64,000 nt of DNA from the NCBI RefSeq assembly GCF_003610455.1, contig NZ_RAQK01000001.1, forward strand, positions 2,523,153 to 2,587,152, read 5' to 3'. This stretch comes from Sulfitobacter guttiformis (GTDB lineage: Bacteria > Pseudomonadota > Alphaproteobacteria > Rhodobacterales > Rhodobacteraceae). The position numbers and the translations under genes are program-made. The notes below the pieces were generated by a model. That model saw only the letters and a program-made list of their open reading frames with translations, had not been told where the DNA came from and did no database searches. Of the stretch, positions 1-64,000 are shown one piece after another (the first letter of the stretch is position 1; each line of letters opens with the position of its first letter).

Positions 1-427
1 TGTTCTTTAGGTAGACAGCCTTGGTCGTCTTAATGGTGCCGTGTTTTTTGCACATTAATTGGAGCGACGCATTTGGGCCTTTGAATTCCCCAACGACTTC
101 AACGTTCTCGGGCAACCTCTCTGCAAGCCATTCGCGGTAACGCTCAAGATACATCTGGCTTTTAATCTTAGACTTCAACTCTGAAGCACAATCAGGGCAG
201 CCCCCAGCATCGTTCGTTATGTGCAAACCCGGGGCGACCATGAAACCGCCGTGTTCTGGGCAGTTGATGGGCACTTTGGGCCGTTTGGAGGTTTCGAAGG
301 CTTCGGCGGTGCTAGAGTAGTCGAAACGATCCCCATGGCATTCGTGCGCCCGCTTCATCCATCTGTTGAAGTTGCCCTCCACAATCTTCTTGTGCCCTGC
401 CTCTGTGAGCTGCCTCTTTCTTTTCAT
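1..427 (-). CDS. Zinc-binding HNH/homing-endonuclease-like protein, C-terminus outside window
   Basis: Reading leftward from an ATG at 427 gives an open frame of 142 codons that runs off the left edge. A stop codon lies directly upstream of this ATG, so the start is fixed, with AAGG a few bases before it. The product begins MKRKRQLTEAGHKK. It contains a block of the form RAHECHGDRFDY, then PINCPEHGGF, then GGCPDCA, and a second CKKHG block. This spacing of Cys and His recurs in small phage and plasmid proteins related to HNH or very-short-patch-type endonucleases (DUF723-like). I infer a nucleic-acid-binding zinc protein. Catalytic residues would lie in the missing part, so nuclease activity is not shown. 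It may be part of the integrative element. Confidence 0.6.
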   Translation of the reverse strand, partial: MKRKRQLTEAGHKKIVEGNFNRWMKRAHECHGDRFDYSSTAEAFETSKRPKVPINCPEHGGFMVAPGLHITNDAGGCPDCASELKSKIKSQMYLERYREWLAERLPENVEVVGEFKGPNASLQLMCKKHGTIKTTKAVYLKN

Positions 428-865
428 TTACCTTGAGCTCCACCTTGTGCTGTGGGCGAGAATATTCCCTGCAGTTTTATCTCTCTTATTCAGCAGGACA
501 AGTCTGGGTACCTTCGGTCGCAAGAACCAAGGATTTTTTTGTTCATCATTCGACGGTCAGGTCAGCTTCCCACTTTATGTGTTAAAATATACAAGATGCA
601 GCATCTATCACATTGGGCTCACTGCCGCCATTAGATCATTTGCAGCATTCCTAGATGTGACCTCTCATTGAACGGCTGCTTTCGCCAGATTGCCTCAGAG
701 CCCGCGCACTTGCAGCGAAAGTCCGTTTCCCGCCCTTGGTGTCTCGCAGCAATCTATATCACAGACAGGTAACAGCGCGTTTTGCGCCACAGAAACCCAA
801 GTCCCAAAAACACACTGTAGTAGACTTGTCCGTAGTTTGAGCCGTACTGTGCAAGCAAGGAGAGC
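428..865. other. Intergenic region before integrase
   Basis: No convincing gene in 438 bases. It lies between the divergent zinc-protein gene and the integrase, so promoters for both should be here. The right part carries GC-rich stretches, and AAGGAG ends five to eight bases before the integrase start. Confidence 0.5.
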
Positions 866-2107
866 ATGATGCGGCAGCTGCGGGACGACACACATATACT
901 GTTAGACGGTGCAGTCCGTGTGTATCGGCGCGTGCGCAGCAGGCGCTGGCAGGCAGCCTTTACCATCGACGGGCACACAGTGCGTATCAGCACGGGCAAG
1001 CGCGACTTGGAAGAAGCCAAGGAATATGCAGGCGACGCATACCTTGAGTACAAATTTCGCCACAAGAACGACTTGCCCATCGTCACCAAGAAATTCTCTG
1101 ACGTGGCACGACTGGCGATTTTGGACATGCGCAAGCAGCTGAACGCGGGCTTGGGCAAGAAAGTCTACAAAGACTACATCGTGTGCATAGAGAGCTATTT
1201 GATTCCGTTCTTTGGCTCGCAGCATGTCACATCAATCGACTACCAGAAAATCCAAGACTTCTATGAGTGGCGTCGTATCAAAATGGGGCGTGAACCCAAG
1301 GCAAGCACGTTGAACACACACAACTCCGCCATGAACCGAGTGTTTGACGAAGCTGTGGCGCGAGGGTTTCTGGCGCACAAGAATGTGCCTCTGTTGGTGA
1401 ACAAGGGCGAGAAAAGCGAACGTCGCCCAGACTTCACGCGCGAAGAATACGCAACGATGATCCGCAAGCTGCCCAGCTGGATCACACAGGGCAAAAAGGG
1501 CAAGCCCACTGACATGCGCCATCTGATGCGCGACTATGTATTGATCCTTGCCAATACAGGGATGAGGCACGGCACTGAGGCGCTGAACCTGCGCTGGAAG
1601 CATGTCACGCTGTTCGAAGACAAGGGGCTGCAATACCTAGAAATGAGCGTGTCGGGCAAAACAGGGCGGCGCGACATCATCTGCCGTTCTGGCACCATCA
1701 ACTATCTCAAGCGCATTCACGAACGATCAGAAGACATCAAACACATCCCGTTTGAGCAGCTTCTAAAGAACAAAGTGGATTTGCCTGTGTTCCGCTTGCC
1801 GGATGGCACGGTGTCAAAGAACCTGCATCAGACGTTCCGAGCGTTTGTAACGGAGACAGGGCTGATTACATGTCCGCGCACTGCACAGAACCGAACGCTT
1901 TACAGTTTGCGGCACACCTATGCCACGTTCTCTCTGCTCAATGACGGCATGGACATCCATGCGTTGGCTGTACAGATGGGCACAAGCATCGGCATGATCG
2001 AGCGGCATTACAGCCACCTTACGCCACGTTTGAAGAAGGATATGCTCACAGGCAAGCGCTACGAGCTTTCGTATGCTGAATATCAGGCACAGCAAGCGTC
2101 AGGGTAG
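866..2107 (+). CDS. Site-specific tyrosine recombinase / integrase
   Basis: This 413-residue protein has the full phage-integrase layout. A SAM-like core-binding domain lies near residues 75-170 (IESYLIPFFGSQHVTSID) and the catalytic domain near 190-400. The first catalytic Arg is in NTGMRHGTEALNL, the H-x-x-R equivalent is LYSLRHTYATF, and the nucleophile Tyr is in MIERHYSHLTP. The start at 866 has AAGGAG just upstream; an ATG at 869 is an equally good alternative. Length is typical for element-borne integrases. It probably mobilises the element that ends in the tRNA-Phe fragment about 14 kb to the right, but a second recombinase sits 1.3 kb away, so which enzyme uses that site is unsettled. 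Confidence 0.9.
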   Translation: MMRQLRDDTHILLDGAVRVYRRVRSRRWQAAFTIDGHTVRISTGKRDLEEAKEYAGDAYLEYKFRHKNDLPIVTKKFSDVARLAILDMRKQLNAGLGKKVYKDYIVCIESYLIPFFGSQHVTSIDYQKIQDFYEWRRIKMGREPKASTLNTHNSAMNRVFDEAVARGFLAHKNVPLLVNKGEKSERRPDFTREEYATMIRKLPSWITQGKKGKPTDMRHLMRDYVLILANTGMRHGTEALNLRWKHVTLFEDKGLQYLEMSVSGKTGRRDIICRSGTINYLKRIHERSEDIKHIPFEQLLKNKVDLPVFRLPDGTVSKNLHQTFRAFVTETGLITCPRTAQNRTLYSLRHTYATFSLLNDGMDIHALAVQMGTSIGMIERHYSHLTPRLKKDMLTGKRYELSYAEYQAQQASG

Positions 2108-2283
2108 GGGCTTTGGCTATGGACTTTGCGTACGTGGGTTGCAAATGAAAATTATGCTGTTTTAGAAAGACGGAAAATCACTGTTTGTGATAAGAAGAGG
2201 TGTGGCGACGTTCTCCAAGATGTTGACAAGAAGCTTTTTGGCATGGCTTTCTATAGTCTATTGGAATATTTGATAGGTGAGAT

Positions 2284-2673
2284 ATGAAAAAGCGCATTTT
2301 TTCTTTAATAGCTGTGGCGATAGCGGTAGCAGGATGCGACCCCGCTATGCAGGAAAAAGCCAGCCTAGCCGAAAAAATACCTGCCACTCAGACAAATTCA
2401 ATCCCAATTAAAACAGCTGCGACTGAGCCGTTGGCAGACGGACTATATAGCCAAACACTTGCCGGAAAACTGATAACTCTAAGTGTTGTTGATGGACAGC
2501 CAGTAAAATATACTTGGGGTGATAGTTATTCAACTACAGATATTTCTCGGCGCGGTGAAATGATCCAAATTGATGGTGCAAAGTTCAAAATACTTTCAAA
2601 TAGTCCCGCTAAAATTTCGGGCATCTATAGTTGGGGCGGATATCTCCGTCGGCTGCACCTGACAAGAAAATGA
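2284..2673 (+). CDS. Small lipoprotein, paralogous to the secreted protein at 2917
   Basis: The 129-residue product starts MKKRIFSLIAVAIAVAGCDP, a lipoprotein signal with lipobox VAGC, so the mature protein is probably lipid-anchored at Cys18. A GGTGAG ribosome site precedes the ATG. The mature region contains VVDGQPVKYTWGDSYSTTDI and MIQIDGAKFKIL. The opposite-strand neighbour has GGQPVSYKWGSYKAKNVSM and VISIDQAVIENL in the same order, so the two share a fold of about 60 residues. Function is unknown. It sits between the two recombinases and may be a cell-surface cargo gene. Confidence 0.75.
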   Translation: MKKRIFSLIAVAIAVAGCDPAMQEKASLAEKIPATQTNSIPIKTAATEPLADGLYSQTLAGKLITLSVVDGQPVKYTWGDSYSTTDISRRGEMIQIDGAKFKILSNSPAKISGIYSWGGYLRRLHLTRK

Positions 2674-2916
2674 CTGTGTGTATTTCATATCCTACCGCGC
2701 TAAAGGTATTCGGTAAGCCTTTTACGTAACTATAAGAACGATAGTTCAGTGGCTAGGTAATAAAATCTAGATGCCCAGGACTGAAGATTTTTCGGAGTTC
2801 ACAGAAAAACTCAATGTTCAGCCTAATTTATAATTAGACGGTTTTAAAATTCGCTAGCATTCATTGGTAGCAGCGCCTTGCTATCACCTGGACGATAAAG
2901 ATCGTGTTCTAGAGCA

Positions 2917-3246
2917 CTAGCCACAGATAAAAGTGACGTCCTGGCCTTGCCCTTTAAACTGCCACTTCCCCTGAAATGCTGCTTTGCCGCTTTGAGTAGC
3001 GCCAACTTTCAAGTTCTCGATAACTGCTTGATCTATGGATATAACGTTTCCTGTCATGGAGACGTTTTTCGCTTTGTAGCTTCCCCATTTGTATGACACA
3101 GGCTGTCCGCCCTGTACTAATATTGTGGCGGTTTTCCCAGAAACGTTGCCCTTATAGGCGCAGTTGGACAACTCGCTAGCCATTGCGGGTACTGCAAGTG
3201 CTAACAACACCGCGCTTGCTGCCGAAACGATGATACCTAGACGCAT
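2917..3246 (-). CDS. Secreted small protein, paralogue of the lipoprotein at 2284
   Basis: I start at ATG 3246 because TAGGAA lies just upstream and because the protein then begins with a clean Sec signal (MRLGIIVSAASAVLLALAVP...AMAS). The mature domain of about 85 residues has two cysteines (SNCAYKG near the start, FICG at the very end) that could form a disulfide. The central GGQPVSYKWG motif matches the lipoprotein on the other strand. The two genes converge. Function is unknown; a periplasmic binding or inhibitor role would be guesswork. Confidence 0.75.
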   Translation of the reverse strand: MRLGIIVSAASAVLLALAVPAMASELSNCAYKGNVSGKTATILVQGGQPVSYKWGSYKAKNVSMTGNVISIDQAVIENLKVGATQSGKAAFQGKWQFKGQGQDVTFICG

Positions 3247-3446
3247 AAAATTTCCTAAATTCAAAAACCACAACAAATTGTTTGGCTACATTGATAAAAG
3301 TGGGTCAGTAGAACCTTCTCATCATGAAAATCGCATTCGATTCTGTCAACCCATCTATAAATGCTCTATTTTAATAAGGTTCTTTGATATATTGGGGTTT
3401 TAAACTGGCGTTCGTGGCAATTTACGCTGAGGTTCGGTCTTAACAT

Positions 3447-4118
3447 TCAAAGCAGCTCGACTGCTTGGCTCAGCTGCTCTGAATTCACATCAATGTAGCG
3501 CTGCGTTGTCGATATGTGGCTGTGCCCCGCAAGTTCAGCAAGCAACCGCACACCTACGCCTTTGTTCGCCAGCCGCGTAATGTAGGTGCGCCGCCCCGAA
3601 TGACTTGATGCATCTTTCAACCCGCATGCTTTGTATACGTCGAGGAACAGCTGGCACATGGTGTTGCCTGAGAAGTGCCCGCCTTTCTGGCTTTCGAACA
3701 GAGGGCTGTTTTGATCTGCGCTGCGTATTGTTTCGCCGTACTCACTCAGCGATTTGCGCAACCGCTGGTTCAGGTACACTGTGCGGGTTTTGCCCCCTTT
3801 GCTTTGCTCTGCGCTGAGAATGAACTGACTGCGCACAGCACCAGCTTCATCAAACACGTTGCCCACAGTCAGCGCTGCAATTTCCTTGGCGCGCAGCCCA
3901 GCGTAAAAGCTCACCATCACAATCGTTTCATCGCGGACTGGATGACGCCGACTGCGGCAGTAGTGTAAAACACGACGCAGCTGCGCCTCGTTCAATGTCT
4001 GTGCTTGGCGCATGTCAAAACTCCTAAAAACATAACGTTTTGTTAGCTTTGACTGTAAAGTCTGAGGTTCCGGTTGGTCGACCGAAATCACGCCAAGTCC
4101 GTATGCTATATTTTTCAA
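3447..4118 (-). CDS. Short tyrosine recombinase (XerD-like)
   Basis: This 223-residue recombinase consists mostly of a catalytic domain: Arg in SFYAGLRAKEIAAL, a K-rich strand QSKGGKTRTVYL, HSGRRTYITRL, AGHSHISTTQRYIDV with nucleophile Tyr. It lacks a full core-binding domain, which is common for small recombinases of this kind in Rhodobacterales elements. The start could instead be the internal ATG of MRQAQTLNEAQ at about residue 37, which would trim a poorly conserved leader. It is transcribed away from the plasmid-like gene block and is preceded by two adjacent inverted repeats. It may be the element's own second recombinase or part of a nested element. Confidence 0.85.
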   Translation of the reverse strand: MKNIAYGLGVISVDQPEPQTLQSKLTKRYVFRSFDMRQAQTLNEAQLRRVLHYCRSRRHPVRDETIVMVSFYAGLRAKEIAALTVGNVFDEAGAVRSQFILSAEQSKGGKTRTVYLNQRLRKSLSEYGETIRSADQNSPLFESQKGGHFSGNTMCQLFLDVYKACGLKDASSHSGRRTYITRLANKGVGVRLLAELAGHSHISTTQRYIDVNSEQLSQAVELL

Positions 4119-4122
4119 TGAC

Positions 4123-4155
4123 TTAGGCGATAACCTAATACAATATGTATTGTAT
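4123..4155. promoter_or_regulatory. Two adjacent inverted repeats upstream of recombinase
   Basis: TTAGG-N6-CCTAA (4123-4138) abuts ATACAAT-N4-ATTGTAT (4138-4155), directly upstream of the recombinase start at 4118. The arrangement fits operator half-sites or recombination core/arm sites. No matching regulator gene is obvious nearby. Confidence 0.4.
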
Positions 4156-4211
4156 GAGGTTTTGGGCTGTGTGGTTCTGCGCCAGCAAAAGCCTTGTACT
4201 TGAGGTGGCGC

Positions 4212-4946
4212 TCAGTGACGCTGCGCAGGCTCGACACTGTCATCAGTGTCCAGTGTTAGCCAAGAACGCCAAAGTTGGGTTTTGAAATATGAGGCGTCTG
4301 AGCGTCGCGCGCTTTGGTCTTGCTGACTGCTTAATAAACCTGCCCAACAAAGAGGGCGCAGCACACAGCAGTAGAATGACGACGTCGCGCGCCACGCCAT
4401 CGGTTCGTTACTGAGTTTTCCATAAAAGACTTCGTACAGCTCGACTTCCGTACCGCCATCTTCAGCTTCGACATTGAGCACATTGAACCAAACGTCCCAG
4501 TTCCCTGCCGCTTGATCGCCGCTGCGGCTGTAACTGCTGTGATCCATGTTCATGAGGTAAAACGGTATTAAGGCATCAACTAGCTGAGCTGGATGGGCAA
4601 GCAGTTCAGCGCCACGTTTGGTGATCTTGAACTGTCCTTTGTAATGCCGCCCCAGCTTTAATTCTACGAGCAAGAAATGCAGCAGTTCCAAGGGCGGGAA
4701 ATCGTATTCGTTGAGCACCTTGTTGACGCTGAACAGCTCATCGTAGCTCATGTCAGGCCAATCGAAGTGCTCGGCTGCCCAGTGAACGAACACGCGCTTG
4801 AAGGCTTTGTTGGAGGTGAGCCCAATTCCATTATGTTCTTGGGCGTAACGCAAAGTCAGCAATGCTGCCCGCAGCAACGGTGAGGAGGCAAGGTCAGGAT
4901 GATCATCAGGCAGCTGGCGAAATTCAATCATGCAGAATCTTGGCAT
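4212..4946 (-). CDS. Conserved hypothetical protein of mobile element
   Basis: A 244-residue soluble protein that I do not recognise. It is rich in aromatic residues, with blocks such as LLRAALLTLRYAQEHNGIGL, NKAFKRVFVHWAAEHFDWP and LELLHFLLVELKLGRHYKG followed by FKITKRGAELLAHP. The last block resembles a winged-helix wing or a restriction-associated helical domain. There are no Cys-His clusters and no membrane segments. An internal ATG (MIEFRQLPDD, residue 6) is an alternative start, and neither has a strong ribosome site. It is the last gene of a leftward series with the DUF3768 and DUF6641-like genes, so a role in element maintenance is inferred. Confidence 0.65.
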   Translation of the reverse strand: MPRFCMIEFRQLPDDHPDLASSPLLRAALLTLRYAQEHNGIGLTSNKAFKRVFVHWAAEHFDWPDMSYDELFSVNKVLNEYDFPPLELLHFLLVELKLGRHYKGQFKITKRGAELLAHPAQLVDALIPFYLMNMDHSSYSRSGDQAAGNWDVWFNVLNVEAEDGGTEVELYEVFYGKLSNEPMAWRATSSFYCCVLRPLCWAGLLSSQQDQSARRSDASYFKTQLWRSWLTLDTDDSVEPAQRH

Positions 4947-4977
4947 AGCTGAACGTAACGAGCCAGTCTAAACCTGC

Positions 4978-5310
4978 TTAGTATTCGTCAGCCAGCATCA
5001 CCGTCAGCACTCGCGCAGTGACAGCTGGGTCTGAAGGGGCAGGGCTGTGCATCGTCAAATCCAAATCGTAATAGTCGAATTTCCAGAACACTGAATGTGC
5101 TTGGTGCGTTATTTGTCCGAAGTCATGTTCGCCATATGGATCATTGTCAGCTGTGAACGCGTCGAAGTTCTGAACTGCCTGTAGAACGTCAGCAACTGAC
5201 GCCTCACCCAGCGCTTGCACTCCTTGGGTGATCATAACTCGGCATCCCGCAAATGTGCGCCGAGCCTGATCATTAAGTGCTGCTATTTCGATGGCGTCTG
5301 CATCATGCAT
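4978..5310 (-). CDS. DUF3768 domain-containing protein
   Basis: The frame from ATG 5310 encodes 110 residues beginning MHDADAIEIAALNDQARRTF. The sequence shows the DUF3768 pattern: GCRVMITQGVQAL, VQNFDAFTADNDPYGEHDFG, VFWKFDYYDLDL, and a C-terminus VLTVMLADEY. The open frame extends further upstream but reads out of phase across the preceding gene. The chosen ATG overlaps the stop of that gene by eight bases, so the two are probably translationally coupled. DUF3768 proteins are common on alphaproteobacterial plasmids and integrative elements and have no assigned biochemical function. Confidence 0.85.
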   Translation of the reverse strand: MHDADAIEIAALNDQARRTFAGCRVMITQGVQALGEASVADVLQAVQNFDAFTADNDPYGEHDFGQITHQAHSVFWKFDYYDLDLTMHSPAPSDPAVTARVLTVMLADEY

Positions 5311-5761
5311 TTGCGGACGCCTTTGCCGCTCCGGGCTTGAGGCTTGGTGCACGTTCAGCTGTTTTACTGATGGCTTGATCCAGTTCACCTGCACCAGCTG
5401 CCGACATGAAGGCATCCAACACCGCGCCCACGTCTTTGAGTGTTTTGACGAACACAGCATTGTTGCTGCCATCTGCCGCAACCACACGTGCCCCGTAGCG
5501 GCACTGCACATACCAACCGTTGTCCTGTTCAAAGAACCACGGACGCACGCCGCGCATTGCTTTTGTCAGTACGCGCTCGCCCAGCTCATTTTGCATCCAT
5601 TTGGATTTCTCAACGCGGTGATCTTCGCCTTTGAGTGCAGCGGCATAAACCAGCTTTTGCTCTTTCAGCCCAGCCATCAGTTTTTCACGTCGGGCTATCA
5701 CAGGATCACGTTTGGTGTTCCGAGTGACCGATTTGAACGTTAGCTTTTCTAGATGTGTCAT
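5303..5761 (-). CDS. DUF6641-like hypothetical protein
   Basis: A 152-residue basic, soluble protein starting MTHLEKLTFKSVTRNTKRDP. It then has VIARREKLMAGLKEQKLVY, a central PWFFEQDNGWYVQCRYGARVV and an Ala-rich tail. The order of a basic N-terminus, a helical R/K-rich stretch and a W-F/Y-rich strand region resembles the DUF6641 family found beside DUF3768 in plasmids and genomic islands. Family assignment is from memory of the pattern. AGCAAGGAGCGC lies just before the ATG. It is followed by, and overlaps, the DUF3768 gene. Confidence 0.7.
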   Translation of the reverse strand: MTHLEKLTFKSVTRNTKRDPVIARREKLMAGLKEQKLVYAAALKGEDHRVEKSKWMQNELGERVLTKAMRGVRPWFFEQDNGWYVQCRYGARVVAADGSNNAVFVKTLKDVGAVLDAFMSAAGAGELDQAISKTAERAPSLKPGAAKASANA

Positions 5762-5787
5762 ATGCGCTCCTTGCTGCTTGTTGACAG

Positions 5788-6003
5788 TTAAAGCGTATGA
5801 TCATCTTTGGGCTTGGACGACCGAAATCTAATCCAAGTATCTGAATTTATTACTCTATATTGATACTGCACCGAACCTACGCTCACAAAAAAAGCGTCTA
5901 ACGGTATGAACCATTGACGCTGTTTTATGTCTGTTAAGTGTATGTACTGCTTCACGTATTGCTGTTTGAACAGTTGCTCTTTGAACATTTGTTGTTTGAG
6001 CAT
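5788..6003 (-). CDS. Small protein with pentapeptide FKQQ-type repeats
   Basis: A 71-residue open frame in line with its leftward neighbours. Its N-terminus repeats a five-residue unit: MLKQQ-MFKEQ-LFKQQ-YVKQY. The rest (DIKQRQWFIPLDAFFVSVG, YRVINSDTWIRFRSS) has a normal globular composition. The repeat is also visible in DNA as a 15-base tandem array. I see no clear ribosome site, and the frame stays open a further 12 codons upstream without another start, so the real start or even the gene status is open. No known family is recognised. Confidence 0.4.
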   Translation of the reverse strand: MLKQQMFKEQLFKQQYVKQYIHLTDIKQRQWFIPLDAFFVSVGSVQYQYRVINSDTWIRFRSSKPKDDHTL

Positions 6004-6011
6004 TTGTTCGT
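5955..6011. repeat. 15-bp imperfect tandem repeat
   Basis: Four imperfect copies of a 15-base unit of the form TTGCTGTTTGAACAG run through this stretch. The period is a multiple of three and gives the FKQQ-type pentapeptides when read on the minus strand. Such repeats can also act as iterons, because a putative replication protein gene lies immediately beside them. Confidence 0.5.
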
Positions 6012-6105
6012 GAGTATTGATTTGCCAAGGATTTTACCTAAGACATGCAATCCACTTATCTGTACGAGAACTGTTTGCGTGCAGGGGCTTAGCCGCGCTG
6101 CATCA

Positions 6106-6708
6106 TCAATGTTCGTCGGGTAGCTGATACCTAGCCTGTTGAGCCGCTAGTGCCTGTTTCGCGTCGTTAAGCCAGAGTGGGCTGGCTGCCCTTAATATGC
6201 GTGCCTGCTGTGCATCATGTTGGTATTCAGCCAAAGTGTTGGCAGATGTTCGGTCCCAACACAGATCGTCCAACAGCGTTTCCCCGCCCAGTTGCCAATA
6301 CTCACCTGTAAGATAGTTGGTGGCAGCCTTTTTGTGTAGAAGCGGCATGATCCAGTTTTTGCCAAGCGGCGCTGTCTGGTAATGATGCTGCGTCCATACG
6401 GCGTTTAATACACAGCATGTATGTTCGATGTCTGCGATGGGGGCGAGCAAAGCAAAATGGACATGATAGTTTTCACTGTCAGAACCTTCATGAGCGAAAC
6501 ACCAGCGCGGAACCCGAACCGCTTGTCGCTCAGCAGCTTTGCCGAAGAACACACGATCAATTTTGTTCCAGTATGAACGCAATACTTTGGTTGCGCTGTG
6601 TCTGCCGATGGTGCGTCCATCGATGAACTTCAACGTGCCAAAAACATTCCAATCTTTCGACAGCAGATGATCCATCAAAGCTGCTCTTTCGCGTTTGTGT
6701 TGCTCCAT
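6106..6708 (-). CDS. Putative HUH endonuclease (rolling-circle Rep / relaxase-like)
   Basis: The 200-residue protein (start ATG 6708, GGGAGAGG 11 bases upstream) carries the three motifs of a HUH-type single-strand nuclease in order. Motif I is a strand WNVFGTLKF. Motif II is NYHVHFALLAP, a His-x-His near residue 80. Motif III is AATNYLTGEYW near residue 127, with one or two candidate nucleophile tyrosines. A TTG 33 bases further upstream could extend it. HUH proteins nick DNA at an origin or at a transfer site. Here the gene lies two genes from an AAA ATPase and next to short tandem repeats, so I infer a replication initiator or excised-form replicase for the element. No helicase domain is present. 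Confidence 0.6.
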   Translation of the reverse strand: MEQHKRERAALMDHLLSKDWNVFGTLKFIDGRTIGRHSATKVLRSYWNKIDRVFFGKAAERQAVRVPRWCFAHEGSDSENYHVHFALLAPIADIEHTCCVLNAVWTQHHYQTAPLGKNWIMPLLHKKAATNYLTGEYWQLGGETLLDDLCWDRTSANTLAEYQHDAQQARILRAASPLWLNDAKQALAAQQARYQLPDEH

Positions 6709-6911
6709 TGGTGTTACATTCCTCTCCCATGTATTTATCAACGAGACAGAAAAAGGCGCTTGTTTCAGGCAAAGACTGTGGGGCGAACAAATCTGAACAG
6801 CCTGTGTTGCGCACTAAGGTCGCGACACAGTGTTTGCCCACAGCTTGATGCATGGCAAAAAGCCGCCAGCATTGCTGCTGACGGCTTTTAGTCTTTGATT
6901 ATGTGCGCAGT

Positions 6912-7241
6912 TTAGTCTTCCAAATCCATGACAGCAGAAGGGTATGACAGCCCCGCAAGCTCACAGAGATAACGACGCTGTTCGAGTGGGGTCGCTTGAT
7001 CCCACTGACGCTTGAATGCGCTAAACTCGGATTCCGTCATCTGATGATGTGCAGCAGCTTCGAGCGATTGCTTGAGTTCGCCCTCTGCAAGCTCTTTCAC
7101 ATGAGGAAACGGATTTAGCCCTTCGTACCATTGCACCAAGCCGTCAATTTGTTCGAGACGTTTGAGAGCTTCTATGACACGGATATCGACTAATTGTTTG
7201 ATGTTGAGGATTTCAAGAAGCAGTTTGCGGCGTTGCATCAT
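6912..7241 (-). CDS. Hypothetical protein coupled to AAA ATPase
   Basis: This 109-residue helical, acidic protein starts MMQRRKLLLEILNIKQLVDI and ends AGLSYPSAVMDLED. Its start overlaps the stop of the ATPase gene by four bases (ATGA), a strong sign of translational coupling. That suggests a partner or adaptor for the ATPase. There are no known motifs and no membrane segment, and the family is not recognised. Confidence 0.65.
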   Translation of the reverse strand: MMQRRKLLLEILNIKQLVDIRVIEALKRLEQIDGLVQWYEGLNPFPHVKELAEGELKQSLEAAAHHQMTESEFSAFKRQWDQATPLEQRRYLCELAGLSYPSAVMDLED

Positions 7242-7966
7242 TTAATCACCTTTTTGATAGTACCTGCAACAGCTTGCGCGGTAAGGCTTGGCTTTGTCGC
7301 AGATGGCTGAGCTGACTGCTGATTTGTCACCAGCGACACCGCGGCTGACTTTAGCTTAAGTATATAATCCTCCACCCAATCGTTGAGGTTGCGCCCGCTT
7401 TGGTCAAAACCCTGAAGCAGAACGCATGCTTGTTCATGTGTTACTGTAAAGCCTTCTGCGTTGAAGATGTTCATGACGCGGTACGCCCATTGTTCTGAGC
7501 TAGGGTAGTCGACATGTAAGCAGCGAAAGCGATCTTTGAGCGGCGCATCAATGAGATGGAGGTTATTGGTAGTCGCAATTACGATGCCACCTTGGTGCTC
7601 GTCGATAAAAGCACGGAACCGTTTCTGCATTGGCATCGAGAACTGATCTAGTTCATCAAAGATGACGCATCCAGTATGCGCGCCCAGCAAAGTTTGCATT
7701 TGCCAAGAGTTCATCACTTTCTGAAAGCTATCAGAGTCTGCTTCATAGCTATTGGCATGAAAGGGATCATTAAACGCAGTATCTCCTACCCTCGCGTTTA
7801 GGACAATCTGTGCCGTTACGCTTTTGCCAGTACCTTTTGGCCCATACAGCAGAAGATGCTTGTTGATCTTGTTTTTTGCGTAGTCTTCAAGCGTTTGCTC
7901 CACAGCAGCACTCTTGAACATGACGTCACGCAAGGATGTTGGGCGGTTTCTTTGTTCGAAATTCAT
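7238..7966 (-). CDS. AAA+ ATPase (clamp-loader/RuvB-like fold)
   Basis: The 242-residue protein has Walker A GPKGTGKSVT near residue 42, Walker B VIFDELDQF near 99, a sensor-1 type IVIATTNNLHLID and an arginine-finger region APLKDRFRCLHVD. These are features of AAA+ clamp-loader or phage-type ATPases. The C-terminal 70 residues form a small helical lid followed by a Ser/Ala-rich tail. It is co-transcribed with the small protein that overlaps its stop and lies near the putative HUH nuclease. A role in element replication or transposition target handling is therefore reasonable, but no substrate can be named. Confidence 0.85.
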   Translation of the reverse strand: MNFEQRNRPTSLRDVMFKSAAVEQTLEDYAKNKINKHLLLYGPKGTGKSVTAQIVLNARVGDTAFNDPFHANSYEADSDSFQKVMNSWQMQTLLGAHTGCVIFDELDQFSMPMQKRFRAFIDEHQGGIVIATTNNLHLIDAPLKDRFRCLHVDYPSSEQWAYRVMNIFNAEGFTVTHEQACVLLQGFDQSGRNLNDWVEDYILKLKSAAVSLVTNQQSAQPSATKPSLTAQAVAGTIKKVIK

Positions 7967-8035
7967 GGTTAATTTTCTTTCTAAATTTGAGATGATGTAG
8001 GCAGCACAACGCTGCCTACTATTGGAGTTGAGGGG

Positions 8036-8860
8036 TTAAGCTGTGACAGGTTGCGTGAGAGTAACGGTTTCAGGCAGCTGCAATTCAGGTTGAAAAACCT
8101 TTGGCGCAGGTAGGCTTTGCATCAGCTGCTGAAGGTTCAGTGCTCGCTGATCTGCGTCAGCCTCAGCAACACTGCGTTCAACTCTTTTGACAACATTTGC
8201 TTTGAGCGCTTTTCCTGCGATATTGAGGACGTTGTTGACGGCAGCCATGTTATTTGTGCCAAACACAATGCTGCCTGTGCCGTCGTCATTCTTGCGCACA
8301 AGGGCGAGACTGAACCGAGCGCCATCAACTGGCTGAAGTCCGTCACCCATTGTGACTGGAAAGAGCTCCGCCTGATCTGCCAGCATTGCTTCTGCAAATT
8401 CGCGTGCCATATGTGTTGACTTAGTATCAGACGAACTCAAAGGCATCTTACGCCGGATTTCATCGATGCCGTGGTTGTCAACAATGTACTGGGGAAGCTC
8501 GGAGCCGATGATGCCTTCTCCGGCAGCAACTTCAATTACGCGGCAATAGACAAAAGCGCGGTTTTCGATCTTGTTTTGGCGATCAGTTCCCACAAATACG
8601 AGACGAACAACCTTCAGGGCTAAACTTGTCTGGGAATTGTGGGTGAGCTTGTAGATGTCCATCAATCGGTTGATGGCTTTGCAGTGATCTAGATTTCTGC
8701 GGACTTTGATGAAGAAGTCGAGCGTGGAGCCGAGGAGCGCGTAAAGTTCAGCGTTACTCGCAGCATAAGTGCCTGCCTCCCATCTGCGGTGCTGTGCTGC
8801 AAGGGCTTCGATGGCGTTGCTCAGATCGTGTACGTTTTTGTCTTCAAGTCTTGTAGTCAT
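8036..8860 (-). CDS. Hypothetical protein of mobile element
   Basis: I choose ATG 8860 (MTTRLEDKNVHDLSNAIEAL) because AAGGA sits eight bases upstream; a further ATG at 8881 would add seven residues. The 274-residue product is soluble. It has a helical N-terminal half, then a segment with RLVFVGTDRQNKIENRAFVY and a C-terminal part RFSLALVRKNDDGTGSIVFG. The family is not recognised. It is first in the leftward block containing the AAA ATPase, separated from it by about 70 bases, and probably shares a promoter near 8,900 with it. Confidence 0.65.
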   Translation of the reverse strand: MTTRLEDKNVHDLSNAIEALAAQHRRWEAGTYAASNAELYALLGSTLDFFIKVRRNLDHCKAINRLMDIYKLTHNSQTSLALKVVRLVFVGTDRQNKIENRAFVYCRVIEVAAGEGIIGSELPQYIVDNHGIDEIRRKMPLSSSDTKSTHMAREFAEAMLADQAELFPVTMGDGLQPVDGARFSLALVRKNDDGTGSIVFGTNNMAAVNNVLNIAGKALKANVVKRVERSVAEADADQRALNLQQLMQSLPAPKVFQPELQLPETVTLTQPVTA

Positions 8861-9013
8861 GTTAAGTTTCCTTTTGCTCATGTTCTGCCGACACGGTGTT
8901 GCGCCGACTTAGGAAACATCTCACATTGCCGCTCAATGGGCGTTTGGCGGCATTCACCTGAGGTTAGTGTTGCCAATGCTGCGGCAGTCATCATTTTTGA
9001 ATGGAAACACTTG

Positions 9014-9958
9014 ATGTACCAAAAGCACTTGCGTGATCTGGATGTTGTGTACTTCCGATACGCTCCGCCGCAGGCGTTTCGAAACGATACGAGCAGCGAG
9101 AAACTTCCAAATCCGCCATTTTCAGGCGCAGCACCTTGGCAATGCTCAGTCTATTATTATTGGTGGCTTTTCTTACGAGAGCATCAAGCTCTGCATGGTG
9201 ATAGCTCTGAGATTGAGATGCTGATTGCAAATCAAGATTGGAAGCTAAATATGAACGTCCGTTCGGAATTTGGCTCCGTGACTGAAGTTGGTTTTTTGCG
9301 TTGGTGGATTTTGACTGGGCGTCATCTGTTCTGTGAGGTTGCTGAGCACAGTGTCAGGGCACTCACTTCCAACGAGGTCAACCATGGCGTGGAACTATCA
9401 GATGGTAGGCGAGTACCGATTCATGATGCCAACATTTATTTGCAGATTCCTGTACATCAGGATTTAGACAAATCCATCGAGGAGGTGCGGGCATATTTGC
9501 GGCAAGCAAAACAGCGGCAACATGTGAATCCAGATTATGAGGCACGATATCCGGTGTTTACGAAGCCTGTACTGACTGCTCTTGAAAAAACGTATCGAGC
9601 ATGGATTTTGCGTAAGTCACATCCTGAAATGCCGCTTGCAGAAATTGCGGTGGAAGCTGGATTGGCTGCAAGGGCTGATAATACTGATACAGCGAACAAA
9701 TCAGCCAACGCTTCAGCTGCTAGTCGCGCATTGAATCAAGCCACGCTATTGATCGAATGGGTGGGTAAGGGCATATTTCCTGTCACTTCCAAATCCCAAG
9801 AATTGCGCGCGGCTGACATGGCTGAACGGCAATGGAAGAAACTCCACAGCAGTGATTTTAAAGACGCACGTTACAGGTCATCTCGTCATAAGCGTTCTAA
9901 TGCTGATCTGACAGAACAGGCGGCAGTCCACGGCTTAGACTTAGACGCCGTGCGCTGA
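9014..9958 (+). CDS. Hypothetical protein of mobile element
   Basis: The open frame extends left to about 8,789 but overlaps the divergent gene, so I start at ATG 9014 (MYQKHLRDLDVVYFRYAPPQ), giving 314 residues. The ribosome site is weak. The N-terminal third is aromatic (SVYYYWWLFLREHQAL, GFLRWWILTGRHLFCEVAE). The C-terminal part is helical and basic (SRALNQATLLIEWVGKGIF, then ...YRSSRHKRSNADL), consistent with DNA binding. I recognise no family. It is divergently arranged from the block on the left, so the stretch around 8,880-9,010 should hold promoters for both. Confidence 0.6.
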   Translation: MYQKHLRDLDVVYFRYAPPQAFRNDTSSEKLPNPPFSGAAPWQCSVYYYWWLFLREHQALHGDSSEIEMLIANQDWKLNMNVRSEFGSVTEVGFLRWWILTGRHLFCEVAEHSVRALTSNEVNHGVELSDGRRVPIHDANIYLQIPVHQDLDKSIEEVRAYLRQAKQRQHVNPDYEARYPVFTKPVLTALEKTYRAWILRKSHPEMPLAEIAVEAGLAARADNTDTANKSANASAASRALNQATLLIEWVGKGIFPVTSKSQELRAADMAERQWKKLHSSDFKDARYRSSRHKRSNADLTEQAAVHGLDLDAVR

Positions 9959-10124
9959 GCTTTCTGCGTTTTAAGGGCACCTCGGATGCTCTGGTTCCCG
10001 CTATGTTGGTAACACAGTGTTTAACATTGCTGCTGCATCATAGTCTGCGCCTATCGAGTGTCATGGCTCAAGGCACCAAATAATTCTGCGATGTTACCGG
10101 AGTAAGAAAGCTTTCGATGTGGAA

Positions 10125-10331
10125 CTATTTGCGAAGGGCGGGCCATTTGCCAAATGCAGCGCAGGTAGCGAGGGCTTGAACTTGCTGCCTATTATGTGCG
10201 CCACCTAAACATTCGCCCTTGGTGCCGGATGAAGCAGTGGTAACAAAAGTACGGGTTGGATCGAGCTTACGTGCTCCGCCCCAGCGTTCGCATGTTGCGC
10301 ACAGTTTCATGCGCGGGGAATAAGTTGGCAT
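10125..10331 (-). CDS. Small cysteine-rich (zinc-finger-like) protein
   Basis: A 68-residue product beginning MPTYSPRMKLCATCERWGGARK, with GGAG six bases upstream of ATG 10331. Four cysteines are arranged as C-x2-C-x-W-G-G, then GTKGECLGG, then LATCAAFGKWPAL. This pattern is seen in small phage and plasmid proteins that bind one zinc. Function is unknown, possibly a nucleic-acid binding accessory factor. Confidence 0.65.
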   Translation of the reverse strand: MPTYSPRMKLCATCERWGGARKLDPTRTFVTTASSGTKGECLGGAHNRQQVQALATCAAFGKWPALRK

Positions 10332-10441
10332 CTGCATCTCCTTTTTCTTACGTTATTTTCTGACCAAGGCTCAGAGCAACCGAAGATCGTCTTCGCGTTC
10401 GGATAAATACCTATGAACGTGAGAGAATTTGGAGAGACGCA

Positions 10442-10768
10442 ATGACCATAAAGCTACTTGAACACCTTCGTGACGAGCTGATCCAGTCAGGGGCAGTACA
10501 GAACACACCAGAGTTTTGCCGTTGCTGGCTGGGGCGAAGCGAGGGGTATATCAGAACGCTGCGCTACCATGGAATTGAGCCCAGCGTTGAAGCGCTAGCT
10601 GTGTGCAGCAACAAGTTGGGATTCTATGCGGATCAACTGCGGAACAGTGACATAGAGCCCCATCTGTTTTGGGTGGTGCGCTTTGATGATCTCAAAAGGC
10701 TGTGTGATGAAGCGTTGGCGCAGCAAGTTCGAGCCGTTTGGCAAGCGCCAAGCAGAATGTCGGCATGA
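10442..10768 (+). CDS. DUF6626-like protein
   Basis: A 108-residue protein starting MTIKLLEHLRDELIQSGAVQ, followed by EFCRCWLGRSEGYIRTLR and PSVEALAVCSNKL. The order of an N-terminal helix, the F-C-x2-WLGRS motif with Y-x3-LR, and the PS-x-EAL helix resembles DUF6626, a family of small DNA-binding-like proteins on alphaproteobacterial elements (assigned from memory of the pattern). TTGGAGAGACGCA precedes the ATG. It may be a regulator. It overlaps a small downstream frame by four bases. Confidence 0.65.
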   Translation: MTIKLLEHLRDELIQSGAVQNTPEFCRCWLGRSEGYIRTLRYHGIEPSVEALAVCSNKLGFYADQLRNSDIEPHLFWVVRFDDLKRLCDEALAQQVRAVWQAPSRMSA

Positions 10769-10902
10769 TCGGCTTCCTGAAATGGGTTCTGCAGTCCCCA
10801 AATCTTGCTGCGCGGATTTTTCTAGGGAAGTACTTATCGTTTCAAGCTGGTGATTTTGTATCCCCCAACTCTGGTTTTGCGCGCAGTGCTAGTCAGTGAA
10901 GT
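10765..10902 (+). CDS. Possible coupled small ORF, perhaps frameshifted
   Basis: An ATG at 10765 overlaps the previous stop as ATGA and opens a 45-codon frame (MIGFLKWVLQSPNLAARIFL...). From about 10,880 a different frame reads SEVVGQWRIAKPRQLPIPKP... to 11032, with a basic, Pro-rich, coding-like composition. A one-base shift would join them into a protein of about 85 residues. Whether this is a broken gene or chance is unclear. Confidence 0.3.
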
Positions 10903-11032
10903 AGTAGGGCAGTGGCGCATTGCTAAGCCCCGCCAGCTGCCCATACCAAAACCAGTCATTGCAAAGAAACCTCGTAGCAGGAAGCAAAAGGCTCAGCCGT
11001 TTAACAAGAGCAAGCCTGACGAGCAAAGCTAA

Positions 11033-11424
11033 AGACGTCGTACGCACGCTGTGCTGGTCTTGTGTGCGTCTGATGATACCAGCCTGCACTCAGTGTAGCG
11101 AACAACGGATGCGCTGCGCTGCATGTGAAGATCTGGGTGGTTTCGTCAGGAAAAGGGCAGGGGGAAGTGCGACGAGAAATTTGTCGACCATCTGACTGAG
11201 AGGTATGCCAGAGATGGTTTTGCAGCTTTCAGGATGTCGATCACTCAAACCGCAAGGTTGATCTCAGCATCGGACACCGAGGTCGGAAACCGGACATTCG
11301 CTGCATGTGGAAATTCTGATCGACTAAGAGACAAAGCGGGCTTACGGTTGAATGCTGGCTAACCAACCCTAAATTCGAAATCTTACCGCCCGTTTTATAC
11401 GATGACTGGTATCTAGTACTCACT
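11033..11424. other. Gene-poor stretch
   Basis: About 390 bases between the small plus-strand frames and the 3' end of the 524-residue protein gene. Frames here are short and lack ribosome sites; I see no RNA gene. Confidence 0.5.
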
Positions 11425-12999
11425 CTATCCATTGCAAAAATACTCGGGGCGGCCGGTGGCCCAGCGAGGTTTTAGCCTAACACCAACTAGCGCACCTACG
11501 GCACTTCTTTCGGTCTTGCTAAGGCCTGTATTACCGCTTTGAACTTGCCCGTCAACTATCGTCAAAAAGCCGTGTTCGTATAGATAATCACAACCGAATA
11601 TACATAGTGGGAACACAATGTGCGGATCGAGGCGTTCACTATCGCTGCATTGGCTGCGTTTCTTTTTGTGGGCGACAACTAATGCATTTCTGGAATATTT
11701 CCGTTGGCAAATTGCACATCGTCGCTTATTCTTTTGGCCAAATATCCAATCAGCAAGAATTGACTGTTCTCGCCTCCTAGTCCCAATAGAGGCTTGATCA
11801 GTATTACCAATTTTTGAGAGCCGATCCTTGAAGCGATCATACCTTTTTTCATTTGTCGAATTCTGATCAAAAGCAAGATCGGATGCCAGTGTCACCAAGT
11901 AATTTCCACGCCCACCTTTTTTATCAATAAACAATAGTGGCGAGTTGAATATTAGCTTTCCAATATTGGCAGAACCCAGCCCCTCTGCCACCAGAGATTT
12001 TGTGACTTCAGGTGTAGGTATTGCCCCCCTTCCACGCATGATATTGCATAGGATATCTTCTCCGTCACCTAACTCTCCGGGAGTACCTTTGAAGCTGGCT
12101 AATCCATCTTCAACGACGAAGTGACGTGATTGCATAATCCACGTGCGAATTAAGCTCTCGCTGGGAAATTCCGTATTTGCAGCACGTCGACGCAAGGAAT
12201 GCGACAGCATTTCAGTGAGGTGGTCCACTCCAATGCTTTCAACGATTGAGAAAACTTTTTCAGCAGCATTAATTAAGCTGTTCCCATCCGAATTTTCGAA
12301 AATATACCAGAGATCTTCCCCCTCCACTGCACTCCATGTTTGCTCGTTCAATACAATGAGATCTTTTAAAACTTTGAAATCTTCGGTGGTCTTGGGGCCT
12401 TTGACATAGCTCAGTTTTCCCAAGCCGACCAAACCCGGAACTTTATAAGCGGCTTTAAGATGTTTCTTCAGCGACCTCAGCTTTGATTCGTTACAAATTA
12501 CCCGTGCCTCGTGCTTTGAATAGCTGTTTCTGGTAACCTTTTCCAAGTTCGCGTGGCAAACTGTGTAGCCCTCGGAAAGCCCTTGGCTTCTGAGGTAGTC
12601 AATTATCCCCACCAGTGTCGGGAAATTCCCAATCAAGCTTTTTGTTTGTAGTTGTTGTAGCAAATCCGGCTCCAACCAAAAGTCTCGTTGGGTGATAACC
12701 GCGTCTACCATTTTCGCGATAGGAAGCGGGCCATCAAGATGATCGCGATAGTTGCGCTCTATAAGTTGGCGGACACGCTCACGGGTAAGCTCTCCATAAT
12801 TTTGTCCGAGCGCTTCATAAGTTGGCATGATCTGATCATCTGCGCCAAACCCATAATAGTCCAAGATTATTGCATGATTTCGAGTTTGAAGAATTGGGTC
12901 AAGTTCCGCCATTTTACGCGGCGTTCCGTCCAATTTTAGTTGACCGGCTTTTCGTGGAACGTTCACCAAAAACTCTCGGAATTCTTCTTCGATATCCAA
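11425..12999 (-). CDS. Sigma-region-4-like HTH protein with C-terminal HNH-like nuclease motif
   Basis: A 524-residue cytoplasmic protein with two recognisable parts. Residues about 55-90 (MPTYEALGQNYGELTRERVR followed by QLIERNY) match the helix-turn-helix of sigma-70 region 4. The C-terminus (about 428-480) has CAICQRKYS, then VVAHKKKRSQC, an Arg-Leu-Asp segment, and PLCIFGCDYLYEHGF. This is an HNH-type treble-clef with two zinc pairs. The 330 residues between look like repeated winged-helix modules. It is lower in GC than the polyol operon, stands alone on the minus strand, and neighbours the nuclease-helicase gene in the same element. A sequence-binding nuclease acting in defence is inferred. 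No family name can be assigned. Confidence 0.7.
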   Translation of the reverse strand: MDIEEEFREFLVNVPRKAGQLKLDGTPRKMAELDPILQTRNHAIILDYYGFGADDQIMPTYEALGQNYGELTRERVRQLIERNYRDHLDGPLPIAKMVDAVITQRDFWLEPDLLQQLQTKSLIGNFPTLVGIIDYLRSQGLSEGYTVCHANLEKVTRNSYSKHEARVICNESKLRSLKKHLKAAYKVPGLVGLGKLSYVKGPKTTEDFKVLKDLIVLNEQTWSAVEGEDLWYIFENSDGNSLINAAEKVFSIVESIGVDHLTEMLSHSLRRRAANTEFPSESLIRTWIMQSRHFVVEDGLASFKGTPGELGDGEDILCNIMRGRGAIPTPEVTKSLVAEGLGSANIGKLIFNSPLLFIDKKGGRGNYLVTLASDLAFDQNSTNEKRYDRFKDRLSKIGNTDQASIGTRRREQSILADWIFGQKNKRRCAICQRKYSRNALVVAHKKKRSQCSDSERLDPHIVFPLCIFGCDYLYEHGFLTIVDGQVQSGNTGLSKTERSAVGALVGVRLKPRWATGRPEYFCNG

Positions 13000-13264
13000 T
13001 CCAAGTTCCTTTCTGAAATGCTAATAGGTTTCAGGTTATAGTGACAAATGCCTCGGGATTGTCGAGCAAGTATCGCTGAGTCGATCAAACACCAATATCA
13101 CTTTTTAATGGAGCGAATGTCTACTCTAGCTTGCTGCATCGCATCATTCTAGGCAATGCCCGGACGGCGGCTACGGGCCGGAAGCATCGCCTCGAACTGG
13201 GTCGAACCACCACAATGCTGTGAAGCGAGACACGGTAAGAGTGAGCCCTTAGTTGAACGACGAT
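13000..13264. other. Intergenic, no gene seen
   Basis: This should contain the promoter for the leftward 524-residue protein gene. No other feature is supported. Confidence 0.5.
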
Positions 13265-13513
13265 CTAAAACCAGTAGTCCTTCATGCGCTTAAGGAACTC
13301 CATATCTTGCAGTAAGAGATTTGAAGCATCGCCAATGACTTAATCAATACTACAACGCGGGCATATCGCGGTTTGCTCATCATGACACCATTGATCGATC
13401 TCTGTAGGTGCGAATACCGAGCAGCAATTGAAACAGCCGCATTGGGAGCTGGCTTCAATCTCAGAGCGGTGGTGAGAAGAGTGGGCGTGGGCAGTTTTGA
13501 GTTGATCATCCAT
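13265..13513 (-). pseudogene. Small zinc-ribbon 'cytoplasmic protein' with in-frame stop
   Basis: Reading from ATG 13513: MDDQLKTAHAHSSHHRSEIE, then ASSQCGCFNCCSVFAPTEID, then QTAICPRCSID, then TAA at 13340-13342. After the stop, the same frame continues VIGDASNLLLQDMEFLKRMK DYWF to a TAG at 13265. This is the typical ending (SVIG...FLKRM..YWF) of a small alphaproteobacterial family often labelled cytoplasmic protein. The expected serine codon TCA has become TAA by one base. The gene is therefore either a nonsense pseudogene or is translated without its last 24 residues. The four-cysteine zinc site is upstream of the stop and intact. Confidence 0.65.
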
Positions 13514-13777
13514 AGGCACGTAATGGCATAGAATACTTGATACTTTCCAACGATAGCTTTGCCCCGCATAGCAATCATTTACCACTTTATTGTGCCGCAG
13601 GTGGTATCAATAGTCGCTTTCGGGACGCTACAGCGCAGCAGGCGGTTTCCCGGCGCAGTTTGTAAGCGTTGGTAGTGGCAATGATGAGGCTAGACCCAAC
13701 ATGGAGAGGCATCACCGCTTGTAGCTTATGAAAAGCGGCGTATCCTCAGTCTAGCAAATAAATAAAAATGGGCAGCA

Positions 13778-15742
13778 ATGAGCACTAAGTCATATTATGC
13801 GGCGAGGGTAGAAGAGTTTTTGCTGCTTTCGACAGAAGAGATTGTTGGGCAACTTGCGATACGGGTTGGATCTGAGCACAGCGGAAATGAAGGTAATCAA
13901 ATTCGCGCTTGGCGGACACAGATTGGCCTACTCAAAGAAGCACTGACTGACCCGCAGTGTTCAGATTGGGGGATCTTGCTAGAGCTGCCTCTTCTACGGT
14001 TGGGCAGACGTATCGACACCGTTATCCTGATTGGTGATTGCATAGCTTGTATCGAATTTAAGATCGGATCGGCAAGTTTTGGATCTGGTGATATAGATCA
14101 GGCGGTTGATTATGCCCTCTGTCTCCGCGACTTCCATGCAGCTAGCCACAATCGCACAATCATCCCAATACTGTGTGCGGACAAGGCGGCTCTTCAACGT
14201 GACAGAACACAAATCGAAATTATCGAAGGGGTTAGTCAATGCTTGCTCGTTAATGGGCTACAGCTTGCTAGAGCTATTGAATTAATTGCGGAGGAAGCTG
14301 AGCCAAATCAGATTGATTGGCGCGCTTACGATGCGGCGACTTACAGCCCCACGCCAGATATCGTTACAGCAGCGCGTGGACTTTATTCGGGTCATACGGT
14401 CAAAGAGATCGGGCGTTCAGATGCTGCGGCTGAATCCTTGGAGCGAACAGCGGCGCGTCTGAAGGCGATTGCTGATGATGCACGGATACACGGAAAGAAA
14501 GTTATTTGCTTTGTTACTGGAGAGCCTGGGTCTGGGAAAACTCTCTTGGGTTTGGACATGGTGTTTTCAGGAAGTACTGGACGCGATGCTAACGAACCCG
14601 CCGCTTTACTGAGCGGCAACAGACCATTGGTGTTTGTCCTCCAGGCTGCCATTGCTGAGGATGCGCGAAAACGTCTCGGAGTCAAAGCGCCGGAAGCCAA
14701 GCGACAATCCCAACAGGCACTTCAAACACTATTGGGCTATCTGAAGGACCACGCAGCTCCAGACTCAGATCCACCCGAGAACATCATCGTGTTTGATGAA
14801 GCGCAACGGGCTTGGGATGCTGACACCGGACTCAAGCTTCTTGGACGCGCTAAATCCGAACCTGAGCTGTTCCTAGAGATTATGGGGCGACTGCCTTGGG
14901 CTTGCTTGGTATGTTTGGTTGGTCCGGGCCAGGAGATTAACCGCGGCGAAGGTGGCTTGATGCTGTGGGGCGAGGCGCTCGCAAAATCGCAAGAGTGGAC
15001 AGCCCACATTTCGGAAATCGCATTAAGAGAACGGAAAGGCTTAATCGGGCTGTTGGACATCGCAAACGGCGCGGATGTTGCTATCAATCTGGAACCTGAA
15101 CTTCATCTTCAAACAAACCTCAGAGCCCATAGGAACCATCTTCATGGTAGTTGGGTTGCTGCGCTGCTCGAAGGGGATATTGAAAGTGCCGCGTCAATTG
15201 CGGCTGAAATGGAAAGCCCTCCTGCGTTAGTCACCCGCGATCTTGCAGAGATGAAAGAATGGCTAAGTCTTCGCAGAAGAGGTGAACAGCGGGTTGGGCT
15301 TCTCGCGAGTAGTGGAGCAACTAGGCTCATCGCCGATGGCATCCCTGCTTCTCCACGATCTGATGACCTCGGAGCGGTTGTGCATTGGTTTTTGAAGCCG
15401 AACGGCGATTTTCGGTCATCAAACTCACTTGAGACTCCACTGTCTGAATTCGTCTGCCAAGGGCTTGAGATTGATTACGCTGGCTTATGCTGGGGCAATG
15501 ACTTGATCTGGGAAAACAGAAACTGGCTGCCGCGGAAAATGCGCGCGCCCAACTGGCAAGTCCTTAAGAAAGAAGATGCCAAACAGTATCGAGTCAACAC
15601 ATATCGCGTTTTGCTTACGCGCGCCCGAGCAGGGACGGTGATCTACGTCCCGAATGGTGATCCGGGAGATCCCACGCGGAAGCCTTCTGACTTTGAGGGC
15701 GTTTTTGAAACTCTTCAGTCCGCTGGATGTTCGGTGATATAG
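13778..15742 (+). CDS. PD-(D/E)XK nuclease - DUF2075 (Schlafen-type) helicase fusion
   Basis: A 654-residue protein. The N-terminal 200 residues contain RIDTVILIGDCIACIEFKIG (about residues 75-95), fitting the D...E-x-K core of a PD-(D/E)XK nuclease, with a downstream QAVDYALCLRDFH helix. The C-terminal part is a superfamily-1 helicase of the DUF2075 type: Walker A TGEPGSGKTLLGLDM near 247, Walker B NIIVFDEAQRAWD near 339, QTNLRAH, and motif VI-like YRVLLTRARAGTVIYVP. Proteins of this architecture are recurrent cargo of mobile islands and are suspected phage-defence enzymes. Context beside another putative nuclease, just before an attachment site, agrees, but defence is inference. Promoter expected in the 260 bases upstream. 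Confidence 0.85.
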   Translation: MSTKSYYAARVEEFLLLSTEEIVGQLAIRVGSEHSGNEGNQIRAWRTQIGLLKEALTDPQCSDWGILLELPLLRLGRRIDTVILIGDCIACIEFKIGSASFGSGDIDQAVDYALCLRDFHAASHNRTIIPILCADKAALQRDRTQIEIIEGVSQCLLVNGLQLARAIELIAEEAEPNQIDWRAYDAATYSPTPDIVTAARGLYSGHTVKEIGRSDAAAESLERTAARLKAIADDARIHGKKVICFVTGEPGSGKTLLGLDMVFSGSTGRDANEPAALLSGNRPLVFVLQAAIAEDARKRLGVKAPEAKRQSQQALQTLLGYLKDHAAPDSDPPENIIVFDEAQRAWDADTGLKLLGRAKSEPELFLEIMGRLPWACLVCLVGPGQEINRGEGGLMLWGEALAKSQEWTAHISEIALRERKGLIGLLDIANGADVAINLEPELHLQTNLRAHRNHLHGSWVAALLEGDIESAASIAAEMESPPALVTRDLAEMKEWLSLRRRGEQRVGLLASSGATRLIADGIPASPRSDDLGAVVHWFLKPNGDFRSSNSLETPLSEFVCQGLEIDYAGLCWGNDLIWENRNWLPRKMRAPNWQVLKKEDAKQYRVNTYRVLLTRARAGTVIYVPNGDPGDPTRKPSDFEGVFETLQSAGCSVI

Positions 15743-16119
15743 GCACTCTGATTAGCCAAAGTGGGAAGGCTGCAATGCCTGCGATTTTGGAGATATATTT
15801 AATATTTCCTAGCTGGGCATGATCCCGAGCATTTCGTTTGCTGACGTTTCAGCCTGAAAATGGTGCGGGTGTATAAATTGAGGCAATGCGAAAGAGGCGA
15901 TGCAGCGTTTGGATGAAGGCATGCTTAGGTAAGTGCGTTGTCCTGCGTGTTTGCTGTTTGGGTGATTTCCGGCTGTCCATTCACTGTGTTTGCGTTAGTG
16001 TTGTAAACACTGTGTTGAACACAGTCTTTAGAGCGAATATCCAAAAACACACTTTTACGCACACTAAAATTTTTGCACAGTAAACCACTGCAAAATATGA
16101 CTTATATACAGCCATCTGT
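15743..16119. other. Element end: AT-rich, palindrome-rich intergenic
   Basis: No gene in 377 bases between the helicase stop and the attachment site. It contains the overlapping palindromes at 15,997-16,025 and a TTTGCA...TGCAAA inverted repeat near 16,072-16,096. That is what one expects of an element end with recombinase or excisionase arm sites. Confidence 0.5.
15997..16025. promoter_or_regulatory. Overlapping palindromes near attachment site
   Basis: AGTGTT-GTA-AACACT (15997-16011) overlaps the perfect 17-base palindrome ACTGTGTTGAACACAGT (16009-16025). They lie about 100 bases inside the tRNA-Phe fragment. They may be arm-type integrase sites, an excisionase operator, or a terminator for the helicase gene. 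Confidence 0.4.
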
Positions 16120-16120
16120 A

Positions 16121-16165
16121 TTGAAAATCCTCGTGTCGGTGGTTCGATTCCGCCCCTGGGCACCA
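16121..16165 (+). other. Attachment site: 3' half of tRNA-Phe(GAA)
   Basis: From TTGAAAATCC through the T-arm GGTGGTTCGATTCCGCC to the end CTGGGCACCA, this is the tRNA-Phe sequence from the GAA anticodon loop to CCA. Bases before it do not form the anticodon or D stems, so no complete tRNA is present. Tyrosine recombinases commonly integrate into tRNA 3' halves and leave such a partial copy at the far end. I therefore read this as attR/attL marking the right boundary of the element. The intact tRNA gene should lie left of the window. Confidence 0.8.
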
Positions 16166-16498
16166 TTTAAGTATTTGATATATCATACTTTATTTATCCT
16201 TTGGGTTTAGTTTGTATCCGTAACCCGCTTTGGGATTACATTGGGGCTACACTCAGGTTTTGTTCGTTATTCGATCTAAGAACTTACAAATATCATCGTG
16301 CGGAACCGGTCAACGTCCAAGTTATTTTCATATATTTTTGATTAGACACGCATGTTATCGAAGGGCGTTTCAAGCTTCAGTCGAACTTTTCAGGAAGCTA
16401 TCTTAAGCGAGGAAATTCCAAAACTTGCTATCAAACCAAATTTCGATATCGGAAAATAGACCAAAATCCTTTTCATAGCCAATGTGAAAGGGAACTAT

Positions 16499-16675
16499 AT
16501 GTTCGACGTAAAACCACTCCTCACCATCAAAGATGTTTGCATGCTTCTTCAACGCTCCAAAGCAAGCATTTATCGTGACATTGATGACGGATCATTTCCA
16601 AAACCTTTGAAGCTTAAAGGCTCGTCCCGGTGGACTATGAGTGATATAGAATCCCGCATTTCTGGTGCGCGATAA
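16499..16675 (+). CDS. AlpA-family excisionase / HTH regulator
   Basis: A 58-residue MerR-like winged-helix protein of the AlpA/HTH_17 family: PLLTIKDVCMLLQRSKASIY, then RDIDDGSFPKPLKLKGSSRW and DIESRI. AlpA proteins control integrase genes or act as excision factors. GAAAGGGA lies before ATG 16499. It is outside the boundary defined by the tRNA-Phe fragment and no integrase follows it, so it is probably left over from an older or neighbouring element. Confidence 0.8.
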   Translation: MFDVKPLLTIKDVCMLLQRSKASIYRDIDDGSFPKPLKLKGSSRWTMSDIESRISGAR

Positions 16676-16869
16676 TATAGAAAATCTGATTGGTTGACGA
16701 AACCTGTCGGCTCAAGAAAATATTGAGCCCAGTGTTCGGATGTCGAAGGGCACTTATCAGCGCCATTCTGTCAGTCGATTAGCTACAATTAGGGAGGGCC
16801 GATCTCACATTGAAACCGCCCCTCCCTACTTTTGTTTGGAATTTTATTGGCGCCAATCTAATGGACTTT

Positions 16870-17103
16870 CTACCGATTGAAACGATCAATAATTTCAGCA
16901 GCTGCGGCCACGTTAAGAGCCTCACGCAGCAGGTCTCGAAATTGATGCACAGGAACGCAGGCCTGCTGCAAAGCGGCAAGGTGGTCTGGCAGGCAGAGTT
17001 CGAGCCAGCCTTCATGAGGACACCCCTCATCCCAGATCAACTCGGTTTTCTGCCCGTTCTTAATCCAGCTGTCTGCCTGTGCCAGAATGGTCACGAGCCC
17101 CAT
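16870..17103 (-). CDS. Probable 5'-truncated hypothetical protein
   Basis: A 77-residue frame from ATG 17103 (MGLVTILAQADSWIKNGQKT, ...EGCPHEGWLELCLPDHLAAL...) has coding-like composition. The frame stays open 15 codons upstream (...QYIRGNAFLDEKIE) without a start before a stop, so the true N-terminus seems lost. This agrees with the remnant character of the stretch after the attachment site. The family is not recognised. Confidence 0.45.
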   Translation of the reverse strand: MGLVTILAQADSWIKNGQKTELIWDEGCPHEGWLELCLPDHLAALQQACVPVHQFRDLLREALNVAAAAEIIDRFNR

Positions 17104-17382
17104 TTCGATCTTCTCATCGAGGAAGGCGTTACCACGTATATATTGTGCTCAGAGTAGCTACTCGCAATTGAAGAGGTTGAGGGCAATCTGGATATGCAGA
17201 AATTGCCGACAGGCCGCTAATGGCGCTTATTAGTATCTTGGGGCAGGGGCGTGAATAATCCTATGGCGTGAGATTTCCGCATGAATATGCGAAGATGGCC
17301 CGCCAATCCTGATTTCGATCAGTTCTGCCCGTTTTAGTTTCTGACAGCCTTGCCGAACAACAGCGACCTAAGAACTACAATC

Positions 17383-17526
17383 ATGTCCCATGAATGTCCC
17401 CATTGTCCACCAAATTTGCCTTCTGATGAAGAGGTTATAACAGAAGCTAAGTTCCGCATAGTTGACCAACACAATATGCGGAAACACCAAAAAAACATAA
17501 TTTCTGTCACAGTTGAGAACTTGTAG
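17383..17526 (+). CDS. Possible 47-residue ORF in gene-poor stretch
   Basis: Reads MSHECPHCPPNLPSDEEVIT... to TAG. It has a C-x2-H/C cluster at the N-terminus but no clear ribosome site. The surrounding 17,104-17,606 has no other gene. It may be chance. Confidence 0.22.
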   Translation: MSHECPHCPPNLPSDEEVITEAKFRIVDQHNMRKHQKNIISVTVENL

Positions 17527-17606
17527 CTTGAAATGAAGCTAAAGGTCTTCGGTCAAATCAGGACGATCCACGAAACACCATCTATCTTCAATAGAGGGCG
17601 ACCCAC

Positions 17607-19340
17607 TTGGAAAATGTCGGAATAAATCATCCCTTAACTGATGTCCGATCAATCCGGTCTGTCTTAGTGAGCCCGGTCCCGTCTTACATAAAACGCTTAC
17701 TGTCAATTATCGCCCTATGTGTCGCGGCTACGCTGGCGACACCTGATTTCCTTACGGCACAAGAGGACACAGCGCTCTGGTATGAAACGGAAACCATCAA
17801 TTCAGGTCTTGAAGCGCCGTCGAAAGATGTGGATCGGAGCTCCCCACGCGCCGCGCTCAGAAGCTTTCTTGAGCTAATTGAAAAGGGCGATCTTTCAGCT
17901 GCCTTACACCTGATGAATCTGTCGGAAATCCCAAAGGAAGAACAACAGGCTCTTGGTTCGCAGCTTGTGTCCGAACTTGCGTCTATCTTCGACCGCAAGC
18001 TCCGGATCAACTGGTCGAGCATTCCGGCTGACCCTTCCGCGCGAACGACCGACCGCGCGGAAGGTCAGGCACTTTCGGAGCCTCGGCGAGACTACTTTCT
18101 AGAAGATCTCGACGTGGATGGCCAAGTCTACGCTATTCGTCTCTCCCGCTACGCAGCACAATCCCCTGACGGCGAATTTGGCGACCCTGTCTGGCTTTTC
18201 TCTCGAGAAACTGTCGATAATATTGATGTCCTCTACGATGCTTTTGGTCCAAGAGCCTTTGAGAGCCACATTCCGGGCGCGTTAAAAGCAAGATTCGGCT
18301 GGTTGAATCTTTGGGAATGGATCGCCCTCCCATTGCTGTTGGGTGCTGTCGTGTGTGTCGGCATGCTTACGTCGAAACTTGTCGGCCTCGGCAAATATAT
18401 ATCCAATCGTCGCGTGCTGAGTCACGCATTCGAACGCGCGTCTTTACCGCTGTCGCTGGTGACAGCATCGATAGCAGCATACTGGCTTCTGGGCTTCATA
18501 GTTTCCCTTTCAGGACCGGTCATCGCAGTCATCACACCAGCGTTGGTAATGCTGTCTGTTGTTGGTTTCAGTCTTGCCGCGCTGCGCGGAATTGATGCGC
18601 TGATCGACCATGTGACCCGCCGCTATCTGGGCGACGATTATGATGCGCCCAGCTCGTCTGAACGGGAGTTCCACACGTCGATGTATGCTATCCGGCGGAT
18701 CATCTTGGTGGCCACGGTCGGCTTCTCACTTGTTTTTGTATTGATGCAGTTCGACATTCTTGCCGACATGGGTCTTACATTGATTGCTTCCGCAGGTGTC
18801 TTGACGGTCATCCTCGGTATTGCCGGTCAAACAACGCTCGGGAATATCGTAGCCTCCCTGCAGATTGCAATTGCGAAGCCTGTGAGGATTGGCGACAGCA
18901 TACAATATGAAGGTGACTGGTGTATCGTCGAATCCATTTACTTCACGTTCATAAGGCTGCGTACATGGGACGAAAGACGGATCATAGTACCGGTCAAATA
19001 TTTTCTTTCCTATCCCTTCAAGAACTGGTCAGTCGTCAATGAACGCATGCTCTGTACGATCCAACTTGTTCTTGATCCGATGGCAGAGGTGGCTGTGCTA
19101 CGCGAGAAATTTGAGGCAATCGCCAAAAGTGATCCCAACGTGATCGAACACGATGAAGTCGTGACATATGTTACCTGCCATTCGTCGAACGGGATGACGG
19201 TTGAGTTCTTCGCGATGGCTCCAGATCCTTCGACAGCCAGAGTAATTGAAATGCGCTTGCGCGAAAAACTTGTAGACTTTGTACGCAGGGAGCACCCTGA
19301 ATGGTGGTGGCGCGAACGCTTCGTCGAAAGCAGAAAGTGA
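17607..19340 (+). CDS. MscS-family mechanosensitive channel
   Basis: A 577-residue inner-membrane channel. After an N-terminal export signal (near residues 30-50) there is a periplasmic domain of about 180 residues, then several membrane helices (about 230-400). The MscS core follows: GVLTVILGIAGQTTLGNIVA (pore helix TM3) then QIAIAKPVRIGDSI, and the cytosolic beta domain with RLRTWDERRIIVPVKYF. Such channels release solutes on hypo-osmotic shock. Start: TTG 17607 has a GAGGG-type site upstream; a GTG at 17667 would remove 20 residues but lacks one. A single-gene unit; a broken IS21 copy follows. Confidence 0.85.
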   Translation: MENVGINHPLTDVRSIRSVLVSPVPSYIKRLLSIIALCVAATLATPDFLTAQEDTALWYETETINSGLEAPSKDVDRSSPRAALRSFLELIEKGDLSAALHLMNLSEIPKEEQQALGSQLVSELASIFDRKLRINWSSIPADPSARTTDRAEGQALSEPRRDYFLEDLDVDGQVYAIRLSRYAAQSPDGEFGDPVWLFSRETVDNIDVLYDAFGPRAFESHIPGALKARFGWLNLWEWIALPLLLGAVVCVGMLTSKLVGLGKYISNRRVLSHAFERASLPLSLVTASIAAYWLLGFIVSLSGPVIAVITPALVMLSVVGFSLAALRGIDALIDHVTRRYLGDDYDAPSSSEREFHTSMYAIRRIILVATVGFSLVFVLMQFDILADMGLTLIASAGVLTVILGIAGQTTLGNIVASLQIAIAKPVRIGDSIQYEGDWCIVESIYFTFIRLRTWDERRIIVPVKYFLSYPFKNWSVVNERMLCTIQLVLDPMAEVAVLREKFEAIAKSDPNVIEHDEVVTYVTCHSSNGMTVEFFAMAPDPSTARVIEMRLREKLVDFVRREHPEWWWRERFVESRK

Positions 19341-19500
19341 GGTGCTAAGAGTAAGCTGTCTGACACAATTGGCTTGAAGCATCGCTGAGGTGCAAAGAAA
19401 GGCAATCACTGCGATTTGGGCTCCGATAAGCCAATAAGTGCGTATTCCGGAGTATCCGCCAACCTGTGCTGCGTTGCTGTGAGGCAATGTTTTTCAATTA

Positions 19501-20130
19501 TCAGGTTTGAGGCATTTCGTAATCTATTTTGCTAATGGTTTTGCGCATGGACTGTCCCTCGAGTTCGAGGCGGTAAGCGTTGTAAACGATGCGATCGAGG
19601 ATCGCGTCTGCGAAGGTCGGCTGCCCGATGACGTCATGCCAGGCTTTGATGGGCAGCTGGCTGGTAATCATGGTTAATCCGCGTCCATAGCGTCCCTCGA
19701 CGGTCTCCATGCAATCTCGGCGTTGCGTGGCGGTCAGCCGGTCTGGCCCCCAGTTCTTGAGGATCAGCAGGGGTGCTTTCGTGGTTCTGCGGAACAAGCG
19801 GGGGAAGCGCCCGTCCATTGCCCGGCAGGCGATTGCAAATTAATCTGCCGTGAGGGGCCATGAGCCAGCTCCGCCTATTCGAAGAGGCCCGGCATTCTCT
19901 TGTAGACCAAGATGACGCCGTCGAGACAGGCCGCTTGCGCCGATGAGCAGCCGAGCCAGGTCTTGCCGCCCCCCGAAGAAGTTAAAGGCGCGCACGTTGC
20001 TGGTGATCCAGTCTGGTAAGGTTTCGGTCCAGGTCGCTTCGGCATGGGTTTAGTTTGAGGCGCCGAGCGTCGCGACAAACAGTTGCGCTGTGGCACCTCC
20101 CTTGCCTGGGATCAATCACATCGATGGCGT
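19501..20130 (-). pseudogene. IS21-family remnant: istA fragment fused to istB
   Basis: From right to left: an IstA-like piece (QLFVATLGASN, stop, then EATWTETLPDWITSNVRAFN). It runs directly into an IstB-like piece with the second half of Walker A (GGKTWLGCSSAQAAC) in another frame. After a further shift comes the IstB C-terminus (ATQRRDCMETVEGRYGRGLT, then QPTFADAILDRIVYNAYRLE). About two thirds of istA and the start of istB are missing, so this is an internally deleted, frameshifted IS21-type element. I could not see terminal inverted repeats. Confidence 0.75.
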
Positions 20131-20443
20131 GCTCAGCATGATCTTGGGTATGTTCTATAGACGAGGATTTGTGGAGCTATTTCAAATTGCCGGAGTTTAA
20201 AGTTCTTTGCGTTGATGCCATGTCGCATGCCTGACCGACGCTGATAGCCTGTGAGACTTGCGGTGTTTGAGCAAGCGCGGCGCGAACAAACCGCAGACAT
20301 CGCTTATCCAAGCCCAAAATATTGACAGCTTTCTATTTCGGCGAGGTGAAAGTGATGTCCAGCCTCAAATTCGCCAAAATCATGGTTCTAAAACAGTATT
20401 GGTTAACAAGAATCGTCAGTTAGAAATTATCGGGAGCAGCACG
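20131..20443. other. Intergenic upstream of histidine kinase
   Basis: About 310 bases, no gene. The open frame of the kinase extends into it, but the ribosome site supports the start at 20444. The kinase promoter is expected here. Confidence 0.45.
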
Positions 20444-21667
20444 ATGGCTAAGACATATACGTTTGAAGCTCTTGGATTGCTGCATGGCAGCATGGACGAG
20501 GGCCTCCTGAACATTAACACTCTTGCAACACGCGTTTTTGGTGTAGCCGTCTCCTTTGTCTCGGTCCTTGAAAGGCAAGAGGGGCGCCAATATATGTCCG
20601 CCCATTCAGGGTCTTGTTTTGACGATCCAGATTTGCATGACATACCAATTGAGGGGTCGATTTGTCAGTATGTACAGGTGAGTCAGCAGACGGTTGCTAT
20701 TCCAGATCTGCTTAAAGATGCCCGCACTCGAAACAGCGAGTTGATATCCAAAACCGGTATGCGTTCCTATCTTGGCAGCCCAATCCATACGACTGCTGGA
20801 AAGGTTATCGGGGCAATTTGCTGCATGGATGAATCCCCACGAAATTGGACACAGGATGAAATAGGTATCCTTGAAGGCATGGCCCGCTGCGTTGACGACA
20901 TCGTGAGTGCGAGGACCTCGGCCTTGGAAGAAAACAAGGCGCGTATAGAGCTGCAAGAAATCATGGAAACCCGGAGTGGGTATATCGCGCACGTCAGTCA
21001 CGAAATCAGGACACCGCTCACAGGTATCATCGGTTCGATTAAACTGCTGAAGGGGGCGAAATCTGAAAAACAATTGAAAAGTCTTATGTCGATACTTGAT
21101 CGATCAGCGGACAAGTTACAGAGTTTTGTGAACGACATCCTTGATTTAGCCAAGCTCGATGCCGGATACTTCGAGATTGTGAAAGAAGAAATGGATATCG
21201 GAAAACTCGCAAGTGATATCTTGAGCGAGTTCACAGCACTGGTAGATACAAAGTCAATTAGCCTTAGTGTCAAAAATCAACTTGATGAAAATCTCTATTT
21301 TGCAGATAGAACAGCGTTTCAAACCATCCTGCAAAATTTGATCGGGAATGCGATTAAATTTACGGATACGGGTTCTGTCACTGTGAGCATAGGTGAAGAT
21401 TCCTATGGGCAAGTTGCCATTAAAGTCATCGACACAGGCATTGGTATCGCGCCGGAGCATCACGAAAAGATCTTCAAGGAGTTCCAACAAGCAGAGTCTG
21501 TCACTGCAAGAACTTACGGGGGAACAGGTCTTGGTATGTCTATAGTCAAACGAATGGTTGAACGGATGGAGGGTACAATCAGTGTCAAAAGCCAGCTTGG
21601 CCAAGGTTCGACATTCTTGATCTTGGTTCCCTTGGAGTTAGCCGCCCAGCGTAAAATTGCGGCTTAA
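20444..21667 (+). CDS. GAF-domain sensor histidine kinase
   Basis: ATG 20444 (MAKTYTFEALGLLHGSMDEG) has GGGAG seven bases upstream, giving 407 residues. Residues about 25-155 form a GAF domain (FVSVLERQEGRQYMSA..., AIPDLLKDARTRNSEL, YLGSPIHTTAGKVIGAICCM). The HisKA dimerisation domain follows with phospho-acceptor HVSHEIRTPLTGIIGS near residue 183. The HATPase domain has N-box NLIGNAIKFTDTG, G1 IDTGIGIAPEH and G2 GGTGLGMSIVKRM. There are no membrane helices, so it is a soluble sensor, perhaps for a small ligand or redox signal. No response regulator is adjacent, so it is an orphan kinase. Confidence 0.88.
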   Translation: MAKTYTFEALGLLHGSMDEGLLNINTLATRVFGVAVSFVSVLERQEGRQYMSAHSGSCFDDPDLHDIPIEGSICQYVQVSQQTVAIPDLLKDARTRNSELISKTGMRSYLGSPIHTTAGKVIGAICCMDESPRNWTQDEIGILEGMARCVDDIVSARTSALEENKARIELQEIMETRSGYIAHVSHEIRTPLTGIIGSIKLLKGAKSEKQLKSLMSILDRSADKLQSFVNDILDLAKLDAGYFEIVKEEMDIGKLASDILSEFTALVDTKSISLSVKNQLDENLYFADRTAFQTILQNLIGNAIKFTDTGSVTVSIGEDSYGQVAIKVIDTGIGIAPEHHEKIFKEFQQAESVTARTYGGTGLGMSIVKRMVERMEGTISVKSQLGQGSTFLILVPLELAAQRKIAA

Positions 21668-22010
21668 CCCGAAGGTTGGACGGCCCCTGCAAACTGCTGG
21701 TCGAGTTTACAGGTCGACAGCCCGACGTGAACAAGTCTCGATGTGACCTGACAGCGCCCCCATCCCTCAGAATTGGGACGGGGGCGGCGCATCCATTGAA
21801 TGATATGGTAATTGTCTATTTTGATGGTGGTGCGAACCGGACATTGGCGCAGTTCAAAGTAGGTCCATTTTGTCCGCTCAGCAGACTGTCGCTTCCCACC
21901 TCGAAAATGGTTTAGTGTGCAAGCGCGAAGAACAGCAGCAAGGAGCCCAAAATGCAAAGATTCAGCAACGCGGCGAATGTCGGCTTTAGCTCTTACACAG
22001 ATCTTCTCCT
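21668..22010. other. Intergenic, no gene seen
   Basis: About 340 bases between the convergent kinase and copA genes. GACAGCGCCCCCATCCC followed by GGGACGGGGGCGGCG could form a GC-rich hairpin near 21,748-21,788 and serve as a terminator. Confidence 0.35.
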
Positions 22011-24344
22011 CTAAAGATCAACCCGCCGAAGGCGAAGCGCGTTACTGATGACAGAGACTGACGATAGGCTCATAGCGGCCGCCGCGATCATCGGTGAGAG
22101 TAGAAGGCCCGTTACGGGGTAAAGCAACCCCGCTGCAATTGGCACGCCAAGCGTGTTGTAGGCGAAGGCGAAGAACAGGTTCTGCTTGATGTTGCGCAGG
22201 GTCGCCCGTGCCAACTTGCGCGCCCGCACGATGCCCATTAGGTCGCCGCCAAGAAGGGTGATCCCGGCGCTTTCCATCGCCACATCGGCGCCGGTACCCA
22301 TGGCAATGCCGACATCGCCGGCGGCGAGCGCGGGTGCGTCGTTCACGCCATCACCTGCCATGGCAATCTTGTGACCATCCCTCCGCAATTGGTCGATCAG
22401 GTCCTTCTTGTCTTCCGGCAGGACGCCCGCACGCACCTCGTCGATGCCGAGCTTGCCCGCCACCGCCAGCGCCGTGCGTTCGTTGTCGCCAGTCGCCATG
22501 ATGACGCGCAGCCCTTGCGCATGGAGTTTCTTGATCGCCTGCGCAGTGCTGTCCTTGATCGGGTCGGCCACGGCCACGATGCCTGCCAGCGTCCCATCAA
22601 CCGCGATGAACATCGCTGTCTTGCCCTCAGTTCGCAGGGTATCGGCCTTTGCCTCGGCCGCGCCCGTGTCCAGCCCCATCTCTTGCATCATTGCGGTGTT
22701 GCCAAGCGCGACGGCGCGTCCGCCGATCTGTCCACGCACACCCTTGCCAGTGATGGCCTCAAAGTCGGATGCATCTTGACGCGCTGCGCCCGCCGCTTCG
22801 GCCCCTTCAACAATTGCTTCGGCCAGAGGATGCTCGGACCCGCGTTCAAGTGCCGCGGCCAGCGACAGCAGGTCTGCTTCGGGTATATCCCCCAGCGCTA
22901 CTGTGTCAGTCAGCGTCGGCTTGCCCATGGTCAGCGTGCCAGTTTTGTCTACGATCAACGTATCGACGCTCGCCATACGTTCCAACGCCTCGGCGTCCTT
23001 GATCAGCACGCCCGCCTGCGCTCCGCGTCCTGCCGCTGTGGTGATCGAGATCGGCGTGGCGAGCCCCAGCGCACAGGGGCATGCGATGATCAACACAGAG
23101 ACGGCTGAAGCGATGGCAAAAACCAGTGCGGGTTCGGGTCCAAAGATCATCCACATCGCAAAGGCAAAGATCGCGGCCCCCACTACCGTTGGAACAAATA
23201 TAGCTGAGACCCGGTCCGCCAGTCCCTGAATCGGGGCACGAGATCGCCGTGCGTTCGACACCATTGTCACGATCTGCGCCAAGACGGTATCAGCACCTAC
23301 TTTGCCCGCTTCCATTACCAGAGAACCGTTCTTGTTGATTGTGGCGCCTGTTACCGCATCGCCTGGGCCTTTCTCGACGGGCATCGCCTCGCCGGTCAGC
23401 ATACTTTCGTCCAAGCTGGAACGCCCCTCGATCACCGTTCCATCCACCGGGACCGCATCGCCGGGGCGCACACGCAGACGATCACCCTCCATGATGTTTT
23501 CGAGCGGCGCGTCGTATTCATTGCCGTCCGGCAGGATCCGCCGCGCGGTCTTTGGCGCGAGGTCAAGAAGCGCGCGGATCGCGTCACCCGTACGTTCGCG
23601 TGCGCGCAGTTCCAGCACCTGACCAACAAAGACCAGCGCAACGATCACCACCGATGCCTCGAAGTATGTGCCGACGCCCTGGCCCATACGATATTGTTCG
23701 GGGAAAAGGCCCGGCAGGAACGTGGCGAAGATCGAATAGAGATAGGCTGCGGAAACACCAAGGCTGATCAGCGTCCACATGTTTGGCGAGCGGTTCACAA
23801 CGGAGTCCCAGCCCCGCTTGAAAAATGGCCATGCTGCCCAAAGCACTATTGGCGTGGCCAGCACAAATTCCAGATAGCTCGCCATCTGATGCCCGATCCA
23901 GTCGCGCACCGGCAGACCGACCATTCCTCCCATCGTCAGGACGATCAGCGGCACCGCCGCGCCCGCCGAAATCCACATTCGGCGGGTGAAATCGGTCAAC
24001 TCCTCGCTTGGCTCGTCCGAGGGCAGCATCGGCTCAAGCGCCATGCCGCAGATCGGGCAGGCCCCAGGCGCGTCGCGGATGATCTCGGGATGCATTGGGC
24101 AGGTGTACTGGACTTCGGCGGGTGCCGCCTTTGTCTGTTCTGCGGCCCGATCCGAGGCGTAGTGCCAAGGGTCAGCCTTGAACTTGGTTTGACATTTTTC
24201 AGAGCAAAAATGGAAAGTCTCGCCTTCAAAATCCGCGTGTCGCCCCTCGGGCTTGACAGCGACCTCCATCCCGCAAACCGGGTCCTTCGCCGCCTCGGTT
24301 CCTGTCGGTATTTCGGACGCAGTGTGATGGTGATCGTGGTTCAT
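22011..24344 (-). CDS. copA: Copper-exporting P1B-type ATPase with YHS and metal-binding N-terminus
   Basis: A 777-residue heavy-metal P-type ATPase. The N-terminus has a His-rich start, a YHS domain ([10 protein letters not shown] ... [12 protein letters not shown]) and a second cysteine-rich motif (YTCPMHPEI ... [12 protein letters not shown]) instead of the usual CxxC ferredoxin-like domains. The transmembrane CPC motif [15 protein letters not shown] lies near residue 423. The phosphorylation site [11 protein letters not shown] is near 466, and the hinge [10 protein letters not shown] and TGDNERTA are present. It exports Cu(I) from the cytoplasm at the cost of ATP. A CueR-type operator sits just upstream of the start. 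It begins a copper cluster with the DUF302, SHOCT and multicopper oxidase genes. Confidence 0.95.
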
Positions 24345-24381
24345 GGTGTGCGAACCTTTCTGATTCTATCGTAATACGATG

Positions 24382-24399
24382 GCTCCAAGGACTGGAAGC
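24382..24399 (-). promoter_or_regulatory. CueR/MerR-type operator of copA
   Basis: On the minus strand, TTGAG is followed by GCTTCCAGTCCTTGGAGC and then CATCGTATTACGAT. This is a near-palindrome in a stretched -35/-10 spacer, as in copper-responsive MerR-family promoters (consensus form CTTCCAGT...TGGAAG). No cueR gene is in the window, so the regulator must be elsewhere. Confidence 0.55.
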
Positions 24400-24404
24400 T
24401 CAAG

Positions 24405-25094
24405 TCATTTCCTTTGGTGGTCGGGAGTTCCCTTTTCTGGCTGTTTCCGCAGCGCCACCCAGAGCAGCGGCAAACCGGTCACAAGCCCGAGGCCGAGCAC
24501 CGCCCATGTCGCCCGTCCGAGATCTCCGCTGACCGCCTCGCTACCGAAATGGGCGAGCAGGAAGCTTGCTGGAATGATGCCAACCAGTGTTGCAAGTGCG
24601 AAGCGCCAAGAGTTAATTTTGCTAAGCCCCGCCGCGTAGCTGATTATGTCGAATGATACGAATGGCATTAGGCGGCTGGCCAAGACTGTCGCCGTCAATG
24701 CGGTTTGCGACCCGAGCAGACCGGCATCGACCCGATCACCAAACACCCGTCGCAAGACATCATGCCCCAGAATTCGCGCCAAGCCGAACGCGATCAGCGC
24801 CCCGAGCTCGGCACCGATCACGACCTGCACCGTCCCCCAAATATTTCCGTAGGCTGCCCCAGCCGCCAGCGCGATCGGCGCGCTCGGGACCGGGCTGGCC
24901 ACGACCGCGACGGTCATAAGCGCGACGATCACGACGGGCCCCCAAATGCCTGCGCGCGCCACCAGCATTTCGAGACGCTCGGCGTCCAGCAGCCCACGTG
25001 CCTCGGTGAACAATGATGGCGCGAACTGCCACACACCGAACAGGGCGATCCCGAGGATCGCCAACCCTGCAAGGATCGCCGCGCGCAGACTCAT
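24405..25094 (-). CDS. TVP38/TMEM64 (VTT-domain) membrane protein
   Basis: A 229-residue inner-membrane protein with a first helix (MSLRAAILAGLAILGIALFG) and the VTT/SNARE-associated core. That core comprises VASPVPSAPIALAAGAAYG, then GAELGALIAFGLARILGHDV and ASRLMPFVSFDIISYAAGLS. The last helix is near the C-terminus, followed by a basic tail. Family members affect lipid or membrane homeostasis, and in metal clusters are sometimes annotated as mercuric or copper transport-like, without proof. The start overlaps closely with the DUF302 gene stop (one base between), so they form a leftward operon. Confidence 0.85.
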   Translation of the reverse strand: MSLRAAILAGLAILGIALFGVWQFAPSLFTEARGLLDAERLEMLVARAGIWGPVVIVALMTVAVVASPVPSAPIALAAGAAYGNIWGTVQVVIGAELGALIAFGLARILGHDVLRRVFGDRVDAGLLGSQTALTATVLASRLMPFVSFDIISYAAGLSKINSWRFALATLVGIIPASFLLAHFGSEAVSGDLGRATWAVLGLGLVTGLPLLWVALRKQPEKGTPDHQRK

Positions 25095-25095
25095 C

Positions 25096-25482
25096 TCAGA
25101 TCGCCTTTACGGCCTTAACCAGAAGGTCACGCACCTCGCCCGCGACGGCCGTCAGTTCAGCGTTTTCTATCGCCTGCATCGACGCCACCGGGTCGACGGC
25201 ACTGACCTCAACGCCGCCCTCAACTTCGCGCAGGATGACGTTGCAGGGAAGCATCGCACCGACCCGCGGCTCGATCCCGATCGCCTGATACGCCATCTTC
25301 GGGTTGCAGGCACCGAGAATTCGATAGGCCGGCATCTCGACATCGAGCTTCTTCTTCATCGTCTTTTTGACGTCGATCCCGGTCAGTACGCCGAAGCCAT
25401 GGTCCGCAAGGGCTTGGCGGGTGCGGGCGTCAATGTTGTCGAAAGTGGAGTCTTTGAACATGCGATTGATTGTGTAGCTCAC
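25096..25482 (-). CDS. DUF302 domain protein
   Basis: I start at GTG 25482, which has AAGGA about ten bases upstream; the frame stays open further but lacks support. The 128-residue protein matches DUF302: ARTRQALADHGFGVLTGIDV, then KKKLDVEMPAYRILGACNPK, GAMLPCNVILREVEGGVEV and DPVASMQAIENAELTAVAGE. DUF302 proteins are widespread beside copper and sulfur oxidation genes and may bind metal or thiol groups; the two conserved cysteines (GACNP, LPCNV) fit that. It is divergent from the SHOCT gene, with an FNR-like box between them. Confidence 0.85.
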   Translation of the reverse strand: MSYTINRMFKDSTFDNIDARTRQALADHGFGVLTGIDVKKTMKKKLDVEMPAYRILGACNPKMAYQAIGIEPRVGAMLPCNVILREVEGGVEVSAVDPVASMQAIENAELTAVAGEVRDLLVKAVKAI

Positions 25483-25632
25483 TGAAATGACATCCTTATT
25501 GGTGGGTGTGGAATGCGCTGACTTGGAAAGGCTGCATCGAAATGAGACTTGCGCGGCCATTCCAGTGGAGCCGTCGCGCGATCCGCGCCTGTGTATCTGA
25601 ACTGCATGCTATAGCACTTTATCACTGCCGTC

Positions 25633-25646
25633 CTGATACAGATCAA
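25633..25646. promoter_or_regulatory. FnrL/Crp-Fnr type box
   Basis: CTGATACAGATCAA differs at one base from TTGAT-N4-ATCAA. It lies in the divergent promoter region between the DUF302 gene and the SHOCT gene, so oxygen or redox control of the copper genes is possible. Confidence 0.45.
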
Positions 25647-25723
25647 GGTCTGCGCGCTGTTTTGCTCATATAATCAAACAGAACAAGGGGCCGCAGTTGA
25701 TGCTGCGCAAAAGGAGTTACAGG

Positions 25724-26095
25724 ATGGAATTCAGGAACAAGGCGATTGTCCCGAGCATGGCGGGTGCGCTCTGCGTCGCCGCGACGTCGGCGGTGGCACA
25801 GGTCGGGGAAATCCCGGGTCGAAACAGCTTTTACGATCATGGACATGACATGATGTGGGGGAGTAGCCAATGGGGAGGGTTTGGAATGATGCTTGGGCCG
25901 ATCTTCATGATCCTGATCGTGGTCGGGATCGTTGCCGGGATCATATATCTCCTGCGCCTGTCTGGTGCGGTCGGTCCCGCCGTAAACAATCACGCTGCGC
26001 ACGATCGCGCCTTGTCGCATCTGAAGGAACGCTATGCCAAGGGTGAGATCGATTCTACCGAATTCACTGAACGCAAGAAGCTTCTGGCTGAATGA
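25724..26095 (+). CDS. SHOCT-domain membrane protein
   Basis: ATG 25724 has AAGGAG eight bases upstream; the frame opens 27 bases earlier. The 123-residue product has an N-terminal signal (IVPSMAGALCVAATSAVAQ), then a Met/His/Gly-rich stretch (HGHDMMWGSSQWGGFGMM) and one membrane helix (IFMILIVVGIVAGIIYLLRL). It ends with a SHOCT domain (LSHLKERYAKGEIDSTEF). The Met/His-rich part could bind copper. It is followed 74 bases later by the multicopper oxidase and probably shares its transcript. Confidence 0.85.
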   Translation: MEFRNKAIVPSMAGALCVAATSAVAQVGEIPGRNSFYDHGHDMMWGSSQWGGFGMMLGPIFMILIVVGIVAGIIYLLRLSGAVGPAVNNHAAHDRALSHLKERYAKGEIDSTEFTERKKLLAE

Positions 26096-26169
26096 TACAT
26101 GATGCGTCCTGCCCTTGCAGGACGCGCGGGACCATGGCGGTGCTTCATCCCAACCCTTGAGAGATCAAC

Positions 26170-27582
26170 ATGAAAAGACGCCATTTCCTAACCTCGACCT
26201 CGGCAGCGATCCTGACCGCTGGCGCGCTTTCACAAACGCCGGTCCGACGTGCGTTTGCGCAGGGAAAAGCTCCGCAAACGCGTCTCGCCATGCCGCCTGT
26301 TCTTGATACGCGGGCGACGAGGCGGCTGTCCCTGACGACGACGTCGGGCAGCAGCAGCTTTTTCGGTGGGCCTGCCACACCGACGGCGGGCTACAGTCAG
26401 GGGTATCTGGGCCCGACCATCCTGATGCAAAACGGCGATCTGGCGGCCGAGGTGAAGAATACTCTCGACGAGCCCATCAGCACGCATTGGCACGGCCTTC
26501 TGACCCCGGGAGAGCATGACGGTAGTCCCCATCTTGCGATTGCACCCGGTGGCACATGGCAGCCCGAGATGACAATTGCACAGGATCCGGCAACCATCTG
26601 GTATCACTCACATATCCACGAGCGCACTGCAGAACAGGTCTATTTCGGACTGGCCGGCGTCATCCACGTGACGGACGGGCAGGACGATGCGCGCGGCCTG
26701 CCGTCCACTTATGGCGTCGACGATCTAACACTGGTCTTGCAGGATCGTCGGTTTGATGCCTCCGGACGCATGGTCTATGACCCTTCCATGATGGATATAA
26801 TGCATGGGTTTGCCGGAAACCGTATGCTGGTCAATGGTCAGGCCGGCGCGACAGCGGTCGTGCCGCAGGGGATCGTACGGCTACGCCTGCTCAATGGCTC
26901 TAACGCCCGAATTTACACGCTCTTTTTCGACGACCTGCGCGCGATGCACCTCGTGGCAACAGATGGCGGCTTCCTTCCCACGCCTGTTGATCTCGACACG
27001 TTGCGCCTTGCACCCGGCGAGAGGGCTGAGATCCTTGTGGATTTCTCGGGCGGTAATGAGCCGGTTTTGATGAGTGATCCGGGTCAGGCCTACGGCGTCT
27101 TGCAGTTCGAGACTGACACGACGCTCGCGACGCGGATTACTCGCCTGCCAGAACAACTGGACGGTGCACCCGAGGACCTGTCGGGTGCCGAGATTGCAAC
27201 CACCAGGCAGGTCTCGCTCGACATGGGCATGGGCGGCATGATGATGGGCGGCGGTGGCTTTGCCATCAACGGGCACCCCTACGAGATGGACCGGATCGAT
27301 TTTGAGGTCGCCCGAGGAACCGTGGAACGCTGGCAAATCCGCAGCACCATGGTCGCGCATCCGTTCCACGTCCATGGTGTGCGGTTTAGGGTCGTGACCG
27401 AGAACGGCGGCCCTCCGCGACCCGAGAATACCGGCTGGAAAGATACCGTACTGGTGTCTGGCGAGGCCGAGATCCTCGCCAGGTTCGACCAGCCCGCAAG
27501 CCGCAAGACACCGTTCATGTTTCACTGCCACATCCTCGAGCATGAAGATGCTGGTATGATGGGCCAGTTCACCGTTACCTGA
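26170..27582 (+). CDS. Multicopper oxidase (CueO/CopA-like), Tat-exported
   Basis: A 470-residue periplasmic oxidase. The N-terminus MKRRHFLTSTSAAILTAGAL is a signal for the Tat system, variant of the twin-arginine motif. Copper ligands are complete: HWHG near residue 105, WYHSHIHE near 144, HPFHVHG near 396 and HCHILEHEDAGMM near 451. The last includes the type 1 Cys, His and axial Met. A Met-rich loop (MGMGGMMMGGGGF, about 352-365) precedes the third site, as in CueO-type cuprous oxidases. It likely oxidises Cu(I) to less toxic Cu(II), complementing CopA export. Convergent with nothing; a broken hydroxylase gene follows. Confidence 0.92.
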   Translation: MKRRHFLTSTSAAILTAGALSQTPVRRAFAQGKAPQTRLAMPPVLDTRATRRLSLTTTSGSSSFFGGPATPTAGYSQGYLGPTILMQNGDLAAEVKNTLDEPISTHWHGLLTPGEHDGSPHLAIAPGGTWQPEMTIAQDPATIWYHSHIHERTAEQVYFGLAGVIHVTDGQDDARGLPSTYGVDDLTLVLQDRRFDASGRMVYDPSMMDIMHGFAGNRMLVNGQAGATAVVPQGIVRLRLLNGSNARIYTLFFDDLRAMHLVATDGGFLPTPVDLDTLRLAPGERAEILVDFSGGNEPVLMSDPGQAYGVLQFETDTTLATRITRLPEQLDGAPEDLSGAEIATTRQVSLDMGMGGMMMGGGGFAINGHPYEMDRIDFEVARGTVERWQIRSTMVAHPFHVHGVRFRVVTENGGPPRPENTGWKDTVLVSGEAEILARFDQPASRKTPFMFHCHILEHEDAGMMGQFTVT

Positions 27583-27631
27583 CGTGCGCGCCGTGCGAAC
27601 CGCAACACGAAAGCTCCAACAGAACTGATTA

Positions 27632-28474
27632 CAGGAGCCCTTCTTGCCACTGAACTGCACCTTCGCCTCATCGTGTTTCTTGGTGTTTTGGTGGCTATAG
27701 CGCTACGGGAACTCGCAACTCTCCTACGCAGAGAAGAGATTCCGCCGGTGATCCGCTGGACGAACAATCTGGGCCTCGTTGTAATTGATACTATTGCGCT
27801 GCGATTGAGTTCCCCGATCCTTGCGGTTGGATTGGCTGTGCATGCTCAGGACCGCGGCTGGGGGCTGTTAAATGTCATCGAAGCGCCGGGGTGGGTTGTG
27901 GTTCTTGTCTCGATCGTCGTGCTTGATCTGGTTATTTATCTGCAGCACGTCATTTTCCATGCGGTGCCCGTGTTGTGGCGATTGCACCGGATGCACCACG
28001 CTGACCTCGAGCTTGATGTTACCACGGGCTTGCGATTTCATCTGGTTGAAATTTTGCTGTCGATTGGGATCAAGCTGGTTGCATTTATGGCTTTGGGCCC
28101 GAACTGTTGTGGCAGTGCTAATCTTCGATATCCTGTTGAACGCAACTTCGATGTTCAACCACCCTAATATCCGGTTTCCGATACTTGTGGACCGTTTCCT
28201 CCGCTTGATTGTGGTCACGCCAGATATGCACCGCGTCCATTATTCGAACATACAAGAGGAGACTAACAGCAATTTTGGCTTCAGCCGGCCTCTGTGGCAC
28301 AGGTTGCTTGGCACCTACAAGGCGCAGCCAAAAGCGGGCTACGAGGAGATGTCGATCGGTATCGAGCAGTTCCGTACAACGCGTGACCTTTGGCTCGACC
28401 GGATGCTGGTTCAACAGATCAAACGCCCGGCAAGCGGCTATCCGATCAATAGTGAGACGCGAAAGAAGTCTTGA
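27632..28474 (+). pseudogene. Fatty acid hydroxylase / sterol desaturase family, frameshifted
   Basis: The first frame reads FLGVLVAIALRELATLLRRE ... LQHVIFHAVPVLWRLHRMHH and on to about 28,097. A second frame (one base lost) continues RTVVAVLIFDILLNATSMFN, HPNIRFP, TPDMHRVHYS, SNFGF to 28474. Joined, they give the histidine clusters of membrane di-iron hydroxylases (HVIFH, HRMHH, HRVHYS) and a length of about 270 residues. No convincing start codon is seen before 27,673 (GTG), although the family-like sequence begins about 10 codons earlier. A recently broken gene or a sequencing slip near 28,097 are both possible. Confidence 0.75.
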
Positions 28475-29109
28475 TCGATGTTACCGCCGCTCGTGTTTTG
28501 ATCACCAACAATCTAGAGTATCCGAGGAAAGACAGAACGTAAGACACGGTAGACTTGCCTGTATGCCGTTCGGCCTGACAAACTGACCTGTGCTTTAATC
28601 CATCGCAGTGTAAGAACGCTTGGTCGAACTAAGCCGAGTCAACATCCAAAAAGCAGACATTGGCGCAAGGGCACCGAATTCACACTTTGTCCCGCTTAGC
28701 GAACCTCGTTGCGAAACGCAGCGAAGGTCCGGAATCCACCCTTTATGCAGATATGTAGGGCCGCCGCTCCCGGCCCAAAGGAGACATCCGGCTAAGTGTC
28801 TCAATGCTGCCGCGCAGCCCGTCAGACGCGCCATGCTCTGCAAGCGCAAAATCTCGCAAGCAGCGAACTCACACAATTCAGGATTTAGCTTTCGTTTTCA
28901 TCTCTTCACCGGAAGGCAGTCTCGGTGGAGAATAGGGGCCATGCATCGGACGGATTGCATTTCGCAGCGCTTCGGCGGCGCTGTCAGGAACTAAAATTAA
29001 TTCGTGCAAAACTGAACGAAATCAGGGTTGGCTGCCACTATATGCATATTCCTGTGGAAATTTAACACGTCAGGATTTTTCACGCTCATGTCTTAGGATA
29101 CCATTTGGC
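28475..29109. other. Long intergenic stretch, no gene
   Basis: About 635 bases with only short, unconvincing frames. A copy of the dispersed GAAGGTCCG motif lies at 28,723-28,731. The right end borders the depolymerase fragment. Confidence 0.5.
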
Positions 29110-29318
29110 GCCTCACTGCGCTGAGTAATTTCGGAACGAACCCCGGATCATTGAGTGCGGATATATGTGTTCCGCAGAACCTCCCGAATAACGGCCCGCT
29201 TGTTGTTGTGCTGCATGGCAGCACCCAATAGGCAGATAGCTATGATATCGGATCGGGTTGGTCGACACTTGCTGAGGAATGCGGGATTGCGCTCCTGTTT
29301 CCTGGACAGTGGGCGTGA
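29110..29318 (+). pseudogene. Fragment of a PHA/PHB depolymerase gene
   Basis: Reading forward: LTALSNFGTNPGSLSADICV, then PNNGPLVVVLHGSTQ, a TAG stop, then ADSYDIGSGWSTLAEECGIA, LLFPGQW. This matches residues about 8-57 of the intact depolymerase encoded at 34739-35683, with DNA roughly three quarters identical by eye. Only the 5' part of the gene is left, and it ends abruptly where the histidine kinase sequence begins. Confidence 0.75.
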
Positions 29319-30048
29319 TGTCACTCAAGACAAGGACAACGCGCAGGCGCTGACATCGAGCGAAGACGAGGCGGCCTTGAGAGAGCAGTTCGTCGCCATT
29401 ATTCTCAGCCATGATCTTCGCAATCCTTTGGCGGCTATTGGCTCGACCGTGCGCATCACCGCACGGGAATCTTATAACGAAAAGGTTGCTGAGATGTTTG
29501 CATCTATAGGGGGAAGCGCGGAACGCATCGCTAAGCTCATTGATGCGACGATGGACTTTGCCCGCGCCCCACTGGGGGATGGCATCCACGTCGATCTCGA
29601 TCTGCATGACGACCTTGAGGCGCGATTTGAACGTGTCATCGACAAAATCCGGCTTACTCATCCCGGTCGAAAGATTGAGTTTCTTTACACCTTTGACGGT
29701 AATGTTAAATGCGACCCCATACGCCCCGAGGAGCTGCTGTCCAATCTGCTGGCCAATGCGGTGACACACGGATCAAAAAGCCAACCGATCTTCGTGAGGT
29801 CTGAGAAGTCTGACGGGCAGTTTGTCCTGTCGGTGACCAATTCCGGCAAACCCATCCCGATAGATAAAATCCCCAACTTATTCGAGCCGTTTTCACGGTC
29901 TGAGGGGTTTGGCTCACTGCAAGGCCTCGGACTGGACCTCTATATCACATCGCAAATTGCGAAGGCGCATGGCGGAGTTGTCGAGGCTATATCCAGCAAG
30001 TCAGCAACGATATTTCGTTTCGAAATTCCGGTGCTGCCTCAGGACTAA
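29319..30048 (+). CDS. Histidine kinase, N-terminally truncated (HisKA-HATPase)
   Basis: Kinase sequence starts at the junction with the depolymerase fragment (LDSGRDVTQDKDNAQALTSS). It includes the H-box IILSHDLRNPLAAIGS, N-box LSNLLANAVTHGSKSQ, G1-like VTNSGKPIPID, F-box LFEPFSRSEG and G2 LQGLGLDLYITSQIAKAHGG. The open frame actually begins upstream inside the fragment (near 29155), so a chimeric protein of up to 297 residues could be made. The expected sensor domain is missing. It is either a degraded kinase or a fusion captured by rearrangement. No ATG with a ribosome site lies near the kinase start. Confidence 0.65.
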
Positions 30049-30270
30049 TATATCCCATCAAGATTGGTTCATTTGCCGGAATCGGACACTAACCACACCG
30101 AATGAGTGCCGAGGCGGGAAGCGATCCGCGGCTGAGCTTGACTATCATGCCATTCAGCAGACGTCCGTTCTTGGACAGTTCAGTCTCCATGGTCCAGCAT
30201 ACAACGTTGCAGGCGTGCTGGCGCATTCCCGATGCGATAGGAAGATTGTCTTAGCTCTTCTCATGCGGAT

Positions 30271-32184
30271 TCAGAGCGGCCAGAAGATTAATAACAGGGG
30301 CATACTGACGGCGACCACGATAACCTCGACCAGAAGTCCCAGCCGCCAGTAATCACCGAACCGGAAGCCGCCGGGGCCAAGGATCAGCGTGTTGTTCTGA
30401 TGTCCGATAGGCGTAAGAAAAGCGCATGATGCGCCAATCGCTACTGCCATCAAGAAGCTGTCCGGATTGACGCCAAGAGTGGCGGCAATGCCCAGGGCGA
30501 TGGGGCAGAGGATGGCCGCAGTGGCGGCATTGTTCATCACGTCCGACAGGAACATTGTGGTGATCAAGACCACTGCCAACGCGGCGATGGGGTTACCTTG
30601 CGCAATGGTCCCGACCAGAAACCGCGCCAGCAGATCGGCGGCGCCAGTCGACTGCATAGCGCCCGCAACCGGGATCAACGCAGCCAGCAGAACGATGATG
30701 GGCCAATCAATCGTTGTATAGATTTTTCGCAGAGGGACCGTGCGCAACAGCATCGAGGCCAGCACCCCAAGAGCAAAGCCCACAGGGGCCGGCAGCAGGC
30801 CCAACGTTACAATGCCGATCGCACCCAGCATGATCGCGCCTGCAACTATCGCCATACGTTTGTCGGGGATGCGCAACTCACGCTCACCCAGCGGCACGCA
30901 ACCCGTATCGTTGATGAATTCGGCCATCATCTCTGCCGGACCCTGCATCAGCAGCAGGTCGCCGGACTTCAGCTTTAGCTTGCGAAGCCGCGCCTGTGGC
31001 TGGCGTCCTTCGCGCGACACGGCAAGCAGATTGAGCCCATAGCGCGTGCGTAACCGCAGATCGATCGCAGAACGTCCGACAATGGTAGCACCTGGCAGAA
31101 TGGCAAGCTCTCGTAGGATGATATCCTCGTCACGCTCATCACTCTCATCGGCATCCTCGATCTTGCCAGCCTTTTTGATTGCGGTTTCCGCCTTTGCCGC
31201 TTTCGATGTCTTTTCGGACGCATCGTCTGCCTTGTCGTCTTTACTATCCGAGGCAGTTTTCTGCGCCTCAAGCTCGATGCCGAACACTGACAGCGCCTCG
31301 GCGAGTGCGTCTACATCGGCTTGCAGCACCAAAACATCACCCGCGTGGATTTGGCGCGAACCATGCGGCGCGGTTATGCGCACCTCATTGCGCACCAGAC
31401 CGACAATCTGTGCGCCACTGTCCTTGATCTCGTCCTCGAAGCCCCGCATTGTCATCCCGACAGCCTTGCCTTTTGTAGGAACGCGCACCTCGGTCAGATA
31501 GGTGCCAGTGTCAAAACTGGCGCCAGCGGCAGATTTGCGCGCGGGCACCAAGCGCCAGCCGATGAGTGACACAAAGAGAACGCCCAAGGTTGCAACAGCG
31601 ATTCCCACAGGGGCAAAGTCGAACATGGCGAATTGACCAAGCCCCGCCTCTTCCCTGAAGCCCGAAACGATCAGGTTGGGTGGCGTGCCCACCAGCGTAG
31701 TCATGCCACCCAAAATCGTGCCGAAGGCGAGCGGCATCAGGATCTGTCCGGGCATCAGATCCAGCCGGTCCGACAGCTGCACTGCGATTGGCATCAAAAG
31801 CGCCATAGCGCCCACGTTGTTCATGAAGCCCGACAGAGCAGCACCCAGCCCGATCAGCGCCAACAGGGTTGTGATCCGTCCGCCATCGCGCGGCAGGATG
31901 CTGCGCGCCAGCCAATCCACGGCACCGGTGGTGCGCAGCCCCTGACTGAGCACCAGCACACAGGCCACCGTAATCACTGCCGGATGTCCGAAGCCTGCGA
32001 AGGCTGCTCCTGACGGAATCAACCCTGAGATGACGCAGACCAAAAGAGCCGCTAACGCGACGACGTCATGGCGAAACCGCCCCCACAGGAACAGCGCCAT
32101 CATGGCAATGAGAATGGAAAAGATCAGGATTTGCGGGGTGGTCAGGTTAACAGCTTTCGTGCGGGGTCTTCGCCAAAGACGCAT
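30271..32184 (-). CDS. SLC13 / DASS-family anion permease with TrkA-C domains
   Basis: A 637-residue membrane transporter. About five helices at the N-terminus (TTPQILIFSILIAMMALFLW ... GFMNNVGAMALLMPIAVQLS) are followed by cytosolic RCK_C/TrkA-C domains near residues 210-300 and 350-430. Between them lies a charged Lys/Asp/Glu linker (KTASDSKDDKADDASEKTSK...). The second membrane half ends with LSDVMNNAATAAILCPIALG and GHQNNTLILGPGGF. This matches SLC13-type permeases for sulfate, dicarboxylates or similar anions with TrkA-C regulation; the substrate cannot be told. It is monocistronic in appearance. Confidence 0.88.
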   Translation of the reverse strand: MRLWRRPRTKAVNLTTPQILIFSILIAMMALFLWGRFRHDVVALAALLVCVISGLIPSGAAFAGFGHPAVITVACVLVLSQGLRTTGAVDWLARSILPRDGGRITTLLALIGLGAALSGFMNNVGAMALLMPIAVQLSDRLDLMPGQILMPLAFGTILGGMTTLVGTPPNLIVSGFREEAGLGQFAMFDFAPVGIAVATLGVLFVSLIGWRLVPARKSAAGASFDTGTYLTEVRVPTKGKAVGMTMRGFEDEIKDSGAQIVGLVRNEVRITAPHGSRQIHAGDVLVLQADVDALAEALSVFGIELEAQKTASDSKDDKADDASEKTSKAAKAETAIKKAGKIEDADESDERDEDIILRELAILPGATIVGRSAIDLRLRTRYGLNLLAVSREGRQPQARLRKLKLKSGDLLLMQGPAEMMAEFINDTGCVPLGERELRIPDKRMAIVAGAIMLGAIGIVTLGLLPAPVGFALGVLASMLLRTVPLRKIYTTIDWPIIVLLAALIPVAGAMQSTGAADLLARFLVGTIAQGNPIAALAVVLITTMFLSDVMNNAATAAILCPIALGIAATLGVNPDSFLMAVAIGASCAFLTPIGHQNNTLILGPGGFRFGDYWRLGLLVEVIVVAVSMPLLLIFWPL

Positions 32185-32292
32185 TTCGTAATCGGGTGCT
32201 GTTCCAAGTGTACCTCAGGATCAGGCCCCATCGGTTCAGCCGCCAGAAAGAAGCGATGCTCCCCGGCTGGCTGACGCGTTACGCCCTCCCAG

Positions 32293-32493
32293 TTACTCCG
32301 ACAGCCCTTCTTTCTCGTCGGCTTTGTTGACGCGAGTTTTGCCGGCGGGGCGTTCGTTGGCCCGCTTCAGTTCATCCTGCGTGCCGATGTCTCGTGGCAG
32401 ACGGCCACCGGAACGACCAGCCTGGGATATGGTACCTTCGGCACCAAGACCGTGTTTTGAGGTGTCGGATTTCGGGGTTTTATCTTGGGTCAT
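32293..32493 (-). CDS. Small hydrophilic hypothetical protein
   Basis: A 66-residue, charged, low-complexity protein (MTQDKTPKSDTSKHGLGAEG, then GRSGGRLPRDIGTQDELKRA...). GAGGAACATCC precedes the ATG. The composition resembles small stress-induced disordered proteins of alphaproteobacteria. No fold or function assigned. Confidence 0.6.
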   Translation of the reverse strand: MTQDKTPKSDTSKHGLGAEGTISQAGRSGGRLPRDIGTQDELKRANERPAGKTRVNKADEKEGLSE

Positions 32494-33217
32494 GGATGTT
32501 CCTCTGATTTGTTGTCTTACCGAATGATTCCCCCCGCCAAGCGGGTAGGGCGCCAGGCGGGGGGCGTTAGGACAGGATCATAGAGAAATATCCCCGGTCA
32601 GTGCCCGAACGGCCTTGGACGCATATCTGACCGGATGAGGCACGGCAGCGATGGACCTACGGGAATTCTCCATGATGGCGTTCAGGCTGAGTGTGGCACC
32701 AAACGTCCAAGAAACCTACCACAGGATAAGTGAGATGGTGCTGATCGAGATTAGCCCTGCCCAAATGGCCCACCGTCGACGCAGAAATCGACGCCGTGAC
32801 CAAATTGGTCGCGCCGCGTCAAATCGATTCTCGTAAGGTCCGTCATCTGTAGCTCCAATTTGCTGCGGTCGAGGGCATCTCCACAGATAATTTGAGCAGT
32901 GCGGCATGATCGATATCAGCGCCGCGCTTGGCCCGCGTGATACTTCTCAGAGGAATGGACCAGATGCGCCGAGGGATGGGCTGCCCTTTCAAGATGCCGG
33001 GATCGCCAACCTTGTGCTGTGGCTAGACGCTGTGATGACGCAGAAAGGAATTGTTGAGGGGCTCAGCCTGCGCGCCGTGATTATACGACTGATGCAATGA
33101 CCACCATAAATGGTGTTCGCGGTCCAAAGCGCTCGGCCCGAGGACAAAGCAAGCAACCCATCGGAAACCGGCTGCTCTGTCGGCACCGGTAGATTGTATT
33201 AAAATAAGGAGAAGGTC
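32494..33217. other. Gene-poor stretch before DUF2254 gene
   Basis: About 720 bases. A minus-strand frame near 32,716-32,907 ends RFLRRRWAIWAGLISISTIS plus LILW and could be a small one-helix membrane protein, but its start is unclear. A plus-strand frame at 32,906-33,100 has no family resemblance. Otherwise nothing supported. Confidence 0.35.
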
Positions 33218-34552
33218 ATGGCGGCCTCATTTTCGATAACCCGCGTCACAGCGCTCTGGGGACGGCTCAACTCCAGCTTCTGGTTTGTGCCCGCAGCCAT
33301 GGCCTTGTCGGCTATCGCTCTTTCTTTTGTGCTCATCGAGGTCGATGGTCTGCTGGATGTGGCCCAGTCGGACAGGCCAGGCGCTCTCTTCACCTTCGGG
33401 CCCGAAGGGGCCCGTGCGACGCTGTCGGTGATCGCGAGTTCGATGATCACGGTGGCCAGCCTGATCTTTTCGATCACGATGCTGTCGTTGCAGCTTGCCT
33501 CCTCGCAGTTCGGTCCGCGAACGCTTGGCAACTTCATGCGGGATCGCAGCAACCAGATCGTACTGGGAACGTTCATCGCGACCTTTCTATATTGCCTGTT
33601 CGTGCTGAGGTCGGTGCGGGGCACGGAGGGAGCCAGCTTCTCCAGCTTCGTCCCCCATCTGGCGGTTGCGTTTGGTGTGTTGATGGCCGCAGCAAGTGTC
33701 GCTGTCCTGCTCTACTTTATCCATCATATCGCAACGTCGATCCGGGTCGAAACACTGCTGGAAAAGCTAGCAGTCGAGGGCTGCGCCGCCGTCGATCAGG
33801 TCTTTCCCGAGCGACTTGGCCAAGGGCCGGCAGACAAAGCGGCCGGGCAAACTCTTACTTACGAATTCGAGGATGACAGCAGGCAAATCGCTGCCGATTC
33901 AGATGGATACGTCCAGAGTATCGGCAGTGACGTGCTGATGCGGCTCGCCTCTGAGAATGATCTTGTTCTGTCGATTGCAGCACGCCCCGGCGTGTTCGTC
34001 ACACAAGGCACGTGCGTGATTACAGCCTATCCGAAGGCAAGGGTCTCTGACGAAATTGACGAGGATCTGCGCGGTGCGGTCGTCATTGGACGGGATCGGA
34101 CATCCTATCAGGATCTGGAGTTCGCCATCCGCCGCATCGTGGAACTGGCGCAACGCTCCCTTTCACCCGGCATCAACGACCCTACCACCGCGCTTTACTG
34201 TATCGACCGGCTGGGACAAGTTTTTGGCCGATTGGCCGACAGGGAAATTCCTTCCCCAATGCGGCTCGACGAGGGCGGCCAGTTGCGCGTCTTGACCGAA
34301 GTCTTTGATCTTGGAGATGTCACCTGCCGGTCCTTCGCGGCGATCGCACGATACGGGATGACCGACACAGATGTCGTCGCCCAGCTTGCTGAAACGCTCG
34401 CGAAGTTGGAAAAGTCCTTTCCGCTGGCCGCCAGTGTCGCCGTGTCCGAGTTGCTTGAACAGGTGATGCATGAAAGCGGGGGGGCGACAGTTCCTGCTTT
34501 TGACCGCAAAACTCTTTTGGATTTACAGGAGAACAGCGGGAAGAAGCCCTGA
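33218..34552 (+). CDS. DUF2254 membrane protein
   Basis: ATAAGGAGAAGGTC precedes ATG 33218, giving 444 residues. Four N-terminal helices (FWFVPAAMALSAIALSFVLI; SVIASSMITVASLIFSITML; LGTFIATFLYCLFVLRSV; LAVAFGVLMAAASVAVLLYF) are followed by a cytosolic domain. The latter contains GYVQSIGSDVLMRLASENDL and SPGINDPTTALYCIDRLGQV, the most conserved DUF2254 block. This family of predicted integral membrane proteins has no assigned role; the SPGINDP motif hints at a conserved functional site. It stands alone, followed by the convergent depolymerase. Confidence 0.9.
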   Translation: MAASFSITRVTALWGRLNSSFWFVPAAMALSAIALSFVLIEVDGLLDVAQSDRPGALFTFGPEGARATLSVIASSMITVASLIFSITMLSLQLASSQFGPRTLGNFMRDRSNQIVLGTFIATFLYCLFVLRSVRGTEGASFSSFVPHLAVAFGVLMAAASVAVLLYFIHHIATSIRVETLLEKLAVEGCAAVDQVFPERLGQGPADKAAGQTLTYEFEDDSRQIAADSDGYVQSIGSDVLMRLASENDLVLSIAARPGVFVTQGTCVITAYPKARVSDEIDEDLRGAVVIGRDRTSYQDLEFAIRRIVELAQRSLSPGINDPTTALYCIDRLGQVFGRLADREIPSPMRLDEGGQLRVLTEVFDLGDVTCRSFAAIARYGMTDTDVVAQLAETLAKLEKSFPLAASVAVSELLEQVMHESGGATVPAFDRKTLLDLQENSGKKP

Positions 34553-34738
34553 AACGGAGCGTTTCGTTGCTAATTTTGCACGCGAAGTGCACCCGAACGA
34601 GACTTACAGGGCTGCGCATTATTGCGGTCTGGATTCCGGGCGGAGAAAGATACGCGTTACCTCGCAGTGCGTCTTGCATGAATTGCCGCTGATAAGACGC
34701 TGCTGATCAGCTATGCTCGGACCAACATACCCGCCGAT

Positions 34739-35683
34739 CTACGCTGCAGTTTTCGGCTTTGCGCCGTTCGCTTCGCGGGTGCCCGTCAGACCCCAGAAAT
34801 CCGCGATGTGGCGGGTCGAGGAAATGCCGACTTCCAGCATATATTTGCCTGCTTCCCCCAAGCCCTCGTCGCCGTCAGCACTGATCGGCGTGCCGTGCCC
34901 CATGTCCCCGATGATGTATTGCTCGATCACTACCCGCCCGCCTGCGTCGCACCAGACTTCGCGAGGGTAGTCGTCGACTGTTTCGACGCGTGTCGGCGGG
35001 CCCTCGACCTTGTGGATCTTCTGCCACTGACCGACGATCGAATTGGCGTTGATATTGTCCACGGTTTCATCGATGCCACCATGCCAGACCGAGATCGTCG
35101 GCCATGGGCCAGAGAATTCCGAGGCTCCGCGCACAAGTGCGTCTAGCTGTTTGTCCGACGGGCTGCCGAAGCCATGCATGCGAATGATCGCCTCCATCAT
35201 GTTGTTTGCGGTCCCATACGGAAGACCTGCGATGATCGCCCCTCCCGCGAACACTTCTGGATAGGTCGCCAGCATCACGGATGTCATGGCACCACCCGAG
35301 GACATCCCTGTGATGAAGATGCGCGCGGGGTCGATGTCGTGATCGTCAACGACCTGTTTTATCATATGACGAATAGACAGCGGCTCGCCACCGTCACGTT
35401 GGCTGTCGCCGGTCTCGAACCAGTTGAAGCTCCCGATGAGGCTGTTGGCCAGTCTTTGCCCCGGGAACAGGAGCGCTATGCCGCACTCGTCGGCGAGAGT
35501 GGACCAGCCTGATCCGAGATCATAGCTTTCCGCCGACTGGGTACTGCCATGCAGCACGACGACAAGCGGGCCGTTCTTCGGGAAGTTCTTCGGAATATAA
35601 ATGTCCGCGCTCAGCGAGCCGGGGTCGGTTCCGAAATTTCCAAGCGCGGAGAGACGATTACTGGTATTGAAAAACTTTGACAT
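34739..35683 (-). CDS. Short-chain PHA depolymerase / esterase (alpha/beta hydrolase)
   Basis: A 314-residue hydrolase of the PHB depolymerase/LpqC family. Strand and oxyanion segment NGPLVVVLHGSTQSAESYDL, nucleophile motif FITGMSSGGAMTSVML (Ser near residue 125), and WHGGIDETVDN for the acid. The last is followed by IIGDMGHGTPI for the catalytic His. There is no signal peptide, so it acts inside the cell or is exported differently. AGGGG precedes the ATG. A partial copy of this gene lies at 29110. It is a single-gene unit. Confidence 0.88.
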   Translation of the reverse strand: MSKFFNTSNRLSALGNFGTDPGSLSADIYIPKNFPKNGPLVVVLHGSTQSAESYDLGSGWSTLADECGIALLFPGQRLANSLIGSFNWFETGDSQRDGGEPLSIRHMIKQVVDDHDIDPARIFITGMSSGGAMTSVMLATYPEVFAGGAIIAGLPYGTANNMMEAIIRMHGFGSPSDKQLDALVRGASEFSGPWPTISVWHGGIDETVDNINANSIVGQWQKIHKVEGPPTRVETVDDYPREVWCDAGGRVVIEQYIIGDMGHGTPISADGDEGLGEAGKYMLEVGISSTRHIADFWGLTGTREANGAKPKTAA

Positions 35684-36015
35684 AGGAACCCCTGTGAGTG
35701 CGCCGGTATTGGCTATATAAGAAGACGTCCCGGCCCAAAAGTTTGAGGGCGGGGGCGTTGTGACGGTCCACTGTTCAAGGCGGATACGAAGAGATCTTTG
35801 ACGCCGACTTCAGGTGAGATTAATCGAACCCACAAGCGAAGTGTCCCGATGATCATGTTGCACCTTGCTGGTTTCCCAGCTCGCGCGCACAGACGCAGGT
35901 TAGTCCGCGCTCGTAATTTTAAGGAGCTTTCCCTTGCAGTCGAGGACTGCGGGGCGCGGCCGTTCAGCCTTTTCTCTTCCCGGCAAAGAATAGCCGATCA
36001 TAAATCGGTTTGCTT
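35684..36015. other. Intergenic, no gene seen
   Basis: About 330 bases carrying the presumed depolymerase promoter near its left edge; otherwise nothing recognised. Confidence 0.4.
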
Positions 36016-36753
36016 TCAGACGTTCTGTTTTGGCCAGAGCCACCAGGACTTCACAAACATGAACTGCCTTATCGGTGTTTTGACAACAAGCAGGAGGATG
36101 CCAATTGACAGCAGGCACCATATCGCGGCCACTTCATTAGGGTTGTTTGTCAGCAACATCGCCAAGCGTGGGCCAATCAGGAAGTGGTACACCGTTATCC
36201 GCCAGGACCCGTAGAGAAGGGGCATCAAAAAGGCAGCGACGAAATAACTGGGATACGCGGTCAGGAAGGATGCCCACGTATCGACAGTTATGAAGTTCAG
36301 CATACCGTTTGTCGGCACTTCCCAGGCGATATGCCAGTCTCCGGACACTGAGCACATTCGCTCAGCACACATGACTTCTCCCAGTGGACATGACCCCGCC
36401 CATTCGAACGGATAAAGCTGCAGAAGCATGATGATGGCTGAAACAAAACAGACTGCATAAACCGGCCACTGAATTTTCGCGCGCACGGAATGCGGTATAA
36501 AATACATAGCCAACATATTGATAAAGAAGGGCTGGAACACGATGTGCAGATAGCTCAGCAGGGTGGCGATTTGATTTGAGGGCAGTGAACATTGATCAAT
36601 GACCGAGTAGGTAAAGGCTTGCAAAAGCTCCATAGACGAGAAATAGCCCAAGGCCATCCATAACGGTGCCGGTTCCTTTTTGTATGCTGCGTAAACAGTT
36701 GTACCTATACCTACAGCGGCCAATACAGCCGACGCTTCACCGCTCCAGCACAT
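36016..36753 (-). CDS. DUF5765-like multi-pass membrane protein
   Basis: A 245-residue protein beginning MCWSGEASAVLAAVGIGTTV. It has six to seven hydrophobic helices (including LWMALGYFSSMELLQAFTYS, VYAVCFVSAIIMLLQLYPFE, AIWCLLSIGILLLVVKTPIR) and a cysteine-rich loop (GSCPLGEVMCAERMCSVSG). The MCWSGEAS start is characteristic of a family I recall as DUF5765, found in many proteobacteria; function is unknown. AGAGAGA precedes the ATG. Confidence 0.8.
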   Translation of the reverse strand: MCWSGEASAVLAAVGIGTTVYAAYKKEPAPLWMALGYFSSMELLQAFTYSVIDQCSLPSNQIATLLSYLHIVFQPFFINMLAMYFIPHSVRAKIQWPVYAVCFVSAIIMLLQLYPFEWAGSCPLGEVMCAERMCSVSGDWHIAWEVPTNGMLNFITVDTWASFLTAYPSYFVAAFLMPLLYGSWRITVYHFLIGPRLAMLLTNNPNEVAAIWCLLSIGILLLVVKTPIRQFMFVKSWWLWPKQNV

Positions 36754-36789
36754 AAAATCTCTCTCTTGATATGAAAATTGATTGGAGTG

Positions 36790-37728
36790 TCATGTGTCTG
36801 CTACCGCACTCGGCTTGTCGGCTTTTGCGGTGCCACGCGGACCAGTCTCGTCGTCAGCCCCGACGGCACGGGCCTGCGCCTCAAGCTCGGCGTTCAATTC
36901 CGCTCCCATGAGGATAATATAGGCTGAAATCCAGAACCACATCAGCAGCACGACGACGCCAGCCAAGGCGCCGAAACTCTGGTTATAGTAACTGAATTTG
37001 CTGACAAAGAACGCAAAGCTGGCCGAGGCCACAATCCAGACGAGGCACCCTACAACCGCGCCGACCGAAGTCCACTTCCACTCCGGCGTTTCGCGCGAAG
37101 GTGCAAAACGATAAAGAACAGATAGGCCCACAATCGTCAGCGCAATCAACCCGATCCATAGTGTGGCGTTGATCAGTATCGCGACGACAGGCCCCATATC
37201 CACAAAACCCAGAACGACCGGCACAGCCAAGGTCGCGGTAAGCCCGCAGATCAGCCCAGCGATCAGCATTAGTGTCAGAGCGAAAGTCACCAGCATCCGC
37301 TTGAAGAATCCACGTGAATCTTCTTCGTCATAGGCGACATTGAGCCCCTGCATCAGGCTCGCAGTGCCCTTGGACGCTGAGTATAAGGCAATTAGCAGGC
37401 CAAGGATGGCGGTAAATCCCAGCCCGCCCTGGCGGGCACCAGCGACCGCTGTGGCCTGCTTGGTTATGATGGTGATCACTTCTTCTGGCATTAACGCCGA
37501 AAAACTGTTGAGTTGTGCGACGATCCGGCTCGGCTCGATCAATATGCCACTGATGGCGATGATTGCGGTGATGGCCGGGAAAAGGGCCAGGATACCATAA
37601 AATGCCACTCCAGCGGCAAGCAGGCCCACGCGGTCCTTTGCGACTTGGTCCTTGACGCGAAAGGCCACGTCCTTCCAGCCAACAGCCGATATGTTGGCGA
37701 GAGTTGCTTCATCGCCATCATCTATCAT
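36790..37728 (-). CDS. YihY/BrkB-family inner-membrane protein
   Basis: A 312-residue protein with six helices typical of YihY/UPF0761 (BrkB): VAFYGILALFPAITAIIAIS, then a GLGFTAILGLLIALYSASKG motif, LTLMLIAGLICGLTATLAVP, WKWTSVGAVVGCLVWIVASA and LAGVVVLLMWFWISAYIILM. It ends with GAELNAELE. It was once called ribonuclease BN by error; the real function is unknown. AAGGA lies before the ATG. A Crp/Fnr-like palindrome at 37,914 is upstream of this gene. Confidence 0.9.
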   Translation of the reverse strand: MIDDGDEATLANISAVGWKDVAFRVKDQVAKDRVGLLAAGVAFYGILALFPAITAIIAISGILIEPSRIVAQLNSFSALMPEEVITIITKQATAVAGARQGGLGFTAILGLLIALYSASKGTASLMQGLNVAYDEEDSRGFFKRMLVTFALTLMLIAGLICGLTATLAVPVVLGFVDMGPVVAILINATLWIGLIALTIVGLSVLYRFAPSRETPEWKWTSVGAVVGCLVWIVASASFAFFVSKFSYYNQSFGALAGVVVLLMWFWISAYIILMGAELNAELEAQARAVGADDETGPRGTAKADKPSAVADT

Positions 37729-37913
37729 GGACAGTCCTTAATTCAGAAAAAGTATCGTGATCGGCCCCGTCACATGATCTTCACGCTTTCCTCTTTCGTT
37801 GCTCTTGCTGATGGGCCAGCGAGGCAGTGGAAAATTTGAATCCTCTGAGGTGGGAAGTATTCGAAATGCCACCATTCTGCCCCGGACCGTAAGTCGCTTA
37901 TGCAATCCGTGTA

Positions 37914-37927
37914 CTGATCCAGATCAG
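37914..37927. promoter_or_regulatory. FnrL/Crp-Fnr type palindrome
   Basis: CTGATCCAGATCAG is a perfect palindrome matching the form TTGAT-N4-ATCAA except at the outer bases. It lies between the leftward brkB-like gene and the DUF3309 gene, about 190 bases upstream of the former. Confidence 0.45.
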
Positions 37928-38025
37928 GTTACCAGCAACGATAGTTCTGGCGAACCTGATTGGGATGCCAAGGATCCGGCATTGTCCGATCCATCAAACG
38001 GGTCCGGCAGCCAACCTTGGGCGCA

Positions 38026-38184
38026 TTAAACGAGCACACCCAAAAACCAAAGGACGATGAAGATAACGATCACAAGGCCGAGGACGCCGCCGAGGCCACG
38101 CGAGCCATAGCGGTTGTAGCCGTAGTAACCGCCGCCGCCGCCGAACACCAACAGCAGGACAATGATAATCAGAAGTGTACTCAT
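38026..38184 (-). CDS. DUF3309 small membrane protein
   Basis: A 52-residue protein: MSTLLIIIVLLLVFGGGGGY, then YGYNRYGSRGLGGVLGLVIV and IFIVLWFLGVLV. Two hydrophobic segments flank a Gly/Tyr-rich loop, exactly the DUF3309 pattern common in Proteobacteria. GAGAGATATCTCCC precedes the ATG at 38184. Function is unknown, with family members often found near stress genes. Confidence 0.8.
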   Translation of the reverse strand: MSTLLIIIVLLLVFGGGGGYYGYNRYGSRGLGGVLGLVIVIFIVLWFLGVLV

Positions 38185-38307
38185 GGGAGATATCTCTCTT
38201 TTTGGCCGATAGATGAAGGATGAAGCACCAGTAATTGCGATGGGAAACGGGCCCGTAAAGGCATCCCCAACTCAATCCGCCCCGACTGCTTTGTAGCGGC
38301 TCTACGC

Positions 38308-38382
38308 TCAGCGCAGGCCAAAAAAGCCCAAAATGACCAAGACGATGACCACGAGGCCGACGATATATACGATCCGGTTCAT
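38308..38382 (-). CDS. Tiny hydrophobic membrane peptide
   Basis: A 24-residue single-helix peptide (MNRIVYIVGLVVIVLVILGF, then FGLR). It starts at ATG 38382 with AGGAA five bases upstream. Peptides with this sequence pattern are repeated in alphaproteobacterial genomes near DUF3309 genes. Most annotation pipelines miss it because of its length. Confidence 0.6.
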   Translation of the reverse strand: MNRIVYIVGLVVIVLVILGFFGLR

Positions 38383-38665
38383 TGCATTCCTATCTATTAG
38401 GAGGATGGTCCAAGGCCACCGACATCGCCAATCATAAGCCATCGCAACACAGGGCGAACTAACACGGATCAGTGCGCGGCGCACCGCAGTACGCAACTAT
38501 AATCCAGAGTCATCGGCCTTGATCGCAAGGCCATGACATTAGGCTACCGAAAAAACGTTTGCAGTGTGCAAGTTCCGAACCCGCCTTACGCGACTAACCC
38601 TGTGACGCAAAACCGGCGGCGGCCGTAAGCACGCCAAACTTGGTCAGATAAAAGGAAAACATCCG

Positions 38666-39445
38666 ATGCTAATAGAGGCTTCAACTCTCAAGGGTTTCAC
38701 GATCGCAGCGACCGACGGCAACGTCGGCACCATGACGGATTTACTTTTCGATGACGAAAGCTGGACGCTCCGCTGGATCGTCGTTGATACTGGCAACTGG
38801 TTGTCCGAGCGCAAGGTGCTGCTGCCGGTTTCGGTTCTGGGTCACCCGGATACGTCTGCCCGCAGTTTTCCAGTTCGCTTGACAATGGCATCGGTCAAGG
38901 AGAGCCCTGCCATCGACACGCATAAACCCATGTCGCGGCAGCACGAAGAACGCATGTATAGCTACTATAACCTGAGCCCCTATTGGGGAAACGGCTTTTA
39001 CATGGGGGGTTATGGCGGCTGGACCGCGGGCATGTCAGAGACGCATTACGCCAATTCACAGCTGCGTCAGGACGCGCTTGACGCCAAGCGGCATGAGGGC
39101 GATGAGCCCCATCTGCGCAGCATCGATGCCGTGACCGGCTATAACCTTCAGGCCACCGATGGCTCTATCGGTCATGTCGAGGGGTTTTTGATCGACGATA
39201 CCGATTGGACGATCCATTTCCTGACCGTGGATACAAAGAACTGGTGGCCGGGCAAACATGTCCTGATTTCGCCACGCTCTGCCAAGGACGTGTCATGGGC
39301 AGAGCGTTTGGTCAATCTGGATGTTGATCGGAAAACTGTCATGGACAGCCCAACCTATGACCCTTCCGTTCCGGTGGACGCGGCGTTCGAGGCGCGGATG
39401 GCGCGTCACTACATCTCTGACGCCACGCATGGAGCCGCAAGTTAA
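38666..39445 (+). CDS. Tandem PRC-barrel domain protein
   Basis: AAAAGGAAAACATCCG precedes ATG 38666. The 259-residue soluble protein has two PRC-barrel repeats. The first is LIEASTLKGFTIAATDGNVG ... LLFDDESWTLRWIVVDTGNW. The second is AVTGYNLQATDGSIGHVEGF ... LIDDTDWTIHFLTVDTKNWW. A Tyr/Gly-rich linker separates them (GNGFYMGGYGGW). PRC barrels bind RNA processing factors or photosynthetic reaction-centre proteins; stand-alone tandem forms in Rhodobacterales have no settled role, though a stress role is likely from context. Confidence 0.88.
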   Translation: MLIEASTLKGFTIAATDGNVGTMTDLLFDDESWTLRWIVVDTGNWLSERKVLLPVSVLGHPDTSARSFPVRLTMASVKESPAIDTHKPMSRQHEERMYSYYNLSPYWGNGFYMGGYGGWTAGMSETHYANSQLRQDALDAKRHEGDEPHLRSIDAVTGYNLQATDGSIGHVEGFLIDDTDWTIHFLTVDTKNWWPGKHVLISPRSAKDVSWAERLVNLDVDRKTVMDSPTYDPSVPVDAAFEARMARHYISDATHGAAS

Positions 39446-39626
39446 GCGGGCTGTAGGATGGGATCATGATGCTGACTTCCATGAAGGGGTGAGAAGGCTT
39501 TCACCGCACCTTTGTGGAGGTGTTCGAAGGGACGCAGTCGCTGAACATCAGTCTCGCTTCGCGAAGGACGACACCGGTCGCAAGATCAACGCCACGTGCC
39601 TTGCCCGGGCTGTAGCCTTACAGGTC

Positions 39627-40325
39627 CTACTTTAGCAGCGGACCCTCCTGATCCAGACATGCGCTGTCGAACTCCGCAAGTTCGGCCAGCTTTTCAAAAT
39701 CAGGATCGTCACCTGGCCCGTCTGGAAGGTTTCCAACCCATCCTCAAGCAACTCACGAAGCACCCGATTGACGTGCACAGCGCTGAGGCCGAGCGCATCC
39801 GCGAGGTGATATCGAGTGAGCGGACAGGCGAAGCCGTCGCGGGTTCCCAGTCTACAAGGGTCAGCCGAGCGCTGAGTTCGAGCAGGAGATGTGCCGCCCT
39901 TTCACGTGCGTCTCGCCTACCAATGCCGACCAGATGCTATACCACCATCGCCTCGTCGCGAGAAGCGGCCCATAGCACAACTGTGGCCAGACGCGGGGTC
40001 TTAGAAAACGCTTACATGAGGTTGCTTTCCAGCACTTCCAAGGTCTTGGTCGCCGTAATTGGCGCGACGCTGTGGTCGGCGGTGCGGAAGAGGACTGACC
40101 TCAGCCCAAAAAATTGCCCGGTATCTGGAAATCGACGATCTGCCGAGAGCCATCGCGCAACAATTTATACGAACAGACCCAGCCATCCACGAGAATAAAT
40201 GCTACCTGTTGTGTTTGCCCATGAAAGACAACATCCGCCCCGCAGGGAAATTACGCCGCCGCCGACGCAGAGTGTCGAGCACTTCAAACGCTGCCTCTGA
40301 AACAGGCAGCGAATTTGCTCAGGTT
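39627..40325 (-). pseudogene. Crp/Fnr-family regulator, multiply frameshifted
   Basis: Translating leftward across frames recovers a whole Crp/Fnr protein. The order is EAAFEVLDTLRRRRRNFPAG; shift; VAFILVDGWVCSYKLLRDGS and RQIVDFQIPGNFLG; shift; LRSVLFRTADHSVAPITATK; shift; TPRLATVVLWAASRDEAMVV with a TAG, then ARERAAHLLLELSARLTLVD. After another shift comes the HTH CPLTRYHLADALGLSAVHVN plus RVLRELLEDGLE, and a shifted tail ending LDQEGPLLK. At least four frameshifts and one stop show that the gene is dead. It is next to the K+ channel gene and in the same neighbourhood as two FnrL-like boxes. Confidence 0.8.
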
Positions 40326-40423
40326 ACGTCAGGAGTTCCCAATGCGGGGACCACTATCTTGTTCACACAAATGCCCTTGTTCTGCATATGGTCCCGGGCG
40401 AAAACCTGTGGCATGTTGCACAG

Positions 40424-41203
40424 ATGAAAGAATTGCGCCGGACAATCAGGTTACTCTACACCGGACAAAGCCAGCGTGCCCGGCGGTTTCGCTATGGGCT
40501 GATCGTCTTCGATGCGATGACCATAGTCTATTTCATCGCAACAGCCGCAATGCCCACTACACCTGTCACGACCGCGCTGAATACCGGCCTGGGGTTGCTC
40601 ATACTTCTTGACCTCGCTGCCCGTTTCTTGATCTCCGAAAACCTGCGCCGGGAACTGATGCGTATTTACACCCTTGCTGATCTGATCGTTGTGCTGTCGC
40701 TGCTGTTGGCACCGTTTGTCACTGAGAGTTTTGCATTCCTGCGCGTGCTGCGAGGCCTGAGGCTGATCCACGCCTATCATCTGTTGCGTGACCTTCGGCG
40801 CGAGAGCCTGTTCTTCCGCCGCCACGAAGACGCGATCCTTGCCGCGGTGAACTTGTTTGTCTTCATTTTCGTGACCACGTCGTTCGTCTTCGTAATGGCC
40901 TTTGATGATGGGGCTGGCATCGTCGGCTACATTGATGCGCTCTATTTCACGGTTGCGACGCTCACAACGACAGGCTTTGGTGATATCACCATGACGACGC
41001 CCGGAGGGAAGCTGTTGTCGGTGTTTATCATGGTTGTGGGTGTTGCACTGTTTGTGCAATTGGCACGCGCCATTTTCCAGCCCTCCAAGATCAAGCATAA
41101 CTGCCCAGAATGCGGCCTGAACCGGCACGAACCGGACGCGATCCACTGCAAACATTGTGGCGAGCCATTGAAAATCGAAACGGAGGGCGAGCCTGGAGCA
41201 TGA
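40424..41203 (+). CDS. Voltage-gated-type potassium channel with C-terminal zinc ribbon
   Basis: From ATG 40424 (MKELRRTIRLLYTGQSQRAR) the product has 259 residues; an ATG at 40388 would add 12. It has four N-terminal helices forming a voltage-sensor-like domain, including an Arg-rich S4-type segment (AFLRVLRGLRLIHAYHLLRD). The pore helix and filter YFTVATLTTTGFGDITM lie near residue 180, with TGFGD in place of the usual TVGYGD, followed by the last helix. The tail carries a zinc ribbon (HNCPECGLNRHEPDAIHCKH, then CGEPL). K+ selectivity is likely but the filter variant leaves some doubt. The ribbon may sense metal or redox state. Confidence 0.85.
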   Translation: MKELRRTIRLLYTGQSQRARRFRYGLIVFDAMTIVYFIATAAMPTTPVTTALNTGLGLLILLDLAARFLISENLRRELMRIYTLADLIVVLSLLLAPFVTESFAFLRVLRGLRLIHAYHLLRDLRRESLFFRRHEDAILAAVNLFVFIFVTTSFVFVMAFDDGAGIVGYIDALYFTVATLTTTGFGDITMTTPGGKLLSVFIMVVGVALFVQLARAIFQPSKIKHNCPECGLNRHEPDAIHCKHCGEPLKIETEGEPGA

Positions 41204-42338
41204 ACGTGCCAGGCTTTTCCTATTACTTGCAGTCATTGCAGCCGAGCATAGGAAAAAGGCGATCAGAAAACGCTGCATACCAGGCTCGCGCTACTCCATG
41301 GAATGGCTGCCGCATTGATGAGATTGTACGGTTCCCGCCCATTGCTGCCGTTCACGCAAGCTCTCGACGCGGCAGCGCAGCTTTTCTGAAGCGGACATTG
41401 GAACAGTTGTGCAGCACTTTGTTATGTTCGAGGTCCGCTCAGCGGACTTTGCTGCCGTTAAAGTCACCAGCGTGAAGGTCCGCTTGATCTGAGTGGCTTG
41501 ACAGAAAGACTCCCCCGAGGAGCCGACTGAAGTTCGCGCCGGTTATGCTAATGCCATCTGTCGAAACAGAGCACGCAAGAGCAGGCGTCTGTAATTGCGA
41601 CAGCGATCAGTATTTGACGTCCTGGGTGGCGCGCAATGCTTCAAAGTTGATCAAAATTAGCTTTCAGAATTTAAAATTTTTGCAAGCTTTTCTCTCTAAA
41701 CATCAGTGACAAGTATCTATTCCAAATGGGTAAAAACCTTGCACCTGTGTATCTTCAAATCCAACCCGCGCCTTGCGCAGTCCGTCCATTATTTGGATGG
41801 GTGCGCCCTGTGTGCGCAGGCGGACGCACTTTGATGTCGGTCTGTTCGGAAGTTCCATTTGATACATTCGACCAGATTGCGGCTTTCTCCGTAATCGCGG
41901 TTGATCATGATCCTGCGCGCCCTGCAGGGCGCATGATCGAGGGTCAGGCTCACTCCCTTTTTAAACGGCAGTATCTGTTGGCGACTATGAATTCAGGCTT
42001 TGGAAGCTCTGCGGGCTATAGCCAAAAAAACTTGTCCACCTCCACGAATTTTAACCGGTCCAATGAGGACGCCGCTTTCTTCGTTGATGTCATGCCTGGC
42101 TTCGCAAACAAGCCAAACATTTGCAGCACTCCGTGCACAAACACTACCCGCCCAGACCAACAAAACAACTACCGCGGGGCCGCTTGTGGCCACATCTCAT
42201 TCGGTTTGTACGTTTGGTATCCCGAACAAAGCAGCCACTTGGAGCGGCGTCTCGGTCAATACTGCCACGCCCTTGATCCACGCCTGCGCTGCAAAAGCAA
42301 CATGGTTGCTGACCAACGAATATGAGGCTTGATTCAGC
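41204..42338. other. Long intergenic region before RTX-Hint gene
   Basis: About 1.1 kb with overlapping but unconvincing frames on both strands. It contains a GAAGGTCCG motif at 41,474-41,482 and the perfect palindrome GCGCCCTGCAGGGCGC (41,917-41,932), extended by GATCATG arms into an imperfect hairpin. AT-rich sequence around 41,650-41,735 could hold the promoter of the RTX-Hint gene. Confidence 0.4.
41917..41932. repeat. Perfect 16-bp palindrome within larger hairpin
   Basis: GCGCCCTGCAGGGCGC flanked by GATC-rich arms (about 41,903-41,940). It may be a protein-binding site or part of an RNA hairpin. No T-run follows, so a terminator is less likely. Confidence 0.4.
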
Positions 42339-45300
42339 ATGACAACCTATACGGTCACCACCGCGAACTATAACAGCGCCGCATTCTGGAGCTCGATCAG
42401 TGTGTCCTCTTCGGGGCATGTCCTTGACTTCACTGGTCTGCCCTCATCATTTTTTGTGTCAGTCCAGCCAGATAATAACCTGATATGGATCTGGAACGGC
42501 AGCGCTTGGAGCTCGATTGGCGAGGCGGGCTCGGGATCGAATTTTAATCTCGGCGCACCAACCGAGCTGCATTATTTCACCGAACTGAGGGTCGGCAATT
42601 CCACAGCCGAGCTTTTGGGATCTTCTGCGAATGAGACGCTGGTCAGCGGTGCGGGCAATGACACGATCGAAGGCGGAAGCGGAAATGACTCGATCCAGTC
42701 CGGCGGAGGCAACGACAGCATTGACGCAGGCGTCGGCAATGACACCATAAACGCCGGAAGTGGCAACGATTACGTTGAAAGTGGTCAGGGCAACGATCGG
42801 GTCGAAACCGGAACCGGCAATGACATCGTTGCCGTGTCGGATGATCATAACAACGACACAATCACCGATAGCGGCGGGGGCAGCGACTATGATGCGATCG
42901 TCTTTTCGACGCCCGTCGGCACGGATGGCGTGGACATCGCGTTTATATCCGGCACGACCGCCACTTATGATTACCAAACAACACTGACAAATACGTTCGG
43001 AACCTTCACAGGTTTCGAACAAATTATCACAACCAATTATGCGGACACCGTCGACACGACCGCCTCAACCGGCTTTCAGCAGGTCTTTTTGGGCGGCGGC
43101 AATGACACGCTGACCTTGGGAAGTGTGGGTAGTGAAGGCTACGGTCAGGCGGGTGATGACCAGCTGACCGGCGGATCAGGATCTGACCGCCTCGACGGTG
43201 GTATCGGCAATGACACTATTTTTGGCGGGATTGGTCAGGACACGTTGGTCGGGGATGACGGCGATGATCTGATCGACGGTGGCGCGGGCAACGACAGCAT
43301 TATTGGTGGCGCCGGTGCCGATACTCTCGCTGGCGGCGATGGCGACGACTACATCGAAGGGGGGGCGGGCAATGACTTCCTGACCACAGGTCTGGGTCAG
43401 GACACTTTGATGGGCGGTGACGGCAACGACACGCTGATGAACTCTGACGGTGATGACAGCCTTGATGGTGGTGCCGGCGATGACAGCATCGTGGCGACAG
43501 GCGGCATGGATACGCTGCGCGGAGGCACCGGTGCCGACTATATGGACGGGGGCGATGACGCCGATACCTTCATCATCGAGGATAGCTTCGGCAATGATAC
43601 GATCATCGGCGGTGAAGGGCTCACCGACGGTACAGATGTAGACTCCGACACCATCGACGGCGGCACTCTCAGCGGCGACGTCACGGTATCCTTCACCGGT
43701 GACGAGGCGGGCACGATCACCGACGGGATTGATACGATCACCTTTTTCGAGATCGAAAATGTCTTTAGCGGCAATGGCGACGATGTACTGGATGCCAGCA
43801 GCGACAGCGTGGGTGTCGGCCTGTTTGGCGGCGCGGGGTCGGACACGATCACTGGTGGCACCGGAGCCGACTATATTGACGGGGGCGATGATCAGGACAC
43901 GTTAATCCTGCGCGACGGCTTTGGTACTGATACGATCATAGGCGGCGAAGGCGGTGTAGATTTCGACACCATTGACCTTACCGCGCTGACCGTTCCTGTG
44001 ACGGTAACCTATACCAGCAGCGAGGCTGGCACGATCAGCGATGGCACCAACACCATCACCTTTTCCCAGATCGAACATCTGGTTTTGACCGACCACAACG
44101 ATACGGTGGATGCCGTTACAAATTGGGCGGGCGCTGTCTATGTTGACGGCGGCGGCGGTAACGACAGCATCGACGGCGGCGTTGGCCTTGGCGCGGGCGA
44201 TACGCTCATCGGCGGGGCAGGCAATGACACCCTGCGCGGCTGGGATGGTGATGACACCCTGATCGGCGGCGACGGCAATGACGTGCTGATGGGTGATCAG
44301 GGCGCGGACAGTTTGGACGGCGGTGCCGGGGACGACCAGCTGAGCAGTTATGGCGGTGCGGCCACTCTGTCGGGTGGCGACGGGTCCGATCTCTTTTCTA
44401 TCTTCGATTCAGCCGTCGCTTTTGGTGGAACCCCCGGTATCGACGGCGTCGTCATCGACGGTGGCGATGGCGGCACCGATCAGGATCTGGTGTCGCTTGC
44501 GTCCTTCGCAACCGGTGCCACGGTCACGTTCACCGGTGACGAAGACGGCACCATCGCAGCAGGCGGCCAAACGGCCGGTTTCAGCAATATCGAAGCCTTC
44601 TATGGCTCTAACTCTGCTGACTTTTTCGATGCGTCGGCCACTTATTCGGGACTTGTTGGTGATGCACCCGGCGTCACCATATATTCGCTGAGCGGCAATG
44701 ACACTGTTTTGGGCGGGCGCGGCGGAGACACGATTGACGGCGGAGCGGGCCTCGACTCGATCCGCGGTGGCGCGGGCAACGACAGCATCGATGGCGGCGA
44801 CGATAACGACAAGCTCTACGGCGAGGCGGGATCGGATACGCTGCAGGGTGGGGCAGGTAACGACACGCTGGATGGGGGCGCTGACAACGACTATATCGTC
44901 GGCGGCGATGGCAACGACTATATCGCCAGCTCCAATACCAACAGCGGCGACGACATAATCGATGGCGGACTCGGCGATGATATCATTTATACGGGCAGCG
45001 GGAATGACTGGGTCGACGGCGGCGATGGCCGGGACACGATCTATCTCGCGGGGGGCGAGAACACTGTCTTTGGCGGCGCTGGTAATGACCGCATCACCAC
45101 GTCGGGTGTTGGTGGTGCGTCCAGTATCGACGGCGGCACCGGTGATGACACCATCTCGACATACAACGGCGCGAACAACGCGGATACCGTTGAGGGTGGC
45201 GATGGCAATGACCTGATAAGCACTTTCGACGGTGATGATCTGGTCTCCGGTGGCGACGGAAACGATACCGTCGAAGCCGGCGCGGGGGACGACACAATTA

Positions 45301-46289
45301 CCGGTGGCACCGGTAATGACAGGCTCACGGGCGGTGGTGGTGACGATATCTTTCACTATACCGCCGGAGACGGCGCGGATACGATCACCGATTTCAACAG
45401 CGGCAACAGCGGCGCTCTGAACGATAGCGACACCACCAACAATGATTTCATCGACCTCTCGGCCTTTTACGACGATATCTGGGAGCTGCACGCCGATCAG
45501 GCTGACGATGGCATCCTCAACCAGTCCAATGAAGGTGTCGATGGCGCCGACTACAGTGACAACGATAGCTTCGGCAGCGGCAGCCTTACCTTTTCCGGCG
45601 CCAGTGCCGACAACTCCAGCTTCACCTCCGAAAACACCGGCGTAGTGTGCTTCGCCTCCGGCACCGCCATCCGCACCCCCGTGGGGGAGGTCTTGGTTGA
45701 GACCCTTCGCACGGGCGATCTGGTGATGACGCACGATCACGGACCGTCGAAAGTTCTCTGGATAGGCTGCACCGAAGTTGTCCTTCAGGCAGGCCAGGTT
45801 GATCCCAGCCGTACGCCGGTGCGCATCAAGCCCGATGTCGCGTCAGGAGAGCGGGCCTTGCTGGTCTCACCGCAGCATTGCCTGCTGATGATGGACGCGG
45901 CTGGCCAACCGGTTCTGGCCCGCGCTCGCCATCTGGCCGAAGAAACCCGGCTGGCGGCTTTCGCACGGGGCCGGAGTGCGGTGACCTATTGGCACGTGCT
46001 TTTGGAACGACACAGCGTCCTGATCTCGCAGGGACGTGCCAGCGAGAGCTTCTATCCAGGCCCCAACGGGTTAGTCATGATGGAGGCACCCGAGCGCGCG
46101 CGGCTGCTCGGGGCGCTGCCCGCGCTCCGTACCGCTCCGGTCGAGACGGCCTACGGTCCGCTGGCCTTGAAGGTTCTCGACCGGTCGGAAGTTCGCAGCA
46201 GCGCCCAGACTGGCGCATTTGCCTTCGCCTCCACACATGAAGGTGTCATAGCCCTGCCCACAGAGCATCGACGCCAGTTCGTTGTCTGA
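42339..46289 (+). CDS. RTX calcium-binding repeat protein with C-terminal Hint domain
   Basis: A 1,316-residue acidic exoprotein. A unique N-terminal domain (about residues 1-95, MTTYTVTTANYNSAAFWSSI...) is followed by roughly 900 residues of glycine-aspartate nonapeptides of the GGxGNDxux type. These are interrupted by several 60-residue non-repeat modules such as DVTVSFTGDEAGTITDGIDT. From about residue 1,102 a Hint (hedgehog/intein) domain begins with VVCFASGTAIRTPVGEV and contains LVSPQHCLLMMDAAG and SFYPGPNGL. RTX repeats fold on Ca2+ outside the cell and are exported by type I secretion. The Hint domain may self-process. No type I secretion genes are in the window. Confidence 0.92.
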   Translation: MTTYTVTTANYNSAAFWSSISVSSSGHVLDFTGLPSSFFVSVQPDNNLIWIWNGSAWSSIGEAGSGSNFNLGAPTELHYFTELRVGNSTAELLGSSANETLVSGAGNDTIEGGSGNDSIQSGGGNDSIDAGVGNDTINAGSGNDYVESGQGNDRVETGTGNDIVAVSDDHNNDTITDSGGGSDYDAIVFSTPVGTDGVDIAFISGTTATYDYQTTLTNTFGTFTGFEQIITTNYADTVDTTASTGFQQVFLGGGNDTLTLGSVGSEGYGQAGDDQLTGGSGSDRLDGGIGNDTIFGGIGQDTLVGDDGDDLIDGGAGNDSIIGGAGADTLAGGDGDDYIEGGAGNDFLTTGLGQDTLMGGDGNDTLMNSDGDDSLDGGAGDDSIVATGGMDTLRGGTGADYMDGGDDADTFIIEDSFGNDTIIGGEGLTDGTDVDSDTIDGGTLSGDVTVSFTGDEAGTITDGIDTITFFEIENVFSGNGDDVLDASSDSVGVGLFGGAGSDTITGGTGADYIDGGDDQDTLILRDGFGTDTIIGGEGGVDFDTIDLTALTVPVTVTYTSSEAGTISDGTNTITFSQIEHLVLTDHNDTVDAVTNWAGAVYVDGGGGNDSIDGGVGLGAGDTLIGGAGNDTLRGWDGDDTLIGGDGNDVLMGDQGADSLDGGAGDDQLSSYGGAATLSGGDGSDLFSIFDSAVAFGGTPGIDGVVIDGGDGGTDQDLVSLASFATGATVTFTGDEDGTIAAGGQTAGFSNIEAFYGSNSADFFDASATYSGLVGDAPGVTIYSLSGNDTVLGGRGGDTIDGGAGLDSIRGGAGNDSIDGGDDNDKLYGEAGSDTLQGGAGNDTLDGGADNDYIVGGDGNDYIASSNTNSGDDIIDGGLGDDIIYTGSGNDWVDGGDGRDTIYLAGGENTVFGGAGNDRITTSGVGGASSIDGGTGDDTISTYNGANNADTVEGGDGNDLISTFDGDDLVSGGDGNDTVEAGAGDDTITGGTGNDRLTGGGGDDIFHYTAGDGADTITDFNSGNSGALNDSDTTNNDFIDLSAFYDDIWELHADQADDGILNQSNEGVDGADYSDNDSFGSGSLTFSGASADNSSFTSENTGVVCFASGTAIRTPVGEVLVETLRTGDLVMTHDHGPSKVLWIGCTEVVLQAGQVDPSRTPVRIKPDVASGERALLVSPQHCLLMMDAAGQPVLARARHLAEETRLAAFARGRSAVTYWHVLLERHSVLISQGRASESFYPGPNGLVMMEAPERARLLGALPALRTAPVETAYGPLALKVLDRSEVRSSAQTGAFAFASTHEGVIALPTEHRRQFVV

Positions 46290-46897
46290 CCACAATTATT
46301 TGGAGATCACTACTTCGGATGAACGCCTGAATGCTTCAACACGGATTGCTTTCTATGGGCCACAGCGCATTGCAACCAACTCGGCTTGGGACGGCATCGA
46401 AACAATCAAGACGCGCGGGTGATATATTGGACCAATTCTGACGACCAGCGTTTTGCATGCTTGCATACCTGAATGACAATCAGGGGCCTATCGACACACG
46501 GGGTTCTGATGGCAAGTAAGAAAAAACTCCTACTAAGAGGAAGCTTAGTCGTCGAAGCTGCCGTTTGGTGCGTCAGGCACCAAGGCCGGCTAAGGGCAGT
46601 TCGTATCGATCGGCAACAGGTGCCGGTTATTCGCTGCACCTTGAACCAAGGTCTGCTGTGCGGGACAGGCGCCTTTTGCCCCTGCGGCTATTTCTGATGC
46701 AGCATCGCCTGCGCGCACGGCGCAAGCCGTTGCTTCGCGGCTGCACATGTCGCCAGAGTGGTCTTTCAAATTAATTGATTGGGGGCAACCCGAACTGATC
46801 CTTCCCCGCGAACTCCTGGAACAAGAAAGGAGCGGGGCAGAGTGATCTTTCCCTCCACAGGCGGCAATTTCGGTTCCCGAGTATAGCTGGAAAAATC
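46290..46897. other. Intergenic between convergent genes
   Basis: About 600 bases with no supported gene. Frames on either strand lack ribosome sites and family resemblance. Confidence 0.45.
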
Positions 46898-48043
46898 TCA
46901 CAGAGGAGATGCAAAGCGCTGACAGTCGGCCGACACAAAGAAGGCTCTAACGCGCAAGTGTATCAGCGCTGAAAAGTGTCCGGCTACGTCGTGCCAGTTT
47001 ATCTGATCACTCGTTAAGCTAACGCGAAAACAGGCTTTCGCAGCGTCAAGCCAGATTATGTACTGACGGTAAAGCATGTCCTCCTCCCCCCACCATTTTC
47101 CGGTATCCCTAAATTTATCATCTCTGCCAGCGGAACCAGACATTGAACCATCGGCGTCAAAAGAGATCGTGTAGGGATTGCCAAACTCGTTCACGCCATT
47201 GACTGCGCCAGTGGACATAAGTTTACTGATCTCGGTAGCGCTCAGAAACACCGTGTTCCCAGCCGCCTGCAAGGTTGGTTTGGCCTCAGTTGCACCAGTT
47301 ATGTGGCCGTTGGAAAATGCCACCATCAGGGCTTGGCTGTCAGTGGTCGCAGCAGTGGTATAGCCGACCAGATGCCCCTGATAGCACTGCATTTCGATAC
47401 TCAGATCAAATGAATGTGCCGTATCGGGATAGATGACGACCTTATAGTCAGCTCCGTTGGCCGTTGCCTTAGCGCAGGCCGTCGGTGGCACCCAGTCATC
47501 GTCCACACCGCCAAAGATCATCAAAGGGGATGTAAGCTCTACTGTTGTGCCCACGCGATTGAAGGCACCACACCATGGGTGACATGAGGCCTGTACACGA
47601 AATGCAGGGGCATGAAGCTGTGATAGCTTGAGGGCCACGCTCCCGCTATTTGACTGGTCAATCTGGAGAACATTATCGCTGTCAACAAATGGCAGATTGG
47701 CGAGATAGGTCTTGGCTTGCAGTGCATATTCGACGCGGTAGCTACGCGCTTCGGACAGGTTCGCAAACGTCTGGCGCACTTGCCCGCCGCCGATGCCGCG
47801 GGGCCCGAAACTATTGAGGGCAAGCGCCACAAATCCATTGTCGACCAGCTGCTGCGCATGAGTGGTCAAGGCCGTCACGACATCCGGCTGCAAGCCTGAG
47901 CAGCCATGCATCAAAACAACGGCCGGAAAAGGGCCGTCGCCTTTGGGCCTAAACAGATCGCCCTCAAGTGTCACAGGTTGATTTGCATAATCGCGAGCAG
48001 CGGGAAACGTTACCGCCAAGTCGGCAGCGGCATGTTGTGGCAT
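46898..48043 (-). CDS. Dienelactone-hydrolase-like alpha/beta hydrolase, 5' end cut by IS
   Basis: The 381-residue frame begins at ATG 48043, but ten residues upstream of this ATG still read as signal-peptide core ([20 protein letters not shown]). The frame then meets a stop inside the IS end at 48,075. The original start and N-region of the signal are therefore gone. The enzyme part has [20 protein letters not shown], a weak nucleophile motif [20 protein letters not shown], and D/H elements [11 protein letters not shown] and [10 protein letters not shown] as in dienelactone hydrolases. A C-terminal extension of about 130 residues has beta-rich character. The protein probably stays cytoplasmic or is not made. 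Confidence 0.7.
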
Positions 48044-48129
48044 AGCAAGAGCAAAAAGTGCTGCGACTGTTGAATGTCACCGAGAACTGACCCGGTGTTG
48101 TCACCGAGATTTGACTCGCACAGTCGTTA

Positions 48130-48790
48130 TGCTTGGTTCGCCATGATGTGGTCAATGCCGGTGTTTCCTTTCGTTTCTGTTTTGCAATCTCGGAGCTGGC
48201 TTTGAAGCAATAGCTGTCGTTGCCAGTCTCTAGGATGTGGCAGCGGTGGGTGAGCCGGTCTAGGAGCGCGGTAGTCATCTTTGCATCGCCAAAGACCGTT
48301 GCCCATTCGTTGAAGCTGAGGTTTGTGTTGATGACCACGCTGGTGCACTCGTAGAGTTTGCTGCGGAGGTGGAACAGCTGCGTGCCGCCTGATGTGCTGA
48401 ACGGCAGGCAGCCCAATTCATCGAGGGTCACGAGTTCCGTCTTGACCAACGTTTCAGCGACTTTCCGGATTTGCTTAAGGCTTTTTCTTGCTCCAGCGCG
48501 TTGACCAGTTCGACTATCGAGAAGAAGCGAACGCATTTGCGATGATGTTCGATGGATTGGATACCAAGGGCTGTCGCAACATGCGACTTTCCAGTACCTG
48601 ATCCACCGATCAGGACGACACTCTCAGCGGCGTCAATGAACTCACACCGGTGCAATTGGCGCACAAGGCTTCGTTGATCTCGCTGGCGGAGAAGTTGAAG
48701 CCGGACAGGTCCTTGTAAGCCGGGAAGCGTGCAGCCTTCATGTGGTAAGATATCGAACGCACCTCCGTGCCGCAGCCCGCCATAGCGGCT
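48130..48790 (-). pseudogene. istB: istB (ATPase helper of IS21), truncated and frameshifted
   Basis: Pieces in different frames give EVRSISYHMKAARFPAYKDL and [34 protein letters not shown] then [14 protein letters not shown] (Walker A); and [40 protein letters not shown] and [17 protein letters not shown]. About 60 N-terminal codons are missing, because the istA tail (ANVSRYGGLRHGG) joins istB sequence directly. The gene cannot make an active IstB. Confidence 0.8.
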
Positions 48791-50122
48791 GACATTGGCC
48801 TCTGGCTCTTTACTCAAGGCCAGAGCTGAAGGCGGGCTCACATCAGGTTGGTTGGCGTGCCATCCACCAGCCAGTGAAGCATGTTCCGTACATGGGTTAT
48901 GGTTGGCACTCCTGATTTCCAGTCCCATCTCTACGGCGCAGAGCACGGCCTGTTCATCATGGTGCATGATCAACTACAGGATATCGACCATCTCCCGATT
49001 TCCTCCAGGCTTGCGCTGAAGCACCGCTAGATAGTGCCTCCAGTCATAGATGACGCGGCTGGTTTGTGGTCCGACCTCTCAATGATGCGCTCATGCGTGC
49101 AGATCACGGTCCCCTCGGCCACGATGATCAACTGTTCGGGGTAGATGTGCAGGCTGACACGGCGGTTCGCGAAGCTGGCAGGAACAGAGTAGCGGTTGCG
49201 ATCAAAGGTGATCAGGCATGTCGGTGACAATCGTTTGCTCAGCTCAACAAAGCCGTCAAGGAATGTGGGCAGTGCTCTTCCAGCCAGTTGTTCAGTGCCT
49301 TGAGGTCTGGGAAGACAGGGGCGACCTGCCACAATCGATGGCGCGCATCGCGGACTTTCTTCTCAACCTTGCCTTTTTCCCAACCGGCAGCAGGATTGCA
49401 GAACTCTGCTTCAAAGATATAGTGGCTGGTCATCGCCAAGAAGCGTGCGTTCACATCGCGCTGCTTGCCGCGCCCGACACGATCAACAGCCGTCTTCATA
49501 TTGCCGTATATGCCACGGCCCGGAATGCCGCCGAACACGCGGAAGGCATGCCAATGGGCATCGAACAGCATCTCGTGGGTCTGCAACAAATAGGCTCGCA
49601 CCAAAAACGCACGGCAATGTGACAGCTTGATATGGGCAACCAGCAACTCGACGTGTTCACCGCCGATAGTGGCCCAATCTTCGCTCCAGTCGAACTGGAA
49701 CGCCTCGCCAGGCTGGAACACCAAGGGCAAAAATCTCCCTCGACCAGTTGTTTGCATTGCATGCTGTCGGTCTGTCTTCCATGCCCGAACAAAGGCAGCC
49801 ACGCGTTCGTACGATCCATCAAAACCAAGCTGCACCAGATCTGCATGCAGCTGCTTGGCCGTGCGCCGCTCCTTGCGCGCCTTTCGCTGCTCGGTCAGCA
49901 GCCAGCCCGACAATTTCTCCGCAAACGGCTCCAGTTGCTTGGTCGCGCCGGCGTTCGGAAATTGGACTCAATGATGTCAGCCCGTAGGCACTTCCTGATG
50001 GTGTTGCGAGACAGCCCAGTCCGCCGTGAAATTTCTCGAATGGGGTATCTTGCCCCTCAATGCTCATCGTCGAATTACGCTCAAAAATCCCATGTCTATC
50101 ATTCCAAAAAAACCCCCGACTA
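48790..50122 (-). pseudogene. istA: istA (transposase of IS21), frameshifted
   Basis: The start region ATGAGCATTGAGGGGCAAG leads into REISRRTGLSRNTIRKCLRA (HTH) only after frame changes. A long intact middle (49239-49913) follows: LLTEQRKARKERRTAKQLHA, GEAFQFDWSEDWATIGGEHV with catalytic Asp, GNMKTAVDRVGRGKQRDVNA, and NPAAGWEKGKVEKKVRDARH with catalytic Glu region. A further shift leads to VELSKRLSPTCLITFDRNRY, then SVPASFANRRVSLHIYPEQL and the tail YDWRHYLAVLQRKPGGNREM. Several frameshifts show it is inactive. Confidence 0.8.
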
Positions 50123-50167
50123 ATCCCGTCAGGGGCAAAGTTGCACATGGGTCAGTTCTCAGTGACA

Positions 50168-50214
50168 TACAACACAATGCGCCCGAAACTGTTGATTGCA
50201 ATTTTGAGTGTCAT
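50168..50214 (-). pseudogene. Possible GAPDH 5' fragment cut by the IS
   Basis: From ATG 50214 the minus strand reads MTLKIAINSFGRIVL and is then cut by the IS end. This resembles the start of glyceraldehyde-3-phosphate dehydrogenase (usually V-x-IAINGFGRIGR). It is only 15 codons, so the assignment is tentative. Confidence 0.3.
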
Positions 50215-50310
50215 CTATAAACCCTCATCTTTTGGTAGCGAAAACATTTTGCTTTATCGTTTGCCGTTTGGTTTGGGACGTCGTTCCGAAAAACCTCTCT
50301 TCCGAGTCGT

Positions 50311-51243
50311 TTACGGCAGCAGTTCTGCTTCCCACGGAGGATTTGCTCCCGCGCGTGAGACTGTGACCGCCGCGACCATGGCACCGTAGCGGAGCACGGT
50401 TTCAAATGTAGCGGCGTCGAGTGTGGTAAGATCCGGCTTTTTCAAAAGGCCCAGCATGGATAGCTTTGCCAGAACCCCTGCATTGAATGTGTCGCCTGCG
50501 CCGACCGTATCGACGATCACGGCTTTTGTCGCAGGGACCGAGACCCGGATGCCATTTGCCAAATACCCATTGGCCCCTTTCGACCCTCGTGTCACGATCA
50601 CCATGGACGCACCCTTGTCCAGAAGGGCATGGGCTTTTGCATCCAAGTCCGAGGGAGCGGGGGCAATCCAGTCCAGATCTTCGTCCGAGACCTTGATGAT
50701 ATCAGCCCGCCGGATCACCCTGTCCAGACGGTCGCGGTAGCGCGCCTTATCGATGATAAAGCTTTCGCGGATGTTGGGGTCGACCATGATGACGCGGCTA
50801 TCGGCCTCCTGTACCAGAAGCGCCGTGTAGGCCTCGGCACAAGGTTCGCAGACAAGGCTGATACCGCCAAAAAAGAGCGTTGATACTTCATTGTGCAGGC
50901 TGGGCATATCCTCCAGACCAATCATGCGCCCCGCCGAGTTCTCATCAAAAAAGCTATAGGTGGCATGCCCCTCAACCAGCTTTACGAATGCGAGAGTGGA
51001 GGGGCGATCTGCGGTAATAATGTGGGAGGTATCTACATGGCTGTCTTGTAATGCGGTCAAAAGTTGCTGGCCGAACATATCCTGCGATAGGCCTGTCAAC
51101 ATGCCTGCCTTCACGCCCAGACGACCCAACGCGATTGCGGTATTGAATATCGCGCCGCCTGTATGCGGGACAAAACCGTTCTGCCCTGTTGCCGTTGGCG
51201 TCGGAATCATGTCGATCAGGGCCTCGCCGCAGCATAGGATCAT
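50311..51243 (-). CDS. PfkB-family sugar kinase (fructokinase-like)
   Basis: A 310-residue ribokinase-family enzyme: start MILCCGEALIDMIPTPTATG, PfkB signature 1 region HTGGAIFNTAIALGRLGVKA, and the C-terminal anion-hole motif DTVGAGDTFNAGVLA with catalytic Asp. It phosphorylates a ketose, most likely fructose from mannitol or sorbitol oxidation, using ATP. Its start overlaps the xylulokinase stop by four bases. It is the last gene of the polyol operon. Confidence 0.9.
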   Translation of the reverse strand: MILCCGEALIDMIPTPTATGQNGFVPHTGGAIFNTAIALGRLGVKAGMLTGLSQDMFGQQLLTALQDSHVDTSHIITADRPSTLAFVKLVEGHATYSFFDENSAGRMIGLEDMPSLHNEVSTLFFGGISLVCEPCAEAYTALLVQEADSRVIMVDPNIRESFIIDKARYRDRLDRVIRRADIIKVSDEDLDWIAPAPSDLDAKAHALLDKGASMVIVTRGSKGANGYLANGIRVSVPATKAVIVDTVGAGDTFNAGVLAKLSMLGLLKKPDLTTLDAATFETVLRYGAMVAAVTVSRAGANPPWEAELLP

Positions 51244-52706
51244 ATCTCGCCCCCCGCTGTGTGGGACTTCAGGAGGTGATAGCCTGCGCGAAACGCGAGG
51301 TAGGCCGCGTCATAGGCATCGGTCAACGCGGCAATCGGCTCGATAATCTCCGCCGTTGGCACCCTGCCCATGATCTCCGACACAGGCGCGCCCAGCGTGG
51401 CGGTCATGCCAAGCCGCGCAGCACCCATGGCAGCCCCGAATTCGCGCCCCTCCGGAAGGTGGAGCGGTGTTTTTATCACTGTGGCCAGCAGCGACAGCCA
51501 ATAGCGCGAGGTACTGCCACCGCCGATAGCAAACAGATGTGCGGGCTTGCTACCGCCGGAGATGAGCGCCTCGAACCCGTCGCGCAAGCCGAAACAGACA
51601 CCTTCCAGAACGGCGCGTGTAAGGGCATCGCGGTCGGTATCTTTGCCGAGGCCCACAAACCCTGCACGGATTTCCGCATCATTATGCGGGGTCCGCTCGC
51701 CCGAGAGGTAGGGGAAAAATTGCACGCGGCCGGGTGGTTGGAGATCATCTCCAAGAGCGAATGTCAGCGCCTCCGCGCGGGCGCCGGTAATGGACGACAG
51801 CCATGTAAGACAGTCGGCAGCCGACAGCATGACGCTCATTTGATACCAACGCTCCGGCACCGCGTGACAAAAACTATGCACGGCCGTCTGCGGGTCAGGG
51901 TGGTAGCGGTCGCGCGCCAGAAGCAGGACACCGGACGTGCCAAGGGAGACGAAACCCTCTCCCTCCTCCAGCAAGCCCAGACCGCAGGCCGCAGCGGCAT
52001 TATCGCCCGCACCCCCAGCGATGATTACCTCGCCGCTCAGGCCCCAGTCGCGGGCAAGCGAGGCGCGCAAGCTCCCTGCTTTCTCGCTCCCCTCAACCAG
52101 ACGCGGCATCTGACCCGCGCGCATATTGCTGTGCGCCAGCAGCGTATCGGACCATTCGCGGCCGCCCACATCGAGCCATGAGGTACCCGCGCTATCGGAC
52201 ATGTCGGCCACATGATCGCCAGTAAGATAGTGGTTCAGATACCCCGCAGGCAGCACAACCTTGGCAGTGCGCCGGAAGATGTCAGGCTCATGGCTGCGCA
52301 GCCAGTCCAGTTTGGGCGCGGTGAAGCCCGCAAAAACGATGTTGCCGGTGAGGGCGCGAAAGTCGGGCAGCGCATCAAGGGTACGCGCCTCGCGATGGCT
52401 GCGCGTGTCGTTCCACAACATGCAGGGGCGCAAAACTGCATCATCCTCGTCCAGCAAAACAGCGCCATGCATCTGGCCTGCAACGCCAATGCCTTTCAGA
52501 CCCTCAAACGCGGGATACTTTGCCCGCAGCGTGGCGATGGCGGCTTCCAGCGCTGCGATCCAGTCTGCGGGGTCTTGTTCGGACCAGCCTGGATGGGGAT
52601 TGAACGTCGTGAATGCCTGCTCCGCCGAGCCGATTGGCGCGCCGTTCCCATCCACCAGCAAAGCGCGCAACCCCGAGGTCCCGATATCAATCCCGAGAAA
52701 GCTCAT
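51240..52706 (-). CDS. xylB: Xylulokinase
   Basis: A 488-residue FGGY-family kinase: DIGTSGLRALLVDG at the N-terminus, GVAGQMHGAVLLDEDDAVLR, MLWNDTRSH, DSAGTSWLDV and the C-terminal ATP region FAIGGGSTSRYWLSLLATVI. MHGA and the WNDTR motif match D-xylulokinase. It phosphorylates D-xylulose, so the operon probably also handles D-arabitol or xylitol through the mannitol dehydrogenase homologue. Overlaps by four bases with both neighbours. Confidence 0.9.
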   Translation of the reverse strand: MSFLGIDIGTSGLRALLVDGNGAPIGSAEQAFTTFNPHPGWSEQDPADWIAALEAAIATLRAKYPAFEGLKGIGVAGQMHGAVLLDEDDAVLRPCMLWNDTRSHREARTLDALPDFRALTGNIVFAGFTAPKLDWLRSHEPDIFRRTAKVVLPAGYLNHYLTGDHVADMSDSAGTSWLDVGGREWSDTLLAHSNMRAGQMPRLVEGSEKAGSLRASLARDWGLSGEVIIAGGAGDNAAAACGLGLLEEGEGFVSLGTSGVLLLARDRYHPDPQTAVHSFCHAVPERWYQMSVMLSAADCLTWLSSITGARAEALTFALGDDLQPPGRVQFFPYLSGERTPHNDAEIRAGFVGLGKDTDRDALTRAVLEGVCFGLRDGFEALISGGSKPAHLFAIGGGSTSRYWLSLLATVIKTPLHLPEGREFGAAMGAARLGMTATLGAPVSEIMGRVPTAEIIEPIAALTDAYDAAYLAFRAGYHLLKSHTAGGEI

Positions 52707-54169
52707 GAGTCACTATAGGCGGCGAGGGCGGATGTGACTCCGCTGGTGTAAATCAATGAAAGCCAGCGCGAGAAGGCATCGGCAAAACGGCTGTCATCGG
52801 CCAAATCGCCGTAGAACTGCCGCATCTCCAGCCATGTTGCAGGCGTGCTCCGCGCAGCTTTTGCCACCCTGTGCAGCGTGGCCCAATTGGGATCATTGGG
52901 CGCGATGGGGCTTCCGTCCTCGCGGGTGCCTTCACAATACCGCGCCCAAAGGGCGGACACCAAGGCAAGGCCGCTCACGGGGGTCCCTGCGTCCAGTGCT
53001 TTGCGGATGGAGGGTACGATAAACCCCGGTTGTCTGCTTGAGCCGTCGAAGGCGACGCGCCGTGTGGTGTCCGCAATTTCGAGGTTGGAAAAACGTCGCT
53101 CTACCAGCTCGAGGTATTCGTGCGGGGTGTAGCCTGGAACGCGTGGCATATGCGGGGTGACTTCCTCTCCCACAACTTTGTGCAACAGGGCGCGGATCTG
53201 GGGGTGGGCCATCGTCTCGGCGATCGTGGCCAAGCTCAACAACTCGCCGGCGGCGGCAATCACCTGATGCCCGCCGTTCAGGACGCGAATTTTCTGCGTC
53301 TCGAAGCCATGCACATTGTCTGAGAAGGTGACACCAACGCGGGCCCAGTCGGGGCGCCCTGCACAGAAATCATCCTCCAGCACCCATTGGCGGAAATTCT
53401 CGTGGGTGACAGGCACGGCATCGTCAATACCAAAGCTTTTTGCCAATGCAATTTCCGCAGCACCGGTCGCGGGCACGATGCAATCCACCATCGAGTTGGG
53501 AAAGCTGCACGTGCGCCCGATCCACTCCGCCAGTGCCATATCCGACATGCGTGCAAGCGCGACGACCGCCTGACGCAGCACTGCGCCGTTGCCTTGCAGA
53601 TTGTCGCAGCTCAGACAGGTGAAGGGCCCTGTGCCTCCATCGCGGCGCTGTCTGAGGGCGGCAATCATAGCGCCGAATGCCGTAACAGGGCGGTCAGGGT
53701 GCGCGGCGTCATGCACGATGTCGGGGTGGGCTGCGTTAAAGCCGCCTGTGGCCGCGTCAATATAATACCCGCCCTCCGTCACAGTGAGCGAGACGATGCG
53801 GATCCTTGGATCCGTCATTTGCGCGATCAAGGCGGCGTTGCCCTCCTGCACCGGCAGGAAATCAATCATCGAGGCGCAGACTTCAGCGGATTTACCATTC
53901 GGCGCCAGCTCGATCAGGGTCGTTAGGCAATCCTGCGCCAAAAGCTTGTCGCGCTGTGCCGCATCGCCCGCGCGCACGCCGGCACCGATGATCGCCCAGT
54001 CATGATCAATGCCCGCTTCGAACAGGCGGTGTCGATACCACGCCTGATGGGCACGGTGGAAATTACCCAGACCGATATGGACAATCCCTGCGGATAAATC
54101 AGCGCGGTTGTAGGCGGGTTTGCGGATTCCGCAGGGGAGTTGGGCAAGGTTTGCCAGGCTCGGTTTCAT
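52703..54169 (-). CDS. mtlK: Mannitol 2-dehydrogenase family polyol dehydrogenase
   Basis: I start at ATG 54169 ([20 protein letters not shown]) because it overlaps the preceding stop as TGATG; the frame opens 12 bases earlier. The 488-residue product has the NAD-binding start IVHIGLGNFHRAHQAWYRHR, then FPNSMVDCIVPAT, and the catalytic pattern KIRVLNGGHQVIAAAGE (Lys, Asn, His), typical of long-chain mannitol dehydrogenases. It oxidises D-mannitol to fructose or D-arabitol to xylulose with NAD+. The downstream xylulokinase and sugar kinase fit both. Confidence 0.92.
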   Translation of the reverse strand: MKPSLANLAQLPCGIRKPAYNRADLSAGIVHIGLGNFHRAHQAWYRHRLFEAGIDHDWAIIGAGVRAGDAAQRDKLLAQDCLTTLIELAPNGKSAEVCASMIDFLPVQEGNAALIAQMTDPRIRIVSLTVTEGGYYIDAATGGFNAAHPDIVHDAAHPDRPVTAFGAMIAALRQRRDGGTGPFTCLSCDNLQGNGAVLRQAVVALARMSDMALAEWIGRTCSFPNSMVDCIVPATGAAEIALAKSFGIDDAVPVTHENFRQWVLEDDFCAGRPDWARVGVTFSDNVHGFETQKIRVLNGGHQVIAAAGELLSLATIAETMAHPQIRALLHKVVGEEVTPHMPRVPGYTPHEYLELVERRFSNLEIADTTRRVAFDGSSRQPGFIVPSIRKALDAGTPVSGLALVSALWARYCEGTREDGSPIAPNDPNWATLHRVAKAARSTPATWLEMRQFYGDLADDSRFADAFSRWLSLIYTSGVTSALAAYSDS

Positions 54170-54942
54170 CAGCTCATCCATTGGCCGCCGTCGACGTTAT
54201 ACGTCTGCGACACGATATAATCGGAATCGGGCGAGGCGAGGAAAACCGCCATGCCAGTGAGATCGTCAGGCACCGCAAAGCGGCCTGCGGGTACGGCGGC
54301 GGCCACTTCGGCCTTCTTCTGGCCGGGTTTTTTGCCCTCCAGCTTGGCGAACATGGCATCGACATGCTCCCAATGGGCACCATCCACCACGCCGGGGGCG
54401 ATGGCATTGACGTTGATGCCATGGGCAATCAGGTTCAGCCCCGCAGATTGGGTCATCGAGATGACCGCCGCTTTGGTAGAGCAATAGACCAGCACAAGGC
54501 TTTCGCCGCGCCGCCCTGCTTGCGACGCCATATTGATGATCTTGCCGCCATGGCCTTGGGTGATCATCTGCTGCGCCGCCGCCTGCATCGTGAAAAGTGT
54601 GCCAGCCACATTCACGGCATAGAGCCTGTCAAAACTCTCGCGTGTGATGTCGACGGTCTCGGAGGCGTCAAACAGGGCTGCATTGTTGATCAGGATATCA
54701 AGCTTGCCTGCACGCGCGACCACGCTGGCAATGGCGCCGTCAATGCTGTGCTGATCGCTCACGTCGAGGTGGACGGCATAGGCGCCATCCCCCAATGCAC
54801 GGGCTGTTTGCGTCGCGGCATCCATATCTACGTCGGCAATCGCCACTGTCGCACCCTCGGTCAGATACCGATCGGCAAAGCCGCGACCGATGCCGCGGGC
54901 AGCTCCTGTAATCAGGGCAGATTTTCCAGCAAGCCGTGTCAT
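54169..54942 (-). CDS. smoS: Sorbitol dehydrogenase (short-chain, SmoS type)
   Basis: A 257-residue SDR: cofactor motif [29 protein letters not shown] for NAD preference, NNAALFD, and catalytic Ser/Tyr/Lys in [20 protein letters not shown] followed by K. The C-terminus [16 protein letters not shown] is typical. It is close in layout to SmoS of Rhodobacter, which oxidises D-glucitol to fructose and galactitol to tagatose. It overlaps the ATPase gene by four bases and the mannitol dehydrogenase by one. Confidence 0.92.
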
Positions 54943-55943
54943 GTGATGCGCAACCCTGCGGCGTCAAAGCGGTGCATTTGGTCCGCGAGCGGCGTCAGAT
55001 AAATCGTATCGCCGTGTTTTGCCGCGATATCGCCGGTGATGCGCACGGTCATCATCTCCATCAATCCAGTGTCATGCACATGAATGAAGGTGTCGGAGCC
55101 CAGATGCTCTGCCACACCCACGCGACCTTTCCAGAGCCCTTCGGTCTTGGACACGGTCAGATGCTCGGGGCGGATGCCGATGGTGGTAGCGTCATGTTTG
55201 GCTGCCTCCGTTCCCTCGATTAGATTCATCTTGGGCGATCCGATAAAGCCCGCCACGAATTTGTTGCGCGGCGTGTGATAAAGCTCCAGCGGGGAGCCGA
55301 CCTGCTCAATCACGCCTGCTTGGAGCACGACGATCTTATCGGCCATTGTCATCGCCTCAACTTGATCATGGGTCACGTAGACCATCGTTGTTTTCAGCTT
55401 TGCATGTAGCTCCATAATTTCGAGCCGCATACCGACACGCAGGGCCGCATCAAGGTTCGAGAGCGGCTCGTCGAACAGGAACGCAGAGGGTTCGCGCACG
55501 ATGGCACGGCCAATGGCCACCCGCTGCCGCTGTCCGCCCGAGAGCTGACCGGGCTTGCGGTCCAGATAATCGGTGAGGTTCAGCGCCGCGGCAGCGGCGT
55601 CGATCTTGGCTTTTTGGGTCGCCTCGTCAAGGCCCGCCATCCGCATCGGGAAGGCGATATTCTTGCGCACGGTCATGTGCGGATAAAGGGCGTAGGATTG
55701 GAACACCATCGCCAGACCCCGTTTGGAGGGGGGCAATGTCGTAGCATCCGTGCCGTCTATGCTGATATGGCCGGAGGTCGTATCCTCCAGACCGGCAATC
55801 AGCCGCAAAAGCGTGGATTTGCCACAGCCCGAGGGACCGACGAAGACGACAAATTCGCCCTCGTTGATGTCGAGGTCCAGCGGCGGGATGACTTGGTTGT
55901 CGCCAAAACTCTTGGTGACCTGATTGAGGGATATCTGGCCCAT
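54939..55943 (-). CDS. smoK: Polyol ABC transporter ATP-binding protein
   Basis: A 334-residue ATPase of the MalK/UgpC type: Walker [19 protein letters not shown]-loop [20 protein letters not shown], signature [16 protein letters not shown], Walker [17 protein letters not shown], and H-loop [13 protein letters not shown]. It has a C-terminal regulatory OB-type domain with GIRPEHL. It powers sugar alcohol uptake with the two permeases upstream. One base separates it from the permease stop. Confidence 0.93.
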
Positions 55944-55944
55944 A

Positions 55945-56775
55945 TTATTTTACGGCTCCGAATGTGAGGCCCCGAACGAGCTGTTTCTGAGAGAACCAAC
56001 CCATGATTAGGATCGGTGCGATGGCGAGCATGGAAGCCGCCGAAAGCTTGGCGTAGAATAGACCTTCGGGTGCCGAAAAGCTTGCGATGAACGCGGTGAG
56101 AGGCGCTGCATCAACGGTGGTAAGCAGGATGGTCCAGAACGCTTCGTTCCAGGCGAGGATGATGTTGAGCAGAACCGTCGAGGCGATACCGGGCAGGGCC
56201 ATCGGCGTCAGCACATAAAGGATTTCAGATTTCAGACCTGCGCCATCCATACGCGCGGCTTCCAAAATCTCACCGGGGATCTCTTTGAAGTAGGTATATA
56301 GCATCCAGACAATGATCGGCAGATTGATCAGCATCAAAACCACGATCAGCAAAATACGGCTATCCATAACACCCAGCCATTTGGCCAGCAGCACTAGCGG
56401 GTAGAGGACACCGACAGCTGGCAGCATCTTGGTGGAAAGCATCCAGAGCAGGATATCTTTGGTGTTCTTGCCCGGCACAAAAGCCATCGCCCAGGCCGCA
56501 GGCACAGCGATCATGATGCCCAGCACGGTGGAGCCGACGGCGATGATGATCGAATTCATCAGCGCCTTGGGATAGTTGGAGCGCGCCTGCACGTCGATGT
56601 AATTCTCAAGCGTCCAGTCAAAGAAAAGCCAGACAGGCGGATCGGCAATCGCCGTCGCCTCGGATTTGAACGAGGTCAAGAAGGTCCACAGGATCGGGAA
56701 GAACATCATCAGGCCGAAGGTCCACGCAAGGGCGGTCCACATGATTTTCTTCTGAGGTGTGATTGCGCGTGCCAT
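55945..56775 (-). CDS. smoG: Polyol ABC transporter permease (MalG type)
   Basis: A 276-residue membrane protein with six helices. It carries the cytosolic EAA motif [20 protein letters not shown], typical of sugar ABC permeases. The end ([20 protein letters not shown] plus VK) is the classic MalG C-terminus. It forms the pore with the SmoF homologue. GGAGG lies before the ATG. Confidence 0.92.
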
Positions 56776-56789
56776 GGTGGTGTCCTCCC

Positions 56790-57656
56790 TTAGCTATCGA
56801 GGTTCTTGCCAACGATCCGCATCAGGAAGATCGCGATGATGTTGGCGAGGATGACAGCGACAATGCCGCCCGCCGAACCCAGACCGATGTTCTGGCTTTC
56901 CAGCACGCGCTGATAGACCAGATAGGTGAGTGTGCGGGTGCCGAATGCGCCGTTTGTGGTGACGAATATCTCGGCAAAGATCGATAAAAGAAAGATCGTC
57001 TGGATCAGGATCACCACCGTGATGGCGCGGCTTAGGTGCGGCAGGATGATAAAGCGAAAGCGCGACCAAGCAGGCGCGCCATCCATCTCGGAGGCTTCCA
57101 GCTGTTCGCTGTCGAGCGATTGCACCGCCGTCAGCAGGATCAGCGTGGCAAAAGGCAGCCACTGCCAGGCAACGATAATGATGATCGAGAACAGCGGCGC
57201 TTGACTGAGAAAGTCAAACGGCTCAAGCCCGAAAAACTTGTAGCCATAAGAAAACAGCCCGTTGTCCACGTTGAAAAACATGTTCTTCCACACCAATGCC
57301 GACACAGTTGGCATGACAAAAAAGGGCGCTATGACAAGGATGCGCACGATGCCTTGGCCGAACATCGGCTTGTCCAGCAAAAGCGCCATGGTGACACCGC
57401 CTGTGATCGTGATCGCGAGGATACTCCCCACCATCCACAGGGTTGTGAACAGCGAGGACAGGAACGAGCTGGAGGTGAGAAAACGCGCATAATTGTCGAA
57501 GCCGATCCAAGGCTCGAAAACGCCGCGCATGGGGCGGTAATCAGCAAAGGAGAAGTACAGCGTCATGCACAGCGGGACCAGCATCCAGACCAGCAAGACA
57601 AAGACTGCCGGAGCGATCATAATACGGGCCGCGGATCTTGAATGTGCTGTCGCCAC
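56790..57656 (-). CDS. smoF: Polyol ABC transporter permease (MalF type)
   Basis: I start at GTG 57656 (MATAHSRSAARIMIAPAVFV) since GGAG is eight bases upstream. The open frame extends 39 codons further but would overlap the hairpin region after the binding-protein gene. The 288-residue product has six helices, with RIMIAPAVFVLLVWMLVPLC first. Its EAA motif is SEQLEASEMDGAPAWSRFRF. It is 14 bases from the next permease gene. Confidence 0.92.
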   Translation of the reverse strand: MATAHSRSAARIMIAPAVFVLLVWMLVPLCMTLYFSFADYRPMRGVFEPWIGFDNYARFLTSSSFLSSLFTTLWMVGSILAITITGGVTMALLLDKPMFGQGIVRILVIAPFFVMPTVSALVWKNMFFNVDNGLFSYGYKFFGLEPFDFLSQAPLFSIIIIVAWQWLPFATLILLTAVQSLDSEQLEASEMDGAPAWSRFRFIILPHLSRAITVVILIQTIFLLSIFAEIFVTTNGAFGTRTLTYLVYQRVLESQNIGLGSAGGIVAVILANIIAIFLMRIVGKNLDS

Positions 57657-57760
57657 GGGAAGGCTCCTCAGTCTTGTTCGGGGTTGAGACGATCTGGGAC
57701 TTGCGACAATACCGAGTGGAATTCGCGGAAGGCTCAGAAAAGGGGTGGGGTAGGAGGGGT

Positions 57761-57788
57761 CCAAGCGGCGCAATGGCGCGCCGCTTGG
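57761..57788 (-). promoter_or_regulatory. Intra-operon hairpin between binding-protein and permease genes
   Basis: CCAAGCGGCG and CGCCGCTTGG form a perfect ten-base stem with an eight-base loop, just after the binding-protein stop. No T-run follows on the transcribed strand. Such hairpins protect the upstream mRNA and allow more binding protein than permease to be made. Confidence 0.6.
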
Positions 57789-57803
57789 CCGAAGTGCAAG
57801 GGT

Positions 57804-59123
57804 TCAGTAGCCCGCAGCTTCGATTTCTTCGACCGTCAACTCTTGTGCTGCGGCAAGGGCCTGCGCCGCTGTCTGGTTGCCGGCAAGTGCGTCAGAGAAC
57901 TGCTGGCCCACCTGGTTTGCGATGCCTGCAAACTCGGGGATCGCAACAAACTGGACACCTGTATAGGGCACCGGATCAACCGTCGGATTGGTCGGATCGG
58001 CGGAGTTGATGCTTTGCAGTGTCATGGCCGCAAAGGGGGCAGCATCCAGATACTCTTGGTTCTCATAGAGTGATGTCCGCGTGCCGGGAGGGACGTTTGC
58101 CCAACCCTCATTGGCGGCGACCAGCTCGGTATAGCTCTTGCTTGTTGCCCAGCTCACGAACTTCTTGGCGGCGTCCTGCTTCTCGGAGGACTTGGGAATG
58201 GCCAGTGACCACGCCCAAAGCCAGTTGCCACGCGGGCCAAGGCCGTTGTCCGGCGCCAGCGCAAAGCCGACACTGTCCGCAACGGTAGAGTCCGCGCCCG
58301 TCACAAAGGATGCCGCAACAGTTGCGTCGATCCACATGCCGCATTTGCCCTGCTGGAACAATGTCAGGTTCTCGTTGAAGCCGTTGTTGGCGGCACCATT
58401 GGGGCCGGACTCGTTCATCATGCCCAGATAAAAGTCGAGCGTGTCTGCCCAAGGTTGAGTGTCGAACTGTGCGTTCCAGTCCTCATCGAACCAGCGTGCG
58501 CCAAATGAGTTGGACATGGCAGTCAGAAACGCCATGTTCTCCCCCCATCCTGCCTTGCCTCGTGCGCAGATACCGTTGATCTCGTTGTCACGGTCGGTCA
58601 TTGCGGCAGCCGCTTCGCGGATGAACGTCCATGTGGGCGCATCGGGCATTTCCAGCCCTGCTTTCTCCATCAGGTCCGTGCGGTACATTACCATTGAGGA
58701 TTCACCATAGAACGGTGCGGCATAGAGGTTGCCGTCTACCGTCAGACCGCCCGCAATCGCAGGCAGCAGATCGCCCGCATCCCAGTCGTCGGCCATACCG
58801 TCGTTGAGAGACACCAGCCAATCGTTGTTGCCCCAGATCGGGACTTCGTAGGTGCCGATTGTCATCACGTCATAAGCACCGCCACCGGTGGAGATGTCGG
58901 TCGTCACGTTCTGGCGCAGAACATTCTCTTCCAGCGTGACCCATTCGAGTGCGATGTCGGGGTTCTTATCGGTGAAGTCAGCGGTGAGACCCTGCATGCG
59001 GATCATGTCGCCGTTGTTCACGGTCGCAATTGTGAGTGTCGTGACCTGATCCTGTGCGGCTGCGATACCGACAGTCAGGCCAAGCCCCACTACAGTGCTC
59101 AGCAGTGTTCTTTTAATAGACAT
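57804..59123 (-). CDS. smoE: Polyol-binding periplasmic protein of ABC transporter
   Basis: A 439-residue extracellular solute-binding protein (family 1). The signal peptide is MSIKRTLLSTVVGLGLTVGI, then AAAQ. The mature protein has FTDKNPDIALEWVTLEENVL, GGGAYDVMTIGTYEVPIWGN, PFYGESSMVMYRTDLMEKAG and WLWAWSLAIPKSSEKQDAAK. These match the sorbitol/mannitol-binding SmoE group. GGGAGG precedes the ATG. It is first gene of the operon after a LacI-type operator and a good -35/-10 pair. Confidence 0.93.
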   Translation of the reverse strand: MSIKRTLLSTVVGLGLTVGIAAAQDQVTTLTIATVNNGDMIRMQGLTADFTDKNPDIALEWVTLEENVLRQNVTTDISTGGGAYDVMTIGTYEVPIWGNNDWLVSLNDGMADDWDAGDLLPAIAGGLTVDGNLYAAPFYGESSMVMYRTDLMEKAGLEMPDAPTWTFIREAAAAMTDRDNEINGICARGKAGWGENMAFLTAMSNSFGARWFDEDWNAQFDTQPWADTLDFYLGMMNESGPNGAANNGFNENLTLFQQGKCGMWIDATVAASFVTGADSTVADSVGFALAPDNGLGPRGNWLWAWSLAIPKSSEKQDAAKKFVSWATSKSYTELVAANEGWANVPPGTRTSLYENQEYLDAAPFAAMTLQSINSADPTNPTVDPVPYTGVQFVAIPEFAGIANQVGQQFSDALAGNQTAAQALAAAQELTVEEIEAAGY

Positions 59124-59138
59124 GAACGTCCTCCCTTT

Positions 59139-59152
59139 TTTACATGCGTAAA
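59139..59152. promoter_or_regulatory. LacI-family operator before smoE
   Basis: TTTACATGCGTAAA, an inverted repeat TTTAC-N4-GTAAA. It overlaps the downstream edge of the smoE -10 element (minus strand) and so would block transcription. A copy with a one-base different centre lies before the regulator gene. Confidence 0.65.
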
Positions 59153-59180
59153 GATTGCGGGTGACTGAGATTCAAGTCAA
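59152..59180 (-). promoter_or_regulatory. Promoter of the polyol operon
   Basis: On the minus strand TTGACT (59175-59180), 17 bases, then CAATCT (59152-59157). It lies 29-57 bases upstream of the smoE start. Confidence 0.5.
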
Positions 59181-59202
59181 GCTATTTTTTAAGCGATGCT
59201 TT

Positions 59203-59219
59203 TGCTGCAATGCAGCAAT
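59203..59219. terminator. Perfect palindrome after lacI-type gene
   Basis: TTGCTGCAATGCAGCAA, 17 bases, nine bases beyond the regulator stop. On the minus strand it is followed by a purine-rich stretch and then TTAAAAAATAG, so it is a weak terminator or another operator. Confidence 0.4.
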
Positions 59220-59227
59220 TTTAGGCG

Positions 59228-60262
59228 CTATGCGGATTCGCGCAATTTCAACTCGCCATCAAAGAGCGTGATTTCAGGCTCATCCCCTGAAACCTCCCCG
59301 CGAATGATCTGCATGATCCTTGAAACGGCTTCCTCGCCAATGGCATCCGTGTTTTGGGCAACGGTGGTGAGTGCGGGGGTCAGAAAGGGGCACAGCGGGT
59401 AATCATCGTGCCCCGCGATCCGCAATCCGCCCTTTGTACCGCGCGAAGGGGAGAGCCCATGCTGCGCTGCCGCGCGGAGAGCGCCGATCGCGACACGGTC
59501 ATTCGCGCAGAGAATCGAGCGATCCGTCAAGCGTCCTTGCGCAAACGCATCCCCCAGAACAGCCTCTCCATGCTCTTCGAAATACCCGTTTTCCCTGACC
59601 GCTTCGGTCCCAAGAATTTCCGGCTCAAACCCCAATTTCTCCATACGCGCGATATATGCGACTTCGCGCTCAAGGGCGTTGAAATTGACCCGCGGCATGG
59701 CGAGAAAAGCGGGAGGGTCGCCGACCCGACATAGGTATTCAGTAATTAACCCAGTACTTTGGGTGTGGTTTGACCCCACAAAATCAACGTTCGGCATTGA
59801 TTTGGGGCGCGAATCCAGCAACACAAAAGGCATCCGTGATTTGAGCCGCAGATGCACAGACTGGTCACTCTGATCGCCCAGCGGAGCCACAAGGGCCCCA
59901 TCGACATTCATCGACATCAGGGTCTCGGCGGCACGCGCTTCGATCGCGGGATCGGAGTGGGAGCATTGTGTGATAACGGTCATGCCCGCTTCAAAGGCGG
60001 CGACTTCAACAGATTGCAGGAGCTTGGTGAAGAACAGGTCATTAAGATAAGGAATGATGACCCCTATAATGCCTGTCGTCTTGCGGTTCAGGCGGGTCGC
60101 GAAGAAATTTGGAACATATTCAACGCGCTCGAGTCCTGCTTGGATACGTTCGACTGTCTTTGTCTTGACCGAGCCCGGATCCTGAAAAAAACGCGAGAGG
60201 GTTGGCCTTGATACGCCAATTGCGACCGACAATTCTTCCATAGTCTTAATGCGGGGCTTCAT
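59228..60262 (-). CDS. LacI-family transcriptional regulator of polyol genes
   Basis: A 344-residue regulator. The N-terminal HTH and hinge read MKPRIKTMEELSVAIGVSRP, TLSRFFQDPGSVKTKTVERI and GLERVEYVPNFFATRLNRK. The sugar-binding domain has TGIIGVIIPYLNDLFFTKLL and DRSILCANDRVAIGALRAAA. It likely represses the operon until a polyol binds. Its own upstream region has the same operator, suggesting autoregulation. It could read through into smoE, as the genes are in the same direction 104 bases apart. Confidence 0.92.
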   Translation of the reverse strand: MKPRIKTMEELSVAIGVSRPTLSRFFQDPGSVKTKTVERIQAGLERVEYVPNFFATRLNRKTTGIIGVIIPYLNDLFFTKLLQSVEVAAFEAGMTVITQCSHSDPAIEARAAETLMSMNVDGALVAPLGDQSDQSVHLRLKSRMPFVLLDSRPKSMPNVDFVGSNHTQSTGLITEYLCRVGDPPAFLAMPRVNFNALEREVAYIARMEKLGFEPEILGTEAVRENGYFEEHGEAVLGDAFAQGRLTDRSILCANDRVAIGALRAAAQHGLSPSRGTKGGLRIAGHDDYPLCPFLTPALTTVAQNTDAIGEEAVSRIMQIIRGEVSGDEPEITLFDGELKLRESA

Positions 60263-60736
60263 GGTTTCAGCGTCCTTTGATCGGTGTCTGACCTATCATA
60301 TAGGCCTGAGGGTGCGCGTCGAGATAAATTTACGCTTGTAAATTAATTTTGACCCTTTCTTTTACATATTGGGTGTGAAGGTGGCATTTAAAGCAATGCA
60401 AGTTGCTCTTAGATTGAGTTTGGTCAGACGTATTGATCCAGTAAAAACCTGCTCATGCTCTACTGAAGAAAAATGGCGATGAGCATGCAATGCACGGGAG
60501 CAGTGAACGTTTGAGGCTGCCCTGGAATATCCGACAGTCATGCATCAGGCTGCATTGGTGAGTTTGGGCTCGAACGGCGGAAAGCGGACCTTCGCTGCAA
60601 GCGCGAAATCTGAGATCAGCATGCGAAGATGCAGACCCTCAATATAGAAATTGTATGCATGTGTATTGGAAGCCCGCTCTGAGCCCTTACTACCATTTGA
60701 TTGACGCGCGATCTTCCCGGCGATAGCAAGTATTTC
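60263..60736. other. Intergenic between lacI-type gene and trpS leader
   Basis: About 470 bases with no supported gene. It contains the LacI-type operator at 60,329 and an inverted copy of the GAAGGTCCG motif at 60,585-60,593. Confidence 0.45.
60329..60342. promoter_or_regulatory. LacI-family operator before the regulator gene
   Basis: TTTACGCTTGTAAA, matching the smoE operator (TTTACGCATGTAAA when read on the minus strand) in 13 of 14 bases. It is 67 bases upstream of the regulator start. Confidence 0.65.
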
Positions 60737-60784
60737 ATGGAAAACACGATAATCATCGCAATGAATTGGTGGCTGGCCTCCTGA
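60737..60784 (+). CDS. trpS leader peptide with tandem Trp codons
   Basis: Reads MENTIIIAMNWWLAS, stop. Two adjacent TGG codons lie at 60,767-60,772, four codons before the end; an internal ATG gives MNWWLAS. Tandem Trp codons in such a short frame directly upstream of a Trp-tRNA synthetase gene, with alternative hairpins following, fit a ribosome-mediated attenuator. The ribosome site is not strong. Confidence 0.65.
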   Translation: MENTIIIAMNWWLAS

Positions 60785-60845
60785 CAGGGTGGCCGGATTA
60801 CCAAACGTATTCCGAGGCCGCCGCATGGGCGGCCTATTGTTTTCC
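60773..60845 (+). promoter_or_regulatory. Trp-responsive transcription attenuator of trpS
   Basis: Four segments can pair in exclusive ways. CTGGCC (60773-60778) pairs with GGCCGG (60791-60796). GGTGGCC (60788-60794) pairs with GGCCGCC (60816-60822). AGGCCGCC (60815-60822) pairs with GGCGGCCT (60828-60835), the last with a five-base loop and followed by ATTGTTTT, a terminator. Stalling at the Trp codons would cover segment 1 and favour 2:3, allowing trpS transcription when charged tRNA-Trp is low. Confidence 0.65.
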
Positions 60846-60888
60846 AAGCTTCCCAATGCACCGCCTCTCGTTTCAGGGGAAGAAGCAA

Positions 60889-61890
60889 ATGAACAGACCA
60901 ACTATTCTGACCGGCGACCGCACAACGGGACCGCTTCACATCGGGCACTATGCAGGCTCGCTTGCAAACCGGCTGCGCTATCAGGACAGCCATGAACAAT
61001 TTCTTTTGCTGGCTGATACCCAGGCTCTAACCGACAACGCCAATGATACGGAGAAGGTGCGGCGAAGCGTGATCGAGGTCGCGCTGGATTATCTGGCCGT
61101 GGGCATTGATCCCGCGCGCACGACCATCTGTCTGCAATCACACCTGCCGGCGCTGGCCGAGTTGTCGATGCTCTACCTAAACTTTGTCACGGTCGCGCGG
61201 CTCGAACGAAACCCGACGATCAAAGACGAGATCCGCGCCCGCGGATTCGGGCGCGATATTCCGGCTGGATTTCTGTGCTATCCGGCAGCGCAGGCGGCGG
61301 ACATCACGGCCTTCAAGGCGACCATCGTGCCGGTCGGTGAGGATCAGGCCCCGCTCATCGAGCAAACGAACGAGATCGTGCGGCGCATCAACGCAACAGC
61401 AGGCAGCTCCGTTCTGCCCGAGGCGCAGGCGATCATCCCCAAGTTGGGCCGGTTGCCTGGTATCGACGGCAAGGCCAAGATGTCTAAATCCGGAGGCAAC
61501 GCAATCGCTCTGTCCGCATCTTCGGAGCAGATCCGAAGTGCCGTCAAAGCGATGTTCACAGATCCGAACCACCTGCGCGTTAAAGACCCGGGCTGCATTG
61601 AAGGCAATGTGGTCTTCACCTATCTTGACGCCTTCGATCAGGACCAGGACGGGCTTGCCGAGCTCAAGGGACAATATCAGCGCGGCGGGCTTGGCGATGG
61701 CAAGATCAAGGCGCGTCTGGAAGCGATCCTTCAGGAGCTCATAGGCCCAATTCGCCAGCGTAGGGCACAGCTTGCCGAGGACCGAGGCTACATTCTTGAG
61801 GTGATCAAAGAAGGCACGGCACGGGCGCGCGACCGCACTGAGGCGACAAAGCGGGATGTGGTGAGTGCCTTGGGCCTATTCCAATTGTAG
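60889..61890 (+). CDS. trpS: Tryptophanyl-tRNA synthetase
   Basis: From ATG 60889 (AGGGGAAGAAGC just upstream; the frame stays open leftward through the attenuator, which is not coding) the product has 333 residues. It is a class I synthetase: HIGH-like PLHIGHYAGSLANRL near residue 17, LLADTQALTDNAND, GEDQAPLIEQTNEIVRRIN, and the signature loop GKAKMSKSGGNAI near 196. It charges tRNA-Trp. Its isolated position beside a sugar operon and an integrase suggests a second, inducible copy. Such copies can give resistance to TrpRS inhibitors such as indolmycin, but this is inference. Confidence 0.93.
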   Translation: MNRPTILTGDRTTGPLHIGHYAGSLANRLRYQDSHEQFLLLADTQALTDNANDTEKVRRSVIEVALDYLAVGIDPARTTICLQSHLPALAELSMLYLNFVTVARLERNPTIKDEIRARGFGRDIPAGFLCYPAAQAADITAFKATIVPVGEDQAPLIEQTNEIVRRINATAGSSVLPEAQAIIPKLGRLPGIDGKAKMSKSGGNAIALSASSEQIRSAVKAMFTDPNHLRVKDPGCIEGNVVFTYLDAFDQDQDGLAELKGQYQRGGLGDGKIKARLEAILQELIGPIRQRRAQLAEDRGYILEVIKEGTARARDRTEATKRDVVSALGLFQL

Positions 61891-62180
61891 ATCAGCACGG
61901 GCGGGCGATCCGGATGAAGGTCCGTTTCGCCCGCACTGTGGACCTTTGGGTAGTCAGATTGCTGCACAAACGACGAATGACCGCTTTGGGGACGCCGCAC
62001 CGCTGCTTTAAAAACCAGCACGAAGGTCCGTTAAGGGCCGTTGAAATCGACGCATGCGTTCCCCTTGAAAGCGGCTTTCTACACTGCCGCATGGCGGCTC
62101 CGAGCCCGGAGCGGTCAGACTGTCCTGCCTTTTTGTCTCCGAAGTTCCGGCCTCTGCGTTCGATCGCGAAGCTGGCGTGA
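61891..62180. other. Intergenic with two GAAGGTCCG motifs
   Basis: About 290 bases between convergent genes. Copies of GAAGGTCCG occur at 61,916-61,924 and 62,022-62,030. No gene seen. Confidence 0.5.
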
Positions 62181-63572
62181 TCAGAATAGATATGCAAATG
62201 TAACGAGCCAGACCGACAACACAACGCCACAGATCAACGTGTAGGCACCATTCCACACCAATCCGACGCGGGTTGCGCTTATACCGCCAAATGAACCTAT
62301 CAGAAGGGTCGTCGCCGTGAATGGCGAACTCGCACCGCTCAGCGCCCATCCCGATGTGATCGCGACAACGATCGCTATCGGCTGCACTCCAAGATCAGTG
62401 GCTGTCGGAATGAGCGGCGCAATCAGCGTAACGGCAAGGATGGGGTTCATGCCGATCTGTCCAGCCAACGGGATGATCCAGACTAACGATACCAGAATGA
62501 TCCAGGCCGGTAGGTAAGACGGGTCGAACCCGGTCGCCTGCATCATTGGAGCAAACAGTTGCGACCCCGCTGTGCCAATGAAACCCGCCATCATCAGCAA
62601 GGTCAGCTCCCCACGATAGCTGGGAAGCTCTTGCAGCACGTAAGCCTTGATATGTCCGCACGTGGTAGAAACTGGATTTTCGTTCCAATGCTGAAGAAGC
62701 ATCCAAACAACCGCGATGCAAGGCACTAGGATAGCGACAATACCCACCACTCGAACCTGTGTCAGCGCGCTCAGTGTCACCACGCCAACGAGCAAAACCG
62801 CCAACAATAGCGCCAGCGGTAGCATCGTTGCCCAGGTTCCTTCCGGGGCGCTGCGGACCGGCTTAACTGTCAGCCGAGGCTTGAAGATCGAGTCAAGTGA
62901 CCAGCCGATCCCTGCAAGCAGGAACGATGTGATCAAGCCTGGAACCAATGCCTCGCCCCAGCTGGTGTCCGGAATGACGCTGACAGTGATCGCAACCGCA
63001 AAGGAAAGCGGCGACCATGGCAAGGCCGAGACAAAGGCGCGTTGAATTGCTAGAAGCATCCGCCGAATACGGTGCCTGCGGATTTCCAGATTGGGTTCGG
63101 AGTTCGCATTGGCTGTCGCCAGCGAACCAAGCAGTTGAAGCGACCCGTAGTTCAGAAGTAAGGCAAACGCTTGGCCGCCAACGGTCAATGCTGCATAGCG
63201 CCTGCCAGGGGGCTGACCTGCGAGGAAGGTTCCGGCTCGCTGGATCGCCGGAGATGTCTGCGCCACCGTACGAAGCGTTGACAGCGCGGTGAAAAAGGCG
63301 CCGATGAACGCAGCGGTTTCGAGCCCGCGCGTAATGATCAAGCGCCAATCAGTGTTCGTGGCAACCAGCGAGATACTGATGAGCATGGCCACGGCGACAA
63401 ACGCCTTGCGGGACCATCGCACCTGAAAAAGAAGGATCGCAACGACGACAAGAACGAGAAGCGGTTTGGCAGGCTGCGTCCACTCTGCGACACCCCATTC
63501 CCTGCAAATTACAAGCGCTGTGATAGCGCAAAGCAGAAGACCGACCGTTCTGTTTGCCAAACCGCCCATCAA
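62181..63572 (-). CDS. Multi-spanning membrane permease, substrate unknown
   Basis: A 463-residue very hydrophobic protein with about 12 helices. The first half has GGQAFALLLNYGSLQLLGSL and SALPWSPLSFAVAITVSVIP. The second has MMAGFIGTAGSQLFAPMMQA, IPLAGQIGMNPILAVTLIAP and TSGWALSGASSPFTATTLLI. Paired Gly/Asn-Pro motifs in re-entrant positions are like ion-transporter superfamily carriers (anion or organic acid permeases). I cannot name the family with confidence. It is convergent with trpS and not coupled to it. Confidence 0.7.
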   Translation of the reverse strand: MMGGLANRTVGLLLCAITALVICREWGVAEWTQPAKPLLVLVVVAILLFQVRWSRKAFVAVAMLISISLVATNTDWRLIITRGLETAAFIGAFFTALSTLRTVAQTSPAIQRAGTFLAGQPPGRRYAALTVGGQAFALLLNYGSLQLLGSLATANANSEPNLEIRRHRIRRMLLAIQRAFVSALPWSPLSFAVAITVSVIPDTSWGEALVPGLITSFLLAGIGWSLDSIFKPRLTVKPVRSAPEGTWATMLPLALLLAVLLVGVVTLSALTQVRVVGIVAILVPCIAVVWMLLQHWNENPVSTTCGHIKAYVLQELPSYRGELTLLMMAGFIGTAGSQLFAPMMQATGFDPSYLPAWIILVSLVWIIPLAGQIGMNPILAVTLIAPLIPTATDLGVQPIAIVVAITSGWALSGASSPFTATTLLIGSFGGISATRVGLVWNGAYTLICGVVLSVWLVTFAYLF

Positions 63573-63832
63573 AATGACCTTCTGTACACTAATAAGTTTT
63601 TAGTGTGCGGGCTGTTAGCACAAGTTGCAAGTTGTGACCGCACAGCGAGATCCTCTTCATCCCGCGACGATACGATGACGTTCATCGAATGTGTTTTGTC
63701 CCATAGCCGACAATCAAGCCGCCAGAATGCTGCAAAATGCGCGAATGGCCGCAACGCGAAAGCTGCGACGCAGCGTCCCAAGGATCGGCCAATGGCCGGT
63801 TTGGGCCGTCCTTGCCGAACGACCTATTTAGA

Positions 63833-64000
63833 TTAAATCCCAATAATTTCCGCGATTGCTAAAGCGTCTTCAAGTTCAACGCCAAGATATCGCACAGTAC
63901 TGTCCATCTTGGTGTGACCCAGCAGAAGCTGAACGGCACGCAGGTTGCCCGTCTTCTTATAGATCTGGGTGACCTTTGTGCGTCGCATTGAATGGGTGCC
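63833..64000 (-). CDS. Tyrosine recombinase / integrase, cut by the right edge
   Basis: The last 55 codons of a leftward gene: THSMRRTKVTQIYKKTGNLR, AVQLLLGHTKMDSTVRYLGV, ELEDALAIAEIIGI, stop at 63833. It holds the H-x-x-R-type motif, LLGHTKMDSTVRYLG with the nucleophile Tyr, and a typical C-terminal tail. It shows that another integrative element or integron-like integrase begins at this edge. Confidence 0.8.
   Translation of the reverse strand, partial: GTHSMRRTKVTQIYKKTGNLRAVQLLLGHTKMDSTVRYLGVELEDALAIAEIIGI

Follow-up and report, generated by a model that had tools for sequence, protein, structure and literature searches.

A ribosome-mediated transcription attenuator very probably controls the accessory tryptophanyl-tRNA synthetase gene of Sulfitobacter guttiformis

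The gene trpS2 of Sulfitobacter guttiformis, which encodes an accessory tryptophanyl-tRNA synthetase (TrpRS), is very probably controlled by a ribosome-mediated transcription attenuator. The gene was analysed within a window, that is the whole stretch of 64,000 nucleotides of DNA, and the features described below lie on its plus strand unless stated otherwise. Attenuation by the ribosome had been proposed in a sequence-only reading of the window, and the comparison of homologous loci supported the proposal through a recurring tandem-Trp leader, alternating stems, a terminator and a link between the leader and accessory trpS genes. The leader and its codons, the stems, the terminator, the spacing of the promoter and the second-trpS context were all read from the sequence and its relatives.

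The trpS2 gene and its enzyme

The gene trpS2 (60889..61890) encodes a protein of 333 aa, which scored 225 bits against TIGR00233 (cut-off 176.75) and also matched PF00579. The nearest solved structures were the TrpRS II chains 2a4m and 1yi8 (376 bits), which we take to be from Deinococcus radiodurans. The gene stands alone: its neighbours, a LacI-type regulator gene (59228-60262) and a long frame (62181-63572), both lie on the opposite strand. The presence of a second trpS in the genome had been left as a point to check; a housekeeping trpS was found, 29% identical to trpS2. Distribution of trpS2 in the family is patchy: it was found at E 1e-80 or better in 12 of 295 genomes including its own, all 12 of which have the housekeeping trpS too, and the single genus-mate among the 295 is without it. 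Plasmid records matching trpS2 at E 1e-60 numbered 91, some of them chromosome-sized, with 19 at 60% identity or more; a relative on a Roseibium aggregatum plasmid record is 81.4% identical. No cluster of neighbour genes spans more than 8 of the 55 leader-bearing loci described below, within flanks that reached 3 kb at the longest and 1.5 kb for some loci, and most of the clusters listed came from one Rhizobium group. Two loci, L010 and L011, are identical over 460 bases around the trpS2 start; their bins are named Nitrospira and Parvibaculum, the isolate names are similar, and one of the two is probably mis-binned.

The protein was aligned with the housekeeping TrpRS. R11 of the trpS2 protein replaces the Q of the housekeeping motif GIQPSG, a residue considered here with the indolmycin contacts, and Q45 replaces the H of DLHAIT; the Asp of AADI and the Gln of GEDQ are retained. 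By the matching of numbers in our own alignment, the H of DLHAIT was taken as H43, the AADI Asp as D132 and the GEDQ Gln as Q147, the three residues given as indolmycin determinants of the B. stearothermophilus TrpRS in passages of PMC4899734. Taken together, these residues fit an inhibitor-tolerant backup TrpRS and do not show it.

Leader and alternating stems in the window

The leader open reading frame (60737..60784) was read directly from the sequence and comprises 15 codons encoding MENTIIIAMNWWLAS, with ATG at 60737, the putative regulatory codons TGG TGG at 60767..60772 and the stop codon TGA at 60782-60784. Segment 1 (TGGTGGCTGGCC, 60767..60778), segment 2 (GGTGGCCGG together with the 3' arm of stem 1:2, 60788..60804) and segment 3 (GAGGCCGCCGCAT, 60814..60826) can form alternative stems. 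Stem 1:2 pairs 60766-60778 with 60791-60804, stem 2:3 pairs 60788-60794 with 60816-60822, and stem 3:4, which is GC-rich and has 8 bp, pairs 60815-60822 with 60828-60835. The three are mutually exclusive in the window sequence, in the alignments and in the folding of the nascent RNA. The T-rich tract ATTGTTTT at 60836-60843 follows stem 3:4 directly and forms with it the predicted terminator hairpin (60815..60843); it is slightly poorer than the TTTGTTTT of close relatives and ends 45 nt before the trpS start at 60889. These results are in accordance with the sequence-only reading, which had described a 15-codon frame with two adjacent TGG codons, three mutually exclusive stems and a GC-rich hairpin as the last of them, all close upstream of the trpS start. 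Further on, segment 5 (ATGCACCGCCTC, 60856..60867) can pair with segment 3 and partly with the Shine-Dalgarno (SD) region of trpS (AGGGGAAG, 60875..60882), which takes part in a small hairpin with CCTCT at 60864-60868.

The fold of 60720-60890 was calculated at -63.9 kcal/mol against -50.2 kcal/mol (sd 3.75) in 200 dinucleotide shuffles, giving z = -3.65, and none of the 200 shuffles was as low. An open frame on the minus strand (60545-60901) runs antisense to the leader and is shared by six close relatives including the window; most likely it merely follows from the conservation of the leader DNA.

Conservation of the leader among trpS homologues

Loci were taken from the 80 best of 577 relatives in named genomes and from the matches in the family, which gave 84 distinct loci including the window. 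Dropped before this count were L002 (a housekeeping gene), L014 (no upstream sequence), L093 (cut gene), five rows with the same upstream sequence as another row (L011, L084, L085, L087 and L090) and L092, which lies on the contig of L025. A leader was called where an ATG frame of at most 24 sense codons with an in-frame TGGTGG and a stop soon after was located 60-240 nt upstream of trpS. By this rule 54 of the 84 loci have a tandem-Trp leader, and the number rises to 55 with L029, in which the frame with the tandem Trp continues for longer after these codons. Applied to random windows taken from these loci, the rule was satisfied by 68 of 33,600 (0.2%); it was satisfied by 22 of 16,800 shuffles and by none of 13 upstream regions of housekeeping trpS. 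The leader peptide outside the tandem Trp varies among the loci. The 29 loci without leader are 20 from Acinetobacter, 7 from Cupriavidus, L045 and L071; L045, which has 10 residues from the start of its match to a stop, was counted as a miss among the 84 and kept outside the tree.

The presence of the leader follows the accessory status of trpS. At least two trpS were found in all 26 leader-bearing genomes checked, 15 of 15 and 11 of 11 in two separate checks; the family check covered 12 genomes, the twelfth of which (G130) has a cut gene and an unreadable leader, so that 11 were counted. Among 27 checked genomes with trpS as an accessory gene the leader is present in 26, the exception being L071 with two trpS and no leader. 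In one Bradyrhizobium genome (G693, that of L059) three trpS were over the family cut-off, with a weaker fourth match. Only one trpS was found in each of the nine leaderless genomes examined from Acinetobacter (5) and Cupriavidus (4); Acinetobacter gave additional matches of 42-51 bits, which are under the cut-off. Of the ten leaderless genomes examined in all, nine lack a second trpS as well. Within its genus, Cupriavidus basilensis (L044) is the sister of the rest and has both the leader and two trpS. Acinetobacter and Cupriavidus stand at two separate places of the tree, so that the nine genomes count as only some two independent events. From the link between leader and accessory gene a clear prediction follows for other duplicated synthetases.

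The case named beforehand as one that would speak against attenuation was that of homologues without Trp codons and stems. Such homologues do exist, mainly the 27 Acinetobacter and Cupriavidus loci, of which the genomes checked have one trpS only; among genomes with an accessory trpS the leader is nearly always there, and the three stems are kept in the aligned loci with a terminator. The view that such control would be unusual for a second trpS in Alphaproteobacteria did not hold, since the leader is the rule among the relatives examined and no one-off.

Promoter and leaderless start

A -35-like TTGACG (60701..60706) and, 17 nt after it, a -10-like TAGCAA (60724..60729) precede the leader in the window. 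The 55 leader loci were aligned at the leader ATG without gaps. TTG was found at -38..-33 in 53 of them, exactly at -36 in 35 (followed there as TTGNC in 29), TA at -14..-10 in 38, and C at -1 in 48. The promoter elements with their 17-nt spacer place the start of transcription at or beside the leader ATG. An SD core precedes the leader ATG in 3 of the 55 loci against 40 of 55 for the trpS start. The leader ORF is probably leaderless, with a predicted transcription start at or next to its ATG.

Two forms of the leader

The terminator form comprises 27 loci, mostly from Rhodobacterales with Kiloniella, some Bradyrhizobium and others, and includes the window. In all 27 the leader is followed by a hairpin and T-tract, and four of them (L017, L024, L028 and L091) were placed in this form because of their terminators. 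The sister form comprises 28 loci from Rhizobium, other Bradyrhizobium, Burkholderiales and others, chiefly Rhizobiales and Burkholderiales, and its leader mostly ends in WWRSx. Here 24 of 28 loci have no hairpin with T's; the other four have weak ones, one of which is the SD hairpin itself. The sister form is without a terminator yet retains the other stems, which suggests control of translation. This form, segment 5 beside the trpS SD and the predicted leaderless start all go beyond the sequence-only reading. In the tree one well-supported branch has 29 rows, 27 of which are of the terminator form; the remaining two are L014, without upstream sequence, and L025, without terminator. Alignment A1 was built from 23 of the 27 terminator loci (the four named above were left out) and A2 from 27 of the 28 others (without L025). 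Because the rows of both alignments were preselected for TGGTGG, their Trp codons are invariant by construction, which does not count as evidence.

Pairing and covariation of the stems

The pairing of each stem was counted over the cells of the alignments. In the 23 terminator-type loci, stem 1:2 was paired in 73.4% of cells as a whole and in 88.4% in its core (A1 49-54 with 67-72), the outer part (TTGGTGG with TTACCAA) being poorly kept at 60.4%. Stem 2:3 was paired in 96.3% and stem 3:4 in 98.9% of cells. The best slid controls for whole 1:2, 2:3 and 3:4 reached 53.0, 69.6 and 73.4%, respectively. Covariation in the terminator form was thin because the segments hardly vary: one compensated cell was found in 2:3 and two in 3:4, where two pairs are changed on both sides. 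In the sister form (27 loci) stem 1:2 was paired in 95.5% of cells, with covariation that none of 500 shuffles equalled. Stem 2:3 of this form was paired in 98.5% without covariation, and this count says little as a +3 slide gave 97.0%, the segment repeating itself. The covariation of the stems, put forward earlier as a check, came out in part: pairing is kept and 1:2 covaries more strongly in the sister form, and compensatory changes are few in the terminator form.

Proposed mechanism and its folding

From these elements we infer a stall of the ribosome, a termination and a physiological trigger, which would act in the following way. The A of the leader ATG is probably the first transcribed base, and the ribosome would load directly on the leaderless ORF. 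When Trp-tRNA is plentiful, the ribosome would pass both Trp codons to the stop and either cover segment 2 or let 1:2 form; in both cases segment 3 would pair with segment 4 and transcription would stop. When Trp-tRNA runs short, through a lack of tryptophan or inhibition of the housekeeping TrpRS, the ribosome would halt on the tandem TGG and mask segment 1, 2:3 would form, there would be no terminator, and trpS2 would be made. The spare trpS is probably switched on when tryptophan loading fails.

The switch was examined by folding of the 27 terminator-form leaders. In nascent RNA ending at segment 3, a mean of 7.25 pairs of 2:3 was formed with segment 1 masked, against 2.46 with segment 2 masked. 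The unmasked nascent RNA had on average 5.73 pairs of 1:2 against 2.14 of 2:3, and favoured 2:3 in 5 of the 27 loci (L010, L013, L020, L022 and L028). Complete leaders at equilibrium gave the terminator a mean probability of 1.00 unmasked and still 0.87 (median 0.98) with segment 1 masked. Equilibrium folding of complete leaders thus failed as evidence for antitermination, as the terminator wins in nearly all 27 loci, and antitermination would need the order of co-transcriptional folding.

Segment 5 and the ribosome-binding site of trpS

Segment 5 is likely to add a second layer of control at the trpS ribosome-binding site, as judged from its pairings. Its TGC is invariant in A1, and in single sequences its pairing with segment 3 extends to 14 consecutive pairs (L037). 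In the sister form the 3:5 pairing was found in 93.4% of cells and covaries, no shuffle of 500 being as high; the hairpin of segment 5 with the SD was found in 93.5% of cells, again with covariation and 0 of 500 shuffles. In the terminator form 3:5 was paired in 84.4% of cells, with a covariation that 33 of 500 shuffles attained and a +2 slide surpassed, and the pairing is interrupted in the window. The SD hairpin of the 27 terminator loci had a mean z of -1.36, with 76% of SD bases paired in the minimum free energy fold of the 34 nt before the start; in the window it is weak, with z only -0.39. A pairing of segment 2 with segment 5 as an SD mimic in the sister form was also tried and rejected as a general feature: it was seen in a by-eye subset only and was lost where 1:2 and 5:6 changed.

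These data bear on the strongest of the rival explanations, in which trpS2 is controlled mainly at translation, with segment 3 or 2 setting whether segment 5 hides the ribosome-binding site, and the terminator was added in a single clade. It would account for the keeping of segment 5 and the SD hairpin in both forms, for the many sister-form loci without any hairpin and T's, and for the confinement of the terminator form to one branch of the tree. The weak SD hairpin and the interrupted 3:5 of the window count against it, as does the covariation of 3:5 in the terminator form, which is not decisive. By the simplest logic a stall leads to 2:3, a free segment 5 and a closed SD, which opposes induction. 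Folding gave no clear sign either. The accessibility of the SD in the 27 terminator rows was 0.21 with no ribosome, 0.22 in the stall and 0.29 with the ribosome at the stop, and in 29 sister rows (the duplicate L092 included) 0.17, 0.25 and 0.21, so the states were not clearly separated in either form. Control chiefly on translation is considered unlikely.

A broader reading takes in both forms. Across Proteobacteria, accessory trpS genes may share one ancestral Trp-sensing leader which is used in two ways: with a terminator in Rhodobacterales, Kiloniella and some Bradyrhizobium, the window among them, or without one in Rhizobium, other Bradyrhizobium, Burkholderiales and others, where it would act on the trpS ribosome-binding site through the covarying 3:5 pairing. 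The terminator form would have both layers, and the leader would be lost once the gene became the sole trpS. We hold this reading tentatively, at somewhat less than an even chance. The closing of the SD by a stall counts against the simplest two-layer scheme and is the weakest point of the reading. The two forms offer a natural series for asking how one leader, with identical sensing codons and nearly identical alternating stems in both, can work by termination in one lineage and apparently by translation in another.

Other explanations and meaning

A plain terminator or a small RNA gene placed before trpS, with a short Trp-rich ORF that does not serve for sensing, appears quite improbable. 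A terminated leader would be a small RNA anyway, and rnTrpL of Sinorhizobium meliloti acts in trans as a small RNA according to passages of PMC7298713; this reading leaves aside that the tandem-Trp frame recurs at 54 of 84 loci against a chance of 0.2% with the rest of the peptide variable, that segment 2 alternates between segments 1 and 3 in nearly all aligned loci, and that leader and second trpS are absent together in nine of the ten leaderless genomes. That the upstream stretch is an N-terminal coding extension of trpS, and 3:4 a chance hairpin, is hardly credible and was rejected: the trpS frame is open from TTG 60766 (374 aa in the ORF list) and the open frame runs to 354-391 codons in homologues whose gene is complete, but the distance from the Trp codons to trpS shifts by one base in close relatives (-122 against -123, L003 and L008), which breaks the frame, an SD core precedes most trpS starts, and the hairpin with T's is kept in every terminator-form locus.

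Attenuation by the ribosome remains the preferred reading, and it would make trpS2 a widespread spare TrpRS tied to a sensor of charging. We infer that trpS2 serves as a backup for failed charging and is possibly tolerant of inhibitors that are Trp analogues. It is predicted to be made only at low Trp-tRNA, as would be required of a backup that steps in when the main enzyme is inhibited.

Comparison with known systems

A model, R1, was built from the 27 terminator-form loci and searched against 385 genomes of the class. It found 23 places in 20 genomes (E 1e-3, strict filters). Four of these are trpS2 loci, namely the window and L123-L125. At five others (L127, L128, L130, L133 and L142) a leader with WWW or WW precedes an ORF of the TrpE(G) type, assigned through anthranilate synthase models with 200-aa pieces under the full-length cut-offs, or by eye for L128. 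One match, L134, is a WW leader with a terminator-like element before a trpB-type ORF. L126 (1440-1760) and L129 (about 1440-1760, reverse complement) are elements of like shape with leaders that end in ...VYF... or ...AYF..., not WW; L126 precedes tyrS (143.8 bits, over cut-off) and L129 a small ORF whose S4-like match is weak. Both elements are possible Tyr-sensing attenuators. L131 (about 1500-1620) carries a tandem-Trp leader, MFTRENFDCFQDWWTVF, and a terminator-like hairpin before an ORF that has no NCBIfam match and is methyltransferase-like by eye. In the other 10 places inspected no tandem-Trp leader was seen. Elsewhere in its own genome R1 had no other match below E 0.1, and the next two (0.135 and 0.215) are without a Trp leader.

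The Rfam family Trp_leader (RF00513) scored 34.6 bits at 60761-60842 over the full model length 1-100, its gathering score being 41; at gathering it had no match in the window, nor in 15 loci (12 trpS2 and 3 trpE(G)). The trpS2 leader is thus similar to trpE(G) leaders found in its class, with the difference that four of the five trpE(G)-type leaders found here have WWW and the trpS2 leaders nearly always WW. The rnTrpL of S. meliloti, which in passages of PMC7298713 starts at the trpL ATG, senses Trp, has a terminator and stands before trpE(G), shares with the present element the leader ORF at the 5' end, the Trp sensing and the terminator; its target is biosynthetic, unlike trpS2.

No report of an alphaproteobacterial or proteobacterial trpS attenuator was found in the open-licence literature; the likeliest place for one, Vitreschak et al. 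(2004, FEMS Microbiol Lett), is known from its citation. The word trpS is absent from the main text of PMC2965389, PMC3766115 and PMC1273637.

In Streptomyces coelicolor, the gene under such control is reportedly trpRS1. Ribosome-mediated transcription attenuation of an auxiliary antibiotic-resistant TrpRS was described by Vecchione and Sello (2010, J Bacteriol 192:3565, known from its citation in PMC4787780), and S. coelicolor has two trpS (Kitabatake et al. 2002, as cited in PMC9437257). The target is an auxiliary TrpRS as here, but the host is an actinobacterium, and the likeness was drawn from the title of the paper. A candidate classical attenuator was predicted before trpS2 of Streptomyces avermitilis in passages of PMC1262725; that prediction is actinobacterial, whereas the present element spans many proteobacterial genera.

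The translational attenuators of the erm/cat type stall on the drug. The sister form likewise has an SD hairpin after a leader with likely stall codons, but it would presumably stall on uncharged tRNA. The element of trpS2 is a variant of a known attenuator type, with a known mechanism in a proteobacterial group, and what is unusual in this group of elements appears to be the partner of segment 3 beside the SD and the sister form without a terminator.
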